NCBI RefSeq assembly: GCF_900106955.1 | Contig: NZ_FNNI01000008.1 | Location: forward strand, 62,001-126,000 | DNA length: 64,000 bases | From: Aidingimonas halophila | Lineage (GTDB): Bacteria > Pseudomonadota > Gammaproteobacteria > Pseudomonadales > Halomonadaceae | Direction: 5' to 3' | Shown here: positions 1 through 64,000 of the stretch, piece by piece | Layout: each line of letters begins with the position of its first letter | How positions within the stretch are numbered: position 1 is the first letter of the stretch | Notes under the pieces: model-generated | Database searches by the model: none | What the model was told of the DNA's origin: nothing | The model's input: only the letters and a program-made list of their open reading frames with translations | Translations under genes and position numbers: made by a program

Positions 1-770
1 AAGTTCGTGCCGACACCGACGGCATACTCGCGGATCGCCTGGAAGTCCTCGTCGGTGGTCTCCTCCGGTCCCGGTGTGACGCCGGTCCATTCGACCAGCT
101 CGTCATCGCCTTCCTCTTCGGGGTAGTACCATACCAACTGTACCAGTGGGATATCGGCATTCAGTTCATGAACCGTTTTCAGGCTCTCGTCGCTGAACGA
201 CTGGATGATCACTGAACCGGACTCCACCAGGCCGTGATCTTCCAACGCCTCGACCAACGATTCCTCGAGGTCCGAATACAGTTCGGGCGACTTGATTTCC
301 AGATAATAGCGCTCGTCGGTGCCGAATCGCTCGATGACCTCGTCGAGCGTCAGAATCTCGTTCCCAGCGTACTCGTCGTCGGCGTAGTCCGGGAACTCGT
401 CGTTGAACCAGGACCCGGCATCCAGGGCCTTGAGCTCTTCCAGGGTGTAATCCTTCAGGTCCCCCTCGCCATCGGTGGTGCGATCGATGGTCTCGTCGTG
501 GAACACCACCAGTTCGCCATCGGCGGTCATCTGGACATCCATCTCCAGGTAGTCCGCCTCCATCTCCACAGCCTGCTCGAACGCCGGCCAGGTCGCCTCG
601 GGCGCGTGGCCGCTGGCGCCCCGGTGCGCGATCACCTGAAACGACTGCAGGTCATCGAGATGCTGCTGAATCGGACCGGCGTCGGCCGCGACCGGCCCGG
701 GCAGAGCTATGCTGCCCAATGCCGTCATGGTAGCCAGCCCCAGTGTCCTTTGGCGATGTGATACAGACAT
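1..770 (-). CDS. Glycerophosphodiester phosphodiesterase, 3' end cut by window edge
   Basis: This gene probably hydrolyses glycerophosphodiesters to glycerol-3-phosphate and an alcohol. The start ATG (768-770) follows a GGAGGT ribosome site. A hydrophobic N-terminal segment rich in Ala/Gly/Leu looks like a secretion signal, so the enzyme is probably periplasmic. The GDPD family signature follows: an AHRGASGHAPE stretch near residue 47, the metal-binding ExD pair in YLEMDVQMT, FHDETIDRTT, and YLEIKSP further on. About 256 codons are visible and the frame is still open at base 1, so the C-terminus lies outside the window. It is separated from the WYL gene by 79 bp and reads in the same direction. 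Confidence 0.9.
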   Translation of the reverse strand, partial: MSVSHRQRTLGLATMTALGSIALPGPVAADAGPIQQHLDDLQSFQVIAHRGASGHAPEATWPAFEQAVEMEADYLEMDVQMTADGELVVFHDETIDRTTDGEGDLKDYTLEELKALDAGSWFNDEFPDYADDEYAGNEILTLDEVIERFGTDERYYLEIKSPELYSDLEESLVEALEDHGLVESGSVIIQSFSDESLKTVHELNADIPLVQLVWYYPEEEGDDELVEWTGVTPGPEETTDEDFQAIREYAVGVGTN

Positions 771-849
771 AACGACCTCCTTTTTATTGAATGGTTATAT
801 AACAACCTACGTGGAACAAGGAGGGGAAGCAAATGGGGGAGTTGATGGA

Positions 850-1716
850 CTACCAATGGATCCACTCAGAGAGCTCGGCACGGTTGGCGATCTCGATCTG
901 TTGCGCGCGCGGCTCGGGTTCTGAATGGTTCGGGTTCACGCCTATCGTCAGCAGGGCATAAAGGACCAGCGGGCCTCGGCAGTTCAGCACCAGACGACCG
1001 GCTTCCATGCCGTAATCGGCTTCGATGAGTCGTCGTTCGGCTTCAGGCAAGCGTTGGTCAGGGATCAAACAGACATCGACATAGGTTTGCCAATCCTGGT
1101 CATGAGTTTGATCGTGCGTTCCTAACATCGCACCACAGGCTTCGGGAATGTCACGAAAGCGGCTCAGTACGAAATCCCGGTAATCCTGATGTTTTTCGCA
1201 AAAGGCGCGAACATGCCAGCGCCCGGCGGCAAACACCAAGGTGTGAGGCACAATGATACGGTCTTCCCCTTCGGGAGCCCGAAACGAGGCGTAATTCACT
1301 TCCAACCGCTCGTTTTGCCTGGCTGCCTTGACCAGGGCGCGAACCACGGCCGGTGATAACTGGCGACTGGGTAACGGCAGCGATTCGGTGTTGGCGACGC
1401 CGATTCCCAATCCGGCAAACGGAGAGTCGAGTTGTGTATTGGACCCCAGGAAATGTAAATACTCTTCCACTTTGCCCAGCGTATAACAGGGTTGAAAAGT
1501 ATCCTGTGGAATAAAGCCTTTCCGTGAATTGTCGTATATCAGGTTAGCGGGCGCTTGCTTACGATATTGGCGAATCATCTTCTGGGCCTGCTGTCGCCCT
1601 ATATCAAAGGCAGTCCCCAGTTGTGATGCCGTGATACGTCCTTCCCATAACGCCAGAATTTCTATCAGCCGATAACGTGCCAGTATGTCCCATGGCAACG
1701 ACGTTGTTTCCGTCAT
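850..1716 (-). CDS. WYL-domain transcriptional regulator (CapW/BrxR-like)
   Basis: A 288-residue protein with the wHTH-WYL-WCX layout of defence-associated regulators. The N-terminal 1-60 region is a winged helix (ITASQLGTAFDIGRQQAQKMI). The WYL domain spans roughly 115-195, with VNYASFRAP, PHTLVFAAGRWHVRAF and FVLSRF. The C-terminal part resembles the WCX extension. Proteins of this kind bind palindromic DNA as dimers and usually repress defence genes in response to a ligand. It is divergent from cas3 with 145 bp between starts, so cas3 and its own gene are the natural targets. That role is inferred from position; a WYL protein is known to repress a type I-D CRISPR system in Synechocystis. 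No convincing operator was recognised between the two genes. Confidence 0.85.
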   Translation of the reverse strand: MTETTSLPWDILARYRLIEILALWEGRITASQLGTAFDIGRQQAQKMIRQYRKQAPANLIYDNSRKGFIPQDTFQPCYTLGKVEEYLHFLGSNTQLDSPFAGLGIGVANTESLPLPSRQLSPAVVRALVKAARQNERLEVNYASFRAPEGEDRIIVPHTLVFAAGRWHVRAFCEKHQDYRDFVLSRFRDIPEACGAMLGTHDQTHDQDWQTYVDVCLIPDQRLPEAERRLIEADYGMEAGRLVLNCRGPLVLYALLTIGVNPNHSEPEPRAQQIEIANRAELSEWIHW

Positions 1717-1798
1717 ATATGATTCCCCGCCGTACCTGAATTATTCACTCTCGGGCCCATGAACCGGGCTGAAAACTGTGCTGGTTCGATATACATCG

Positions 1799-1828
1799 TT
1801 GGCAGGATACAACACAGAGTGCTTATAT
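1799..1828 (+). promoter_or_regulatory. Candidate sigma-70 promoter of cas3
   Basis: A TTGGCA -35 box (1799-1804) and a TTATAT -10 box (1823-1828) are separated by 18 bp, 34 bp upstream of the cas3 ATG. It lies in the divergent region shared with the WYL regulator, which could therefore control it. Call based on box similarity and position only. Confidence 0.5.
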
Positions 1829-1861
1829 GTTTCTAATCAATAATAACCGCAGGGAAGTGAA

Positions 1862-4549
1862 ATGTTGCAATATCGGTATTGGGCAAAAGCCAAACCAGGA
1901 GGCGAGGGAGCACAATGCCATTTGCTGCCTTACCACAGTCTGGACGTGGCTGCTGTGGGCTGGCTGCTTCTGGCACCGGAGCGCCCACTGACGCAATTGC
2001 TGGCGGCTCGCCTCGATTTGCCTCCCGAAACACTTCGGCGTTTGTTCGTTTTCTTACTCGGCTTGCATGATATCGGCAAGTTTTCGCGGGCATTTCAAGG
2101 TTTGGCTAGCCCAGAGGGCGTCAGTCTGGTGCCTGCACTTGAGCGCTACGCGTATACCGCGCGCCATGACCAGTTGGGGGCCGTACTATGGCAAGCCCAC
2201 TGGTTGGAATGGTTGCGTGATGACACGCTGCAATGGCCTGGCGATATTCCTCCACGTCGTGAACGTCATCAGTTGAGTGAGACCTTGCGTGTATTGCTGG
2301 CGCCGATGTTCGGCCACCATGGCCAGCCAGTGGAAGCCGGTAATAGTGAGGTGCGAGCATTTTTCGGTCATGACGGTGTTGCCGATGATATCGAGGCCGC
2401 ACGTCAGTTCGTCAACGATTGGGCGGCTTTCATGCCTCCGTCATGGCCAGTGGAAAAACTGGTATCCGAGGCGTGGTGTGACACTCTGCGTGCCTTGAGT
2501 TGGACCATTGCGGGATGGGCTACCCTCAGCGATTGGCTGGGGTCGAATCGCGATCATTTCGCGTATTGCCAAGATGAGATGCCGCTGGGTGACTACTGGC
2601 CAATGGCCCTGGAGCGTGCGCAGCAAGCGCTCCAGGAAAGTGGCTTTGCGCAGACTCCCGAGCCGGTAGCGTATGCGGGTCTATCCAGTTGGTTTGACGG
2701 AAAGTCGATTACGCCGACCCCGCTTCAGCGGGAAGCCGAAACCTTGCCCATCGGTGATGGCCCCCAGTTGTTCATCCTCGAGGACGTGACTGGCGCTGGC
2801 AAGACCGAGGCGGCTTGCATCCTCGCCCAGCGGTTGCTGGCAGCGGGTCACGGTGAGGGGCTGTACTTCGCCTTGCCGACCATGGCGACCTCCAATGCCA
2901 TGTATGAACGATTGGGGAATTTGCATCAACGCTTCTATGCCGAGGTATCTCGGCCTTCCTTCGTGCTGGCCCATGGCGCCCGTGAACTGAACGATACCTT
3001 CGTGAAGGCCGTGGCAGCGGAGCAGCCGGGGGATCAGGACTACGCGGCCGATGACATGACGGCTACCACGCGCTGCAATCGCTGGTTGGCTGACTCACGT
3101 AAAAAATCACTGCTGGCCGATGTTGGAGTAGGCACCATCGATCAGGCATTGATGGGACTATTGCCTTTTCGCCATCAGACGCTGCGTCTTTATGGCTTGG
3201 CGCGCAAGGTGTTAATCGTCGATGAAGTGCATGCCTACGACCATTACATGCAGACGCTGCTCAGCCAACTGCTGGCGCATCATGCCCGGCAGGGCGGTAG
3301 CGCCATTTTGCTGACAGCGACCTTGCCACGCGGCATGCGCGAAGAGCTCGCGATGGCATGGAGCCAGGGGCTGGGACAAGGGCCGGCGTCGCTTCAGGCG
3401 GATAAGTTCCCGTTGCTGACTCAAGTTGGCCCGGAAGGCCAGCGCGAAGTCCCGCTCGCCACGCGCCCGGAGGTAACGCGGGAGGTCGGCATCGACTGGC
3501 TGACCACGGAGGAGCAGGCGCTTGAGATGGTGATGGCAGCGGTGGACTCGGGAGAATGCGTCGCCTGGGTACGCAACACCGTGGATGACGCCATCCGAGC
3601 CTACGAGCAGCTCTGTCAGCGCCATCCCGATCCCGAGCGGTGCCTATTGTTTCATAGCCGATTCGCCATGGCGGACCGTCAGCGCATTGAATCGAGTGTT
3701 ATTGAGCGGCTGGGCAAACCTTCCACCGCCGGCCAGCGCCAGGGGCAGGTGTTGATCAGTACGCAAGTCTTCCAGGAATCGCTCGATTGTGATGTTGACC
3801 ATATGGTCAGCGACCTGGCGCCCATCGACCTGCTGATCCAGCGTGCTGGCCGTTTGCAGCGTCATGAGCGGGGCGTGCGTCGTACACCAGAGGTTTCCAT
3901 CCTTGCCCCTGAGTGGTGCGAAACGCCGGATGCTCAATGGCTCAAGCGTGTGCTACCAGGTACGCAGGCTGTGTACCGCGATACATCTCTACTGTGGCTG
4001 ACCCAGCGTGTATTGCGTGAGTTGGGCGCGATTCGGATGCCCGACGAGGCACGTGCCCTGATCGAAAGCGTTTACGGGAAGGTCGCCGGCCTAGTGCCGG
4101 ATGACTTGCAGGAGGCACGTTGGGAGCAGCGTGGAATGCAAGGCGTAGCGGTCTCGATGGCCAACTTCAATGCACTCGATCTGGCGCAGGGCTATCTTCG
4201 GCACCCTGAGTTCGACCAATGGCAAGAAGAGCAGGAAATCGGCACGCGCTTGGTGGATGAGCCGACGGTCAATGTCGTTCTACTCAAGTACACGCCCGGT
4301 GATGAGCTATCGCTTTGGGCCGAGGACGAGCGTCACGCCGACATGCTCAGCCAGGTCAAACTGCGCCAGAGCCAGGCGCAAAAGCTGGCGGAGCTACCGT
4401 GCGATTTCCAGTCTCAATGGGAAACCCTTCAGGAGCGTTACAAGGCGCTGCGCTTCACCCAGCCTTGGCTGGTCGCAGCCGATTCCAACTGTACCTATGA
4501 CGCCCAGTGGGGCGTGAGGTTTTCAAGGGAAGGAGAAAATCCCCGCTGA
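1862..4549 (+). CDS. cas3: CRISPR-associated helicase/nuclease Cas3 (type I-E)
   Basis: Cas3 is the effector nuclease-helicase recruited by Cascade to unwind and degrade target DNA. The 895-residue protein has an N-terminal HD nuclease domain (H25 in PYHSLD, the HD pair H69-D70 in LHDIGKFS, and a later GHHGQP). An SF2 helicase follows, with Walker A DVTGAGKTEA near 308, the DEVH box near 453, SAILLTATLP, and a motif VI region ending LIQRAGRLQRH. Length and motif order match single-chain type I-E Cas3. The gene is transcribed separately from the Cascade operon, which starts 343 bp downstream. Its last codons and TGA lie inside a CRISPR-like hairpin; the stop codon falls in the 4-nt loop. Confidence 0.97.
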   Translation: MLQYRYWAKAKPGGEGAQCHLLPYHSLDVAAVGWLLLAPERPLTQLLAARLDLPPETLRRLFVFLLGLHDIGKFSRAFQGLASPEGVSLVPALERYAYTARHDQLGAVLWQAHWLEWLRDDTLQWPGDIPPRRERHQLSETLRVLLAPMFGHHGQPVEAGNSEVRAFFGHDGVADDIEAARQFVNDWAAFMPPSWPVEKLVSEAWCDTLRALSWTIAGWATLSDWLGSNRDHFAYCQDEMPLGDYWPMALERAQQALQESGFAQTPEPVAYAGLSSWFDGKSITPTPLQREAETLPIGDGPQLFILEDVTGAGKTEAACILAQRLLAAGHGEGLYFALPTMATSNAMYERLGNLHQRFYAEVSRPSFVLAHGARELNDTFVKAVAAEQPGDQDYAADDMTATTRCNRWLADSRKKSLLADVGVGTIDQALMGLLPFRHQTLRLYGLARKVLIVDEVHAYDHYMQTLLSQLLAHHARQGGSAILLTATLPRGMREELAMAWSQGLGQGPASLQADKFPLLTQVGPEGQREVPLATRPEVTREVGIDWLTTEEQALEMVMAAVDSGECVAWVRNTVDDAIRAYEQLCQRHPDPERCLLFHSRFAMADRQRIESSVIERLGKPSTAGQRQGQVLISTQVFQESLDCDVDHMVSDLAPIDLLIQRAGRLQRHERGVRRTPEVSILAPEWCETPDAQWLKRVLPGTQAVYRDTSLLWLTQRVLRELGAIRMPDEARALIESVYGKVAGLVPDDLQEARWEQRGMQGVAVSMANFNALDLAQGYLRHPEFDQWQEEQEIGTRLVDEPTVNVVLLKYTPGDELSLWAEDERHADMLSQVKLRQSQAQKLAELPCDFQSQWETLQERYKALRFTQPWLVAADSNCTYDAQWGVRFSREGENPR

Positions 4550-4610
4550 CGCGGGGAACGGGTTGGCGTATAGGCCAGTAACGGGTCATCCCCATTTAGA
4601 TGAGGAACCG
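4533..4610 (-). ncRNA. Degenerate mini-CRISPR, candidate CreR/CreA-like Cascade-guiding RNA
   Basis: Read on the minus strand there are two 29-nt pseudo-repeats around a 20-nt guide. Pseudo-repeat 1 (4610-4582) keeps a 6-bp stem CCTCAT/ATGGGG (one G-U pair) with a 4-nt loop CTAA. It ends in an 8-nt handle ATGACCCG, comparable to the array handle CTCAACCG. The guide is 4581-4562. Pseudo-repeat 2 (4561-4533) has the intact type I-E stem CCCCGC/GCGGGG with loop GTCA, but its 3' tail has lost the AACCG motif, as terminal repeats often do. The unit is antisense to the cas genes and overlaps the cas3 stop codon. Guide positions 1-14 match a nearby site next to an AAG PAM. Sequence and folding are directly visible; transcription and function are inferred from CreA/CreR RNAs of other type I systems. 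No clear promoter was found for it. Confidence 0.75.
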
Positions 4611-4683
4611 TGCCGATGATCTCACTCTTTGGGTTTGAGCGTCCACGCGAGAGTCTTTTAGATCATGCTCTACGTGTTTTTAG

Positions 4684-4700
4684 GTTTAGGCTAGTAACTT
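4684..4700 (-). promoter_or_regulatory. Predicted Cascade binding site for the mini-CRISPR guide
   Basis: On the minus strand, 4700-4698 reads AAG, the canonical type I-E PAM. It is followed at 4697-4684 by TTACTAGCCTAAAC. The mini-CRISPR guide begins TTACTGGCCTATAC. Twelve of 14 positions agree and the two mismatches are positions 6 and 12, which are the flipped-out bases that do not pair in Cascade R-loops. Beyond position 14 the match decays, so binding without Cas3 cleavage is expected. The site lies about 65 bp upstream of the small frame at 4762 and 195 bp upstream of cas8e, where a bound Cascade would block transcription. Confidence 0.7.
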
Positions 4701-4727
4701 GCATTAAGTTGTTGGTCGAGGTTATCC
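4699..4727 (+). promoter_or_regulatory. Possible weak promoter of the Cascade operon
   Basis: TTGCAT (4699-4704) and TTATCC (4722-4727), 17 bp apart, are the best-placed -35/-10 pair I can see for cas8e and the small upstream frame. The -10 is poor. A TGTTAT at 4734-4739 is an alternative -10. The -35 would overlap the PAM of the predicted Cascade binding site. Confidence 0.25.
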
Positions 4728-4761
4728 TCAGGCTGTTATGTGCTTATGAGGAGCTCTGGTC

Positions 4762-4893
4762 GTGCGTAACTGGCTTGAGGAAGCGTTCTGGAAGATTGGC
4801 GAATGGGACTGGGTGAGCATCGTCGTGAAGACTGCCTGTTTCTCTATCCCGCGAGTGGTTGTTCGTCTCATTAAAAGGAGGGAAAAGAGGTAA
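4762..4893 (+). CDS. Small 43-residue open frame coupled to cas8e
   Basis: A GTG start sits 8 nt after GAGGAG (4748-4753). The frame runs 43 codons to a TAA sharing its last base with the cas8e ATG (TAATG), so translation of the two is probably coupled. The peptide begins MRNWLEEAFWKIGEWDW, has four Trp in the first 17 residues, then a hydrophobic stretch WVSIVVKTACFSI and a basic tail RLIKRREKR. This makes it amphipathic and toxin- or membrane-peptide-like. The last codons include AGG AGG and AGG, rare Arg codons, but they also form the ribosome site of cas8e. I recognise no family. It could be a toxin guarded by the adjacent mini-CRISPR, a leader peptide for cas8e, or simply a translated spacer. 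Confidence 0.45.
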   Translation: MRNWLEEAFWKIGEWDWVSIVVKTACFSIPRVVVRLIKRREKR

Positions 4894-6584
4894 TGAACCT
4901 GCTCAACGATCCATGGCTGCCTTTCCTGACCAGGGAAGGCGCCACCGTTTACCGACCGCCTTGCGCAGTAGCCGACCCCGAGATTACCGATCTCGCGCTG
5001 CCCCGGGCGGATTTCCAGGGGGCCGCCTACCAGTTCCTGATTGGCTTGTTGCAAACCGCGTTGCCGCCGCAAGACAACGGCGAATGGCTGGATCGCTTTA
5101 TTGAGCCACCCGGCGCCGATGAGTTGACGGCGGCTTTTGCGCCTCTTACTGCCGCCTTCGAGCTGAAAGGCGATGGCCCTCGCTTTATGCAGGACCTAGA
5201 CTCGCTCGATGACGTTAAGGAGGCCACTGTCAGTGGGCTATTGATCGATGCGCCTGGGGCGAATGGTATCAAGAACAACACTGATTTCTTCGTCAAACGT
5301 GGGCGGGTCGAGACGATGTGCGAGGACTGCGCCGCCTTGGCGCTGTTCACCATGCAGATCAATGCACCGGCTGGTGGGGCGGGCATTCGCGTCGGTCTGC
5401 GAGGCGGCGGACCATTGACCACACTGGTATTGCCGGAGGCAGCCGATGCTAGCCTGTGGTCTCGTCTATGGCTGAATGTGTTGACGCCCAAGGCGCTGAC
5501 GCGGTCCGGGCAAGTATGGCAAGCACCACACGTTGATGATGACGCCTTGTTCCTGTGGATGGCACCGACCCGAGTCAGTGACAAGAAGGGCACGGAAGTC
5601 CTGCCCGACGGCATGCATCCACTGCATCCTTATTGGTCGATGCCGCGCCGTTTCCGGCTGCTGTTCGAGGATGCCCCGTGTCGTTGCGATATCTGTGGGC
5701 GGGATGCCACTCGCGTTGTACATCGTATCCGTGCCAAAAAACAAGGTGCCAACTACGACGGGCCTTGGCTGCATCCACTGACCCCGTATCGCCGTGATCC
5801 CAAAAAGCCGGACGAGCCGCCACTTTCCATCAAGGGGCAGCCGGGCGGCTTGGGATATCAGCATTGGCCGAACCTGATACTGCACGACCCCGACACTAGT
5901 GGTGCACTCCCTGCCGGGGTAGTGCAGGACTATATCGCTAAAAAAGTGATGTTGGTTGATGAGGAGCGTCGTGCAGGAGAGAACCTTGCCGCACTGCTCA
6001 AGCATGCTCGTCTATGGGCCTTCGGCTATGACATGGACAACATGAAACCCCGGGGCTGGTACAGCGTCGAGATGCCATTGGTGGCTGTGCCGCCCGCGCA
6101 ACAGGAGCGGCTGCGTGACTGGGTGCAGCGTTTCACCGAACTAGCACGTCAGATCGCCTGGATGGTGCGTACTCAGGTCAAGAACGCCTGGTTCGCTCGT
6201 CCTTCCGAGGCCAAAGGTGATATGAGCCATATCGACCAACAGTTCTATGACGCCACGCAGAGCGCATTTTATCAGGTGCTGTTAGAGCTGCAGCAGGCGC
6301 TTCAGAGCCCTGAACCTACCGCACATATGCCCTCCGGCGTTGCCGAGCGTTGGTTTCGAACGCTCAGGCACCAGGCGCTGGCACAGTTTGAAACGCAAGC
6401 CTTGAGTGGTGCGCTGGAAGCCATGGACTTGCAGCGTGCCACGGCGGCACATCGCCAGTTGTTGAGCTTTCTGGGCGGGCATAGCAAGGGGAGCAAGGCC
6501 ATTCGTCAATTTGCCGCAGACGGTGGCTTTGCATTGAAGCAGCCAGCCGCTGAAGCGGTCGCCAATAAAGAGGGCATGTCATGA
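4893..6584 (+). CDS. cas8e: Cascade large subunit Cas8e (Cse1/CasA)
   Basis: This is the large subunit of type I-E Cascade, which reads the PAM and recruits Cas3. The 563-residue protein opens with the typical Cse1 N-terminus (MNLLNDPWLPFLTREG). It has a CEDCAALALF segment near residue 142 followed by the Gly-rich GLRGGGPLTTLV, a second Cys cluster CRCDICG, and a helical C-terminal part. It is somewhat longer than the E. coli protein (about 500). The start is supported by GGAGGG upstream and overlap with the small frame's TAA. The 3' end overlaps cse2 by 4 bp (ATGA). It is the first large gene of the cas8e-cas2 operon. Confidence 0.96.
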   Translation: MNLLNDPWLPFLTREGATVYRPPCAVADPEITDLALPRADFQGAAYQFLIGLLQTALPPQDNGEWLDRFIEPPGADELTAAFAPLTAAFELKGDGPRFMQDLDSLDDVKEATVSGLLIDAPGANGIKNNTDFFVKRGRVETMCEDCAALALFTMQINAPAGGAGIRVGLRGGGPLTTLVLPEAADASLWSRLWLNVLTPKALTRSGQVWQAPHVDDDALFLWMAPTRVSDKKGTEVLPDGMHPLHPYWSMPRRFRLLFEDAPCRCDICGRDATRVVHRIRAKKQGANYDGPWLHPLTPYRRDPKKPDEPPLSIKGQPGGLGYQHWPNLILHDPDTSGALPAGVVQDYIAKKVMLVDEERRAGENLAALLKHARLWAFGYDMDNMKPRGWYSVEMPLVAVPPAQQERLRDWVQRFTELARQIAWMVRTQVKNAWFARPSEAKGDMSHIDQQFYDATQSAFYQVLLELQQALQSPEPTAHMPSGVAERWFRTLRHQALAQFETQALSGALEAMDLQRATAAHRQLLSFLGGHSKGSKAIRQFAADGGFALKQPAAEAVANKEGMS

Positions 6585-7240
6585 CAGAAACGGAGACTAC
6601 AGCCGCACAACAAGAAGCGCCACCGCGCGTTCCCGAGCGGTTGTTTGCCATCGAGCGTCCTGAGGCCGACGCGCTGCGGCGTTGGTGGCAGCGTTTGACG
6701 TTGCCTGCCGTGGAATTGAAGGCGCAGACCGACGCGCCTCCTTGGCCCAAGGGGGTACGCGCCACCTTGCGGCGTTGCGACACCATCGAGGCGGCCATGC
6801 TGACCGAGGCTTTCCGTCATTTGTGGAACCAGCTTCCTACCGGGGACGAAAGCAACTCGTGGCAGCGTGATAGGTCACTTCAGGTTTGGGCCTGCATTGC
6901 GCTGGTGGTGGCCGAGCTTCGGGAAGAAAAGCCGGATAGACCGCTGGGGGCATGTCTCGGGGAGCAAAAGCGTGAAACCGGCAAGCCGCACATGAGTGAG
7001 CTGCGTTTCCAACAACTGATGGCCTGTCGTACGCCGGAAGAATTGGTCCAGCGTTTGCGCCGCGCGCTGGCGCTGGTTGACAGGCGAGGTGTAAGCGCCG
7101 TGCATCTCGCTGACAACATCGCGTTGTGGTGGCGTGAACACCACGGAATGTCATCAGCGAAACCGTCTCGTCGGCTGGGTTTTATCTGGGCCAACGATTA
7201 CTTCGGCGCCACAGCGGGTTACCGCCACGAAAACGATTAA
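6581..7240 (+). CDS. casB: Cascade small subunit Cse2 (Cas11e/CasB)
   Basis: The small subunit forms a dimer in Cascade that stabilises the displaced DNA strand. The 219-residue helical protein has the Cse2 patterns LRRWWQRLTLP, RATLRRCDTIEAAMLTEAF and, near the end, NIALWWREH. Its short acidic extension at the N-terminus makes it longer than the 160-residue E. coli version. The ATG overlaps the cas8e stop (ATGA). Identity rests on these motifs and on position between cas8e and cas7e. Confidence 0.93.
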   Translation: MTETETTAAQQEAPPRVPERLFAIERPEADALRRWWQRLTLPAVELKAQTDAPPWPKGVRATLRRCDTIEAAMLTEAFRHLWNQLPTGDESNSWQRDRSLQVWACIALVVAELREEKPDRPLGACLGEQKRETGKPHMSELRFQQLMACRTPEELVQRLRRALALVDRRGVSAVHLADNIALWWREHHGMSSAKPSRRLGFIWANDYFGATAGYRHEND

Positions 7241-7285
7241 GACATTATTTTCTGAATCCAAGTTACTAACGCTAGGGAGCCAATC

Positions 7286-8359
7286 ATGAGCCATTTCATT
7301 CAACTTCACCTGCTGACGTCTTATCCGCCCGCTAATCTCAATCGTGATGATCTCGGCCGGCCCAAAACCGCCTTGATGGGGGGCGCTAAACGCCTACGTG
7401 TCTCGTCACAAAGTTTGAAGCGCACTTGGCGCACTTCTGCTTTATTCGAAGAAGCGGTGGGTCAGCATCGCGGGCACCGCACTAAGCGTGTAGGCATTGA
7501 GGCTGAAAAACGGCTGATTGAAAAGGGTGTTGATGATAAGAAAGCGCGAGAGTGGGCCACGGAGATCGCCAAGGTCTTCGGTGACGTACCCAAGAATGAA
7601 TTGGAAACTAGTCAGTTGGTTCACATCGGCCCCGAGGAGCAGGCCGCGGTCGATGCGCTGGTTGAGACGCTGGCCGCTGAAAATCGTGCGCCAGAGAAGG
7701 AAGATCTCACCCTGCTTCGTGACAAGCCCACGGCCGTTGATATTGCGCTGTTCGGTCGCATGCTGGCGGCGGAACCAAAATTCAACGTCGAGGCTGCTTG
7801 CCAAGTCGCGCATGCGATTACCGTGCATGCCGCCGAGGTCGAGGATGACTACTTTACGGCGGTAGACGACTTGAACGCGGGCGATGAGCACCGCGGTGCG
7901 GCACACGTTGGTGAAGCGGGATTCGGCGCAGGGTTGTTTTACAGCTATATCTGCATTGACCGTCAGCAATTGATCGAGAACTTGCAGGGTAACGAAGAGC
8001 TTGCCGACCGCGCCATCGCGGCATTGGTGGAGGCCTCGGTCAAGACATCGCCCAAGGGCAAACAGAACAGCTTTGGTTCCCGCGCGCATGCCAGCTATGT
8101 GCTGGCCGAGAAGGGCGACCAGCAACCCCGTTCACTCTCGACTGCTTTCCTGCGTCCTGTCATGGGTCAGGATCAATCATTGGATGCCATCAATCGACTA
8201 GAGCGTCAGGCCAAGGCTTTCGACGAAGCATATGATGTCGGCGCCGATCGTCGCTTCATTGTCACGGCAGAGCCCGATTATTCGGCTCCCCAACTGACGG
8301 GCAACGTAGCGACGGGGAGCTTCTCGGCTTTGGTCGACTTCCTTGGCGACGACCGATAA
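7286..8359 (+). CDS. cas7e: Cascade backbone subunit Cas7e (Cse4/CasC)
   Basis: Six copies of Cas7e normally line the crRNA spacer in Cascade. The 357-residue protein starts FIQLHLLTSYPPANLNRDDLG, has KTALMGGAKRLRVSSQSLKR (the conserved RNA-binding start of the family), and GAAHVGEAGFGAGLFYSYICID in the middle. The length matches E. coli (363). A GGGAG ribosome site precedes the ATG, 45 bp after cse2. It is separated by 10 bp from cas5e. Confidence 0.97.
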   Translation: MSHFIQLHLLTSYPPANLNRDDLGRPKTALMGGAKRLRVSSQSLKRTWRTSALFEEAVGQHRGHRTKRVGIEAEKRLIEKGVDDKKAREWATEIAKVFGDVPKNELETSQLVHIGPEEQAAVDALVETLAAENRAPEKEDLTLLRDKPTAVDIALFGRMLAAEPKFNVEAACQVAHAITVHAAEVEDDYFTAVDDLNAGDEHRGAAHVGEAGFGAGLFYSYICIDRQQLIENLQGNEELADRAIAALVEASVKTSPKGKQNSFGSRAHASYVLAEKGDQQPRSLSTAFLRPVMGQDQSLDAINRLERQAKAFDEAYDVGADRRFIVTAEPDYSAPQLTGNVATGSFSALVDFLGDDR

Positions 8360-8369
8360 GGGGGCCGTC

Positions 8370-9122
8370 ATGACGGAATATCTAGTCTTCCGGCTCTATG
8401 CGCCGCTCGCGAGTTGGGGCGAGGCAGCGGTGGGCGAGTCGCGACCCTCTGCCACATATCCGGGACGAGGTGCGATTATCGGGTTACTTGGGGCGGCGCT
8501 AGGTGTGCGGCGCGACGACGATGAGCGACAGCGTCAATTGCGCGAAAGCGTTTGTATCGCGGTCAAACAGCGCTCGCCGGGAACATTGTTGCGCGACTAC
8601 CACACGGCGCAGGTGCCAGCGGCGCAGTCGAAAGTGACATACCATACCCGGCGCGATGAGCTGAATGCTCCACGCAAAGTCATCAATACCATTCTTTCCA
8701 GTCGTGACTATCGTTGCGACGGTTTGTGGACCGTTGCCGTGTGGCTGACTTCGCAGGCCACGCTCACTCTGAACGAGATGGAGCAGGCATTGAAAACGCC
8801 ATATTTTCCGCTCTATCTAGGGCGCAAGGCATGCCCACCTGCCGGGCCCTTGGCGCCTCGACGAGAAACATGTGGATGCTTGCTTGATGCCTTGGATACG
8901 TCGTTTCCCCCGTTGTGCGGAACGGCGGATGAGGAGCGCCGCGTGCTTAATCTCCCCGACGAAACGTTGTACGCCTGGGAGGGCGATCCAAAACATTTGG
9001 ATGGCTCCTTGGAAGGTAACGAATCCAATGATGTGTGGGATGAACCGCTCCATCGCCGGCGTTGGCAATTCGGGCCACGTGCCGAGTTCCGGCGTATTGT
9101 TGGTCAAGAGGAGGGCCGCTGA
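8370..9122 (+). CDS. cas5e: Cascade subunit Cas5e (CasD)
   Basis: Cas5e caps the crRNA 5' handle in Cascade. The 250-residue protein begins TEYLVFRLYAPLASWGEAAVGESRPSA, the RAMP-type fold signature with the characteristic SWG and PS turns, then YPGRGAIIGLLGAALG. I chose the ATG at 8370 because GGGGG lies 5-9 nt upstream and the N-terminus then fits the family. An earlier in-frame ATG (8343) would lie inside cas7e. The TGA shares its last base with the cas6e ATG. Confidence 0.95.
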   Translation: MTEYLVFRLYAPLASWGEAAVGESRPSATYPGRGAIIGLLGAALGVRRDDDERQRQLRESVCIAVKQRSPGTLLRDYHTAQVPAAQSKVTYHTRRDELNAPRKVINTILSSRDYRCDGLWTVAVWLTSQATLTLNEMEQALKTPYFPLYLGRKACPPAGPLAPRRETCGCLLDALDTSFPPLCGTADEERRVLNLPDETLYAWEGDPKHLDGSLEGNESNDVWDEPLHRRRWQFGPRAEFRRIVGQEEGR

Positions 9123-9814
9123 TGTATCTATCTCGCGTCAAGGTCGATCTCAACGGCCTCTCTCGTGAAGCCTTGTTCGAGATCATGGGCGGTGGTGCTT
9201 ATGCTGCCCACCAACTACTCTGGCGTTTATTTCCAGAGTACCAGGGATCGAGGCCGTTTCTGTTTCGCCAGGAAATGGAAGAGCCCGAGAATGGTGGGAC
9301 ACCGCGCGGCCTGCCGTTGTTCTATGTGCTCTCCGATCGGGAACCGGCTCCTCCCCCTGGATTGCTCGAGGCTCAGTGCAAACCGTTCACTCCGGTGCTC
9401 GAAGCGGGCGAGCAACTCGCTTTCCGGTTGCGTGCCAATCCCACTGTGGCGAAGTCGGTGGCGGGGAAGCGTGGTAAGCGCGCCGATGTCTTGATGGCAG
9501 CCAAGTACCCCTTCGAGGCGGGCAAGGAACGGACCAGCCAGGCCTGTATTGAGGCGATGGATGAGGCCGCTAGAGAGTGGCTGTCAGAACGCGCCGAGTC
9601 TTGTGGATTCCGTTTGCCGGTCAAGCCCGAAGTGGGGGGCTATCGTCAGCATGCTTTGCCAAAAGGCGAGGGCCGTCCCATTCGCTTTTCCAGCGTCGAT
9701 TATGAAGGCTTACTGGAAGTGACCGACCCAGGGCGCCTGACCGAAACGTTGGCACATGGGGTCGGGCGTGCCAAGGCCTTTGGCTGTGGCCTGATAATGT
9801 TGCGAAGGCCATAG
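9122..9814 (+). CDS. cas6e: CRISPR pre-crRNA endoribonuclease Cas6e (CasE)
   Basis: Cas6e cuts the pre-crRNA at the base of each repeat stem and stays bound to the hairpin. The 230-residue protein starts MYLSRVKVDL, has the probable catalytic histidine H30 in AYAAHQLLWRLF, and ends with the Gly-rich loop GVGRAKAFGCGLIML of the second RRM-like fold. I chose the ATG at 9122 (TGATG overlap with cas5e) over an upstream in-frame ATG at 9062 inside cas5e. It would also have to process the mini-CRISPR hairpins, which keep the same stem geometry. Confidence 0.96.
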   Translation: MYLSRVKVDLNGLSREALFEIMGGGAYAAHQLLWRLFPEYQGSRPFLFRQEMEEPENGGTPRGLPLFYVLSDREPAPPPGLLEAQCKPFTPVLEAGEQLAFRLRANPTVAKSVAGKRGKRADVLMAAKYPFEAGKERTSQACIEAMDEAAREWLSERAESCGFRLPVKPEVGGYRQHALPKGEGRPIRFSSVDYEGLLEVTDPGRLTETLAHGVGRAKAFGCGLIMLRRP

Positions 9815-9822
9815 GAGGCGCC

Positions 9823-11039
<1,217 letters not shown>

Positions 11040-11149
11040 CTGTTTTTGAAGGCTCTTTAAAAAATCAAGCTGATTGAAATTTGATCAAAATCGCTGGTGG
11101 AAATTCTGCTGGCGATTTTGTTCTTTATAAACAATAATCTACAATTAGT
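11040..11149 (+). promoter_or_regulatory. CRISPR leader with array promoter
   Basis: AT-rich 110 bp between cas2 and the first repeat. It contains GGCTCTTTAAAAAA, an inverted repeat AAAATCGC (11087-11094) / GCGATTTT (11112-11119), and a near-match to the IHF consensus (AATCAA, 5 nt, TTG) around 11063. A -10 box TACAAT (11140-11145) lies 16 bp after TTGTTC (11118-11123), placing transcription start in the first repeat. Type I-E leaders need IHF for spacer integration; the IHF site here is only approximate. Confidence 0.7.
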
Positions 11150-14100
11150 CCGATCCCCGCAGGCGCGGGGCTCAACCGAAACCGTCATGACCGCACAGCC
11201 TGACACCGATCCGATCCCCGCAGGCGCGGGGCTCAACCGTTCCCCGGCATTACGGCGTCGACATGGCCAGCCCGATCCCCGCAGGCGCGGGGCTCAACCG
11301 GATCGACCGGTGCTGCTGGAGAAGGGACAGCACCGATCCCCGCAGGCGCGGGGCTCAACCGTAGACGCCATCCTTTCCAATCTCGATCAACGTCCGATCC
11401 CCGCAGGCGCGGGGCTCAACCGCCAGCCTGAGATCCTTTCGGGAAGATGCCGTGCCGATCCCCGCAGGCGCGGGGCTCAACCGCGAGATCCAGACCTATG
11501 AGCAAGAACAGGCTGCCGATCCCCGCAGGCGCGGGGCTCAACCGGCTCAGGCGGTTGCCAAGATGATCGATCCGCCCCGATCCCCGCAGGCGCGGGGCTC
11601 AACCGAACTCCTTACCATAGCGATCAACCAGCGCAGTCCGATCCCCGCAGGCGCGGGGCTCAACCGCCTACAGCGTCCCGAAGCACTGGATTATTACGCC
11701 GATCCCCGCAGGCGCGGGGCTCAACCGCTGAATGTGGACGATACGCCCTGATTTGGCATCCGATCCCCGCAGGCGCGGGGCTCAACCGCGCCCGCTGCGT
11801 GCCGTGGGCAATGTCCTCGGCCGATCCCCGCAGGCGCGGGGCTCAACCGATTCATGATTTCATGAAATACACCAAGCCCCACCGATCCCCGCAGGCGCGG
11901 GGCTCAACCGGCTTGTCACGGAACGTGGTCTGCCACACGCCACCGATCCCCGCAGGCGCGGGGCTCAACCGTGATTGGCGAACTCAGCATTATGGATTCG
12001 ACGCCGATCCCCGCAGGCGCGGGGCTCAACCGGCCTCATCGAGCCCACCGAGCACCTCGAGCTGCCGATCCCCGCAGGCGCGGGGCTCAACCGCTCGCTG
12101 TATAGCTGGTGCAGGGCGTTGTACACCGATCCCCGCAGGCGCGGGGCTCAACCGCATGATATCATCAACAGAACAGCGCACCTTGGCCGATCCCCGCAGG
12201 CGCGGGGCTCAACCGTTTTGGTACGCAACTGATCGCTGGTGTTTGCACCGATCCCCGCAGGCGCGGGGCTCAACCGGGAGCGGACAAATGGTCGTCGCCG
12301 TCTCTGTCCCGATCCCCGCAGGCGCGGGGCTCAACCGCATGCGATCGGCTTCATTCATCCTTCACCCGCCCGATCCCCGCAGGCGCGGGGCTCAACCGGA
12401 CGACTACCGAAATACAGGGATCGACAGCAACCGATCCCCGCAGGCGCGGGGCTCAACCGACCTGGAGCGCCAGCCGTAATCATGGGCGTGTCCGATCCCC
12501 GCAGGCGCGGGGCTCAACCGCTTGATTAACGATAGCTTCTTGCGCTTCACAGCCGATCCCCGCAGGCGCGGGGCTCAACCGTTTTACGAGGTCGTAGAGG
12601 GCGGAACTCGGGACCGATCCCCGCAGGCGCGGGGCTCAACCGGATTCGCAGCACGACATATAGCGGAATTGCGGCCGATCCCCGCAGGCGCGGGGCTCAA
12701 CCGTATCCTGACTTCTCCATACTCCACTTTCTGGGCCGATCCCCGCAGGCGCGGGGCTCAACCGGATCATGGGCGCGGCGCCGGTGCGAGTCAGCGCCGA
12801 TCCCCGCAGGCGCGGGGCTCAACCGGTGCCGCCCACGCTGGGGAACAGCCACGCAGGCCGATCCCCGCAGGCGCGGGGCTCAACCAGTGACGCGAGGCAT
12901 CGCGCCGTGGTTTGCGTACCGATCCCCGCAGGCGCGGGGCTCAACCGGCCAAGCGTGAAGCTGAGGAAGAACGGCAGCCCGATCCCCGCAGGCGCGGGGC
13001 TCAACCGCGCCCATTCCAGGCAGTTCTCGATGGCATCCGCCGATCCCCGCAGGCGCGGGGCTCAACCGCAATCGACTAATGCGCCAGGCCATCCGCAACT
13101 CCGATCCCCGCAGGCGCGGGGCTCAACCGATCACTGAACATACCGAGCCCCCTAGGCTCAACCGATCCCCGCAGGCGCGGGGCTCAACCGCTTTTGCTTT
13201 GCGCGTTAGCGGAGAATCCATGCCGATCCCCGCAGGCGCGGGGCTCAACCGGATATTGACGTAGGGACTGTCCCTGCTACAGGCCGATCCCCGCAGGCGC
13301 GGGGCTCAACCGCCCGCCTCCTGTTACCAGCCAATGGAATGCAACCGATCCCCGCAGGCGCGGGGCTCAACCGTATCGCGCGAAGCGTTCGACCACCTTC
13401 GCTCCCCGATCCCCGCAGGCGCGGGGCTCAACCGCCTTGGTGGGCCCGGCGACGGATAGCCCTTCCCCGATCCCCGCAGGCGCGGGGCTCAACCGTCGCG
13501 TGAGATCGAGCGAAAGGTCGTGCCCGTCCGATCCCCGCAGGCGCGGGGCTCAACCGGGTGGCGGTTGGTGCGGGATGATGGCATTAGACCGATCCCCGCA
13601 GGCGCGGGGCTCAACCTTCGCCGGCGTCAGTGAAATCGACGCCGAGCCCCCGATCCCCGCAGGCGCGGGGCTCAACCGCCGAGAAGCGCGCCGAAAAATT
13701 CAACGAATCGCCGATCCCCGCAGGCGCGGGGCTCAACCGACGGCGTCTCAGTCTGGAATAATGTGTTTCCGCCGATCCCCGCAGGCGCGGGGCTCAACCG
13801 TTCAATGGCCTTTTGGCGATGACTGATGAAGCCCGATCCCCGCAGGCGCGGGGCTCAACCGGCCGTCATCGGCAAGGAAAGCAGTGCGAGGGTCCGATCC
13901 CCGCAGGCGCGGGGCTCAACCGGCGCGCACCGCCACGAAGGCGCGGGCACGGGCCCGATCCCCGCAGGCGCGGGGCTCAACCGTTCTCTCTGTTCCTCAG
14001 CACCCAGGTTCCCAACCGATCCCCGCAGGCGTGGGGCTCAACCGCCAGTACAGCCACACAGCATCGAGCACGCCACCCGATCCCCGCAGGCGCGGGGCTC

Positions 14101-14227
14101 AACCGATTCCTTGCACAAGCGGGGTTTGAGGTCAATGCCGATCCCCGCAGGCGCGGGGCTCAACCGTACCCCAGGCACAAATTGGCGGCCGATGAAGACC
14201 GATCCCCGCAGGTGCGGGGCTTAATTA
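11150..14227 (+). CRISPR. Type I-E CRISPR array, 51 repeats and 50 spacers
   Basis: The 29-nt repeat starts CCGATCCCCGC, has loop AGGC, and ends GCGGGG then CTCAACCG. The stem is CCCCGC/GCGGGG and the last 8 nt give the crRNA handle. Pitch is 61 bp (32-nt spacers) throughout, except for one 31-nt spacer at 12948-12978. Orientation is + : the leader is on the left and the rightmost repeat (14199-14227) is degenerate (GGTGCGGGG then CTTAATTA). Variant repeats begin at 12858 (last base A), 13589 (last base T) and 14016 (one C to T in the stem). I noticed no duplicated spacer. The intact cas1-cas2 and leader suggest the array can still grow. Confidence 0.99.
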
Positions 14228-14308
14228 AAACTGGTTTGATAGTTGTTACCACCATGGTGGTCTACAGTATTTTCATCAAGGCGAGAATAGATACTAGGGA
14301 AGAGCAAG

Positions 14309-14404
14309 ATGATTGATCCCAACGTAGTCTTAATGTCACTCCCACTATTGGCTTGTGTGGCGCTTCATGTTGCACTCATCTACCCACATCGCAACAAGCA
14401 CTAA
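14309..14404 (+). CDS. Possible 31-residue hydrophobic peptide
   Basis: ATG after a weak GGGAAGAG site. The frame encodes MIDPNVVLMSLPLLACVAL followed by a polar tail with HRNKH, so it has one potential membrane segment. It overlaps the end of an upstream 20-codon frame (14254-14316), giving a coupled pair of tiny membrane-like peptides. I recognise no family. It could be the debris of a larger degraded gene. Confidence 0.25.
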   Translation: MIDPNVVLMSLPLLACVALHVALIYPHRNKH

Positions 14405-14555
14405 TTTTTAGGTACTCCGTCAATGTGAGAAGTCCCTTCTTTAAGCACACTTCCGAGATATCATTAAAGCTCTCGACGACATTCGTCTTCTCTTGCCGCA
14501 CACGCAGTCGAGTCAATCGTTTAGCTGACACGTTTCATCCGTTGGTATCACCCGG

Positions 14556-14584
14556 TTGTGGCTGGCGACCCTGTCAATTATATT
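14556..14584 (+). promoter_or_regulatory. Candidate promoter of the APC permease gene
   Basis: TTGTGG (14556-14561) and TATATT (14579-14584) are spaced by 17 bp, about 86 bp before the permease ATG. Good box spacing; no operator recognised. Confidence 0.45.
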
Positions 14585-14670
14585 GCTCGCCGTGTTGATA
14601 AAACCGATGCCGTCGGCTGAACATCACCGATGTGATGGCCTGATGTGAACCAATAATAGGGGCGGAGACG

Positions 14671-16095
14671 ATGACAACGGATGTATCCCAGGGCGGGAAG
14701 TTGACCCGTGTGCTGGCCAGAAAGGATGTTCTCGCGTTGGCGTTCGGCGCGATGATCGGTTGGGGCTGGATCGTGATGACGGGCCAGTGGATTCAATCGG
14801 CAGGCAGTGCAGGCGCGATCACGGCGTTCGTGGTGGGCGGCATCGCCATCCTGCTGGTCGGGTTGACGTATGCGGAGCTGGCCTCGGCGATGCCGCAGGT
14901 CGGCGGCGAGCATGTCTACAGTTATCGGGCGTTGGGCCATTTTGCGTCGTTCATATGTACCTGGGCGATTGCGCTGGGTTATGTCAGCGTGGTGGCATTC
15001 GAGGCGGTGGCGTTGCCGACCGTGGTCGAACATTTGTTCCCCGGTTATTCGGTGGGATACCTCTGGACGATCGCCGGTTGGGAAGTGAATGCGTCCTGGG
15101 TGGCCGTTGGCGTGGTCGGTTCGCTGATCATGACGTGGATCAACTATGTCGGTATCCGCACCGTGGCACTGGTCCAGAAGTTGGTGACCCTGTTGATCAT
15201 GGTCGTGGGCGTGATGTTCATCACCGGCGCGCTGTTCGAGGGCGAGCAGGCGACGATGGAGCCGCTGTTCAACACCTCGGAAGGGGTGATGGGCGGGATC
15301 ATGGCGGTGATCATCATGGTGCCGTTCATGTTCGTCGGGTTCGATGTCATCCCTCAGGCAGCGGAAGAGATCAACCTGCCGTTCAAGGAAATCGGCCGGG
15401 TGCTGATGGTGTCGGTGCTGTTGGCGGTGTTCTGGTATGCGCTGATCATTCTGGGAACGTCGTTGATGCTCGATCCGGAGGCGCTGGGCGAAAGCTCGCT
15501 GGCGGTGCCGGATGCCATGCAGGCGGTGTTCCAGGCGCCCTGGGCAGGCAACCTGATGGTGCTGGCGGGGATCGCCGGTATCGTGACGAGTTGGAATGCC
15601 TTTTATGTCGGCGGCTCGCGGGCGATTTACGCGCTGGCTCATGCCGGTATGTTGCCTGCCTTTCTGGCCAAGCTGCATCCGAAGCACAAAACGCCGACCA
15701 ATGCGATCTTCCTGATGGGGGCGCTGTCCTGTCTGGCGCCGTTCCTCGGTCGCCCGGCACTGGTGTGGCTGGTCGTCGCCGGTGGCTTGGGGATCGTCAT
15801 TGCTTACCTGTTCGTGGCGCTGTCGTTCCTGGTACTGCGCCATCGTGAGCCAGAGCTGGAGCGGCCGTTCAAAGTGTCCAACGGCAAGTTGGTTGGCTGG
15901 GTGTCGATCCTGTTGTCGCTGGGGATGATCGCGCTATATATGCCGGGTAGCCCGTCGGCACTGGCGCCGTTGGAGTGGGGCATGTTCGCCGGCTGGATGC
16001 TGCTGGGGCTGGCGATGTATGCGTGGTCGCGCAATCGCTATGGTGTCGAGTTCAGTGCTCGCATGATGAATCGCGAACTGGCGGGCAAGAATTGA
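14671..16095 (+). CDS. APC-family amino acid/amine permease
   Basis: A 474-residue inner-membrane transporter with about 12 hydrophobic segments. The N-terminal region has the APC signature: LALAFGAMIGWGWIVMTGQWI in TM1 with the Gly-rich substrate loop, then AELASAMPQVGGEHVYSYRALG. FVGFDVIPQAAEEI in TM6 is the usual motif for the unwound helix. It probably imports an amino acid or polyamine by proton or sodium symport. The substrate cannot be told from sequence. The gene stands alone with its own promoter; tspO follows 76 bp later on the same strand. Confidence 0.88.
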   Translation: MTTDVSQGGKLTRVLARKDVLALAFGAMIGWGWIVMTGQWIQSAGSAGAITAFVVGGIAILLVGLTYAELASAMPQVGGEHVYSYRALGHFASFICTWAIALGYVSVVAFEAVALPTVVEHLFPGYSVGYLWTIAGWEVNASWVAVGVVGSLIMTWINYVGIRTVALVQKLVTLLIMVVGVMFITGALFEGEQATMEPLFNTSEGVMGGIMAVIIMVPFMFVGFDVIPQAAEEINLPFKEIGRVLMVSVLLAVFWYALIILGTSLMLDPEALGESSLAVPDAMQAVFQAPWAGNLMVLAGIAGIVTSWNAFYVGGSRAIYALAHAGMLPAFLAKLHPKHKTPTNAIFLMGALSCLAPFLGRPALVWLVVAGGLGIVIAYLFVALSFLVLRHREPELERPFKVSNGKLVGWVSILLSLGMIALYMPGSPSALAPLEWGMFAGWMLLGLAMYAWSRNRYGVEFSARMMNRELAGKN

Positions 16096-16171
16096 TTCCT
16101 GACAAGTCATCGTCATCGCGTTGCTGTCATACTGGCGGCACCCTGAAGGACGTTGACGATGATGAGGTCGC

Positions 16172-16645
16172 ATGACGGTATCGGCTCGCCAATCGCTGAC
16201 CATCTTCCTGGGCTGGTTGCTGCTGGTGGCGTTGGTCTCGCTGAGCGGGATCGCTACGCCACCGGGAGCGTGGTACGCCGCCCTGGAAAAACCGCCCTTC
16301 ACACCCCCGAATCTGCTGTTCCCGATCGCGTGGACACTGCTGTATCTACTGATGGCGGTGGCGGCTTGGCGTGTCACCTGCTTGTCGCCACCGGGCGGCC
16401 GCGTGCATTTTCTGTGGCCGTTCGTCGCGCAGTTGGTGGCCAATGCAATGTGGTCTCTGCTGTTTTTCGGCCTTCACTGGATGCTGGTGGCGCTGCTCGA
16501 TCTGTTCGTGCTGCTGGCATTGCTGGGGCTGTCGATCCGTCGTTTCCGGCGGGTGTCGAAACTGGCGTCGTGGCTGTTGGTGCCATATCTGCTGTGGGTA
16601 GTCTTCGCCGGCTACCTCAACACGGCGCTGTGGTGGCTCAATTGA
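16172..16645 (+). CDS. tspO: TspO/MBR family tryptophan-rich sensory protein
   Basis: TspO is a five-helix membrane protein that binds porphyrins and is linked to oxidative and stress responses in proteobacteria. The 157-residue protein shows the family signatures WYAALEKPPFTPPNLLFPIAW near residue 34, NAMWSLLFFGLHW, and the C-terminal PYLLWVVFAGYLNTALWWLN. The 3' end overlaps the convergent deacetylase gene by 8 bp, so the two may interfere or share no terminator. Confidence 0.93.
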   Translation: MTVSARQSLTIFLGWLLLVALVSLSGIATPPGAWYAALEKPPFTPPNLLFPIAWTLLYLLMAVAAWRVTCLSPPGGRVHFLWPFVAQLVANAMWSLLFFGLHWMLVALLDLFVLLALLGLSIRRFRRVSKLASWLLVPYLLWVVFAGYLNTALWWLN

Positions 16646-17336
16646 GGTGTCGCTGGTCGTAACGCCGGGATTGCCAGTCGCCCGCCAGTAGCCGCTGCAT
16701 GTCGCCGGCCAGCCGCAGTTCGGGATCGTAGGGATGGATGCCGATGCGTAAGGGGCGATTGCGGTGTCGTGCCTGCCAGACCTGGACTCGGTTCCATTGT
16801 CGAAGTGCATGCTCCCGCCAGGCGGTGTCGGCTTCGAAGCCTACCAACGGCAGAGGGTCGAGATGGCCGCTCTGTGGATCGAGCAAGCCGCGAGTCACTT
16901 CGATGCGCTGATAGGGCTGCGTCCGGAGCCTGGACCTGGGAATCGAGCCCAACGCCCAGGCAGGCGGTACATAGGTGCTTGGCGCTTCGAGGCCGTTTTT
17001 ACTGAACCAGGCGGCGGAGCGTCGCATGAGCGTGTCGATGCGGGGGCCGTCCAGGGCCAGGTGCTCGGCGGCCCGGCGTGATATCAAAGCGGCATGCAGA
17101 CGGTGATAGAGTCCGCCCAGGCGTGAGGCGTGGTGGTGCCAGCCATGGGCTGCCAGTTCCATGCCTGATTGCTGCCAGTGGGCGAGCGTATCGATGTGTT
17201 CGTCCTGCCATGCGAGTCCGGGAACCACCAGCAGGGTAATGGCGTCGTGTCCCTGGTGTTGCAGGCTGTCGATGAGCGCCGCCACGCGAGGCATGGTGTG
17301 CGGCATGACATCGTGTATCGAGACTAGTGCTCTCAT
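16638..17336 (-). CDS. DUF2334-like polysaccharide deacetylase family protein
   Basis: A 232-residue protein starting RALVSIHDVMP, where H8-D9 is the family's metal/nucleophile turn, then ELAAHGWHHH and YVPPAWALG. This is the pattern of DUF2334-type deacetylases of the NodB superfamily. The substrate is unknown, probably an acetylated envelope sugar. I chose the ATG at 17336 because it overlaps the upstream glycosyltransferase stop (ATGA); a longer frame would begin inside that gene. It is the last gene of the four-gene envelope operon 20090-16638. Confidence 0.8.
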   Translation of the reverse strand: MRALVSIHDVMPHTMPRVAALIDSLQHQGHDAITLLVVPGLAWQDEHIDTLAHWQQSGMELAAHGWHHHASRLGGLYHRLHAALISRRAAEHLALDGPRIDTLMRRSAAWFSKNGLEAPSTYVPPAWALGSIPRSRLRTQPYQRIEVTRGLLDPQSGHLDPLPLVGFEADTAWREHALRQWNRVQVWQARHRNRPLRIGIHPYDPELRLAGDMQRLLAGDWQSRRYDQRHLN

Positions 17337-18466
17337 GAGCGGTTGCGGGCCTGTTCGGTCAGCACGCTCAGCCACTGTTCCAGCGTGTGATCGTTGAGTT
17401 GCAAGGCGGCATTCCGTGCGTGGGCCGCTACGGTGGCCATTGAGCCGGGCGGGTCGCTCTGCAGGCGTGCGATGGCATCACTCAGCGACTCCTGGTTTCT
17501 GATCTTGTAAAGCCCGGCTGCCAGTTGGGTCCAGTCATGGATGCCGGCGTTCTCCGATACCAGTGCCGGGCGGCCGCGTGCCATGGCCTCGAGGGCGATG
17601 GAGCCGAAGGTCTCCTGGTGCGAGGGCAACACCAGCAGACTCGACTCGTCGATCAGTGCTCGCAGGGAGTCGCGATCCAGCCAGCCCCGGTAGTCGAGAT
17701 TGGGCAGTTCCGCCGCACCGGCTTCGACCCTGGCCTTCAACGGCCCGTCGCCACCGATCACGAAGCGGATCGAAGGCCATTGCCGAGCGGCGTCGAGAAT
17801 GGCGTCGATATTCTTTTCCGCGGCCAGCCGACCGGCGAAACAGATCTGTTGCAGGCTATCCGGCAGCGGTGCCGGAGGCGTGTCCGCGAAGCTGCGCGCC
17901 AGCGGTGTCCCCATGACGTCGTACTGCTGGGCTCCCAGCTTCATGACGGTATCGCTCAGAGAGCGATTGTTGATCAGTACCGTACTGCTTCTCTGGCAAA
18001 GGAAGCGATTGGCGGAGCTCAGGCAGCCGGAGATCAGATGCCGTTTGAAGGGGCGCCAGTAGAGGTCGGCGAGCCCTTCGAAGTGGGTGTGGTAGGCGGA
18101 GATGAAGCCGCACTGGTTGCGACGGGCCATCCAGGGGCCGAGCAGGCCGTAGGGCCCGGGTGTCACGCTGACGATGACATGTGGCCGAATGCGCGACAGG
18201 GCACGTCGGATTTCCATGGGGTTCGGCGCCATGAGTTGCTGGGTGGCATCGCCCGGCAACGGGAAACGAAAGGGGTGGAAACCACTGGAGAGCCGCGGCT
18301 GCAGGATGTCGGCGCAATCGATGCGTGAGCGTAACTGTTCGATCAGGTCGTGATAGTAGGCGCCGGTGCCATTGCGTTCGGCCAAGGAGTCGGAGAAGAA
18401 CGCGACACGCAGTCGATGAGTGGCGATGGATGGTTCAGGCTGGGCTAGTGTGGCGATATCGTTCAC
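17333..18466 (-). CDS. GT4-family glycosyltransferase
   Basis: A 377-residue GT-B-fold glycosyltransferase. The N-terminal domain starts RVAFFSDSLAERNGTGAYYHDL (acceptor side, Gly-rich loop). The C-terminal domain has ICFAGRLAAEKNIDAILDA, FVIGGDGPLKARVE and the nucleotide-sugar E-x7-E motif in HQETFGSIALEAM. It probably transfers a sugar to a lipid or glycan at the cytoplasmic face. Both ends overlap neighbours by 4 bp, so it is translated with the sulfotransferase and deacetylase. Confidence 0.9.
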   Translation of the reverse strand: MNDIATLAQPEPSIATHRLRVAFFSDSLAERNGTGAYYHDLIEQLRSRIDCADILQPRLSSGFHPFRFPLPGDATQQLMAPNPMEIRRALSRIRPHVIVSVTPGPYGLLGPWMARRNQCGFISAYHTHFEGLADLYWRPFKRHLISGCLSSANRFLCQRSSTVLINNRSLSDTVMKLGAQQYDVMGTPLARSFADTPPAPLPDSLQQICFAGRLAAEKNIDAILDAARQWPSIRFVIGGDGPLKARVEAGAAELPNLDYRGWLDRDSLRALIDESSLLVLPSHQETFGSIALEAMARGRPALVSENAGIHDWTQLAAGLYKIRNQESLSDAIARLQSDPPGSMATVAAHARNAALQLNDHTLEQWLSVLTEQARNRS

Positions 18467-19641
18467 TCGGTGATCCTGATTCGCTGTGGTAGTGCGATGA
18501 CTTGTTGATAACCCGGCCGCATGGCGGCTTCCATCGTATCATGCGGTATCGCCAGTGACTCGACCGTGTGCCGGTGCTGACTGGCGGTGCCGGCCGGCAA
18601 TCGCTGGATGTGATCCGCCAGCTCGGGGCCCATGGGCTCCCCGATGCAAGCCAGTGCCCGCATGATAATCATGGACGGTCGTTCTCGCATGTCGTCCATG
18701 TCGATGACTACCCCCTGCGACAGTGACCAGTTAGCCATGGTTTCTCCCAGATGGTCGAGCGTCTCGGCGAACAGATTAAGGAAATATTGTTGAAATTTGA
18801 TGTTATCCACGGAGGTACCGAACAACGGCCCGGCACTGGCGACGGAACTGAGCTGTGAACTGAGAGCGGTGGCGGGGTCGCGCACGCAGATCATGAACCG
18901 GGCCTCGGGAAACTGGCTGTGCAGCCCGGCAAGCCAGGACCCGAAGGCGGCGTTCTTCGACAGCAGGCGTCGTTGCTGACCATCGGCGTACAGGTGACGT
19001 TGCAGACTGCGCTCGTAGAAACGTAACAGGCGTCGGCGCCGGCCGGAGGGCATTCGGCGATCGAAATGGCCTAGCTCATACAGCCCCGGACTACCGGGAA
19101 ATATCAGCATCAGAATGAAGCACCCACCGGCGGGCAGCAGGGTCAGGTAATCCTCTTCCGCGGCGTTGAGGCCGACATCGTGGATGGCGGCGAAGTCGCC
19201 GGTCATCCGTCGTGTCAGGGTGTCCACGATCCGTCGACCCCAACCGCCCAGGGCTCGGTCGAGCTTGCCGAGCCCGCTCAGGAGCTTGCGCTGGGTGATC
19301 GAGGGAGCCAGCAGGGCCTCCCAGGTGGTGACCGTGGTATAGCGCTGGCTGTCCACGGCCAGGGTACGATGCAGGAAAGTGGTACCACTGCGAGGAATAC
19401 CGGTGATGAACAGCGCGCGGCCGACCTCGACGCGCCGGTAGCTCGGAAACAGGACCTCGTCCAGCAACAGGCAGAGGGCGTGTCCTGTCTGGACGAGCAA
19501 GAACAGAGGAAATCCCACCATCAGGAGCAGGGCGCGTCGGGGGCGCATCGGGGCACACGGGTCGCGCCAGGCAACCAGGGCGCGACCCCACCACCGCAGA
19601 TGCAGGGCCAGGCTTTCGAGCAGGGTGATGACCGTGGTCAT
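18463..19641 (-). CDS. Sulfotransferase family protein
   Basis: A 392-residue protein with a hydrophobic segment near residues 35-65 and a PAPS-dependent sulfotransferase core. GIPRSGTTFLHRTL (81-94) is the 5'-phosphosulfate loop, and ARFMICVRDPATALSS is the 3'-phosphate-binding strand-helix. It probably sulfates a sugar or lipid carried by the products of the neighbouring genes. I chose the ATG at 19641 because it overlaps the GtrA-like stop (ATGA). An open frame extends 15 codons further upstream into that gene. Confidence 0.88.
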   Translation of the reverse strand: MTTVITLLESLALHLRWWGRALVAWRDPCAPMRPRRALLLMVGFPLFLLVQTGHALCLLLDEVLFPSYRRVEVGRALFITGIPRSGTTFLHRTLAVDSQRYTTVTTWEALLAPSITQRKLLSGLGKLDRALGGWGRRIVDTLTRRMTGDFAAIHDVGLNAAEEDYLTLLPAGGCFILMLIFPGSPGLYELGHFDRRMPSGRRRRLLRFYERSLQRHLYADGQQRRLLSKNAAFGSWLAGLHSQFPEARFMICVRDPATALSSQLSSVASAGPLFGTSVDNIKFQQYFLNLFAETLDHLGETMANWSLSQGVVIDMDDMRERPSMIIMRALACIGEPMGPELADHIQRLPAGTASQHRHTVESLAIPHDTMEAAMRPGYQQVIALPQRIRITE

Positions 19642-20090
19642 GAGTGGTGGAACACCAGCTTGTGAGAGACGAAGAAGTTGAAGCACATACCGGCCACGCC
19701 GCCGATCCAGATACCCAGCAGAGGGAGCCAGAAGACCTTGTCCGGATTCAGGCCGGCTTGCCCACCCAGCAGGATGACGAGGGCAAAGAGGGCGTAATTG
19801 AGAACCCCGCCGGTGGCGTGGACGGCGAAAAAGCGCATCAGGTCACCGAGGATGCCACGCAGACGTTGGTAGAAGTGAAACGTGAAATGGCGGTTCAGGA
19901 AGTAGCCGACCGTCATCGCCAGGCCATACGAGATGACGCGAGACAGGTAAAGATTGAGATCGACCCCATCATGCAGCGTGTACAGGCCGGCAATGTCGAT
20001 CAGGGCGATGGTCCCGCCGACCAGAGCGAAACGCAGAAAGGTGGCGCGCCGACTGGTGGAATGAAGCAAGCGTTTCAACATGCGATCCAT
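19638..20090 (-). CDS. GtrA-like membrane protein
   Basis: GtrA-family proteins are small four-helix membrane proteins thought to flip polyprenyl-linked sugars. This one has about 150 residues. LRFALVGGTIALIDIAGLYTL, VGYFLNRHFTFHF (the family's RxxTF turn), and a final NFFVSHKLVFHHS are typical. I chose the ATG at 20090; the open frame continues upstream only to a TTG at 20177, and ATG 20081 is another option. It heads the operon with the sulfotransferase, glycosyltransferase and deacetylase. Confidence 0.82.
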   Translation of the reverse strand: MDRMLKRLLHSTSRRATFLRFALVGGTIALIDIAGLYTLHDGVDLNLYLSRVISYGLAMTVGYFLNRHFTFHFYQRLRGILGDLMRFFAVHATGGVLNYALFALVILLGGQAGLNPDKVFWLPLLGIWIGGVAGMCFNFFVSHKLVFHHS

Positions 20091-20265
20091 GATAGGTTGC
20101 GAACGACCCTGGCCGTGCACTCTACCGATTCTCCTGCCGTGTGAACAGTCGCCGTGAAGAGCAAGGTATCTTGACAAAATGTCGCAGGCATCCTAATTTC
20201 TCATATGCAAATAACAATAATTATTATTCAAAGAGAAGATAGATGTTACATGGCGGAGGTCAACG

Positions 20266-20514
20266 ATGTCTTACCAGATCGAAACGCGGCTCAATGGCAG
20301 CAACCCGGTCGTGCAAATCTGTGATGCCTCTTCGGGGTCGGTGAGGTTGGCATGGGAATACCCGCGCGAATTACCGGACCTCACCGCCGAGGATGAGGCC
20401 ATGTTGGCGCTGCGCCGGGAAGAAGCCGTGCATGAACTGTTTCGGCGCCTGTTCCTGTTGACGACGGAGCAGTATCTGAAGGGCGAGGTTACAGAGATAC
20501 CCGTAGAACGCTGA
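20266..20514 (+). CDS. Hypothetical 82-residue acidic protein
   Basis: ATG placed 5 nt after GGAGGT (20255-20260), a strong ribosome site, behind an AT-rich stretch (20200-20245) that probably holds its promoter. The protein is acidic, soluble, and predicted mostly helical in its second half (EEAVHELFRRLFLLTTEQYL). I recognise no family. Its last 26 bp overlap the convergent C45 gene. Confidence 0.65.
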   Translation: MSYQIETRLNGSNPVVQICDASSGSVRLAWEYPRELPDLTAEDEAMLALRREEAVHELFRRLFLLTTEQYLKGEVTEIPVER

Positions 20515-21517
20515 TCGGCTCGCACGGTTTGCCCAGGCGGACATGCAGCTCGCGTCGGTCCAGGTTCATGGCCACGGCAAATAGCGTCTCCATGCGTTCC
20601 GCTTCGGGCTGCGCCGGATTGTGATGCCGACAGACGGCCATGGGGGCGTTGTCATGATCGCTGAGCACATCGAACAGGGCATCGGCCGTGAACTCTCCCC
20701 GCGCCGGTATCTCGCCGAGGCGTTTCCGCAGGCGTTCCAGGCGCGTATACGAGTCCGGGCGGGGGAAGTCCGCCGGGCCGGAAGGGGTACATAGGTGATT
20801 GGTGTGCGTGACGACGCCGTCATCGGGGGCGAGTTCGCCGGGCAGGCCGGGATGGACTTCCAGGCCGACGGCGTCGCCGCCGGCACCAGCGAGCAGGATA
20901 TGCGCCGGCGACGCTACCCGGTCATGGGTCGCGACCCGCTTGGCAGTGGCGAAATCCGGGCTTTCCAGCATCTTGCGCAGCGCGATATGGATCGGCAGCC
21001 CCGCTCCGCAGGTTCGTGAACGGATGGCGTTGAGGCCGACGCCGACACCGGCCTCGTTCAGGCCGATCTTGGCCAGCATGCCGGCCTCGCCAAGACTGAC
21101 CAGCGTCGGAATACCCTCGACCGTGATACGTAGCGCAACCACATTGTGCTGCTGGTCGGCACGCCAGTCCCAGTTCTGGGCGAGCCATTGGTCGTGATGA
21201 AAAAGGGAAAAGGCCGAACAGCCGCCGGCCTGGGTCAACGAAATTTCGCTACGGCAATTGAGCGTCAGAATGTCATCGGCATCGACCCCCGCCCCGCGTG
21301 CCAAGCCTTCGATTTCATCGAGAATCGCCGGGAAGTGACGTTCAATGGCAGGCAGGAAGCGCCGGGCCTGGTGTCGGGCGGTTTGCCAATCGAGGCCGAC
21401 GAAATCATGGAAAAGCCGGTCGTAGACCGCCATGCCATGGTGGATGCGATCGGCATGCATGCTGCCATGTATTTCACCAATGGTATGGCGGTCGCCGTGG
21501 AGTTCCGTCAGCTGCAT
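20489..21517 (-). CDS. C45-family acyltransferase/amidohydrolase (penicillin acyltransferase-like)
   Basis: A 342-residue Ntn-hydrolase of the isopenicillin N acyltransferase type. The precursor should self-cleave before C100 in QAGGCSAFS, exposing the catalytic cysteine. NWDWRADQQHNVVALRI and the downstream GEAGMLAKIGLNEAGVGVGLN are typical. Bacterial members cleave or transfer acyl groups on small amides; the substrate here is unknown. A GTG two codons upstream (21523) overlaps the preceding stop (GTGA) and could be the true start. It is coupled to the dienelactone-hydrolase-like gene. Confidence 0.85.
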   Translation of the reverse strand: MQLTELHGDRHTIGEIHGSMHADRIHHGMAVYDRLFHDFVGLDWQTARHQARRFLPAIERHFPAILDEIEGLARGAGVDADDILTLNCRSEISLTQAGGCSAFSLFHHDQWLAQNWDWRADQQHNVVALRITVEGIPTLVSLGEAGMLAKIGLNEAGVGVGLNAIRSRTCGAGLPIHIALRKMLESPDFATAKRVATHDRVASPAHILLAGAGGDAVGLEVHPGLPGELAPDDGVVTHTNHLCTPSGPADFPRPDSYTRLERLRKRLGEIPARGEFTADALFDVLSDHDNAPMAVCRHHNPAQPEAERMETLFAVAMNLDRRELHVRLGKPCEPISVLRVSL

Positions 21518-21519
21518 GA

Positions 21520-22305
21520 TCACAACGTCTTGTCGAGGAAGTCCAGGAAGGCACTCCAGGACTTCTTGTCGGCACGTTCCTGATAGCGGTCCCCATCGTA
21601 AACGGTGAAGGCGTGCGGGGCACCGGAATAGACCTGGATCTCATAGGTGGCGTCGGCGGCTTCGAGCTCTTCGGCGAGCGTGGCGACATCGTCCATGGTG
21701 ACCGACTCGTCAGCGCCCCCATGAGCGATCAGGATCGGCGCGATTTCATCCGGCCACTCCTGCCCTTCCGGGGTGTCCAGGCTGCCGTGAAAACTCGTGT
21801 ATCCGTGTATGCCCTCGGCATCGGCGGAACGCGCCATCTCCAGAACCACGGCACCGCCGAAACAGTAGCCCATGATGACGGTATTGTCCGGAACGCCTTT
21901 CTCGCGTGCCTGCTCCAACCCGGCGAGGGTCAACTGCCGCATCCGCTCACGGTCTTCATATAGCTTCTCCATTTCCGCCTTGCGGGCATCCATTGATTCG
22001 GGGCGATTATCCTTGCCGTACAGGTCGACGGCAAAGGCGGCGTATCCCTGTTCAGCCAGCATCTCGGCACGAAGTTGCTCATATTCGGTTAGACCGTCCC
22101 AATCATGGATGATCAGGACCGTGCCTTTGGCTTCCTCCTCCGGGCTGGCGTAATACCCCTGGAAGCTTTCGTCATCGACTTCATAGGTGACCGATTCGCC
22201 GTTCGGGCCGTTGGCAAATGCGCCAGTAGAAAGTAACAGACACCCGACGCCAAGTAGTGGAGTGGTCAAGAAGGCGAACAATGGGGAATGGGCTTCCTGA
22301 TTCAT
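21520..22305 (-). CDS. Exported dienelactone hydrolase family protein
   Basis: A 261-residue alpha/beta hydrolase with an N-terminal signal (LGVGCLLLSTGAFA). The catalytic triad is C148 in GYCFGG, D199 in HGGADES and H231 in GAPHAF, i.e. the Cys-type nucleophile of the dienelactone hydrolase family. The cleavage site after AFA suggests a periplasmic enzyme, although the Cys in GVGCLLL could also be a weak lipobox. Substrate unknown. The gene overlaps the C45 acyltransferase and is divergent from the Liv-type binding protein. Confidence 0.88.
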   Translation of the reverse strand: MNQEAHSPLFAFLTTPLLGVGCLLLSTGAFANGPNGESVTYEVDDESFQGYYASPEEEAKGTVLIIHDWDGLTEYEQLRAEMLAEQGYAAFAVDLYGKDNRPESMDARKAEMEKLYEDRERMRQLTLAGLEQAREKGVPDNTVIMGYCFGGAVVLEMARSADAEGIHGYTSFHGSLDTPEGQEWPDEIAPILIAHGGADESVTMDDVATLAEELEAADATYEIQVYSGAPHAFTVYDGDRYQERADKKSWSAFLDFLDKTL

Positions 22306-22454
22306 GGGAGCTCCTGGTTGTTGTTAGTGGACAAAATACCTGTCGATGGCGTTTAGTATAGACGCCGAACGTTGGTGGCGAAGACTTGAGTTTTGACGGT
22401 TACGGTTCCAGAGTTAAATCGTTACTCCTTTGTTAAGCAACAGCGAGAACAATC

Positions 22455-23654
22455 ATGAAAAAAGTTCTGTTAACGGCTGCCATTACAGCGGCTTCATTGG
22501 CAACCGCAGCGCAGGCGGAGGTCAAGATTGGTTTCCTGGGCGGATTCACCGGCCAGATCGAGAGCCTGACACCGCCTATCCATGAAGGCGCTCAGTTGGC
22601 GGTCTCTCAAATCAACGAACAGGGTGGCCTCTTCGATGGGGAAACGCTGGAAATGCCCACGGCGGATACCACCTGCTCCGACTCCTCGGCAGCCAGTAAC
22701 GCCGCCGACCGACTGGTGAACTCGGATGAGGTGACGGCGATCGTCGGCGCACTATGTACCGGGGCCACGGTCGCAGCGGCTAATAATGCGGCGATTCCCG
22801 GCGGTGTCGTCATGGTGTCGCCGGCGTCGACGGCGCCGGCGGTGACTGACCTGGACGATGATGATCTGGTGTTCCGCACGGTCTCCTCGGATGCCTATCA
22901 GGGTGAGATGCTGGCCAAGCTACTGCTCTCCAAGGACATCGAGGATGTCGCCGTCACCTACGTCAACAACGATTACGGCCGGGGGTTGGCGGACGCCTTC
23001 GAAGCGACCTACGAGGCGGACGGAGGGACCGTCACGGCCAACGAAGCCCATGAAGATGGCCGTGCCGATTACCGCAGTGAATTGGGTGTGCTCTCCTCCG
23101 GTGGCTCGCAGAACCTGGTGGTACTCGCCTATGCCGATGGGTCGGGGCAGACGATCCTGCGTCAGGCCTATGAAGGCGGCATGTTCACTCAGTTTGCCGG
23201 TGCCGATGGCATGGTCGGTTCCGGCCTGATCGAGGCGGTCGGTGGCGATGCGCTGGAAGGCATGATCGCCACGCGTCCTGGCACACCGGACGTTCCCGGT
23301 GCCGGCATGTTTGATGAGATGGCTGAAGAGGTTGATCTGGACCCCGAGGCCGTCTTCGCCTCGCAATCCTATGATGCTGCCTTCCTGCTGGCATTGGCCG
23401 TGGAACAGAACGGGTCGGATAGCCGCGAAGGACTCTCCGACGCCTTGCGTGACGTTGCCTCCGAGCCTGGCGAGACGATCCTGCCGGGTGAATGGGAGAA
23501 AGCCAAGCAGTTGATCGCCGACGGTGAGGAGATCAACTACGAAGGAGCTTCCGGCAGCCACGAGTTCGATGAGAACGGTGACGTACCGGGTATCATCGTC
23601 GAGATGCTGGTCGAGGATGGCGAGTTCGTGTCCAAGGGGACGCTGGACTTCTAA
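22455..23654 (+). CDS. Liv-type ABC transporter substrate-binding protein
   Basis: A 399-residue periplasmic binding protein of the type-1 fold (Leu/Ile/Val and amide family). It has a Sec signal (MKKVLLTAAITAASLATAAQA) and a mature start VKIGFLGGFTGQIES. VGALCTGATVAAANN and VSPASTAPAVTD form the ligand pocket region. The mature protein is strongly acidic, as in halophiles. It is convergent with, and separated by a terminator from, the permease and ATPase genes on the other strand, so it has independent expression. Ligand unknown; a branched-chain amino acid or amide is most likely. Confidence 0.9.
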   Translation: MKKVLLTAAITAASLATAAQAEVKIGFLGGFTGQIESLTPPIHEGAQLAVSQINEQGGLFDGETLEMPTADTTCSDSSAASNAADRLVNSDEVTAIVGALCTGATVAAANNAAIPGGVVMVSPASTAPAVTDLDDDDLVFRTVSSDAYQGEMLAKLLLSKDIEDVAVTYVNNDYGRGLADAFEATYEADGGTVTANEAHEDGRADYRSELGVLSSGGSQNLVVLAYADGSGQTILRQAYEGGMFTQFAGADGMVGSGLIEAVGGDALEGMIATRPGTPDVPGAGMFDEMAEEVDLDPEAVFASQSYDAAFLLALAVEQNGSDSREGLSDALRDVASEPGETILPGEWEKAKQLIADGEEINYEGASGSHEFDENGDVPGIIVEMLVEDGEFVSKGTLDF

Positions 23655-23677
23655 GCGCCTCCTGACCCGCCCTCTTC

Positions 23678-23714
23678 AGGCCCCGGCGATGCGTTCTCCG
23701 GGGCCTGTTCTTTA
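23678..23714 (+). terminator. Terminator after the Liv binding protein
   Basis: Nine-base stem AGGCCCCGG (23678-23686) / CCGGGGCCT (23698-23706) with an 11-nt loop, followed by GTTCTTTA. It lies between two convergent genes and may serve both strands, though only the + side has a U-rich tail. Confidence 0.75.
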
Positions 23715-23724
23715 TCAGGTCGGG

Positions 23725-25005
23725 TTAACGGTGGTGGGGAACCCGTTCGGGCATCAGTCCCTTCGGCGCATAGCGCAGTACCAGCGAGATCAACAGGCCG
23801 ATCACGAAGACCCTGGCCTGCAGGGCGCGGCTGTCGAGATTGCCGGGATCCTCCCAACCGAACCACGATTGGCCGATGACGACGGCCGTATCCATCAGGA
23901 AGAGTGCCAAGGGCGCCGACATGATCCAGATGATGTAGACCAGGATCGCGCCGAACAGGGTACCGAGATTATTGCCCGGCCCGCCGAGAATCACCATCGC
24001 CAGCACCAGGAAGGTATGGTTCAGCGGTAAGTAGCCGGTTGGGTCGAAGATGCTGTTGAAGCTGGTCAGGGCGGCGCCGCCTATCCCCATCAGGATGCAG
24101 CCGAAGACGAAGATTTCCAGTCGTCGCTTGTTGATGTCCTTGCCCATGGCGGCTGCCGAGACCTCGTTGTCGCGGATGGCGCGGATGGTGCGTCCCCAGG
24201 GCGAGTGATAGGCACGGTGGAGCAGGAAGAAGATCGCGGCGATCACCACGGCGGTAATGGACAGGTAAAGCGACCGTGACAGCACGAAGCCGAGTTCGCC
24301 GGCTCCTGGTGTCGGCCAGGGAAGCGGTGACACGGTAGCGGTGCCCCGGGTCAGCCAGTCGACGTTCTTGAGGAACGCCTTGATGATCTCGGCAATGCCC
24401 AGCGTGGCGATCGCCAGATAATCGCTACGCAGCCCGAGGCAGATATGGCCGATGAAATAGCCGATACCGCCGGCCAGGGCACCGCCGACTATCCAGCCGA
24501 GCCAGGCGGGCAATCCCAGTCCACCGACGAAACCGGCTTGTGACTCGATGGCGCCGGCTACCGGCGCGAGTTGATTGACGAAGGTGAGATAAACGATCAG
24601 GGCGGCGATGATCGTCAGTGCCGTACGCAGCTGCTTGGGGATACCCAACCGGTGAAGGCGCGATATCGCCACGACCACGGCGATACCGGCCAGCAGAATC
24701 AGCAGGACACGCCCCAGTTCTCCCGGCAGATCGCTGTCCCAGAAATCCGGGTTGGGCGGCACGCTGATCAGCATGGCGCTCACACCGCCGAGTGCAACGA
24801 ATCCCATGACGCCGGCATTGAACTGGCCGGCATATCCCCACTGGATGGTCAGGCCCAGTGCCAGAATGGCGTAACATGCGGCTTCCACCGACATGCGGAC
24901 GCCGTAGGCCGGCCCCATGGTCAGGAAGACACCGAGGACCGGTATCGACAAGGCCAGCAACAGGAGCAGATCGCGACGAGACTGTGACATGGTGGAGAGC
25001 TTCAT
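23725..25005 (-). CDS. Liv-type ABC transporter permease (LivM-like)
   Basis: A 426-residue inner-membrane permease with many hydrophobic segments. ILALGLTIQWGYAGQFNAGVMGF and LRSDYLAIATLGIAEIIKAFLKN are the LivM cytoplasmic-loop and GLRSD signatures. The C-terminal WGRTIRAIRDNEVSAAAMGKD contacts the ATPase. The ATG at 25005 shares bases with the LivH-like stop (TAATG) and fits the family; an upstream extension would overlap that gene. Confidence 0.9.
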   Translation of the reverse strand: MKLSTMSQSRRDLLLLLALSIPVLGVFLTMGPAYGVRMSVEAACYAILALGLTIQWGYAGQFNAGVMGFVALGGVSAMLISVPPNPDFWDSDLPGELGRVLLILLAGIAVVVAISRLHRLGIPKQLRTALTIIAALIVYLTFVNQLAPVAGAIESQAGFVGGLGLPAWLGWIVGGALAGGIGYFIGHICLGLRSDYLAIATLGIAEIIKAFLKNVDWLTRGTATVSPLPWPTPGAGELGFVLSRSLYLSITAVVIAAIFFLLHRAYHSPWGRTIRAIRDNEVSAAAMGKDINKRRLEIFVFGCILMGIGGAALTSFNSIFDPTGYLPLNHTFLVLAMVILGGPGNNLGTLFGAILVYIIWIMSAPLALFLMDTAVVIGQSWFGWEDPGNLDSRALQARVFVIGLLISLVLRYAPKGLMPERVPHHR

Positions 25006-26009
25006 TACAGCACCTTCCCTTTGAACAAGCCCGTGGGTCGCCAGACCAGGATGGCGACGAGGATGAAGAAGGGCACGGTGATCTTGTATTCGGTACCGAC
25101 GAACGCCAGATAGGTCGGCAATTCCCACCCGGCAGGCAGCATGTCCTGAAACGGCCGCAGCAATACGGCCCAGTTGAAGACGGCGAGCGTCTCGGCAAAG
25201 CCGACCACGAAGCCACCGGCGATGGCACCATAAGGATGACCGACTCCGCCGACGATAGCCGCAGCGAAGATCGGCAGCAGGAGGAAGAAGCTCAGGTCGG
25301 GCTTGAGCGTGACATCCAGTGACAGCAGGGTGCCGGCGGCAGTGGCCAGGGCGCCGGCAATCATCCAGGTGACAGCGATGACGGTATTGGTGTTGATACC
25401 CGACACGCGCGCCAGATCGGGGTTATCCGACATGGCTCGCATGGCCTTGCCGAGTCGCGACCGGGTCAGGAACCAGTGCAGGGCGACCACGGCGCCGACG
25501 GCAAACACGAACAGGATGATCTGGGGCTCGGTGATGACGATGGGGCGGGTGGCCAGTTCGCCGGGCAGTTCAAGGCGGAAGATATCCTTGCGTTCGGCGA
25601 TGTACATGCTGCGCGACCCGGTCCCTGCGACCAAGCGGATCAGGCCTTGCAGCATCAGTGTGACGCCTAGCGAACCGATGACCAGCACGATGGGTTTGAC
25701 GTTGTTATCGCGCAGCGGCTTGTAGAAGGTCCGGTCGATGCCGACGGCGGTCAGGGCGGTCATGACCATGGCGATGGGCATCAGGATCAGGGCCGATGGC
25801 AGTCCGATGGCATTGCCGATCTCCGGGAACAGCATCGTCAGTCCCAGCACGAAAAATGCGCCCAGCGTCATCATGTCGGCATGGGCGAAATGGGCAAAAC
25901 GCATGATGCTGAAGACCAGCGTCACGCCAATCGCCCCCATGGCGTAGATCGAGCTGCTCACGATACCCGACACCACCACGTTGTTTATGAAGAACACCAA
26001 CTCGTTCAA
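25005..26009 (-). CDS. Liv-type ABC transporter permease (LivH-like)
   Basis: A 334-residue permease. AMGAIGVTLVFSIMRFAHFAHADMMTLGAF is the LivH N-terminal pattern, and LGKAMRAMSDNPDLARVSGIN is the ATPase-coupling loop. The start is TTG (26009-26007), 7 nt after AAGGAG. An out-of-frame ATG-CTT-TGA lies between the ribosome site and the start, which may damp translation. It pairs with the LivM-like permease just downstream. Confidence 0.88.
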   Translation of the reverse strand: MNELVFFINNVVVSGIVSSSIYAMGAIGVTLVFSIMRFAHFAHADMMTLGAFFVLGLTMLFPEIGNAIGLPSALILMPIAMVMTALTAVGIDRTFYKPLRDNNVKPIVLVIGSLGVTLMLQGLIRLVAGTGSRSMYIAERKDIFRLELPGELATRPIVITEPQIILFVFAVGAVVALHWFLTRSRLGKAMRAMSDNPDLARVSGINTNTVIAVTWMIAGALATAAGTLLSLDVTLKPDLSFFLLLPIFAAAIVGGVGHPYGAIAGGFVVGFAETLAVFNWAVLLRPFQDMLPAGWELPTYLAFVGTEYKITVPFFILVAILVWRPTGLFKGKVL

Positions 26010-26033
26010 AGCATGGCTCCTTGCAGAAATCGT

Positions 26034-26762
26034 TTAGCCGCCCAGGAAACTGCGGGCGACTTCGGGGTCGTCGAGCAGGTTCCGGCCCGTGTCGGTGAAG
26101 CGATTCTGGCCGGCGGCCAGTACGAACCCCTTGTCGGCGATCTCGAGCGCCTGTTTGGCGTTCTGCTCTACCATCAGGATGCCGACACCGGCGGCGTTGA
26201 TCTCCTTGATGCGGGCGAAAATCTCGTTCATGAACATCGGTGACAGCCCCGCCGTGGGCTCATCCATCAGCAGCAGGCTGGGTTCGGTCATCAATGCCCG
26301 GCCCATGGCAACCATCTGGCGTTGCCCGCCGGATAACTCTCCGGCCGGTTGGCGCCGCTTTTCCACCAGCGGGGGAAATAGCTCGAAGATCTGGTCAATC
26401 AGCCGGTCGTGCGGGCGCGGTTTGATATAGGCACCCATCTCGAGGTTTTCCTGCACGGTCAGACTGGGAAAGATGTTGTATTCCTGAGGCACGAAGCCCA
26501 TGCCCAGTTGAACCAGCTTGTTGGGGGCAGTGTTGGTGATATCCTCGCCACGGAGGCGGATCGCTCCCTGGCTGACCTGGAGCAGACCGAAGATGGCCTT
26601 GAGCATGGTCGATTTGCCGGCGCCGTTGGGACCGACGATGACACCGATCTCATGGGCGTCGATCGACAGGTCGACGCCATTGAGAATGTTCATCCCGCCG
26701 TAGCCGCCATGCACAGCGTGTGCGTCGAGTAGTGGCATTGATCGTGTCTCGTTTCCCTGCAT
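26034..26762 (-). CDS. Liv-type ABC transporter ATPase (LivF-like)
   Basis: A 242-residue ABC ATPase. Walker A is GPNGAGKST, the signature is LSGGQRQMVAMGRAL, and Walker B is LLLMDEP, followed by the LivF-type tail MVEQNAKQALEIADKGFVLAAGQ. It energises uptake together with the LivG-like protein. Two starts are possible: ATG 26762 (given) and ATG 26738, which removes 8 residues and fits most LivF proteins. Neither has a strong ribosome site. Confidence 0.9.
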   Translation of the reverse strand: MQGNETRSMPLLDAHAVHGGYGGMNILNGVDLSIDAHEIGVIVGPNGAGKSTMLKAIFGLLQVSQGAIRLRGEDITNTAPNKLVQLGMGFVPQEYNIFPSLTVQENLEMGAYIKPRPHDRLIDQIFELFPPLVEKRRQPAGELSGGQRQMVAMGRALMTEPSLLLMDEPTAGLSPMFMNEIFARIKEINAAGVGILMVEQNAKQALEIADKGFVLAAGQNRFTDTGRNLLDDPEVARSFLGG

Positions 26763-26803
26763 CGCGTAGGATTTCCGCCTGCCGGATGACGGTACATGTC
26801 GTG

Positions 26804-27580
26804 TTAGTCGGTAGTGGCCCCGGCGCCGAAATAGGCTTCGATGACGTCGGGGTTATTGCGTATCTCGTCGATGCTGCCCTCGACCATCACGCTACCCTGG
26901 GTCAGTACGATCACGGGATCGCAAAGCCGGGCGATCATATCCATGTCGTGCTCGATGACCAGGAAGGTGTAGCCATGTTCGCGGTTGAGGCGTTCGATGT
27001 TCCGTACCAGATCGACCAGCAAGGTGCGGTTGACCCCGGCTGCGATCTCGTCCAGCAGCACCACCCGAGCATCGGTCATCATGGTGCGGCCCAGTTCCAG
27101 CAGTTTTTTCTGTCCGCCGGACAGGTTGCCGGCCAACTCGTTGCGGACATGGTCGAGCCCGATGAAATCGATGACCTCCAGCGCCCTGGCGCGTACCTTC
27201 TGTTCACGGGCCTGCACCAGACCGGGTTTCAGCCAGGTATGAAACAGGTTTTCGCCGGGTTGATTCGGCGGCACCATCATCAGGTTCTCGAGAGCCGTGA
27301 GATGGGTGAACTCGTGGGCGATCTGGAACGTTCGCAGCAGGCCGCGATGGAAACGCTGATCGGCACTGAGTGAGGATATCTCTTCGCCATCGAAGTGGAC
27401 CTGGCCGGAATCGGGGGCCAGGTTGCCGGCGATGATGTTGAATAGGGTGGACTTGCCGGCGCCATTGGGACCGATGAGCCCTGTGATCGAGCCTTCGGCG
27501 ACGCTCAGCGAGCAGTCATTGATAATGGTCGGGCCGCCGAATGCCTTGTAGACATGGCTGACTTCGATAATGGACGACAT
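26804..27580 (-). CDS. Liv-type ABC transporter ATPase (LivG-like)
   Basis: A 258-residue ABC ATPase. It has Walker A GLIGPNGAGKSTLFN, LSGGQKKLLELGRTMM, VVLLDEIAAGVN (Walker B with Ile for the usual Pro) and the HDMDMIARLCD switch. It is the first gene of the G-F-H-M operon on this strand. The 212 bp upstream to the next gene presumably contain its promoter, but I identified no clear boxes. Confidence 0.9.
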   Translation of the reverse strand: MSSIIEVSHVYKAFGGPTIINDCSLSVAEGSITGLIGPNGAGKSTLFNIIAGNLAPDSGQVHFDGEEISSLSADQRFHRGLLRTFQIAHEFTHLTALENLMMVPPNQPGENLFHTWLKPGLVQAREQKVRARALEVIDFIGLDHVRNELAGNLSGGQKKLLELGRTMMTDARVVLLDEIAAGVNRTLLVDLVRNIERLNREHGYTFLVIEHDMDMIARLCDPVIVLTQGSVMVEGSIDEIRNNPDVIEAYFGAGATTD

Positions 27581-27792
27581 TCAAGCCCCTGATGGTTGTC
27601 GCTCTTGTGATTCGGGGTCGTGGCGCACGGTATCCAGCCGATACCGGCCAGCCACTACTTTGCGCTACCTGAAGCACCTTGACCAGTGGACAAACGTTTA
27701 GCTTGCGTTAACGACTGGCTCTGGTAGGGCGCTAGTGTGTCGTCCGGCGTGTTCCCAGGTGTTGCTATCGTTATGTCGGTTGACGGCGACGT

Positions 27793-28110
27793 TCAGTCGT
27801 CGTCTTCGTCATCCTCCGGTTTGGGAGGCTCGAAGGCACGGTATTCATCGGGGAGGCGTACCGTATCGCCCAGAGAGAGTTTGCCCAGCGAGTTCAACCG
27901 ACCGCCATTGCTAGGGTCGATCAACGCAACCACATCACCGATGCTGGTGTCCTCGACGTAGGCAGCAACCTTGATACGTACGACTTTCCCCTGGAAACGG
28001 GCTGACAGGATGCAACCTGCATAGGGGCGAGCATACTCATTGGGATCCTTGGCATAGTATTCGATGACGCTGTCATGGCCGGGATCATCCCATTCGACAT
28101 GCTTGTGCAT
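27793..28110 (-). CDS. Hypothetical acidic protein
   Basis: A 105-residue protein with a beta-rich middle (GCILSARFQGKVVRIKVAAYV) and a very acidic tail (PKPEDDEDDD). It has no signal peptide and I recognise no family. ATG at 28110 with a plausible purine-rich upstream sequence. It stands alone between the Liv operon and the TetR gene. Confidence 0.6.
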   Translation of the reverse strand: MHKHVEWDDPGHDSVIEYYAKDPNEYARPYAGCILSARFQGKVVRIKVAAYVEDTSIGDVVALIDPSNGGRLNSLGKLSLGDTVRLPDEYRAFEPPKPEDDEDDD

Positions 28111-28194
28111 CTTGGCGTCCTCCGTTACCTCTTATTCCTATAGCCTAGACGGTTTTACTGCTAACGAAAATGGCCCGGGAGCCGGCCAGGCATT

Positions 28195-28821
28195 TCAGCC
28201 TGGACTGGTGTAGAGACGTAGATGCGAGGCGACGACGTCTTCGATGGCCTCGAGTGTGTCGGTGTCGAAGGTCTGCAGATTCAGGCGTCGCAACAGCGGC
28301 TCGCGTCCAATCAGGAAGAAGACCACCTGGCCGATCAGGGTGTGGACTTCGATGATGGTTCGGGGATCATCGGTATCGCGGCCGGTGAGTCGGCCGATCA
28401 GCGCGCTCAGGGTGGCCTGAACGATACCGAAGGCTTGTTGCTGCAGGATATCGAAGGCGTCGCTGGGCCGAACCTGTTCGCGGATCACCAGCAACAGCCA
28501 CTGGCGGAGTTCGATGTCTTCGGCAAAGGTGCGGACCATGCGTCTAACGAGGGTTTCCAGCAGTTCCCGTGCCGCTGTCTGATCCTGTGGCGCCTCGAGT
28601 GGCCTGGTCAGGCCCAGGCGCTGGCGGATGGCCCCGGCGATATAGTGTGCGGCCGCCAGGTAGAGGCCGTGCTTGTTGTCGAAGTAATAGGCGATGGAGC
28701 CGATGTTGGCTCGTGCTTCATCGGCCAGCATGCGCGTGGTGGTGGCTTTGTAACCATGCTCGCCGAACAGGCGGATACTGGCGTGAATCAGGCGGTCGCG
28801 GGTACTGTCCTCGGGTGTCAT
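28195..28821 (-). CDS. TetR-family regulator (CecR-like)
   Basis: A 208-residue repressor. The N-terminal HTH RDRLIHASIRLFGEHGYKATTTRMLADEA and IGSIAYYFDNKHGLY is the TetR DNA-binding domain. The C-terminal part resembles the CecR (YbiH) type. It is the third gene of the MFP-RND-tetR operon (4 bp after the RND stop) and probably represses it through the palindrome at 33088-33103. A hairpin CCAGGC/GCCTGG (28186-28203) overlaps the stop codon and may end the transcript. Confidence 0.88.
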   Translation of the reverse strand: MTPEDSTRDRLIHASIRLFGEHGYKATTTRMLADEARANIGSIAYYFDNKHGLYLAAAHYIAGAIRQRLGLTRPLEAPQDQTAARELLETLVRRMVRTFAEDIELRQWLLLVIREQVRPSDAFDILQQQAFGIVQATLSALIGRLTGRDTDDPRTIIEVHTLIGQVVFFLIGREPLLRRLNLQTFDTDTLEAIEDVVASHLRLYTSPG

Positions 28822-28825
28822 GGGA

Positions 28826-31800
28826 TCAGGCTCCGTTCTCGGGGGCTCGAGTGTCGATGGCGAAGAACATCGTGTAGAGCACCGGGATCACGCCGAGGCT
28901 CATGATCGTACCGACGCCCAGACCGAAGACCATGGCCGCAGCCATGCCGTAGAACAACGGGTCGTTGCCGATGATCAGTGGCAAAAAGCCCAGTACGGTG
29001 GTGATCGTCGACATCAGGATGGGGCGCAGACGGCGTGCCGATGCCTTGATCACGGCGTCGCGTCCGGTGGTTTCCGCGTCAGCGGTGCGGCGTTCGATAT
29101 CGATGCGGTCGATCAGCACGATGGCATTGTTGATGATGATACCAGCCAGACTGTAGAGACCGAGCATCACCATGAAGCCAAAATCGGCCCTGGAGGCCAG
29201 CAGCCCCAGGGCGACACCAACGACTACCAGCGGAATGGTGGTAATGATCAGCAATGGTCGCTTGAAGGAGTTGAACTGGGCGACCAGCAGGATGAATATC
29301 AATCCGAGGCACAGTGGCAGGTTGGCTTGCAGGGCGGCTTGCCCCTCCGCCGATTCCTTCACCACGCCGTCGAACTCGATCCAGTGTCCTGGCGGCAGGC
29401 GCGCCTCGAGTTCGCTCAGTGCCGGCTCCACTTGCGGGGCCATGTCCTCGGCAGTGAGGTAACGGTTGCGCCCCTCGATCGTGATGGTGCGTACCAGATT
29501 TTCCCGGTCGATCCGGTAGTAGCCATTGTCCAGGCGCACCTCGGCGACCTGGCTGAGGGGGACGCCATCGCCGGGCGACTCCAGAGGATAGACGATCAGC
29601 GACTTGAGCCGTTCGACGCTGGCGCGTTGACGTTCCGGATAGCGCATCATCACCGGGATGATGTCGTCGCCCTCGCGATAGTGGCTGAGGTGGTAACCGT
29701 CGATAGCGCCCTGCAACGAGCGGGCGATGTCCTCGGAGGTGATGCCGGCATTGCGGGCCCGCGCCTGATCGACATCGATGGTCAGTGCGGGAATCCGTGC
29801 CTCCCAGCTATGGCGAATGTCCTGAGCGCCATCAAGCCCGCCCAGAATGGCTTCCACGTCCTGGGCCGCTGCGAACAGCACCTCACGGTCCGGGCCCTTG
29901 ACCTGGACCTGGAGCAGGGTGCTGTCGGAGGGGCCCAGGAACATCCGCGTGACCTGGGGCGAGATGTCCGGCTGATGGGTGGCGAGATAGGCACGGGCGG
30001 CATGGATGACGTCATCGACCCGCTCCCGGTCGGCCACGTTGATGACCATGAAGCCCTTGTTGGGGGCGGGGTCGATGGGCGTCAGCGAGAGCACGAAGCG
30101 GGGTCCGCCGAAGCCGGAGTAGGCGGCGATACTGGTGACGTCGTCGCGCAGTGCCGGGGCCTGCCGCAACGAGTCGCTCAATTCCTGCATGCGCCGGGCG
30201 GTGGCGTTCTCGGCGATGTCCGAGGGAAAGTCGAGCGTCACCAGTACCTGGCTACGGTCCGAGTCAGGGAAGAATTTCTGGGGGACGAGTTGCATCATGG
30301 CTATGCCGGCCACCAGGGCGAGCCCCATGGCGATGAGGAACAGGACACGGTGATGGAGCACGTGGGCCAGCAATCGGGCATAACGTTCCGATACCCCGCG
30401 AAACAGCCGGTCGGACAGGGAGGGGCCGCTGTCCGTTCCTGATGTGTTCGGTGCCTTGAGAAAACGGTGGCAGAGCGTCGGCGTCACCGTCAGTGACAGG
30501 AACCAGGAGCTCAGCAGCGTGATGGTGATGACGATCGAGATGGAGCGGGTATATTCGCCGGCGACGTGTTCGGCGAGCATCAGCGGCAGGAAGACCAGAA
30601 TGGTGGTCAGGGTCGAAGACAATAGCGGCAGAGCGAGTTCACTGCCCGTCTCCTTGAGAGCCTGATCACGATGGTGACCCGCCTCCAGACGGGTCTTGAA
30701 ATCCTCGGCGATGACGATGGCATTGTCCACCAGCAGCCCCAGCGCGATCACCAGGGTGGCCAGGCTTGCGCGCTGAAGCGTCATTTCCGTCAGCCCCATG
30801 ATGGCCAGGGTCACCAGCATCACGGCAGGAATGATCGAGCCCACGATCAAGCCTGTGCGCAGGCCGAGGAACAGCACCACCACGGCAAGGACGATGACCA
30901 GCGTCTGCATGACGCTGGCAGTCACACCATAGACGGAGTTGGCGACTTGTTCGGGCTGGAAGGTCATGATGTCGAGCTGGTAGCCCGCCGGCAAGGTGCC
31001 CCGCAACTCGTCCAGGCGCTCCTCGACCGCATGGCCGTAATCGAGCACGCTTTCTCCCTCGAGCATGGAGATGGCGAAGACGATGGCGGGTTTGCCGTTG
31101 AAATAGGCGGGGCGGTCGACCGGGTCCTGGTAACCGCGGTGGATCTCTCCCAGATCGCGGAGCCGCAGGGTGCCGCCCTCGGGAAGACGGATCTCGGTGT
31201 CGCCGAGGGCCCCGAGGTCGTCGAATTCACCGCTGACCTCCAGGGCCAGGCGTTGCTCGCCGGTGTCCAGTATGCCGCCGGGAGGATAGATGTTGCGCTG
31301 CTGTATCTGATCGGCGAGGTCGGAAGGCGAGAGCCCCAGTTCGGCCAGCCGTGCCTCGGCGATGTCTATGAAGACGCGGGGTTCCTGGATACCGAGCAGT
31401 TCGACCTTCCTGGTGCCCTCGACGCCATACAGCTCGGCCCGAATGTGTTCGGCGATTTCCTGCTGGTCGCGTTGGGGAAAGTCGTCGGCGGTGAGAGCTG
31501 CGGTGACGACTGCCACGTCGCCGAAGTCGTCGTTGATGATCGGGTCGTGGGTCCCGTCGGGTAGCTCGGGTTTGGCCTCCTCGACCTTCTTGCGCAGTTC
31601 ATCCCAGATCTGGTCGAGGTCGAAATAGCGGTCCTGGATCTCCACGTGCAGGATCGAGCGGCCGCGCATGGAGGTCGATTCGATGCGCTCCACCTCGCCG
31701 ATCGAGCGGACGCTCTCCTCCAGGGGTTTGGTGATATTCTCCTCCACCTGTTCCGCCGGCAGCCCGGGGAAGGCGGTGGTTACCTGCGCCTCGCGAATGG

Positions 31801-31921
31801 TGATCTCTGGATCCTCGCGGGCAGGCATGGCGAAGTAACTGAATATCCCATAAAGCATGGCCACCACGATGGCCAGGTAGAGGACGGGGCGGCGCCGATG
31901 GGCGAGCTGGCTCAGGTTCAT
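28826..31921 (-). CDS. RND-family multidrug efflux transporter
   Basis: A 1031-residue inner-membrane pump with the RND repeat: TM1 then a large periplasmic loop, twice. It begins NLSQLAHRRRPVLYLAIVVAM, and FPGLPAEQVEENITKPLEES is the porter start. TM4 carries ALGLLVDNAIVIAEDFK, with a single Asp where AcrB has two. It works with the lipoprotein adaptor encoded upstream and an outer-membrane channel not seen here. I chose the ATG at 31921, behind GAGG and 7 bp after the adaptor stop, since the longer frame would overlap that gene. Confidence 0.93.
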   Translation of the reverse strand: MNLSQLAHRRRPVLYLAIVVAMLYGIFSYFAMPAREDPEITIREAQVTTAFPGLPAEQVEENITKPLEESVRSIGEVERIESTSMRGRSILHVEIQDRYFDLDQIWDELRKKVEEAKPELPDGTHDPIINDDFGDVAVVTAALTADDFPQRDQQEIAEHIRAELYGVEGTRKVELLGIQEPRVFIDIAEARLAELGLSPSDLADQIQQRNIYPPGGILDTGEQRLALEVSGEFDDLGALGDTEIRLPEGGTLRLRDLGEIHRGYQDPVDRPAYFNGKPAIVFAISMLEGESVLDYGHAVEERLDELRGTLPAGYQLDIMTFQPEQVANSVYGVTASVMQTLVIVLAVVVLFLGLRTGLIVGSIIPAVMLVTLAIMGLTEMTLQRASLATLVIALGLLVDNAIVIAEDFKTRLEAGHHRDQALKETGSELALPLLSSTLTTILVFLPLMLAEHVAGEYTRSISIVITITLLSSWFLSLTVTPTLCHRFLKAPNTSGTDSGPSLSDRLFRGVSERYARLLAHVLHHRVLFLIAMGLALVAGIAMMQLVPQKFFPDSDRSQVLVTLDFPSDIAENATARRMQELSDSLRQAPALRDDVTSIAAYSGFGGPRFVLSLTPIDPAPNKGFMVINVADRERVDDVIHAARAYLATHQPDISPQVTRMFLGPSDSTLLQVQVKGPDREVLFAAAQDVEAILGGLDGAQDIRHSWEARIPALTIDVDQARARNAGITSEDIARSLQGAIDGYHLSHYREGDDIIPVMMRYPERQRASVERLKSLIVYPLESPGDGVPLSQVAEVRLDNGYYRIDRENLVRTITIEGRNRYLTAEDMAPQVEPALSELEARLPPGHWIEFDGVVKESAEGQAALQANLPLCLGLIFILLVAQFNSFKRPLLIITTIPLVVVGVALGLLASRADFGFMVMLGLYSLAGIIINNAIVLIDRIDIERRTADAETTGRDAVIKASARRLRPILMSTITTVLGFLPLIIGNDPLFYGMAAAMVFGLGVGTIMSLGVIPVLYTMFFAIDTRAPENGA

Positions 31922-31928
31922 GATGGCC

Positions 31929-33044
31929 TCAGTTGTAGCGCTCTGGCCCCTCACCGAGCAGGCTCACCTGCTGCCCGGGATGGAGGAATTCGGCGCCTCG
32001 CGCGACGATGCGATCGCCGGAGGACAAGGCACCGCTCACCCTGGCGCGACCGTCGCCGATGTCGACGACCTCGACATCGACTCGCTCGAGGCGTTCATCA
32101 CCATCGATGCGTAACACGTGTGCCTGTTTGTCGGTGTCGTATTTCAGGGCGGTCAACGGGATGGGGTAGGCCTGTGTGCCGTCGGTCGGTGTGTCGAGGA
32201 ACAAGGCCACCCGAGCAGTCATGCCTGAGTGCAGGCCCGGGGGCGGCATGTCCAGCTCGAGGATGATCGGGTAATCGTTGGATGAACGAGGCTGGGAGCC
32301 CAGGTGACTGAGCGTCGCCGGACTTTCGGCACCGTTGAGGGCCGGCAGGCTGACACGATGGGTCGAGCCGACCTCGAGCGCGTCGACGAGTGTCTCGGGT
32401 ACGGTGGCCTCCACCTCGAACCCGTTGCGGTCGGAAATCACCTCGAGGATCGGCTGGCTGGCGCTGACGCGCTCCGCGGGTTCGGCCTGGCGTTGGCTTA
32501 CCGAGCCGTCGAAGGGCGCATGCAGCGTGGTCAAGGTCAGGTCCCGGTCGGCCAGTTCACGGGCGGCGATGGCAGCGGCATGGCGTGACTCGGCGGTGTC
32601 CAGGGCCGCCTGCGCGGCATCGAATTGTGACGCGCTAACATACTCTTTCTGCACGAGTTCCGACTGGCGTTGGTAATCCTGACGCTTCTCCTTCAGCGAG
32701 GCTTCTGCTTCGCGTGCTTCTGCACGGCGTTGCTGGGCCACCAGGCGGTAGCGTTCGTCGTCAATGGTGGCGAGCGTCTCACCGGCCGAAAAGTCATCGC
32801 CCACATCTACCGCGACACTCTCGAGTTCACCGGCGATCTCGAAGCTCAAGGTCGTTTGCTCAGCGGCCTGCACCTGTCCCGAGAATCGGCCGATTCGCTG
32901 GCCGCCATCCGTCTGGATCGTATGACTGTCCACCACGGTCGGGATGTCGGGGGGCGACGTGGTTTCGGGGGAACAGCCCATGAGCAGAAGGGCGAGCCCC
33001 ATCAGTAGTGTGCAGGTGAGCGAGACAGGTTTGTCGATGGGCAT
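31929..33044 (-). CDS. RND efflux periplasmic adaptor lipoprotein
   Basis: A 371-residue membrane-fusion protein. The signal ends in the lipobox LLMGC (C24), so it is probably a lipoprotein. GRFSGQVQAAEQTTLSFEIAGELES is the beta-barrel/lipoyl start. A helical hairpin follows (AEAREAEASLKEKRQDYQRQ), then APFDGSVSQRQAEPAERVS, the closing lipoyl half. I chose the ATG at 33044 because it puts the lipobox at the right distance; an upstream extension would run through the operator and promoter. Confidence 0.9.
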   Translation of the reverse strand: MPIDKPVSLTCTLLMGLALLLMGCSPETTSPPDIPTVVDSHTIQTDGGQRIGRFSGQVQAAEQTTLSFEIAGELESVAVDVGDDFSAGETLATIDDERYRLVAQQRRAEAREAEASLKEKRQDYQRQSELVQKEYVSASQFDAAQAALDTAESRHAAAIAARELADRDLTLTTLHAPFDGSVSQRQAEPAERVSASQPILEVISDRNGFEVEATVPETLVDALEVGSTHRVSLPALNGAESPATLSHLGSQPRSSNDYPIILELDMPPPGLHSGMTARVALFLDTPTDGTQAYPIPLTALKYDTDKQAHVLRIDGDERLERVDVEVVDIGDGRARVSGALSSGDRIVARGAEFLHPGQQVSLLGEGPERYN

Positions 33045-33086
33045 GGGCGGTTCTCGGAATGAACATCCAGGGCTGTGAGTCAGCGT

Positions 33087-33115
33087 ATTAATCAAATGAT
33101 TAAATTGCAAGTCAA
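33087..33115 (-). promoter_or_regulatory. Promoter and palindromic operator of the efflux operon
   Basis: Read on the minus strand, TTGACT (33115-33110) and ATTAAT (33092-33087) are 17 bp apart. Between and across them lies TTAATCA-AA-TGATTAA (33088-33103), a palindrome with 7-bp arms. A repressor bound there would block the polymerase. The TetR protein encoded at the end of the operon is the obvious candidate. Confidence 0.65.
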
Positions 33116-33182
33116 TAGCATCGTTGCCCTGGAGGGTTGGCCGATCGGCAGGTATACAGCGGCTTGGCGATATCGCGAATCC

Positions 33183-33216
33183 CATCACCGACACCCTTGG
33201 CAGGGCGTCGGTGATG
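33183..33216 (-). terminator. Hairpin after typA
   Basis: Ten-base stem CATCACCGAC (33183-33192) / GTCGGTGATG (33207-33216) with a 14-nt loop, 11 bp beyond the typA stop. There is no U run, so it may be an imperfect or Rho-assisted terminator. Confidence 0.5.
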
Positions 33217-33227
33217 AGTGGAATAGC

Positions 33228-35057
<1,830 letters not shown>

Positions 35058-35157
35058 GTCGGGATCCTGCTGCGAAAAGTGCGCGCATTATAGGGTGTGC
35101 GCCCCGTCCTCGACTAGTACCCCGAGGCGGAATATGGCTTTTGATGACGACCCCGGA

Positions 35158-36147
35158 TTACAAGTGGCCCAACAGCCAGTCATAAAGACGGCCGGGACTT
35201 TGGGCGACCGGCTGGCTGATGGGAATACGTGGCAGGGCCAGCGGATCGTCATGATGGCTCAACCAGCCACCGTTGCCCGCCAGGCCGGTACTGACACCGC
35301 AACGGCCGGCCAACTGCTTGAGGCGGGATGAGGGGTGTGGGTCGCTGAACGCAAAGGCATCCAGCGGCGCGCGACACAGTTTGGCAAGGTCCCGTCGGGA
35401 GCGGCGGATCTGGAAGCTGGCCGCCCGGTCATCGAGTATGTCGAGCGGGTGAGGACGTACGCCATGTGCCCCGAAGCGGAACAGCCCACTGGCTTCCAGG
35501 CGTCGCACGCTGAACGGATCGAGCCCATGCGGTATTTGACCGAGTTCGCGGTGCAGGTGGTCGGTGGCGGCATCCAGCTTGGTCGGCGGCGCTTGTTGCA
35601 GGGTCGTCAGATAACGCAGCAGGGCACGACTGTAGGCATCATCCGGGTGAGCCGGCGGCATGGGAGGCAGTGGCAGGCCGGCATCGCCCAGCGTATCGCG
35701 GATCAGGTCGAGGCGTTGCCGCGACCAGAGCCCTTCGGCCAGCACTTCCCACCAGAAACCTCGCGGCTTGCCGAGCAAGCCGGTACTGACGAAGATACTT
35801 GCCGGCAAGGCATAGTGGTCGAGGACCGGGGCGGCGGTCTCGGCCGTGTCCCGCCAACCGTCATCGAACGTCAGCGCAATACAGGCACGCGGATCGCGAT
35901 GCGCTTTGAGCGCTGTGTCGAGACTGACGATCCGCGCGACCTCGACCAGACTCATCAGCAAATGGCGGAAGCTCTCGGGGCCGAGGCAGTAAGGCGCACG
36001 ATGCGGCCGTCTCGCTTCCTGTTCGTCCGGGAGAACCCGGTGCAGTACCAGGATGGCGCTGCGACCGCGCAGCGGCTCCGTCATGCTACGTCGCCAATGG
36101 CCCCGCAGTCGCTGGGCGATATCCCGTGTCAGTTCGAGTCCTTGCAT
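35158..36147 (-). CDS. NodB-type polysaccharide deacetylase
   Basis: A 329-residue protein with the NodB homology signature CIALTFDDGWRDTAE, preceded by RSAILVLHRVLPDEQ. FAFSDPHPSSRLKQLA near the end is the last motif. It has no clear signal peptide, so it may be cytoplasmic or exported by other means. It probably deacetylates an envelope sugar. A GAGGAG site precedes the ATG. It follows the GT2-like gene by 71 bp in the same direction and could share its transcript. Confidence 0.87.
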   Translation of the reverse strand: MQGLELTRDIAQRLRGHWRRSMTEPLRGRSAILVLHRVLPDEQEARRPHRAPYCLGPESFRHLLMSLVEVARIVSLDTALKAHRDPRACIALTFDDGWRDTAETAAPVLDHYALPASIFVSTGLLGKPRGFWWEVLAEGLWSRQRLDLIRDTLGDAGLPLPPMPPAHPDDAYSRALLRYLTTLQQAPPTKLDAATDHLHRELGQIPHGLDPFSVRRLEASGLFRFGAHGVRPHPLDILDDRAASFQIRRSRRDLAKLCRAPLDAFAFSDPHPSSRLKQLAGRCGVSTGLAGNGGWLSHHDDPLALPRIPISQPVAQSPGRLYDWLLGHL

Positions 36148-36218
36148 GGCGTTGCTCCTCTAGGGAGTCTTTCTACCAGTGTATCGGTTATTGTGGTGAT
36201 GGGTAGGCGCCGATCGGG

Positions 36219-36758
36219 TTACAGGGTGACTTCTATCACACGAGCCTGACAGGCCCGCAAACGGTCGATGAGATCCTGGTAAGCGGTATCGTCGAGCGTG
36301 GGGTCGAAACCGCCGATACGCTCGAACCACTGCCGCCGAACACATAGCGTGCCGGGCATCAACGGTGTACGCCAGAGGCGTCTCAGGCCACGCGTCCTGT
36401 CGTGGCGTGGTGCCTTGAACACGACGGCATCCCAGGCATGCTCGCTGAGCAGACGGTCAGCATCGCTGAGCCAGTTGGTGCCGAGCTTGCTGCGTGGAGC
36501 AAGAAAGACCAGGGCTTCGCCCGGACTCTGACTGACGGCAGCGTTGCCCCGGGCGCCGATAGACCCCTGTTCAAAGGCTTCGAAGCGGGCGCCGAACCGC
36601 CGACTCAAGGTGGCAAGACGCGCGTTATGGCTGTGGCTGACGACACGCACATCGGTGCGCCCCGGGAAATGCTGAATGGCATTTCTGAGCGTGGCTAGAC
36701 ACCGGGGCAAGCGGGATGCCATGAGCCCGGTGTCTACGATGATGCAGTAGCCATTCAT
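36219..36758 (-). CDS. Short GT2-like glycosyltransferase family protein
   Basis: A 179-residue protein with a GT-A-like core: GYCIIVDTGLMASRLPRCL, GSIGARGNAAVSQSPGEALVFLAPRS (the place of the DxD strand, here LAPRS) and WFERIGGFDPTLDDTAYQDL, the common GT2 end. No clear DxD is seen and the protein is about half the usual length. It may therefore be degenerate or need a partner. I chose the ATG at 36758, 9 nt after AGGTGG; the open frame continues 28 codons further without support. Confidence 0.6.
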   Translation of the reverse strand: MNGYCIIVDTGLMASRLPRCLATLRNAIQHFPGRTDVRVVSHSHNARLATLSRRFGARFEAFEQGSIGARGNAAVSQSPGEALVFLAPRSKLGTNWLSDADRLLSEHAWDAVVFKAPRHDRTRGLRRLWRTPLMPGTLCVRRQWFERIGGFDPTLDDTAYQDLIDRLRACQARVIEVTL

Positions 36759-37040
36759 CGACGTTGCCACCTTGTGTAAACGTTGCAATATCACTGTATT
36801 TGAGTGCATCCGTCGTCGATGAGTTGCAGCCACCACCCTCATGAACCGGGTTGCAATGAGTGGTGCGGCTCGTGCTGGCCATCGAATGGGAAACCGAACC
36901 GCTTATGTAATAAATAGTAGTCTTTGGTTTCATAAAGTATCAATTGTTTTCTGAATGATTTTTTTGATGCTGCTTGCCCTGTCCTCATGCAGAGAGTTGA
37001 CCTCGAATGCTGCAGTTGAACCACCAGGCAGCACATGTAG

Positions 37041-37057
37041 TGCACTAATCTTGTGCA
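37041..37057 (+). promoter_or_regulatory. NtrC (GlnG) binding site upstream of glnA
   Basis: TGCACT-AATCT-TGTGCA matches the consensus TGCACY-N5-GGTGCA except for one base. It lies about 155 bp upstream of the -24 element, a workable enhancer distance. Confidence 0.7.
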
Positions 37058-37197
37058 GTCTCGGAGTGATTTGCTCATTCTTGGTGCGTTTCTGCACTCA
37101 AGGAAGCATGACAGTGAATTTACGGACGTGAGAGCCGGACGGTAACTTGTTGAAAACGTAGTGTTGACAAGGGTTTTTACCCCCTTGTGCGCCATTT

Positions 37198-37212
37198 TGG
37201 CACGTTGCCTGC
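37198..37212 (+). promoter_or_regulatory. Sigma-54 promoter of glnA
   Basis: TGGCACGTTGCCTGC has GG at -24 (37199-37200) and GC at -12 (37211-37212) with exact 12-bp spacing. Transcription should start near 37224, about 115 bp before the glnA ATG. This fits NtrC-dependent control under nitrogen limitation. Confidence 0.8.
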
Positions 37213-37338
37213 ATTACACTCGGTAGCGTCACTATCCGATAGCGTTTGTCATAACGTCGTGGGCAAGTTGCCCGGGGCATGCTACAAACGACGCTGGACA
37301 CGCAAGCCAACGATTTGAGCCTTAATGTGGAGGACAAC

Positions 37339-38745
37339 ATGTCTGAGAAGACCCTCGCCCTGATCGAAGAACATGACATCAAGTGGGTCGATCTACGGTT
37401 TACCGATACCAAAGGTAAAGAGCAGCACGTCACCATTCCGGCCAGGGATGTCGACGAGGAATTCTTCGAAGAAGGGCAGATGTTCGATGGTTCCTCCATT
37501 TCCGGCTGGAAGGGCATCAATGAGTCCGACATGATCCTGCGTCCGGAAGATGGGACCGGCTATCTCGACCCGTTCACCGAAGACGCGACCCTGGTCCTGC
37601 GTTGCGACATCATCGAGCCGGCCACCATGCAGGGCTACGAGCGGGATCCGCGCTCCATCGCCAAGCGTGCCGAAGCTTACCTGCAGTCCAGCGGTCTGGG
37701 CGATACCGCCTTCTTCGGTCCCGAGCCCGAGTTCTTCATCTTCGATGAGGTGCACTGGAAAGCCGATATCGAAGGCGCCATGTACAAGGTGACCTCCGAA
37801 GAAGGCGCCTGGGCGACCGACCGCAGTGTCGAAGGTGGTAACCTGGGGCACCGTCCGCGCGTCAAGGGCGGCTATTTTCCGGTCCCGCCGGTGGATAGCT
37901 TCCACGATATTCGTAGCGCCATGTGTAACACCCTCGAGGCGATCGGCCAGAATGTCGAAGTCCACCACCACGAGGTGTCCAACGGCGGTCAGAACGAGAT
38001 CGGCGTCAAGTTCAATACCCTGGTCAAGAAGGCTGACGAGGTTCAGGAGCTTAAGTACGTGATCCACAACGTGGCCCACGCGTACGGCAAGACGGCGACC
38101 TTCATGCCCAAGCCGCTGGTTGGTGATAACGGCAGTGGCATGCACGTCCACCAGTCCTTCTGGAAGGATGGCCAGAACCAGTTCGCTGGTGACCAGTACG
38201 CCGGCCTCTCCGAGACGGCACTCTATTATATCGGCGGCATCATCAAGCACGCACGTGCCCTGAATGCCTTTGCCAATGCCTCGACCAACTCCTACAAGCG
38301 ACTGGTGCCAGGCTTCGAGGCGCCGGTCATGCTGGCATACAGCGCCCGCAACCGTTCGGCGTCCATTCGTATCCCCTATACTGCGAGTCCGAAAGGCAAG
38401 CGCGTCGAGCTCCGCTTCCCGGATCCGACCGCCAACCCCTACCTGGCCTTCTCGGCGATGTTGATGGCCGGTATCGATGGTATCAAGAACAAGATCCATC
38501 CGGGCGACGCCATGGACAAGAACCTGTATGACCTGCCGCCTGAAGAGGGCAAGGCGGTTCCGACCGTGGCCGAGAGTTTCGAACAGGCCCTGCAGGCGCT
38601 CGACGATGATCGCAGCTTCCTGACCGAAGGCAATGTCTTCACCGATGAGATGATCGACGCCTATATCGAACTCAAGGGCGAGGATGTCGAACGTCTGCGC
38701 ATGACCACGCATCCGGTCGAGTTCGACCTGTACTACAGCTGCTGA
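37339..38745 (+). CDS. glnA: Glutamine synthetase type I
   Basis: GlnA makes glutamine from glutamate, ammonia and ATP; it is a cytoplasmic dodecamer. The 468-residue protein has [23 protein letters not shown] near the start, [26 protein letters not shown] (ammonia/ATP site), and [20 protein letters not shown] near 397 holds the tyrosine that GlnE adenylylates in type I beta enzymes. The ATG at 37339 follows GGAGG and gives the normal length; an upstream extension would add 20 unsupported residues. Confidence 0.98.
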
Positions 38746-38776
38746 TGTACTGACGCATCGACATGTCCGATGGTCA

Positions 38777-38803
38777 AGGGCCCCGCATTGGCGGGGCCCT
38801 TTG
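38777..38803 (+). terminator. glnA terminator
   Basis: Ten-base perfect stem AGGGCCCCGC (38777-38786) / GCGGGGCCCT (38791-38800) with loop ATTG and a short TTTG tail, 31 bp after glnA. It separates glnA from the glnL-glnG unit. Confidence 0.85.
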
Positions 38804-38847
38804 CATGGGACGGACGCATGGCGATGATTGACCCAGGGAGGGTGTCA

Positions 38848-39432
38848 ATGCCGTTGGGAAGAGAACCGTATCGCCGCCTGGTGATGGTGGGGATGATCAC
38901 TCTCCATGGACTGTCGGCTCATGCCGAGAGCGCAATCTATCGAGTCATCGACGAACAGGGGCGAGTACTGTTCACCGATCGGCCGCAGAGCGGCAGTGAA
39001 CGTGTCGATATCCCCCAGCCGTCGGCGGTCCTGCCCGTTTCCAGGGTAGCTATCGGTGGGCTTGAAAATGATGAACATGTCGAGCCACCACCAACATCCT
39101 ACTCGGCATTCAGCATCGTCGCGCCTGAGCATGAAGCGACTCTGCCGACCGGTCAGGCGGGTGATGTCGTGGTGGAATTCGCCGTCGCACCGGCATTGCA
39201 TGAATCGCATCGTATCCAGTTGCGACTCGATGGTGAGGTCCGCCATTCCCCGGCGCATGCTCGGTCATTGTCTCTATCCGGTCTGGTGCGTGGCGAGCAT
39301 ACCCTCGAGGCAGAACTGCTCGATGCCGATGGCAAGGTGTTGCAGCGGAGCAAACCGGTAACGCTGTATGTGCAGCGTGCCGGCATCAATCTACCGGCCA
39401 ATCCCAACAACCCCGATCGGTCATTGAAGTGA
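38848..39432 (+). CDS. DUF4124-domain protein
   Basis: A 194-residue exported protein. A signal peptide (LVMVGMITLHGLSAHA) is followed directly by SAIYRVIDEQGRVLFTDRP, the short DUF4124 domain of gammaproteobacterial periplasmic proteins. The rest (HRIQLRLDGEVRH, LSGLVRGEHTLEAELLDADGKVL) looks like an Ig-type beta domain. Function unknown. I chose the ATG at 38848 behind GGGAGG; an earlier in-frame start lies in the glnA terminator. Its place between glnA and glnL is common in this group. Confidence 0.8.
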   Translation: MPLGREPYRRLVMVGMITLHGLSAHAESAIYRVIDEQGRVLFTDRPQSGSERVDIPQPSAVLPVSRVAIGGLENDEHVEPPPTSYSAFSIVAPEHEATLPTGQAGDVVVEFAVAPALHESHRIQLRLDGEVRHSPAHARSLSLSGLVRGEHTLEAELLDADGKVLQRSKPVTLYVQRAGINLPANPNNPDRSLK

Positions 39433-39496
39433 GTGCCATCCGGTAGCGTATGGAGGGTTCAGGATGCGCGGTTCGTGATCGATAGCCGCCTACATG

Positions 39497-39513
39497 TGCA
39501 CTAAAATGGTGCA
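39497..39513 (+). promoter_or_regulatory. NtrC box upstream of glnL-glnG
   Basis: TGCACTAAAATGGTGCA is a perfect match to TGCACY-N5-GGTGCA. It lies 103 bp upstream of glnL, so NtrC probably autoregulates glnLG. A second half-site-like TTGCACC follows at 39524. Confidence 0.82.
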
Positions 39514-39615
39514 TTGAGGGTTGTTGCACCGCGATGAACCCGCCATTGTCGGAGGGGGCCATGCTGGCGCGCTTCTTGCACATCAATAGTGAATGCCATT
39601 TAACCGGGACGCACC

Positions 39616-40686
39616 ATGTATCAACGCTTGCTGGAACATCTGACCACGGCTGTCTTGTTGCTCGACGGTACCTTGCGTGTGCGCTGGATGAATCCTGCGG
39701 CGGAGGCCATGCTCGCGGTCAGTCTGGGACGGGTGCAGGGTACCTGGCTGGACAGTCTGGCCGGGTTGGAAGGTGAAGTGGCGTCTGTGCTGGCCAAGGC
39801 CCGGCGCGACTTTCATCCATTCACCCAGCGGGAAGCACAGTTGCTCATTCCCGGGGGCGACGCCGTGACTGTCGATTTCACCGTGACACCGCTCTCCGAT
39901 GACGAGTTGTTGCTGGAGCTCGAGCCGCGTGATCGTTTGCTGCGTATCTCCCGCGAGGAGGCGCTGATCGCCCGTCAGGAAACGATCAAGGTGCTCTCGC
40001 GCGGGCTGGCCCATGAAATCAAGAATCCTCTTGGCGGGATACGTGGCGCCGCTCAATTGCTGGAACGGGACCTGCCTGACCCACAGTTGGCCGAGTTTAC
40101 GCATATCATCGTCGAGGAGGCGGATCGCCTGCGCGATCTGGTCGACCGGATGCTCGGTCCCAATCGGCTGGAACAGCATGAACCGCTGAATATCCACAAG
40201 GTGTTGGAGCGGGTGCGGACACTGTTGATCGCCGAGCATGCCGAGGTCGAAGTGATTCGTGACTATGATCCCAGCCTACCGGAGCTCTCCGGCGATGAAG
40301 GGCAGTTGATCCAGGCGGTGCTCAATGTGTCGCGCAATGCCGTGGAAGCGATGGAAGAGAGTGGGATCGAGCAGCCGACCCTGATGTTGCGGACTCGCGC
40401 GCGACGCCAGTTCACGCTGGGTGCCGAACGTCATCGGTTAGTGTGCGAAGTCGCAATCATCGACAATGGCCCCGGCATTCCCGAGTCACTGCGTGAGACG
40501 TTGTTCTATCCCATGGTGTCAGGTCGCGCCGAAGGGAGCGGCCTGGGACTTTCCATCGCTCAGTCGATACTGCATCAGCATCAAGGATTGATCGAATGCG
40601 ATTCCCATCCCGGACGAACCGAGTTTCGTCTGTTGATTCCCCTGGAGACGCCGAGGACTGCCGCTGCTGGAGGCTCTGATGACTGA
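39616..40686 (+). CDS. glnL: Nitrogen regulation sensor kinase NtrB (GlnL)
   Basis: GlnL phosphorylates or dephosphorylates GlnG according to PII (nitrogen) status. The 356-residue cytoplasmic protein has a PAS domain (TAVLLLDGTLRVRWMNPAAEAML), the HisKA phospho-acceptor H133 in LAHEIKNPLGGIRGAAQLLE, and an HATPase domain with NVSRNAVEAM (N box), DNGPGIP (G1) and GSGLGLSIAQ (G2). It overlaps glnG by 8 bp. It sits behind a perfect NtrC box. Confidence 0.95.
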   Translation: MYQRLLEHLTTAVLLLDGTLRVRWMNPAAEAMLAVSLGRVQGTWLDSLAGLEGEVASVLAKARRDFHPFTQREAQLLIPGGDAVTVDFTVTPLSDDELLLELEPRDRLLRISREEALIARQETIKVLSRGLAHEIKNPLGGIRGAAQLLERDLPDPQLAEFTHIIVEEADRLRDLVDRMLGPNRLEQHEPLNIHKVLERVRTLLIAEHAEVEVIRDYDPSLPELSGDEGQLIQAVLNVSRNAVEAMEESGIEQPTLMLRTRARRQFTLGAERHRLVCEVAIIDNGPGIPESLRETLFYPMVSGRAEGSGLGLSIAQSILHQHQGLIECDSHPGRTEFRLLIPLETPRTAAAGGSDD

Positions 40687-42094
40687 AGATACCGCACGTA
40701 TCGTGATCGTGGACGACGATCGTGCCATTCGCTGGGTACTGGAACGTGCCCTGGCCCAGCCGGATCTGGAAGTGGAGAGCTTCGAGCGTGGCGATGCCGC
40801 GCTGGACAGCTTGCTCAAGGACCCGCCTGAGGTCCTGCTCACCGACATCCGCATGCCGGGACTGGACGGGCTGGATCTCATGGCGCAGGTCCGCGAGGCG
40901 TACCCGGATTTGCCGGTCATCGTGATGACCGCCCATTCCGATCTGGATAGTGCCGTGGCGTCCTATCAGGGCGGTGCGTTCGAGTACTTGCCCAAACCTT
41001 TTGATGTCGATGAGGCCCTGTCGCTGGTTCGGCGCGCCGTGGCCCATGCTCGTGAACGACAGAGTCCGGCGCGGGCGCCGGAGGGATTGTCGGCGGAAAT
41101 CATCGGCGAAGCGCCCGCCATGCAGGAGGTGTTCCGTGCCATCGGTCGACTTTCGCAGTCTCATATCACGGTACTGATCAATGGTGAATCGGGAACGGGC
41201 AAGGAGCGCGTTGCTCAAGCGTTGCACCAGCATAGCCCGCGGGCCGACAAGCCGTTCATCGCCCTGAACATGGCGGCGATACCCAAGGACCTGATGGAGT
41301 CGGAACTGTTCGGCCATGAAAAGGGCGCGTTCACCGGTGCCACGGCGCAGCGGCGGGGCCGGTTCGAACAGGCCGACGGGGGCACTCTGTTCCTCGACGA
41401 GATCGGCGATATGCCGCCGGATACCCAGACCCGGCTGCTGCGCGTGCTGGCCGATGGGGAATTCTACCGGGTGGGCGGCCATATGTCGGTCAAGGCGGAT
41501 GTGAGGATCATTGCCGCGACTCACCAGAATCTGGAAACCCTGGTCGAGGAGGGGCGCTTCCGTGAGGATCTTTTCCATCGTCTCAACGTCATTCGCGTCC
41601 ACCTGCCGAGACTCGCCGAACGTCGCGAGGATATTCCCCGGCTGGCGGAGCATTTCCTGGCCGAAGCCGCCAAGGAGCTGGCCACCGAATCCAAGGTGTT
41701 GACCAAGGAGGCTGAGCAGCATCTGACCCGCCTTCCCTGGCCAGGCAACGTGCGGCAGCTCGAAAACACCTGCCGCTGGTTGACCGTCATGGCCTCGGGC
41801 CGGGAAGTCCTGGTGGACGATCTGCCACCGGAGCTGCGCCAGGCCGATGACGAGGAAGCTGCTGCCGGCGATTGGCGTGCCGCCTTTCGCGACTGGGCCG
41901 ATCGCGCTCTGGCTGCCGGCCATACGCATCTGCTCGAGGAGGCCGTGCCCGACTTCGAGCGTATTCTGATCGAAACGGCGCTCAAACATACCGGCGGACG
42001 CAAGGGAGAGGCGGCCGAGTTGCTCGGTTGGGGACGCAATACCCTGACTCGTAAGGTGAAGGTGCTGTTGCCGGCGCTGGCGGACAGCGACTGA
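40679..42094 (+). CDS. glnG: Nitrogen response regulator NtrC (GlnG)
   Basis: GlnG activates sigma-54 promoters when phosphorylated. The 471-residue protein has a receiver domain (acidic D12-D13, phospho-acceptor D56 in LLTDIRMPG, K in YLPKPFD). An AAA+ domain follows, with Walker A GESGTGKE, the sigma-54-contacting GAFTGA in EKGAFTGATAQ, and DEIGDMP. The C-terminal Fis-type HTH is KGEAAELLGWGRNTLTRKV. The glnA and glnL sites above are its likely targets. Confidence 0.96.
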   Translation: MTEDTARIVIVDDDRAIRWVLERALAQPDLEVESFERGDAALDSLLKDPPEVLLTDIRMPGLDGLDLMAQVREAYPDLPVIVMTAHSDLDSAVASYQGGAFEYLPKPFDVDEALSLVRRAVAHARERQSPARAPEGLSAEIIGEAPAMQEVFRAIGRLSQSHITVLINGESGTGKERVAQALHQHSPRADKPFIALNMAAIPKDLMESELFGHEKGAFTGATAQRRGRFEQADGGTLFLDEIGDMPPDTQTRLLRVLADGEFYRVGGHMSVKADVRIIAATHQNLETLVEEGRFREDLFHRLNVIRVHLPRLAERREDIPRLAEHFLAEAAKELATESKVLTKEAEQHLTRLPWPGNVRQLENTCRWLTVMASGREVLVDDLPPELRQADDEEAAAGDWRAAFRDWADRALAAGHTHLLEEAVPDFERILIETALKHTGGRKGEAAELLGWGRNTLTRKVKVLLPALADSD

Positions 42095-42181
42095 ACGCGG
42101 CTCTCGTTCACTCGGGCGCATTGACCGTGGCAAACGACGGCCAAGCGGTGCCAGAATGGGCCTCTCAAGGAGAGAAAGCTC

Positions 42182-43519
42182 ATGACCCAAATGCAATGGG
42201 AACGGCTGCTGGCACCGACCCGTCTCAACGATAAACCGCGGGGCTCGCGGGAAGAAATCGGACGCAGTCCGTTCCACAAGGACCATGACCGGATCGTTTT
42301 CGCCGGTTCGTTCCGTCGCCTGGGGCGCAAGACCCAGGTTCATCCGTTGACCGACAACGACCATATCCACACGCGACTGACGCATTCGCTCGAAGTCGGG
42401 TGTGTCGGGCGCTCGCTGGGGATGATGGTCGGTGAAGGGCTCAGTCATCGTCTGCCCGACTGGATCACGCCGGCCGATCTCGGCGTGATCGTGCAAGCGG
42501 CGTGCCTGGCGCATGATATCGGCAATCCCCCGTTCGGCCATGCCGGTGAATACGCGATACGCGACTGGTTCAAACGTGCCGATCAGGAGCCGGACGGACT
42601 GCTCGATGGTCTCTCCGACACCGAGCGTGCCGACCTGCTGACGTATGAGGGGAACGCGCAGGGGTTCCGTATCGTCACCCAGATCGAATACAACCAGTTC
42701 CGCGGGGGAATGCGTCTGACGGGAGCAACGCTGGGCACGCTGCTCAAGTATCCCTGGACGGTGGAGTATGGTGGTGCCGCCGGCAAGTTCGGCAGTTATC
42801 AATCCGAGAAACATCTGCTTGCCGAGGTCGCCAGGCGGCTTGGTCTCAAGTCGCGCGGTGACTGGGTCTGGTGTCGCCATCCGCTGGCCTGGCTGGTCGA
42901 AGCGGCCGATGACATCTGCTATGCGTTGCTTGATCTCGAGGACGGACTGGAAATGGATATCCTGCGCTTCGAGGAAGTCACCGAAGTGCTGATGCACATC
43001 GCAGGTGGGGTGCCGGCGGACTACGAGTCGATGGAACGTGACGGTGTCTCTCAGCGTCGTCGTATCGCGGCGCTACGCGGGGCGGCGATGGAGCGCGCGG
43101 TCACGGATGTGGCCGAGGTGTTCGTGCAGCATGAACAGGAGCTCCTCAATGGCGCCTTGAAGGAGGACCTGCTGGAGCTGTGCCATCCCGATCTCGGGTG
43201 GGGGGTCGGTGCCGCCAAGCGGCTGGCGCGGGAGCGTATCTTCCAGAACGAGCGCAAGGCCAAGCTGGAGATCGGTGCCTACACGACACTGGGTATCCTG
43301 CTCGAAGCCTTCATCGGCGCCGCCCACGAGTTGCACTATACCGGTCACTCCTCCTTCAAACACCAGCGGGTACTCGCCCTGATCGGCGAAAATACACCGC
43401 GTCCCTCCTGGAGTCTCTATGACAGTTATCGGCGAATGCTCGATTTCATCGGTGGCATGACCGATCACTTTGCCGTGGATCTGGCTCAGGAAATGGGAGG
43501 ACGCCTCAAGGGAGACTGA
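42182..43519 (+). CDS. dgt: dGTPase-like HD triphosphohydrolase
   Basis: Dgt-type enzymes cut dNTPs to the nucleoside and triphosphate. The 445-residue protein has the HD-domain metal ligands in HTRLTHSLEVGCVGRSLG and LAHDIGNPPFGHAGE, then ACLAHD and AADDICYALLDLEDG. The N-terminal SREEIGRSPFHKDHDRIVFAGSFRRLGRKTQ is a strong dGTPase signature. AAGGAGAG precedes the ATG. It lies 87 bp after glnG and just before the RNase T2 gene. Confidence 0.93.
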   Translation: MTQMQWERLLAPTRLNDKPRGSREEIGRSPFHKDHDRIVFAGSFRRLGRKTQVHPLTDNDHIHTRLTHSLEVGCVGRSLGMMVGEGLSHRLPDWITPADLGVIVQAACLAHDIGNPPFGHAGEYAIRDWFKRADQEPDGLLDGLSDTERADLLTYEGNAQGFRIVTQIEYNQFRGGMRLTGATLGTLLKYPWTVEYGGAAGKFGSYQSEKHLLAEVARRLGLKSRGDWVWCRHPLAWLVEAADDICYALLDLEDGLEMDILRFEEVTEVLMHIAGGVPADYESMERDGVSQRRRIAALRGAAMERAVTDVAEVFVQHEQELLNGALKEDLLELCHPDLGWGVGAAKRLARERIFQNERKAKLEIGAYTTLGILLEAFIGAAHELHYTGHSSFKHQRVLALIGENTPRPSWSLYDSYRRMLDFIGGMTDHFAVDLAQEMGGRLKGD

Positions 43520-43522
43520 GCG

Positions 43523-44281
43523 ATGCATCGTGGCCTGCCGGTCATTCTGTTGCTGCTTTGCTGGGGATGGGGCTCGGCCGTTCAGGGGGACGGCACCGGC
43601 TCGCTGGATGTTGAGGGCGTGGATCATTATACCCTGGCATTGACCTGGCATCCCGGCTTCTGCGCCACTCAGGGGCAGTCGCGTGACGAATGTCGTGACC
43701 CTGACGAATCGAGTGCCGAAGGTTTCGTGTTGCATGGCCTGTGGCCGTCACTGCCGGCCCGTCTGGCCGAGCGGGGCATCGACCGCCGGCGCTGGTGGCA
43801 GGATGGCTGTTTCATCGAGGATTCACGGCCCGACGGGGGATTTTGTGCCCACCCCGCACCGGCGCTGCCTGACGCCTTGTCCAACGATCTGGCTGATGCC
43901 ATGCCGGGTCGCGAGAGCTGCCTGGATCACTATCAATATGCCAAGCATGCGGCCTGCCTGTCGTTGCCCGAAGAGGCGTACTTCGCGCGAGCGGTCGAAC
44001 TTCTGGCGCGCTTCAATGACAGTGCGTTCGTGGATTTTGTCGTGATCAACCGGGGGAGTGACGTTGCCATCAACGATTTGATCGCCGTGTTCGAGTCGTC
44101 GTTTGGCGAAGGTACCGGTCAAGCTCTGCACCTGGCCTGTCGGGGAAGAGGCAATCGCATTCTCAGCGAGATTCGAATCGGTATCGATGCCGAGCGGCTC
44201 GATGCGTTTCCGGCCACGGAGTCACTGGTTCCGCTGCGTCCCGGTGAATGTGCACCACGTGTCCGCATCGCATCGATGTGA
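43523..44281 (+). CDS. Ribonuclease T2 family protein with altered second active-site motif
   Basis: T2 RNases hydrolyse RNA through a 2',3'-cyclic intermediate in the periplasm. The 252-residue protein has a signal peptide (PVILLLLCWGWGSAVQ), DHYTLALTWHPGFC, and the first catalytic block EGFVLHGLWPS. The second block, usually HEWxKHGTC, reads YQYAKHAAC here: Lys and the second His remain, but the first His and the catalytic Glu appear replaced by Tyr and Gln. Activity may be reduced or lost. The gene starts 3 bp after dgt and could be co-translated. Confidence 0.82.
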   Translation: MHRGLPVILLLLCWGWGSAVQGDGTGSLDVEGVDHYTLALTWHPGFCATQGQSRDECRDPDESSAEGFVLHGLWPSLPARLAERGIDRRRWWQDGCFIEDSRPDGGFCAHPAPALPDALSNDLADAMPGRESCLDHYQYAKHAACLSLPEEAYFARAVELLARFNDSAFVDFVVINRGSDVAINDLIAVFESSFGEGTGQALHLACRGRGNRILSEIRIGIDAERLDAFPATESLVPLRPGECAPRVRIASM

Positions 44282-44291
44282 GTCGGATGGG

Positions 44292-45206
44292 TTACACCGA
44301 TGGCGTCTGGAGATGGCGTAATTCGTCAACCAGAGCGGCGCGCTTCATCAGGGCGCGAATGACCTCATCATGGAGCTGGTCGGTCATGTCACCGGTCGGT
44401 AACCGGCGGAGATCATCGGCCAGGTGGTCGCCACTGACCACCAGTAGATCGTCGGGGCCGTGACGCGTATCGATGACCCAGCCGGGCAGGGCGAGAACCC
44501 CCTGTACCGGGATATTGGTGCTGCATTCGCGTGCCAACCATTGTCGCAGCCACTGGGTGGCTTGCCGGGTCTTGCGTAACGGGCGGCGCTCTTTCCAGCC
44601 GGGAAAATGCAGCTGTTCGCGTTCGACGCGTACCCGGTTGCGTTCCTGGCCGGTGGCATCGAGTGGGCGGGTGCGGGCACGGGTTTCGATAACGAAGACG
44701 CCGTGCGGCGTCACGGCGACATGGTCGATGGTATACGTATCCGCCGGGATGTCGTGAAAAATGACGTAGGGGTGCGCATCGGGCCGGACCAGGCGCTCGA
44801 GCTCCTGGCCGACAGCGAGCTCACAGGCCAGCCCCAGCTTGAGACGGCGGATGCGCTGGAAGTCCCGGATCAGCAGTAAACAGAAGACCAGCGCGAGAAT
44901 CGTGGTGAGCACGCCGTAGAGCCCCCATTCGATCCAGTCCTGCTCACGGGCGAACAGCATACGACCCATGCCGTAGACCAGGGGAGCCAGGATGACGATC
45001 GGGCCGAGGGAGCCATCGAGAAACAGGCCGGCGAACGCGCGGTCAAGGCGATCGCGCAGTGCCTGGCCGGGCTCGCGTAGCTGGTGCGCATCGAACGGGG
45101 AGCGTACTCTGGCATCGTGAAGGTTGCGCAGAAAGACCACGATGACCGCCATGGCGCCCAGAGGGAGCAGGAAGATCAGCGGTAATAGGTATTCCAGCCA
45201 GGCCAT
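44292..45206 (-). CDS. Membrane-anchored NERD-domain protein
   Basis: A 304-residue protein with two N-terminal hydrophobic segments (LPLIFLLPLGAMAVIVVFL and IEWGLYGVLTTILALVFCLLL). A cytoplasmic NERD domain follows: ACELAVGQELERL, IDHVAVTPHGVFVIETRAR (the nuclease-like DH..ET core), then FPGWKERRPLRKTRQATQWL. NERD domains resemble endonucleases, but their biological role is mostly unknown. It is a single gene facing away from cobB, with about 100 bp between them. Confidence 0.8.
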   Translation of the reverse strand: MAWLEYLLPLIFLLPLGAMAVIVVFLRNLHDARVRSPFDAHQLREPGQALRDRLDRAFAGLFLDGSLGPIVILAPLVYGMGRMLFAREQDWIEWGLYGVLTTILALVFCLLLIRDFQRIRRLKLGLACELAVGQELERLVRPDAHPYVIFHDIPADTYTIDHVAVTPHGVFVIETRARTRPLDATGQERNRVRVEREQLHFPGWKERRPLRKTRQATQWLRQWLARECSTNIPVQGVLALPGWVIDTRHGPDDLLVVSGDHLADDLRRLPTGDMTDQLHDEVIRALMKRAALVDELRHLQTPSV

Positions 45207-45308
45207 CGCGGGGTTTCCTTGCCCGAGAGTATGTCAGTGAGCCTACATTCTAGCCAAGCATGCCTGCTTGGGGCCATTATCGTCGTTAACACGTGTCGGA
45301 AATCATGT

Positions 45309-46166
45309 ATGTCACAGCCCGAGAGCCCGCTCATCGCCGATGCCGATATCGAGGCGCTCGCCGCCTTCGTTGCACGTCATCCGCGTCTGGCCGTGGTGAC
45401 AGGCGCCGGCGTTAGCACGGAAAGTGGAATCCCCGATTATCGTGACGATCAGGGGGACTGGAAACGTTCACCGCCGATGTCGCATCAGGTGTTCATGTCC
45501 AGCCATGCGGCACGACAGCGATACTGGGCCCGGGCGCTGATTGGTTTTCGCGCACTACAAGGGGCTCGTCCCGGTCCGGCGCATCATGCCCTGGCCCGTC
45601 TTGAGCAACTGGGGCGCATAGGAAGCCTGATCACCCAGAATGTCGACGGATTGCATCAACAGGCCGGTTCGACGCGGGTGATCGACCTGCATGGCCGAGC
45701 CGATATCGTGCGCTGTATGTCTTGCGGTGCACGGCGTATGCGACATGATCTGCATACGGAACTGGCTGACCGCAACCCGCATTGGCTTGATGCCGGGGCC
45801 CGGGCAGGCCCGGATGGCGATGCCGATCTGGAAGCCGACTTTTCCGGTTTTCTGGTCCCCGATTGCTCACACTGTAGTCACGGCATATGGAAACCGGACG
45901 TCGTTTTCTTCGGTGACAGTGTGCCGTCGGCTGTCGTCAATAAGGCCTACCGGTCGCTGGAGTTCGCCGATGCCTTGTTGATCGTGGGGTCGTCGTTGAT
46001 GGTGTTTTCCGGGTATCGGTTCGCCCGTGCCTGTGCCCAGGCCGGCAAACCGATTGCCTGCCTGAACCTGGGGCGTACACGGGCTGACGACCTTTACACC
46101 CTCAAGGTCGCAGCGCCGGCGGGACGAGGGTTGTCCGCGCTGATCCGGATGCTCGGGTCCGGATGA
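45309..46166 (+). CDS. cobB: NAD-dependent protein deacylase (sirtuin, CobB-like)
   Basis: Sirtuins remove acyl groups from lysine using NAD. The 285-residue protein has AVVTGAGVSTESGIPDYRD (NAD loop), TQNVDGLHQQAGS and LHGRADIVRCMSCGARR (catalytic His in LHG, first zinc Cys pair). The second Cys pair is in PDCSHCSHG, and KPDVVFFGDSVP and IVGSSLMVFSGYR follow. I chose the ATG at 45309 over an upstream in-frame one that would add 30 unsupported residues. The second zinc pair is spread wider than in E. coli CobB. Confidence 0.92.
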   Translation: MSQPESPLIADADIEALAAFVARHPRLAVVTGAGVSTESGIPDYRDDQGDWKRSPPMSHQVFMSSHAARQRYWARALIGFRALQGARPGPAHHALARLEQLGRIGSLITQNVDGLHQQAGSTRVIDLHGRADIVRCMSCGARRMRHDLHTELADRNPHWLDAGARAGPDGDADLEADFSGFLVPDCSHCSHGIWKPDVVFFGDSVPSAVVNKAYRSLEFADALLIVGSSLMVFSGYRFARACAQAGKPIACLNLGRTRADDLYTLKVAAPAGRGLSALIRMLGSG

Positions 46167-46191
46167 TGCGCTGATGCGGTCTCCATTGTCG

Positions 46192-46620
46192 TCAATTACC
46201 GCCATCCGAGTCGCGCGGCAAGGGAACCAGCTTGATCGTGGGGAGTTGATCGTCTCCGCCATCCCATACCGGAACCGGCTCATCTTCGGCGTGGGTCAAT
46301 CGGCCGTCCTGGCGCAATTCAGCACGCAGCACATAGCGGCTGTCGCTGTCGATGGCGCTGGCATCATACCGCAGAGTGGCGGTGTAGGGAGGATCACCGA
46401 GGCGCTCCATACGGTTCTCGGCGATGACCCGGCGCTCGTTCTCGGTGTCGTCGATCAGGTTGATGCGTAATTCGGCATCGTCATCGGTGTCGATCGGTTC
46501 CTCGCTGTCGACCCGCACGTCCAATGTCTCGAACCGTGGCCCGCCGGCACAGGCGGCAAGACTGATCATCAGCCAGCACGACAAAAGTAAAGTCACAAGG
46601 CGGAAAAGGCGTCGGGGCAT
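46192..46620 (-). CDS. YbaY-like lipoprotein
   Basis: A 142-residue lipoprotein with signal MPRRLFRLVTLLLSCWLMIS and lipobox LAAC (C24). The mature part is acidic and beta-rich (LDVRVDSEEPIDTDDDAELRI, YRVL-type strands, PTIKLVPL), like the YbaY family. The role is unknown. The start is supported by AGGAGA upstream. It follows yciH by 25 bp in the same direction. Confidence 0.78.
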   Translation of the reverse strand: MPRRLFRLVTLLLSCWLMISLAACAGGPRFETLDVRVDSEEPIDTDDDAELRINLIDDTENERRVIAENRMERLGDPPYTATLRYDASAIDSDSRYVLRAELRQDGRLTHAEDEPVPVWDGGDDQLPTIKLVPLPRDSDGGN

Positions 46621-46645
46621 CTTGCTCTCCTGTTGCGGGTTGATG

Positions 46646-47020
46646 TCAGCCGCCGGCCAGCTTGACGGTAAAGCCACGGTTTGCCAACTCTCGCTTGAGC
46701 GTATCGCGTTGATCCCCCTGGATCTCGATCACCCCATTCTTGAGGGCGCCTCCGGTACCACAGCGCTGCTTGAGAGCCTTGGCCAGCGCTTTCAACTCCT
46801 CGGTGGGAAGCGGCACACCGTCGACAATCGTGACCCCCTTGCCTTTGCGTCCACTGGTTTCACGGCGAATCCGCACGATACCGTCAAGGTCGGCGAGCCG
46901 TTCCTGCTCGGCACGATCCTGGCATTCGCATTCATCGACCGGTCGGCGGCAGTCCGGACATAACTGGCCTTCATCAGTGGAATAGACCAAGCCTCGCAGT
47001 TGATCCTGTAGTGATGGCAT
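46646..47020 (-). CDS. yciH: SUI1-like translation factor YciH
   Basis: YciH is the bacterial eIF1/SUI1 homologue, which influences initiation fidelity. The 124-residue protein has LVYSTDEGQLCPDCRRPVDECEC (N-terminal Cys cluster), RIRRETSGRKGKGVTIVDGVPL, and the core LKQRCGTGGALKNGVIEIQGDQRD with the CGTGG and EIQGD signatures. The ATG at 47020 follows AGGAG. Confidence 0.94.
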   Translation of the reverse strand: MPSLQDQLRGLVYSTDEGQLCPDCRRPVDECECQDRAEQERLADLDGIVRIRRETSGRKGKGVTIVDGVPLPTEELKALAKALKQRCGTGGALKNGVIEIQGDQRDTLKRELANRGFTVKLAGG

Positions 47021-47081
47021 ACCTGACTCCTGGCTCACGGCATGATGGGCGCATGATAGCGCGTCACGCCCGTTCACGATA

Positions 47082-47759
47082 TCAGGTCGTCACCGCTTCA
47101 GTGCGCACCAGATGGGTGACGATGGTGGGGAGCTGATGCATGTTGCTGATCGGGATGGCGCCATCCGGTGTTTCTTCGGCATCCGGATAGCGGTTCAGGT
47201 GGATCACGATCATGCCGGCGGCCAGAGCGGCTTCCACGCCGACGATGGAGTCATCGATGGCAATGCACTCTTCGGGATCGAATCCCATCATTCGGGCGGC
47301 ATACAGGAACAGGCAGGGGTCGGGTTTCCAGCAGTTGGCGGTATAACCGCTGAACAGCCGGTCGCCGAAGTAGTGGCTGAGACCGGTCGCCTCCAGGCCG
47401 TTGCGAATCTTCGTTTCCGGGCCATTCGAGACAACGGCGCGCGGATAGTCCGAAAGGCTGTCGAGTGCTTCGATGACGCCGGGCAAGGGCGTCAGCTCGG
47501 TCGCCATGCGCTGGGCGAGGTTGCTGCGCATTTCGCTTTCGGTATGTTGCAGACGGTCCGGGTCAATGCTGCCATGACGCTGCTGGAGTTCGTGAATGAT
47601 GTTCTTGAAGCGGGCGCCACGGAACTCGGTGATGTAGTCGTTGGCCGTGAAGGGGAGGCCCAAGGTGTTGAGGCTGGCAGCCATTTCAGCGGCCAGTAGC
47701 GGTTCGCTATCGACCAGCGTGCCGTCACAATCGAACAGCAGACATCGTGGAGTGGTCAT
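47082..47759 (-). CDS. HAD-family phosphatase (beta-phosphoglucomutase-like), paralogue 1
   Basis: A 225-residue HAD hydrolase. Motif I is LLFDCDGTLVDSEPL, motif II is AVVSNGPETK, and motifs III/IV are CWKPDPCLFL and CIAIDDSIVGVEAALAAGM. It lacks a clear mutase-only feature, so a sugar-phosphate phosphatase is likely (YieH/YfbT type). GAGG lies 7 nt before the ATG. It is strikingly similar to the protein at 61461-62138. Together they flank the sugar-acid island. Confidence 0.88.
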   Translation of the reverse strand: MTTPRCLLFDCDGTLVDSEPLLAAEMAASLNTLGLPFTANDYITEFRGARFKNIIHELQQRHGSIDPDRLQHTESEMRSNLAQRMATELTPLPGVIEALDSLSDYPRAVVSNGPETKIRNGLEATGLSHYFGDRLFSGYTANCWKPDPCLFLYAARMMGFDPEECIAIDDSIVGVEAALAAGMIVIHLNRYPDAEETPDGAIPISNMHQLPTIVTHLVRTEAVTT

Positions 47760-48051
47760 CAACAAGCCTCGTTGCACTGTCGTGGGCGCATGCCATTCTA
47801 TCCTGCGTTGTCTTCCCTATATTGCTAGATATCGGCAGCCCTTGCCCATAATTAAAGACCAATTTTCACTTTTTTTGAACAGTGTTCCCTAACTTTTTCG
47901 CTCTCGAACGTCTCGACTCGGTCGGTGATTCTACCTGCGACCAAAGTGGTATATCCATGGCGTTGCGATTTGTTGCCATACTACCATACTAGTCATATCA
48001 GAAATCGAGGGAGGCAACCGTTGTTGCCTTTCGATGAGGTGAGGGGAAGCC

Positions 48052-48783
48052 ATGAACTCTGCCTTGCAGGCCATGTGGCAGGACAGCGCTGATGATGGGT
48101 CGGTACGCCAACGGCTCTATCAGGTGCTTCGACAGTCAATCATTCGGATGGTGTTGGCTCCTGGTCAGGCACTGTCGGAGAAAGAGCTGGCCGATACACT
48201 CGCGATCAGCCGTCAGCCGGTAAGGGAGGCATTCATTCGCCTTTCGGAAGCCGGCCTGGTGGAAGTGCGTCCGCAACGCGGCACGTACGTGATTCGCATC
48301 TCCCGGCAAGCCGTGCTGGAAGCCCGTTTCGTCCGTGAAGCGCTTGAAGTGGCGGTTGCCCGCGAGGCGGCGGTCGAAGGCATGAAGCCACGTGCGCTGG
48401 ATGAGTTGCATGAGTTGATCGAGCGTCAGCGTCGCTGTGTCGATCCCGAAGACTACGACCGCTTCTTCCTGCTCGATGAGGCATTTCATCGGACGCTGGC
48501 GCTGGGCGTCGATCAACAGGTGGCCTGGAAGGTCACTGAAGAGGTCAAGGCACAGCTTGATCGGGTGCGTTATCTCAGTGTTCCCGACAGTACGCCGATT
48601 CGTAAGCTGATCGACCAGCACGCTGCCGTCGTCGAGGCGGTCGACCGTCGTGATGGCGATGCCGCCGAAGCCGCCATGCGTGTGCATCAGCGCGAAATTC
48701 TGCAGTCATTGCCGGAGTTGGTACAGCGCTTTCCCGCCATGTTCGACGTATCGGCCCAACCGGAACGAGGAGCGGTGTCATGA
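48052..48783 (+). CDS. GntR-family regulator (FCD type)
   Basis: A 243-residue regulator. The N-terminal winged helix reads [50 protein letters not shown]. The helical FCD ligand domain has [31 protein letters not shown] and [23 protein letters not shown], which provide metal-binding Asp and His residues. It probably senses a uronate or aldonate. Its stop overlaps the manD start (ATGA), so it is the first gene of the catabolic operon and likely autoregulated. Confidence 0.92.
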
Positions 48784-49991
48784 GGATCGAGCAGGCCTAC
48801 GTCATCGTCACGGCGCCAGGCCGCAATTTCGTCACGCTCAAGATCGTGACCGACGAAGGGGTTTACGGGATCGGCGATGCCACGCTCAACGGTCGAGAGC
48901 AGGCCGTTGTCGCTTATCTCGAGGAGCATGTGGTGCCCACGCTGATCGGACGTGACCCCCAGCGTATCGAGGACATTTGGCATTATCTCTACCGTGGCGC
49001 CTATTGGCGTCGAGGGCCGGTGACCATGAGCGCCATTGCCGCCGTGGATATGGCGTTGTGGGATATCAAGGCCAAGGCTGCCGGTATGCCGCTGTATCAA
49101 CTGCTGGGTGGCAAGAGCCGGGAACGGGTGATGGTCTATGGCCATGCCACGGGGCGTGACATCGACGCCTGCCTGGAGGAAGTCGCCCGACATGTCGACG
49201 AGGGCTATCGTGCGGTGCGTGTGCAGGCGGGCGTGCCGGGTATCGCCAGCATTTATGGAGTCGCCAAGCGTGCGGGGGAGCGCTATGAACCCGCCGACTC
49301 GGATGTGCCGGCGGAGCATGTGTGGAGTACCGCCAAGTATTTGAATCATGTCCCCAAGCTGTTCGCCGCCGTGCGCGAGCGGTTTGGCGACGACCTGCAT
49401 GTACTGCATGACGTTCATCACCGCCTGACACCGATCGAGGCGGCGCGTCTGGGGAAAGAGGTCGAGCCTTACCACCTGTTCTGGCTGGAGGACTGTGTTC
49501 CCGCCGAGAATCAGGAAGGCTTCCGCCTGATTCGTCAGCATACCACCACGCCGCTGGCTGTCGGCGAGGTATTCAATAGCCTGTATGACGCCAAGGAGTT
49601 GATCGAGAACCAGTGGATCGACTACATCCGCGCCTCGCTCACTCACACCGGCGGGATCACCCACATGCGCCGCTTGGCCGATCTGGCCGGTCTCTATCAT
49701 GTGCGCACCGGTTTTCACGGTCCGACCGACCTGTCTCCCGTCTGTCTGGGGGCGGCGATCCATTTCGATACCTGGGTGCCCAATTTCGGCGTGCAGGAGT
49801 ATATGCCCCACGACCGCCTCACCGATGAGGTTTTCCCCCATGACTATCGCTTCGAGGACGGCCACTTCCTGGTCGGTGAGTCTCCGGGGCACGGCGTCGA
49901 TATCGATGAGTCGCTCGCGGCTCGCTATCCCTATCAACGTGCCAGCCTGCCGGTCAATCGTCTGGAAGACGGCACGCTCTGGCACTGGTAA
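48780..49991 (+). CDS. manD: ManD/RspA-type dehydratase of the enolase superfamily
   Basis: Members dehydrate D-mannonate or D-gluconate to 2-keto-3-deoxygluconate, often slowly. The 403-residue protein has the ManD pattern: [27 protein letters not shown]211/H213 in LHDVHHRL, then Glu in [10 protein letters not shown] and AVGEVFNS, and the His of RTGFHGPTD. It pairs with the RspB-like dehydrogenase next door. In Chromohalobacter this pairing belongs to L-gulonate use; the low-efficiency ManD may not be the main flux enzyme because UxuA is also present. Confidence 0.9.
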
Positions 49992-50006
49992 CGAGGTGAT
50001 TTTTCC

Positions 50007-51029
50007 ATGAAAGCGTTTCAGGTTACCGCCCCTTACGATTACGCCATCACCGATGTCGATCGCCCCGTTGCGGCGCCTGGTGAAGTGCTGGTTCGGGTCG
50101 CCTATGCGGGTATCTGCGGATCGGACATGCACATCATCCATGGCGACAATGCCTTCGTCCGATTCCCGCGGATCACCGGCCATGAGTTTGCCGGTGTCAT
50201 CGATGCCGTGGGTGAGGGCGTCGATGGCATTGCCGTAGGCGATCGAGTCTGTGTCGATCCGGTGGTGAACTGCGGGCACTGCTACCCCTGCCGGGTAGGG
50301 CGTCCCAATGTCTGTACCGATATGGAAGTGGTCGGGGTGCATCGCAATGGCGGTTTCGAGGAGGTCGTCAACATTCCGGCGGCCAATGCTCATCGCTTGC
50401 CGGAGCACCTGGGTCTCGATGCGGCCGCGTTGGTGGAGCCCTACACGATTGCCGCCAATGTGCTGGATCGCATGCAGCCAGTGTCCGGTGACCGCCTGCT
50501 GATCTTCGGTGCCGGTGTGATCGGTTTGACCATTCTGCAAATGGCTCAGGCGCTGGGGATCGAGGATATCACCGTGACGGATGTGCTCGAGGCGCGTCTG
50601 GCCACAGCCCGGGAACTGGGGGCGACGCGTACGTTCAACGGCCAGCAGCAGGATGTCGAAGCGGAAGTCGAGACGCTGACCCAGGGGGAGGGCATGCCGT
50701 TGATCGCGGATGCGGCCTGCGTTCCTGCCCTGTTGCCGCAAATGCTGCGTATCGCTTCGGCGGCCGGCCGAATCGGGTTGCTCGGTTTCAACCCGACACC
50801 CAGCGATCTGGTCCAGCTGGAAGTGATCAAGAAAGAGCTGACACTGGTCGGCTCGCGTTTGAACAACCGCAAGTTTCCGGAGGTGATCGAACTCATGGCC
50901 ACGGGCCGCCTGGATACGCAGGGGCTGGTGAGCCACCGCATTGCCTTGGCGGACATGCCGGAGGCGATCGAGATGCTCGATCATCAGCCCGAGAAGGCTC
51001 GCAAGGTACTGATCGATATCGGTGCCTGA
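50007..51029 (+). CDS. rspB: Zinc-dependent RspB-like dehydrogenase, probable L-gulonate 5-dehydrogenase
   Basis: A 340-residue medium-chain dehydrogenase. The catalytic zinc ligands C37 (GICGSDMHI) and H59-E60 (ITGHE) are present. A structural zinc cluster VNCGHCYPCRVGRPNVC lies near 88-104, and a nucleotide-binding LLIFGAGVIGLTI follows. RspB homologues oxidise L-gulonate (or L-idonate) to D-fructuronate. The position between ManD and a TRAP transporter, with UxuB and UxuA downstream, supports gulonate. Confidence 0.85.
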   Translation: MKAFQVTAPYDYAITDVDRPVAAPGEVLVRVAYAGICGSDMHIIHGDNAFVRFPRITGHEFAGVIDAVGEGVDGIAVGDRVCVDPVVNCGHCYPCRVGRPNVCTDMEVVGVHRNGGFEEVVNIPAANAHRLPEHLGLDAAALVEPYTIAANVLDRMQPVSGDRLLIFGAGVIGLTILQMAQALGIEDITVTDVLEARLATARELGATRTFNGQQQDVEAEVETLTQGEGMPLIADAACVPALLPQMLRIASAAGRIGLLGFNPTPSDLVQLEVIKKELTLVGSRLNNRKFPEVIELMATGRLDTQGLVSHRIALADMPEAIEMLDHQPEKARKVLIDIGA

Positions 51030-51097
51030 CGGGCGACATTCACTGCAACCACGCACGAACGTCAACAACACAAATCACCAGTGCTAGGAGAAACGCC

Positions 51098-52066
51098 ATG
51101 ATTAAACCGATGATAACCAGTGCTGTTCTCGGGACCGCCCTGTTCGGTGCCCAGGCGGCTATGGCTGCTGACTACACCCTGCAATTCGGCCATCTCGCCA
51201 ACGAAGACAACATATGGCACCAGGCAGCGGAACGCTTCAAGTCAGAAGTCGAGGAGAACTCGGATGGCCAGATCGAAGTCAAGTTGTATCCCAATGAGCA
51301 ACTCGGCGACGAAATGGATGTCATTGACAGCATCCAACTCGGCAATGCCGATATGACGATTACCGGTGAAAGCCTGCAGAACTGGGCGCCGAAGGCGGCC
51401 ATGATGGCCGTGCCGTACGCGTTCCGGGATTCCGAGCATCTACATGAAGCGGTGGAAGGCGAGGTCGGTGAGGAGATCGAAGCACAGATCACCGAACAGG
51501 CCAACCTGGTGCCGATCGCCTGGTTCGAGCGGGGGACGCGCCATCTGACCTCCAATCGCGAGATTACCCATCCTGACGATCTCGATGGCCTCAAGCTGCG
51601 TGTGCCCAATGTGCCGTTGTTCGTCGATACCTGGGAAGGGCTGGGTGCTCGCCCGACGCCGATGGCATTCAGTGAGGTCTTCACCGCACTCCAGCAAGGC
51701 ACTATCGATGCTCAGGAAAACCCATTGAGCCTGATCGAGAGCGCAAGCTTCTATGAGGTTCAGGACTATGTGAACCAGACTGGGCACGTACGTAGCTGGA
51801 TCTATGTCGTGATCGGCAAGAAGCAGCTCGATGAGATGCCTGAAGACCTGCAGGAGGTGGTTCTCGAGGCGGGTCAGGAGATGCAGGAATACGAAGCCGA
51901 GCTGTTCGAAGAGGATCAGCAGCGTCTCGAGGAAGACCTGAAAGAACGTGGCATGGAATTCGTCGAGGTCGATCAGGAGGCCTTCGCCGACAAAGCACGC
52001 CCTGTCGTTGAAGAGTCACTGAATGATGAGCAGATCGAGCTGTTCGAAGCGATTCAGGAGCTTTGA
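51098..52066 (+). CDS. TRAP transporter substrate-binding protein (DctP)
   Basis: A 322-residue DctP-type periplasmic protein. A signal peptide (FGAQAAMAA) precedes DYTLQFGHLANEDNIWHQAAERF. LRVPNVPLFVDTWEGLGARPTPMAFSEVFTALQQGTIDAQENP carries the Arg and Asn that normally hold the carboxylate. It is acidic, as expected in a halophile. Two hairpins follow before dctQ, which would raise its level above the membrane partners. Ligand probably a uronate or aldonate, given the neighbours. Confidence 0.93.
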   Translation: MIKPMITSAVLGTALFGAQAAMAADYTLQFGHLANEDNIWHQAAERFKSEVEENSDGQIEVKLYPNEQLGDEMDVIDSIQLGNADMTITGESLQNWAPKAAMMAVPYAFRDSEHLHEAVEGEVGEEIEAQITEQANLVPIAWFERGTRHLTSNREITHPDDLDGLKLRVPNVPLFVDTWEGLGARPTPMAFSEVFTALQQGTIDAQENPLSLIESASFYEVQDYVNQTGHVRSWIYVVIGKKQLDEMPEDLQEVVLEAGQEMQEYEAELFEEDQQRLEEDLKERGMEFVEVDQEAFADKARPVVEESLNDEQIELFEAIQEL

Positions 52067-52073
52067 TGCCGCT

Positions 52074-52129
52074 GGCAGGTGGGTGGCTACGGCTGCCCAC
52101 CTGCCTTTGTAGTGGCCCTTGAAAGGGCC
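52074..52129 (+). terminator. Two hairpins between dctP and dctQ
   Basis: The first stem is GGCAGGTGGG (52074-52083) / CCCACCTGCC (52096-52105), followed by TTTGT. The second is GGCCCTT (52114-52120) / AAGGGCC (52123-52129). They probably cause partial termination or protect the dctP message from 3' decay. Confidence 0.65.
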
Positions 52130-52149
52130 GTGCGTCACGAGGAGTGTTT

Positions 52150-52764
52150 ATGGACTCTCGCCGAGGCCAGGAGCAGAACGTGGAGGGAGCAGGTGTCGAG
52201 ACGCCCGACCGACAGGTGATCGACGAGCTGGATGTGTTGTCGTCGGTGCCCAAGTTGGGGGGTACCTTCGGGCGTGTCATCGGATGGTTCGACACCCTGT
52301 TCGCTTGGCTGGCGACACTGGCGCTGGTCGGTATCGCCGGCACCGTCATATTACAGATCGTCGGGCGTTTGGCATTGCCGTTCGCCATTTCCTGGACGGA
52401 AGAGCTATCGCGCTATCTATTTATCTACATGGTCGCGTTGGCGGCCGGACTGGTGATCCGCCATCAACGCAATGTCAGTGTCGAATTGTTCCATCATTGG
52501 CTGGGGCCGCGGGGTCGAGCCGGGTATCAGGTGCTGATTTGCCTGCTGGTCGGTAGCTTTGCAGCGATCTCCATACCTTATGCCTGGGTCTATGCCGAAA
52601 ACGGTGCCTGGCAGACCTCCCCGACACTGCGGGTTCCCATGATCTACGTATTCTTCTCCACCGTTGTGCTGTTCTCCGTGGTGGTGTTCTACAGCGTCAT
52701 TGGCTTTATCGAAGGTGTCGTTGCGATGCGTCACCCCTCCGTTACTGATAGGGAGACGTCCTGA
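52150..52764 (+). CDS. TRAP transporter small permease (DctQ)
   Basis: A 204-residue DctQ. A long acidic N-terminal tail is followed by four TM helices, with the signature FAISWTEELSRYLFIYMVALAAGL and INQ-like RHQRNVSVELFHHWLGP. I chose the ATG at 52150, 5 nt after GAGGAG; a GTG at 52144 is possible. The TGA shares its A with the dctM ATG. Confidence 0.9.
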   Translation: MDSRRGQEQNVEGAGVETPDRQVIDELDVLSSVPKLGGTFGRVIGWFDTLFAWLATLALVGIAGTVILQIVGRLALPFAISWTEELSRYLFIYMVALAAGLVIRHQRNVSVELFHHWLGPRGRAGYQVLICLLVGSFAAISIPYAWVYAENGAWQTSPTLRVPMIYVFFSTVVLFSVVVFYSVIGFIEGVVAMRHPSVTDRETS

Positions 52765-54044
52765 TGGAAATGCTCCTGCTGTTCGGCGTCTTCCTGGTCC
52801 TGCTGCTGGCAGGCATTCCCATTGCCTTCTCGCTCGGTATTGCCTCGATGAGCTTTCTGCTGCTCGAGGGCATGTCGCTGACGGTGGTGCCCCAGCGGAT
52901 GTACTCGGGGATCGACACGTTCGTGTTGCTATGCATCCCCGGCTTCATTCTGGCCGGCAACCTGATGAATGTGGGTAACATTACCGAGCATATCGTACGG
53001 TTTTCCAATGCCGTCGTCGGTCATATTCGAGGTGGACTGGGGCTGGCCAACGTTGGCGGGTCGATGATCTTCGGTGGCATATCCGGTACCGCCGTGGCCG
53101 ATGCGGCCAGTATCGGCTCGGTGATGATTCCGGGGATGTCGAAAGCCGGCTATGACAAGCCTTTCTCGGCCGCAGTGACCGCGGCGTCGTCGACCATCGG
53201 GCCGATCATTCCTCCCAGTGTACCGATGATCATCGCCGGCTCGCTGACGGGCGTGTCGGTCGGCCGCATGTTCCTGGCCGGAGCCATCCCCGGGCTGTTA
53301 TTGGGCCTGGCGATGATGGTGACGGTCTATCTGCTGGCGGTGCGACGCGGCTATCCCAAGGAGCAGAAACCGACACTTCGTCATCTGCTGCGTGAGGGGC
53401 GCACCGCCTTCTGGGCACTGATGATGACGGCGATCATTCTGTACGGCATTATCGGCGGCTTTTTCACGCCCACCGAAGCGTCGATCGTGGCCAGTCTCTA
53501 TGCGCTGGTCGTGGGCATGTATGTCTACAAGGGGTTGAGCTGGCGCAAGCTGCCGTCGATCCTGCTCGATACCGTACTGACGTCATCCGCTCTGCTGTTG
53601 CTGGTCGGCTTGGCCAACCTGTTCGGCTGGATCATGACCACCCAGCAGGTGCCGCAGATGCTGGCGGATCTCATTCTGACGGTCAGTGACAATCCGATCG
53701 TGGTCATCCTGATCCTCAACCTGATCCTGTTGTTCGTCGGCACTTTCATGGAAACGATTGCCGCCTTGATCATCCTGTTCCCCGCCCTGATGGGGGTGGC
53801 GACCGGTGTCGGCATGGATCCAGTACATTTTGCGGTGATGGCCGTACTCAATCTGATGATTGGATTGACCACGCCACCGGTGGGCGTGTGTCTTTTCGTG
53901 GTCTCCGGCATCGGCAACCTGCCCATGCTCAAGGTCGCCCACGCCATCGTACCGTTTCTGATCTGCAACCTGGCGGTGTTGCTACTGGTGTCTTATGTGC
54001 CAGCCTTTTCCTTGTGGCTGCCGAACCTGATTCTGGGAGAGTGA
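52764..54044 (+). CDS. TRAP transporter large permease (DctM)
   Basis: A 426-residue DctM with about 12 hydrophobic segments. GGSMIFGGISGTAVADAASIGSVMIPGM is the hallmark, and SSTIGPIIPPSVPMIIAGSLTGVSVGRMFLAG lines the translocation path. GGFFTPTEASIVASLYAL and NLMIGLTTPPVGVCLFV are also typical. It completes the transporter with dctP and dctQ, using the sodium gradient. It is 4 bp from uxuB. Confidence 0.94.
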   Translation: MEMLLLFGVFLVLLLAGIPIAFSLGIASMSFLLLEGMSLTVVPQRMYSGIDTFVLLCIPGFILAGNLMNVGNITEHIVRFSNAVVGHIRGGLGLANVGGSMIFGGISGTAVADAASIGSVMIPGMSKAGYDKPFSAAVTAASSTIGPIIPPSVPMIIAGSLTGVSVGRMFLAGAIPGLLLGLAMMVTVYLLAVRRGYPKEQKPTLRHLLREGRTAFWALMMTAIILYGIIGGFFTPTEASIVASLYALVVGMYVYKGLSWRKLPSILLDTVLTSSALLLLVGLANLFGWIMTTQQVPQMLADLILTVSDNPIVVILILNLILLFVGTFMETIAALIILFPALMGVATGVGMDPVHFAVMAVLNLMIGLTTPPVGVCLFVVSGIGNLPMLKVAHAIVPFLICNLAVLLLVSYVPAFSLWLPNLILGE

Positions 54045-54048
54045 CGAC

Positions 54049-55542
54049 ATGGCAAGCGACAACGAGCCCGGCGTTCATGTGAGCTATCACGAGGCGGCCG
54101 GGCCGTCCGGTGATATCGGTATCGTGCACTTGGGTTTGGGGGCGTTTCATCGGGCCCATCAGACGGTCTACCTCGAGCGTTATCGTCAACGCACCGGTGA
54201 CGGCGAATGGGGCATCTGTAGCGCCAACCTGAGGGGCAATGTCGGGTTGGTCGACCGTCTCAGGACCGCCGGCTATCGTTATCATGTGGCTGAATATGCC
54301 GACAGCGAGAACGTGACGCTCCGAGAAATCGGCGTCATCGAGGACACGCTGTTCACCGGCCGCGACGCGTCGGGTGAATGGGGTCGGGATCTGAATTCGC
54401 TATTGACGCGGATGAGTGATGCGAATGTGCGCATCGTGACGCTGACGGTGACGGAAAAGGGCTATTTCCTGAGCCCGGCCGAGGGGCGCTTGCTGGATGA
54501 TGATCCGCTGATCGCGGCCGATATCGTGTCTCCTGAACAGCCGCGTACGGCACCGGGCATACTGGTCGCCGCGCTGGCCCGCCGGCGTGCCGCCGGCCTG
54601 GCCCCGTTCACCGTCCTGAGTTGCGACAACATGCCCGACAATGGTCGGCGTACTCGTGCTGCGGTCGTTCAACTGGCGGCCATGCACGATGCCGACCTGG
54701 CCGAGTGGATCGACCGTTACGTGGCATTTCCCGGCAGCATGGTCGACCGTATCGTACCGGCCATGACGGACGCCGATGCCGAGCGCCTCGAGCGCTTGGG
54801 AATCGAGGACCCCAACGCCGTGGTCGGGGAGGCATTCGCTCAATGGGTCATCGAGGACGACTTTCCGCAGGGGCGTCCGGCGTGGGAAGCCGACGGCGTG
54901 GAGATGGTCGATGAGGTGGCGCCCTTCGAAACCATGAAGTTGCGGATGCTCAATGGGAGCCATTCGCTGCTGGCCTATCTGGGGGCGCTCGACGGTATCG
55001 AGACGGTATTCGATGCCGTCAATCGCGACGCCTTGGTCGCGCTGCTGCGCCAGTACATGATGAACGAGGCCGCACCGACCCTACAGATGCCGGCGGGGAC
55101 GGATCTGGCCGCCTATACGGACTCGTTGCTCGAACGCTTTGCCAATGACAGCCTGCGTCATCGTCTGCAACAGATCGCCATGGATGGTTCCCAGAAATTG
55201 CCCCAACGCTGGCTGCATGGTGCACTAGCTCGCCTCGAGGCGGGTGCCGACGTGCCTTGTACGACACTGGGTGTCGCTGCCTGGATCCGCTATACGGCAG
55301 GTCGTAACCTGAATGGCAAGGTGCATGAGGTGGACGATCCCTTGGCGGTCACCTTTGCCAGTCTGCATGAGACGCACGGCGACGATACCGAGTCGCTGGT
55401 CGCCGCATTTCTGGCCGTGGAGGCCGTGTTTCCTCCCCGACTGGCACGCTGGCCCGGCTTCGCCGACTCGGTCGCCGCTGCCTATCGCACTTTGACGATA
55501 TCGGGGCTGAACAACGCCCTGCAACGCATCCCGTCAGCCTAG
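54049..55542 (+). CDS. uxuB: Mannitol-dehydrogenase-family protein, probable fructuronate reductase UxuB
   Basis: UxuB reduces D-fructuronate to D-mannonate with NADH. The 497-residue protein has [18 protein letters not shown] (nucleotide loop), [30 protein letters not shown] and the catalytic [16 protein letters not shown]. Sequence alone cannot separate it from mannitol 2-dehydrogenase, but the following uxuA and the gulonate genes make fructuronate the best substrate. GGGAGAG precedes the ATG. Confidence 0.85.
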
Positions 55543-55550
55543 GAGACATC

Positions 55551-56729
55551 ATGGAGCATACCTGGCGTTGGTTCGGACCCCGTGATTCCATCTCGCTCGA
55601 TGAGATTCGCCAGACCGGTGCCACCGGGATCGTGACGGCGTTACACGAGATTCCCAATGGCGACGTCTGGCCGGTCGAGGCGATTGCCGAGCGCAAGCAC
55701 ATGATCGAAGCCAGCGGATTGAGCTGGTCCGTGGTCGAAAGCGTGCCGGTGCACGAAGATATCAAGAAGCGCCAGGGCGATTACGCCACCCGTATCGCCC
55801 ACTATCAGCAGACGCTACGAAACCTGGCCGCCTGTGGTATCGATACCGTCTGCTATAACTTCATGCCGGTGCTCGACTGGACCCGGACCGACCTGGCCTG
55901 GCATCTGCCTGAAGGCGGGCAGGCGTTGCGCTTCGACCATCTCGCCTATGCGGCCTTCGATCTCTTCCTGCTCAAGCGTCCGGGGGCTGAACGAGAGTAC
56001 GACGACACCGAAAAGGAAGCCGCGCGGCGTTATCTGGATGGACTCGATGAGTTGGCTCGCCAGCGGCTGGTCAATACGATCATTGCCGGACTGCCCGGCG
56101 CCGAGGAGCACTATACGCTGGCGCGATTCGCCGAGGTGTTGGCCGGCTATGAGGCGATCGGTGCCGAGCGACTGCGTGAGCATCTGCGCCTCTTTCTGGA
56201 AGCTATCGTGCCCGTGGCCGAAGAACAGGGCATTCGGCTGGCCATTCATCCCGATGACCCTCCCCGGCCACTCTTCGGCTTGCCTCGCGTCGTGTCATCG
56301 GCGTCCGATGCGCAGTGGCTGCTCGATGCCGTGCCCAGTCCGGCCAATGGCCTGACGTTCTGTACCGGTTCCTATGGAGTCATCGAGTCGAACGACCTGA
56401 TCGAGATGGCTTACCGCTTCGGTCCTCATATCCATTTCGCGCACTTGCGCTCGACCCAGCGTGAGTCGCCGGAGTCGCGCTCCTTCCATGAAGCGGGGCA
56501 CTTGTCCGGCGATGTCGATATGGTCGGCGTGATTCAAGCGCTGGTGGCCGAAGAGCGACGGCGCGAGCGGGAGGGCGGAGCACGCCTGCCGTTACGCCCT
56601 GATCATGGTCACCATATTCTCGACGATCAGCACCGCGATACCGCGCCCGGGTACCCGCTCTACGGTCGCCTGAAAGGGTTGGCTGAACTGCGGGGCGTGG
56701 AGTTGGCGGTGCGAGCGCTTACGAACTGA
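55551..56729 (+). CDS. uxuA: Mannonate dehydratase
   Basis: UxuA dehydrates D-mannonate to 2-keto-3-deoxygluconate. The 392-residue protein starts [28 protein letters not shown], then [36 protein letters not shown] (metal ligands), [21 protein letters not shown] and [10 protein letters not shown], all diagnostic. The 3' end overlaps the convergent ROK gene by 11 bp. With ManD, the locus has two unrelated mannonate dehydratases. Confidence 0.96.
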
Positions 56730-57957
56730 CCTCCGCGGCGGATGGCGAGAGCTTGGTGCCGAAGGCATCCGGATCATGAATTGCATGGGCCAGTACCTGC
56801 GCGGCGGCACCGCGAGCGGCGACGAAGGTGCTGTCGTCAATGATGCGCAGTGGAATGCGTTGCGATATGCCCAGAAGACGATTCTGGCTGGCATCGAAGT
56901 AGTCGAGGGCCGGCTCCAGGAATGCCGGCCCGAGCCGTGTCAATGAGCCGCCCAGCACGATTTCCGAGGGATTCTGGGTGTGGTGAAGGTTGAGCAGCAG
57001 AGTACCGAGCGCCTGCCCCGCTCGCTTGAGCGTGTGTTGTACATCATCATCCTGTAGACGGGGCTGGAGAGCCTCGTAAAGATCGTCTTCTTCGGCAATG
57101 CCCAGGGCCGCCCGGAGTGTCCAGCCGCTGACAAGGGTTTCGGCACAACCGCGGTTGCCGCAATGGCAATAGAGCCCGCCGGGCTGCAGGATGGTATGAC
57201 CGATTTCTCCGGCAAGTCCTTGTAACCCCCGGGTGACGACGGGCCAGGGGTTGCCTTCGACCAGACCGCTGCCGATGCCTGTCCCTGCACTGACATAGAG
57301 CAGTGAGTCGGGAATCTCGCCGGTCCGGAAGTAGAGTTCTCCGAAGGCGGCAGCCTTGGCCTCGTTGTCCATCAGCCAGATACCTTCCAGTGTCGGCAAG
57401 TGCTGACGAAGCAGGTCAAGGAAGGGGACGTCCCGCCAGCCGAGGTTGGGGGCCAGACGCAGCACGGTTTGCCCCGGGGCGATCGGGCCCGGGACCGCCA
57501 CACCTAATCCCAGGCAGTGACGTTCGGCGACATCGGGTCCTGCCAACAGTCTCTGCAGGCACTCGGCCAAGTGTTGTGCGGTGACCTCCGGTGTGGTGGG
57601 AGGCAGGTGCTCATGATGTTGATCCAGTATGTGGCCGTTCAGTGAGCAGGCCACCATTCGCAAGCCGTGAACGCCGACTTCGGCCCCGATAAGCGCATAG
57701 TAGCCGTCATTGAGGTAGAGCGCGCGTCCCGGGCGGCCACCGCTGCTTTTCTTGAGCTCGCCTTCTTCCAGCCATCCCCTTTCGAGCAACGACTGAACAC
57801 CGGTCCCGACAGTGGCCTTGGTGAGTCGGGCTTCCGTCGCGATATCGGCACGCGTCATGCCGGGGGTACGGCGAACCATTTCCAGAATGGCGCTGCGGTT
57901 GAGTCGTTTGAGGAACCGAAGATCCCCTGCGTTGTGCTGTTTGGCGGAATTTGGCAT
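56719..57957 (-). CDS. ROK-family transcriptional regulator (XylR/NagC type)
   Basis: A 412-residue regulator. The N-terminal winged helix reads [50 protein letters not shown]. The sugar-kinase-like domain has [16 protein letters not shown] and the ROK zinc motif [19 protein letters not shown]. It is divergent from the xylose module, whose start is 277 bp away, and probably binds the palindrome at 58197-58221. Xylose or a related sugar is the likely inducer. Confidence 0.92.
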
Positions 57958-58196
57958 CGAAGTGTGCGTCGTCCTGCATGTTGGCGGATATCGAGACGGT
58001 ATGAAAATTATGACACCCCCAGTGCCCGGAATCGACCTGGGAGGGGGCCGCTTGCCAAGTGCATTTCATTATTTCAATGAACTAATGATGACGTGACGTT
58101 ATCCCTTCTTTCTGTTGATGATTTGTCCATGGAAAGCCAATGAATCGGATGATACCTAAGTTTAATGGTCAGTGCCGGGATCATGCTTGATACTCG

Positions 58197-58221
58197 ACTT
58201 AGTAAAAATACTGTACTAAGT
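58197..58221 (+). promoter_or_regulatory. Palindromic operator before the xylose module
   Basis: ACTTAGTA (58197-58204) and TACTAAGT (58214-58221) form perfect 8-bp arms around 9 bp. The right arm overlaps or abuts the ribosome site of the dehydrogenase gene. The likely ligand is the divergent ROK repressor. A further CCTAAG half-site lies at 58155. Confidence 0.65.
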
Positions 58222-58233
58222 GGAGGTGGTGCT

Positions 58234-58971
58234 ATGGGCTCGGCGATTTACCCGAGTTTGGCGGGCAAGCGAGTGGTGATCACTGGAGGCGGTTCGGGGA
58301 TTGGCGCTGGCCTGGTGGAGGCGTTCGTCAATCAGGAGGCGGACGTTCATTTCATCGATATCCTCAAGGACGATGCCCAGGCGTTGGTCGATCGCCTGGA
58401 CGGCAAGCCGACGTTCCATGAGTGCGACCTGACCGACCTCGATGCCCTGGCCGCGGTATTCCGACAACTCGCCCCCGTCGATGTACTGGTCAACAACGCG
58501 GCCAATGATGATCGTCATGCCTTGATGGACATTACCCCCGACTACTGGGACAACCGCATTGCCGTGAATCTGCGCCATGTGTTGTTCGCGACGCAGGCGG
58601 TCGCTCCGGGGATGAAATCTCGGGGGGGTGGCGCCGTCATCAATTTCGGTTCCATCAGTTGGCATCTTGGTCTGGAAAATCTCGCGTTGTACGAAACCTC
58701 CAAGGCCGGCATCGAGGGGATGACCCGGGCACTGGCGCGTGAACTGGGTGAAGACAACATCCGGGTCAACTGTGTCGTGCCCGGCAATGTCAAGACTCCT
58801 CGTCAATCGAAGTGGTACAGCCCTGAGGGTGAGGCGGAGATCGTCGAAGCCCAGGCCCTCAAGACCCGTATCCAACCTCACCATGTCGCCAGCATGGTGC
58901 TGTTCCTGGCATCCGACGATGGGGCTGTCTGTACCGGTCACAACTACTGGGTCGATGCCGGGTGGGGATAG
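58234..58971 (+). CDS. XylB-like NAD-dependent D-xylose 1-dehydrogenase (SDR)
   Basis: A 245-residue short-chain dehydrogenase. It has VVITGGGSGIGAGLVEAF (nucleotide loop, 15-32), VLVNNAANDDRHAL, and the catalytic S140-Y153-K157 set in NFGSISWHLGLENLALYETSKAG. It closely resembles Caulobacter XylB as I remember it, including YPSLAGKRVVITGGGSG and the ending HNYWVDAGWG. It would oxidise D-xylose to xylonolactone. I chose the ATG at 58234, 6 nt after GGAGGT; the open frame continues upstream through the operator. Confidence 0.87.
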   Translation: MGSAIYPSLAGKRVVITGGGSGIGAGLVEAFVNQEADVHFIDILKDDAQALVDRLDGKPTFHECDLTDLDALAAVFRQLAPVDVLVNNAANDDRHALMDITPDYWDNRIAVNLRHVLFATQAVAPGMKSRGGGAVINFGSISWHLGLENLALYETSKAGIEGMTRALARELGEDNIRVNCVVPGNVKTPRQSKWYSPEGEAEIVEAQALKTRIQPHHVASMVLFLASDDGAVCTGHNYWVDAGWG

Positions 58972-59041
58972 TCCTGTCGGCATCATAATCATTCATTGAC
59001 CAATAAGAACGGATAACAATGCCAATAATGGAGAGTGGAGC

Positions 59042-60448
59042 ATGCACGAAGGTGCCAAATTAAAGCAGTCGACTTATGTCTTTATCATTTGCTGTATAGC
59101 CGCGATCGGCGGTTTCCTGTTCGGTTTCGACAGTGGTGTGATCAACGGCACGGTGGATGGCCTTCAGGAGTCGTTCGACTCCGATAGTGTCGGTACCGGC
59201 TTCAACGTCGCGTCCATGCTGCTGGGGTGTGCGGTCGGCGCATTCTTCGCCGGTCGGCTGGCAGATCGATACGGACGCCGTACCTTGCTGATCGTGGCAG
59301 CGGTGTTTTTCCTGGTGAGCGCCTGGGGCTCGGGTATCTCCAGTGACTCACTGGAGTTCGTCATTTATCGCATTCTGGGCGGCATGGCCGTGGGTGCTGC
59401 CAGCGTCATGGCACCGGCCTATATCAGTGAAGCGGCGCCGGCGGCGTACCGCGGGAGGCTGGCAACCATTCAGCAGGTGGCGATCATTTCCGGACTGTTC
59501 GTGGCCTTTCTCAGTAACTATGTGCTGGCGAATGTTGCAGGGTCATCGCAGACCGTGTTGTGGCTGGGTGCGGCTGCCTGGCGCTGGATGTTCTGGGTGG
59601 AGATCCTGCCCGCTGCCGTTTTCCTGGTGGCTCTACTGTTCATTCCGGAGAGTCCACGTTTCCTCATCAGCCGTGGCAAGGAAGATCGGGCGCGACGTGT
59701 GCTTGATACGCTGCTTCCCGCAGAGGAGGCGATGACCAAGCTGAACGAGATCAAGACCTCGCTGGCGCGGGATCACCAGCCCAGCCTGCGCGATGTCGTC
59801 GACAAAGCAACCGGCAAGGTACATGGCATCGTCTGGGTCGGGATCGGTCTGGCCGTGTTCCAGCAACTGGTGGGGATCAATGTCGTCTTCTACTACGGGG
59901 CGGTATTGTGGCAGGCCGTCGGCTTTACCGAGGGCGATGCGCTCCTGATCAATGTGGTCAGTGGTGCGGTCAGTATCGGTGCCTGTCTGATCGCCATCAC
60001 GTTGATCGATAGGATCGGCCGCAAGCCGCTGTTGTGGGCCGGTTCGGTCGGCATGGCCCTGACGCTGCTGATCATGGCCCTGGCTTTCTCGACGGCCAGC
60101 ATGGTTGATGGCAAACCGCAGCTGCCGAGTGGCATGGGTGTGACGGCGCTATTGGCCGCCAATGCGTACGTACTCTGCTTCAACATGTCCTGGGGACCGG
60201 TGATGTGGGTCATGCTGGGCGAGATGTTCCCGAACCAGTTGCGCGGCTCGGGTCTGGCGATTGCGGGATTGTTCCAGTGGCTCTCTAACTTCGGCATTAC
60301 CATGACGTTCCCGATCCTGCTGGCGTCGATCGGGTTGGCCGGTGCCTATGGTTTGTATGCGGTGTGTGCCGTGCTGTCCATTCTCTTCGTCATCAGGTTC
60401 GTCAGGGAAACCAACGGCAAGGAGTTGGAAGAGATGGCGTATGAGTAA
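59042..60448 (+). CDS. MFS sugar porter (XylE-like)
   Basis: A 468-residue, 12-helix transporter of the sugar porter family. GGFLFGFDSGVINGTV in TM1, GRLADRYGRRTLL, RILGGMAVGAASVMAPAYISEAAPAAYRG, PESPRFLI, QQLVGINVVFYYG (sugar-binding TM7) and the C-terminal RETNGKELEEM are all signature motifs. It probably imports xylose or another aldose with protons. It lies between the dehydrogenase and lactonase genes. Confidence 0.93.
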   Translation: MHEGAKLKQSTYVFIICCIAAIGGFLFGFDSGVINGTVDGLQESFDSDSVGTGFNVASMLLGCAVGAFFAGRLADRYGRRTLLIVAAVFFLVSAWGSGISSDSLEFVIYRILGGMAVGAASVMAPAYISEAAPAAYRGRLATIQQVAIISGLFVAFLSNYVLANVAGSSQTVLWLGAAAWRWMFWVEILPAAVFLVALLFIPESPRFLISRGKEDRARRVLDTLLPAEEAMTKLNEIKTSLARDHQPSLRDVVDKATGKVHGIVWVGIGLAVFQQLVGINVVFYYGAVLWQAVGFTEGDALLINVVSGAVSIGACLIAITLIDRIGRKPLLWAGSVGMALTLLIMALAFSTASMVDGKPQLPSGMGVTALLAANAYVLCFNMSWGPVMWVMLGEMFPNQLRGSGLAIAGLFQWLSNFGITMTFPILLASIGLAGAYGLYAVCAVLSILFVIRFVRETNGKELEEMAYE

Positions 60449-60565
60449 AGGCCGCGCCGGCGTCGGGTGTCGTACCCGGCGCTGGTTCGAGACAGGGCGC
60501 TTGCGCCATAATCGACAAGCCCGATGTGCGAAACCGGGAGAAGGCAATCGAGCGGGAGAAGGACA

Positions 60566-61456
60566 ATGGCGGAGAGTGGCTTTGACGTAGCGGTCAATTT
60601 GCAGATGAGCCTGGGCGAGAGCCCCGTCTGGTCGGTAGAGCGACAGACGTTATATTGGGTGGATATCAACCGTGGCCGAATTTATGCCTGGCAGCCGGCC
60701 AGTGACACGCTACCGGCGGGGATCGATTTCGATGCGAAGATCGGTTGCATTGCGCTGTGTGAAGACGGATTGCTGGCTGCTCTGTCACCGGGCATCGAAC
60801 GGTTGACGTTCCCGCTCGGGAGTCGACGTGAGCCGGTCGTCGAGAACCCTGAATGGCACGACGGGGAGGGCAATCGCTTCAATGACGGCCGCTGTGATCC
60901 TGCCGGGCGCTTATGGGTCGGCACACTGGCCGTGGATGAGTCCAAGCCCTCCGCCACGCTCTATTGTCTCGAAGACGGCCGGTTGGTTCCGTGTCGGTCC
61001 GATGTCACGATCGCCAATGGACTCGCATTCAGTCCGGATCGCCGCTGGTTATATCACACCGATTCACCGACACGGCGCATCATGCGGTACGCCTTCGATG
61101 CATCCACGGGTGGCATGGGAGAGCCGGAACCGTGGGTGGACCTGGATGCGCATGACTTGCCGGGTGTTCCTGATGGCGCGGCCGTAGATAGCGAGGGCAA
61201 CTACTGGTGTGCCCTGTACGGTGGCGCCCAGGTGGCCAAGTTTGCCGAGGACGGACGGTGGCTGCAGAGTTACTCGCTGCCATGCCCGGATCCCACCATG
61301 GTGGCTTTTGGCGGGAGTGACCTGAAAACGCTGTATGTGACCACCGCTACTCAACACCTTGATGAGGCGGGGCTGGCCCGTTATCCGCTGGCAGGCAGCT
61401 TGTTTTCGATGCGTGTCACCAGCCCGGGACTGCCGGAGCCCATTGTGGCCCTGTGA
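60566..61456 (+). CDS. SMP-30/gluconolactonase family lactonase (xylonolactonase-like)
   Basis: A 296-residue beta-propeller. LGESPVWSVERQTLYWVDINRGRIY holds the first metal ligand Glu, WHDGEGNRFNDGRCDPAGRLWVGTL holds Asn ligands, and IANGLAFSPDRRWLYHTDSPTRRI and LPGVPDGAAVDSEGNYWCALYGGAQV complete the site. It should open the lactone made by the XylB-like enzyme. I chose the ATG at 60566 behind GGGAGAAGG; an upstream extension is unlikely. Confidence 0.9.
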   Translation: MAESGFDVAVNLQMSLGESPVWSVERQTLYWVDINRGRIYAWQPASDTLPAGIDFDAKIGCIALCEDGLLAALSPGIERLTFPLGSRREPVVENPEWHDGEGNRFNDGRCDPAGRLWVGTLAVDESKPSATLYCLEDGRLVPCRSDVTIANGLAFSPDRRWLYHTDSPTRRIMRYAFDASTGGMGEPEPWVDLDAHDLPGVPDGAAVDSEGNYWCALYGGAQVAKFAEDGRWLQSYSLPCPDPTMVAFGGSDLKTLYVTTATQHLDEAGLARYPLAGSLFSMRVTSPGLPEPIVAL

Positions 61457-61460
61457 GGCG

Positions 61461-62138
61461 TCAAGCCAGTGCAGGCGTTTGGCGTACGAGTTGTTCGATA
61501 ACTGCGGGTAACTCGCTGGCATGGTTGATGGCGATGGCGCCATCGGGGGTGGTTTCCTCATCTGGAAAACGGTTGAGGTGGATCACGTGCATGCCGGCTT
61601 CTAGCCCCGCAGCCACGCCCACGGCGGCATCATCGACGACGACGCATCGCTCGGGCGGATAGCCCATGGCTTCCGCGGCGATGTGGAATAACCTCGGGTC
61701 GGGCTTCCAGACCTCGAGGGCATAGGCACTGAACAGCCGTTCGCCGAAGTGTGAGGCCAGTCCAGTGCTTTCCATGGCACAGCGGATCTTCCGATCGGGT
61801 CCGTTGGAGACGACGGCTCGGGGGTAGGCGCTCAAGGCGTTCAGCGCCGCCGGCATGCCTTCGATTGCCCGGAGTTCGGCCCGCATGCGGGTTTCCATCC
61901 GGCTGCGCATCGCCTCTTCCAGGTCGAGGCACTGTGTCTCACCAATCTCGCCATGCCGCTGTTCCAATGTCCGCACGATATCCAGGAAGCGTACCCCGCG
62001 GAAGTCATGCATATACTCTGCGGCCGTGAAGGGTAGCCCGTAATCGGGTAGCACGTCCGCCATGACTTGAGCGAGCAGGATTTCACTATCGACCAGGGTG
62101 CCGTCGGAATCGAACAGCAGGCATAGGGATGCCGTCAT
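61461..62138 (-). CDS. HAD-family phosphatase, paralogue 2
   Basis: A 225-residue HAD hydrolase. Motif I LLFDSDGTLVDSEIL, motif II AVVSNGPDRK, and motifs III/IV VWKPDPRLFH and CVVVDDAAVGVAAGLEAGM are present. It shares long stretches with the protein at 47082-47759 (GLPFTA, YPRAVVSNGP, WKPDP, VIHLNR, TPDGAI) and has the same length, so the two are paralogues or one is a transferred copy. It is convergent with the lactonase (4 bp apart). Confidence 0.88.
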   Translation of the reverse strand: MTASLCLLFDSDGTLVDSEILLAQVMADVLPDYGLPFTAAEYMHDFRGVRFLDIVRTLEQRHGEIGETQCLDLEEAMRSRMETRMRAELRAIEGMPAALNALSAYPRAVVSNGPDRKIRCAMESTGLASHFGERLFSAYALEVWKPDPRLFHIAAEAMGYPPERCVVVDDAAVGVAAGLEAGMHVIHLNRFPDEETTPDGAIAINHASELPAVIEQLVRQTPALA

Positions 62139-62167
62139 GAGGACCTCGTGATTGGGTGGCTGTAATC

Positions 62168-62197
62168 GCGCCGGTCCAGCATAGCAGGAACCGGCGC
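62168..62197 (-). terminator. Hairpin downstream of the second TRAP permease
   Basis: Eight-base stem GCGCCGGT (62168-62175) / ACCGGCGC (62190-62197), just after the DctM stop on the minus strand. There is no clear U tract. It may insulate the HAD gene from read-through. Confidence 0.45.
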
Positions 62198-62208
62198 CGA
62201 GGTAGAGG

Positions 62209-63516
62209 TCAGACGAAATCCGGCACCAGGGTGCGGGGAATCGCCAGGATCAAGGAGGGATAGAGGATCAGCAGCAGAATCACGCCGATCATCACAGCGA
62301 GGTAGAGCATGGTGGTCGCCATGGCCTTGAGCAACGGGATACCACCGATTTTTGCAGAAATCATCAGGCAGAGTCCGTAAGGCGGCGTGATCAGGCCCAA
62401 TCCCAGGGCCATGACCCCGATGACGCCAAACTGTACCGGATGAATTCCCGCCTGCATGGCCAATGGCTGGAAGATCGGTGCCATGATTGCCATGGCCGGC
62501 AGAGAATCCATGAAGGTGCCGATGATCAGCATCACGACTGTCATGATCAGCAAGAGCACCACTGGATCGGTGATATTGACGCCAGCCATCAGTTTCGGCG
62601 GTATCTGGTAGAAGCTGATCAGGTATCCGAATATCGCCGCACCCACCAAGCTGAATAATGACAGTGAGCAGAGCCTGACGGTGGCGGTGGAAGCATTCAG
62701 CACATCACCGAACTCGAGCTCCCGGTAGACGAGAAAACCGAGTACCAGCGCATAGAGCACGGCGATCATGGCTGCTTCAGTGGGGGTGACGATCCCGAGA
62801 GTGATACCGCCGATGATGACGACCGGAATGCCTGCCGCGAGCAGGCCGTCCTTGCCGGAATGCATCAGTTCGCCGAACGTCGCCCGTTTGCGTACGGGAA
62901 CCTGATATCGGCGAACATAGGCCAGGTTCAAGAGCAGTTGGGCCACACCGATCATGATCCCGGGCAGGATGCCGCCAAGAAACAGTCCGGCGATGGAGGT
63001 ATTGGTGAGTGCACCCCAGACGATCATGTTGATCGATGGCGGGATGATAATGCCCATCACGGAGGAGGCGGCGGTGACGGCAACGGCGAAATTGGTGGGA
63101 TAGCCCTCACGCTTCATGGCTGGAATCAGCACCGTACCCACCCCCGCGCTGTCGGCGGTCGAGGAACCCGACACACCAGCAAACAGCATGCTGACCATGA
63201 CATTGACGTGGGCGAGAGCTCCCTTGAAATGGCCGACCAGCAACATGCACAGGGTGATCAGGCGGTCGGTGATGCGTGCCGCATTCATCAGGTTGCCCGC
63301 CAGCAGAAACAGCGGCACGGCCAGCAGCACGAAGGAGTCCATGCCGTTGTACATGCGCTGGAACAGGACCCAGAAGGTGAGCCTGGGATCGAGAACGATC
63401 ATGCTGAAGGCGGTAAGGATCAGTGCCATGGCGATGGGAACGCCGACAATGATCAGAACACCGAGAAGGCCGAATAGCAGCCAGGGCAACAAAAACATCC
63501 AGTCCGATGGCATCAT
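62209..63516 (-). CDS. TRAP transporter large permease (DctM), second system
   Basis: A 435-residue DctM with about 12 TM segments. SMLFAGVSGSSTADSAGVGTVLIPAMKREGY and SSVMGIIIPPSINMIVWGALTNTSIAGLFLGG are the family hallmarks, and GITLGIVTPTEAAMIAVLYALVLG and ALGLGLITPPYGLCLMISAKIGG follow. It differs clearly from the DctM at 52764, so it is a separate transporter. Its ATG overlaps the DctQ stop (TGATG). Confidence 0.93.
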   Translation of the reverse strand: MMPSDWMFLLPWLLFGLLGVLIIVGVPIAMALILTAFSMIVLDPRLTFWVLFQRMYNGMDSFVLLAVPLFLLAGNLMNAARITDRLITLCMLLVGHFKGALAHVNVMVSMLFAGVSGSSTADSAGVGTVLIPAMKREGYPTNFAVAVTAASSVMGIIIPPSINMIVWGALTNTSIAGLFLGGILPGIMIGVAQLLLNLAYVRRYQVPVRKRATFGELMHSGKDGLLAAGIPVVIIGGITLGIVTPTEAAMIAVLYALVLGFLVYRELEFGDVLNASTATVRLCSLSLFSLVGAAIFGYLISFYQIPPKLMAGVNITDPVVLLLIMTVVMLIIGTFMDSLPAMAIMAPIFQPLAMQAGIHPVQFGVIGVMALGLGLITPPYGLCLMISAKIGGIPLLKAMATTMLYLAVMIGVILLLILYPSLILAIPRTLVPDFV

Positions 63517-64000
63517 CAGTGACGATCCCTCTGAGTTGATGTCGGATTGTTGTCGAGCGTGTCGATCGGCGAATGATCGGATTCCTCGACGTCGAGCGAC
63601 TCGATGTCATTCGGCGTGTTGAGGGCCTTTTCCATCTCGTCCAGGCCGTGCAAGGCGGAGTGCAGCAAACGCTGGAGACTGAACAGGATCATGAAGAGGC
63701 CGCTGACAGCGAAGGCCGAATAGACGAACACCATCGATAGCCCGGAAGCGGTCGCATTGCGGCGCAGGCCGGAAACGGCGAATTCCTGGCCGTAACCGAC
63801 GAAGATTACACCGATCGCCAGGCAAGCGAGATCGCGAATGACCCGGGTTGCCAAGTCAGCACGCGACCCGCGGGGAAACGCTTCCAGTACAAAGTGATCG
63901 GCATGTAGCACACCGACCGCCGCACCGAGCATGACCATCCATTGGAAGGCGAAGCGGCTGAATTCTTCGGTCCAGTAGAGTGGTGGCATGAATGGCAGGT
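63516..64000 (-). CDS. TRAP transporter small permease (DctQ), 5' end outside window
   Basis: DctQ-type protein with YWTEEFSRFAFQWMVMLGAAVG (the family's EE-R signature) and two further TM segments, and a polar C-terminal tail ending STQRDRH. An in-frame ATG at 63989 exists, but family members carry another TM helix before YWTEE, and the frame is still open at the window edge, so the true start is probably beyond 64000. It is coupled to DctM. A DctP gene is probably further upstream on this strand. Confidence 0.88.
   Translation of the reverse strand, partial: LPFMPPLYWTEEFSRFAFQWMVMLGAAVGVLHADHFVLEAFPRGSRADLATRVIRDLACLAIGVIFVGYGQEFAVSGLRRNATASGLSMVFVYSAFAVSGLFMILFSLQRLLHSALHGLDEMEKALNTPNDIESLDVEESDHSPIDTLDNNPTSTQRDRH

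Follow-up and report, generated by a model that had tools for sequence, protein, structure and literature searches.

An operon in the 64,000-nucleotide window (the whole stretch of Aidingimonas halophila DNA that was analysed) groups a GtrA-like membrane protein with a sulfotransferase (STF), a GT4-family glycosyltransferase (GT4) and a DUF2334 deacetylase-like protein (DAC). This raises the question of whether the four genes form a unit that makes a sulfated glycolipid, as suggested in a preliminary description of the locus, and how such a pathway would relate to those already characterised.

A four-gene operon with overlapping junctions

Family profile matches confirmed the presence of the four genes, at the positions first assigned to them (Table 1). 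The frames stay open in comparison with Aidingimonas lacisalsi (L011), with 77-90% amino-acid identity, and the nucleotide differences pile up at the third codon position (0.10/0.05/0.26 per position for STF), so that all four behave as real genes. The start of GtrA could also be the ATG at 20081, since in A. lacisalsi the ATG of this protein lies three codons further downstream. The genes had been described as all joined by ATGA; a four-base overlap is indeed found at the three junctions, but it reads ATGA at two of them and GTGA between STF and GT4.

Table 1. Genes and junctions of the operon in the window.
Feature	Position	Strand	Details
GtrA/DPMS-type membrane protein, 150 aa	19638..20090	-	ATG; PF04138, 62.8 bits vs cut-off 26.1; start 20090 or 20081
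Sulfotransferase (STF), 392 aa	18463..19641	-	ATG; PF13469 Sulfotransfer_3, 53.5 bits vs cut-off 27
GT4-family glycosyltransferase (GT4), 377 aa	17333..18466	-	GTG start; PF00534/PF13439
DUF2334 N-deacetylase-like protein (DAC), 232 aa	16638..17336	-	ATG; PF10096, 47 bits vs cut-off 26
GtrA/STF overlap, 4 bases	19638..19641	-	ATGA; sequence
STF/GT4 overlap, 4 bases	18463..18466	-	GTGA; sequence
GT4/DAC overlap, 4 bases	17333..17336	-	ATGA; sequence

STF, GT4 and DAC form a conserved gene set

The operon is no isolated case. Strong homologues of STF (E <= 4.3e-51) and GT4 (E <= 1e-45) occur in an identical set of 34 of the 341 genomes sampled at the level of the order, the window's own included; absences in this search, as in those at class and phylum level, are approximate because in most rows the scoring was confined to the top 4 or 5 first-look candidates of each genome. 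Within the Halomonadaceae, STF and GT4 are found in the same 4 of 151 genomes, and DAC in those 4 plus one weak match of 24%.

The scores of related loci show a clear gap. All 44 loci that were opened above it contain STF and GT4, and 43 contain DAC, the remaining locus ending at a contig end. Together with the window they make up 45 cassettes. Below the gap, neither GT4 nor DAC lies beside STF in the 10 loci opened, namely 7 of the 36 genomes with a weaker STF in the order search (70 matches minus the window's own and the 33 strong ones) and the 3 weakest of the 11 non-self class matches (L134-L136). The preliminary description would have been contradicted by a gene order that is not conserved; for STF-GT4-DAC, adjacency and order are kept across 17 family codes, far beyond chance, while the genes around the cassette differ from lineage to lineage. 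STF-GT4-DAC is thus a set of genes conserved in various gammaproteobacteria, among them halophilic relatives of Halomonas.

In two genomes (L127 and L129), STF and GT4 are fused in a single frame; these fusions stand at different places in the STF tree and each is known from one draft genome only. In L069, a divergent STF lies about 1.7 kb from GT4-DAC. The tree distances of STF, GT4 and DAC correlate with Pearson coefficients of 0.71-0.85, which are not counted as evidence since shared species history alone could produce them. A plasmid search with STF matched 2 of 72,556 records, neither of them close (26.7% and 30.1% identity).

The junctions vary and GtrA is optional

Bacterial operons commonly contain four-base overlaps. 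Among the relatives, the overlap is kept in only 14 of 44 STF-GT4 junctions and 9 of 43 GT4-DAC junctions, and 13 of the 44 STF-GT4 junctions show an apparent gap, between 28 and 322 bp long, with each distance measured to the closest candidate start codon (for L128, the start-codon window used on long frames produced the two artefactual 'far' values). Owing to these varying overlap lengths and apparent gaps, the suggestion that the proteins are probably made in fixed ratio is without support, and conserved overlaps as a device fixing that ratio were rejected.

GtrA adjoins STF in 6 of the 45 cassettes and was not found in the other 39. The proposed four-gene unit therefore reduces to three genes conserved together, STF, GT4 and DAC, with GtrA as an optional add-on. 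We rejected GtrA as the standing flippase of the cassette; where present, it is an optional flippase candidate.

Sulfotransferase motifs and sulfate supply

STF carries the PAPS loop GIPRSGTT at residues 81-88, followed by R254 and S262, and in the alignment G81, P83-T88, R254 and S262 are identical in all 45 cassette STFs. We take PRSGTT to be the 5'-phosphosulfate loop and R...S the 3'-phosphate motif of PAPS sulfotransferases. With these motifs and a PF13469 score above cut-off, the STF of the window is a predicted PAPS-dependent Sulfotransfer_3 enzyme. Cassette STFs also share an invariant H154 and E162-E163-D164, and group together in a tree with 10 non-cassette STFs (SH-aLRT 99). Hydrophobic stretches lie near residues 38-60 and 165-184. 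The N-terminal one is insufficient to establish a membrane anchor, as its 19-residue mean hydropathy is modest (1.85) and almost equalled by residues 165-184 (1.78).

The single STF sequence retrieved no PDB structure with phmmer at 1e-3. The cassette profile matched 2zq5 (E 4.9e-21), 2z6v (3.5e-12) and tyrosylprotein sulfotransferases. The first two, presumably of mycobacterial origin, are Sulfotransfer_3-like proteins deposited as uncharacterized, which align with the profile in the PAPS loop and around K229-N230; the cassette STFs are set apart by their grouping in the tree and by the invariant residues above. The AlphaFold2 model of STF, built from an alignment of the window protein and three named orthologues, is too poor for comparison (pLDDT 38.2, pTM 0.33).

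In L083, the STF frame has a 4-base overlap with a gene for APS kinase, the enzyme that makes PAPS; a SulP-family permease adjoins the cassette in L093 and L094, and the window's genome encodes a CysNC-type (PAPS-making) gene.

GT4 and DAC resemble enzymes of glucosaminyl-phosphatidylglycerol synthesis

The best NCBIfam match of GT4 is the GlcN-PG synthase model NF053787 (E 1.5e-11, 43.8 bits, below the cut-off of 480), and that of DAC is the GlcNAc-PG deacetylase model NF053788 (E 1.3e-18, 67.3 bits, below the cut-off of 280). In a search of 115 genomes, the 11 cassette deacetylases, the window's included, score 37.7 to 71.8 bits on NF053788, and the three GpgD proteins above its cut-off score 316.9 to 403.5 bits. 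As both cassette enzymes fall far below these cut-offs, their sugar and acceptor may differ from those of GpgS and GpgD. The motif residues of DAC (H8 D9, H64-x3-H68, H201) and of GT4 (K218 and E285/E293 of the EX7E motif), to which we attribute a presumed catalytic role, are common to the three GpgD and three GpgS proteins of L121-L123. Against the PDB, the DAC profile gave one weak match, to the peptidoglycan deacetylase 3qbu (E 2.4e-4), and the GT4 profile had 6kih on top (7.3e-15), a match uninformative on the acceptor.

Comparison with known systems

The nearest characterised pathways are GpgSDF and HexSDF. GpgSDF (PA4311-PA4313), the experimentally shown glucosaminyl-phosphatidylglycerol pathway of Pseudomonas aeruginosa, resembles the cassette in having a GT4 enzyme followed by a COG3233-type deacetylase within one operon (PMC12713373). 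However, its flippase GpgF belongs to UPF0104/AglD2, whereas the window operon has a PF04138 GtrA, and the paper names no sulfotransferase (PMC12713373), unlike the cassette with its STF. Two genomes (G192 and G228) carry the cassette and gpgSDF at separate loci. Given this and the scores far below the cut-offs, we rejected a reading of the cassette as no more than gpgSDF with a gene added.

The aminohexosyl-hexosyldiradylglycerol pathway of Clostridioides difficile, as outlined in its report (PMC10128005), likewise combines a synthase and a deacetylase, with a flippase, for an amino-sugar glycolipid, the type of product that we would expect from the cassette. There, HexS carries a monogalactosyldiacylglycerol synthase annotation and HexF an MprF-like one, in contrast to the GT4 and GtrA families of the window, and no word starting with 'sulf' occurs in the main text (PMC10128005).

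A third likeness is with NDST-type N-deacetylase/N-sulfotransferases, in which, according to their literature, a deacetylase and a PAPS sulfotransferase work on the same GlcNAc; the metal-site residues D320, H389 and H393 and the nearby H529 given there resemble the DAC pattern D9, H64, H68 and H201. NDST holds both activities in one polypeptide and acts on a polymer, whereas in the 44 cassettes that show both (the window's among them) STF and DAC are always separate, the fusions join STF to GT4, and the cassette product is probably a lipid. Among the matches listed from the open-access literature, no paper dealt with the cassette or with such a sulfated product.

A proposed pathway and its alternatives

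From the observed gene order, co-occurrence, fusions, intact motifs and the PAPS-making gene in the genome, we consider that STF-GT4-DAC is probably a pathway of three enzymes dedicated to making a sulfated amino-sugar glycolipid at the cytoplasmic face of the inner membrane. We infer its substrates, step order, topology and product, including acceptor, sulfation site and flippase, as follows. GT4 would move an N-acetylhexosamine, probably GlcNAc from UDP-GlcNAc, onto a membrane lipid, probably phosphatidylglycerol or diacylglycerol. DAC would then take off the N-acetyl group, and STF would put sulfate from cytosolic PAPS on the sugar, at the freed amine or at a hydroxyl. Flipping of the product would probably be aided by GtrA where it is present and elsewhere by an unlinked flippase, no flippase being consistent across the cassettes.

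A more specific version, possible but rather doubtful, is that the cassette makes an N-sulfoglucosaminyl phospholipid, applying the heparan-sulfate logic of N-deacetylation and then N-sulfation to a single membrane lipid. N-sulfation would need a deacetylase, and DAC is present in each of the 44 cassettes (the window's among them) that show its place; GT4, however, is just as constant.

GtrA is known as the flippase of GtrA/GtrB/Gtr serotype conversion, and its presence in the window could indicate that a polyprenyl-linked sulfated sugar is flipped by GtrA for LPS or another surface polymer. This seems unlikely, given the 39 cassettes where GtrA was not found. Moreover, those glucosylation systems place GtrA next to a GtrB-type GT2 and a serotype-specific transferase, while the profile search identified TspO, a PA4570-like small protein and a C45 acyltransferase as neighbours of the window operon, with no GtrB-type enzyme among these flanking genes.

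In mycothiol and bacillithiol synthesis, a deacetylase works in sequence with a GT4 enzyme (MshA, BshA). By this analogy, and with GT4 also scoring on the models of BshA (33.4 bits) and MshA (24 bits), the product could be a soluble low-molecular-weight sulfated glucosaminide. We regard this as quite unlikely, since both enzymes match the GlcN-PG pair best in NCBIfam (all below cut-off) and the membrane protein GtrA adjoins STF in some cassettes.

Alternatively, STF might be merely co-regulated and modify another envelope molecule than the GT4/DAC product, as the divergent STF of L069, apart from GT4-DAC, could suggest; the two STF-GT4 fusions and the perfect co-occurrence of strong STF and GT4 matches in the 341 genomes make this improbable. 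Ordinary co-transcription of unrelated envelope genes, to which four-base overlaps alone would point, is hardly credible, as it is already contradicted by the survey, with the order kept across families in differing surroundings.

Biological significance

The proposed three-enzyme pathway would be a compact and testable system, with three genes, two natural fusions and, as laboratory host, E. coli, which should supply both donors, UDP-GlcNAc and PAPS. An effect on membrane charge is expected of amino-sugar lipids such as GlcN-PG. The GpgSDF paper describes E. coli as having PG without gpgSDF (PMC12713373). Gene sets for amino-sugar lipids were reported only in 2023 and 2025 (PMC10128005, PMC12713373). 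If the proposed pathway is correct, a widespread sulfate-adding relative of these systems would represent a novel sulfolipid class in bacteria, one whose gene set is identified and whose effect on charge is the opposite. Should N-sulfation also hold true, it would turn a zwitterionic lipid of the GlcN-PG type doubly anionic, perhaps suited to high salt.

A three-gene core within the sulfotransferase operon

The window, on contig C13 of the Aidingimonas halophila genome (Halomonadaceae), carries an operon of genes for a candidate flippase (GtrA), a sulfotransferase (STF), a glycosyltransferase (GT4), and a DUF2334 deacetylase (DAC). All three junctions are 4-base overlaps, reading ATGA, GTGA, and ATGA in gene order, and not uniformly ATGA as the preliminary description had it. 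Aidingimonas lacisalsi XHU 5135, which shares the genus code, encodes proteins with 77% (GtrA), 87% (STF), 80% (GT4), and 90% (DAC) identity, and most differences between the four genes of the two species fall at third codon positions. Next to the operon lies a plus-strand reading frame of 82 aa (20266-20514), which matches the PA4570 family weakly, at 22 bits against a cut-off of 100.

Features of the window and their positions
Feature	Position	Strand	Remark
GtrA gene	20090-19638	minus	first of four
Sulfotransferase gene (STF)	19641-18463	minus	second of four
Glycosyltransferase gene (GT4)	18466-17333	minus	third of four
DUF2334 deacetylase gene (DAC)	17336-16638	minus	fourth of four
Type I-E cas genes	1862-10743		Cas3e, Cas8e, Cas11e, Cas7e, Cas5e, Cas6e, Cas1e
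CRISPR array	11150-14166		50 repeats, after the cas genes; spacing of 61 bases in 48 of 49 cases, 60 in one

Within Halomonadaceae (151 genomes), the four genomes with an STF match (E <= 1e-10) are also the four with GT4 (E <= 1e-40); DAC is found in these four plus one weak match of 24% identity. Across the order (341 genomes), 70 genomes have an STF match at E <= 1e-8, with a gap between 4.3e-51 and 2.4e-39. The 34 genomes on the strong side of this gap, 33 in addition to the window's own, coincide one for one with the 34 that have GT4 at E <= 1e-45. The gene-order survey proposed in the preliminary description came out in its favor, with STF, GT4, and DAC together in 32 of the 33 strong non-self loci, all of them opened; in the remaining one, the contig ends within GT4. 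Neither GT4 nor DAC lies near STF in the seven loci opened among the 36 weaker ones. A profile built from 21 cassette STFs matched 11 non-self genomes of the class (321 genomes, E <= 1e-40); eight of these have the cassette, whereas it is absent from the three weakest. The phylum search (398 genomes) gave two matches, the window's own and one already counted (G192). The total of 45 cassettes (the window, three from Halomonadaceae, 33 from the order, and eight from the class) spans 17 family codes. The operon is real and meaningful, with a core of three genes, STF-GT4-DAC; GtrA adjoins STF in only 6 of 45 (the window and loci L092, L052-L054, and L127).

Linkage and descent of the cassette

Comparison of 36 order-level loci revealed flanking genes that differ among lineages, which marks the trio as the unit. 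The lengths of the overlaps between its genes also vary among relatives. In locus L069, STF is divergent and lies about 1.7 kb from GT4-DAC; a fatty acid desaturase gene (9036-9917, genome G365) sits about 38 bp upstream of this STF on the same strand, a possible lipid link. In two other loci, a gene for a TetR-type regulator (L067, 7202-7804, and L074, 5505-6110; Pfam analysis covered L067) precedes STF by about 90 bp in the same orientation. Two loci, each from one draft genome, hold STF and GT4 in a single open frame, of 1041 aa in L127 (STF 281-657, GT4 678-1039) and 824 aa in L129 (STF 28-394, GT4 449-815), and these fused STFs branch in separate regions of the STF tree.

In this tree, made by a quick method and containing several long branches, the 45 cassette STFs form one group against 10 non-cassette STFs (SH-aLRT 99). 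Profile scores are 364-587 bits for cassette and 233-286 bits for non-cassette STFs, the profile itself being made from cassette members. The STF of L128, from another order, clusters with those of Halomonadaceae, a position that suggests horizontal transfer.

Conserved residues and sulfate supply

STF residues G81 and P83-R84-S85-G86-T87-T88, presumably the PAPS loop, are identical in 45/45, as are H154, E162-E163-D164, K229-N230, R254, and S262. The same holds for GT4 K218, E285, and E293, the last two presumably the EX7E motif (45/45 and three GpgS proteins), and for DAC H8, D9, H64, H68, E91, R197, H201, and D204, presumably including the metal site (44/44 and three GpgD proteins). The DAC pattern resembles NDST1 residues tested by mutation (PMC10864358). 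Two hydrophobic stretches of STF (near 38-60 and 165-184) are about equally strong, so a membrane anchor is possible.

Among 44 opened loci, APS kinase is a neighbor in one and a SulP-family permease in two. The APS kinase frame of L083 ends 4 bases within STF (PF01583, 227.5 bits; TIGR00455, 258.9 bits, cut-off 138.7). The permease, divergent from the cassette in H. halmophila and H. almeriensis, scores 303.9 bits with PF00916 and 371.9 with the sulfate permease model TIGR00815, just below its cut-off of 380.45; SulP proteins also carry anions other than sulfate. The window's genome encodes an APS kinase domain within a 669-aa frame that begins with a CysN portion (CysNC-type), which points to a probable capacity to make PAPS. 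Further Sulfotransfer_3 matches occur in this genome apart from the cassette (C17:75727-79393 and C21:35557-35859), with about 16 kb between the latter and the CysNC-type gene.

Relation to known glycolipid pathways

The top NCBIfam matches, both far below cut-off, are GlcNAc-PG deacetylase for DAC and GlcN-PG synthase for GT4. Transposon mutants of P. aeruginosa and expression in E. coli show that GpgS and GpgD produce first GlcNAc-PG, then GlcN-PG; complementation is given for gpgD only, and a flippase role is predicted for GpgF (PMC12713373). HexSDF yields an amino-sugar glycolipid in C. difficile (PMC10128005). GpgD scores above cut-off in 3 of 115 order genomes (G015, G192, and G228), each time with a GT4 resembling GpgS at its side and, at the gpgF position, a protein of 328-350 aa. 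Since G192 and G228 hold both this system and the cassette, at separate places, the cassette is separate from and paralogous to GpgSDF.

Based on enzyme family relations and the STF-GT4 fusions, GT4 would place GlcNAc on a lipid, DAC would free the amine, STF would transfer sulfate from PAPS, and the product would be flipped, by GtrA where present. The constant presence of DAC is consistent with N-sulfation without proving it, GT4 being equally constant. No account of the cassette or of a sulfated GlcN-lipid appeared among the matches listed in the open-access literature. On sequence grounds, the cassette represents a variant within the GpgSD/HexSD pathway type, distinguished by its sulfotransferase.
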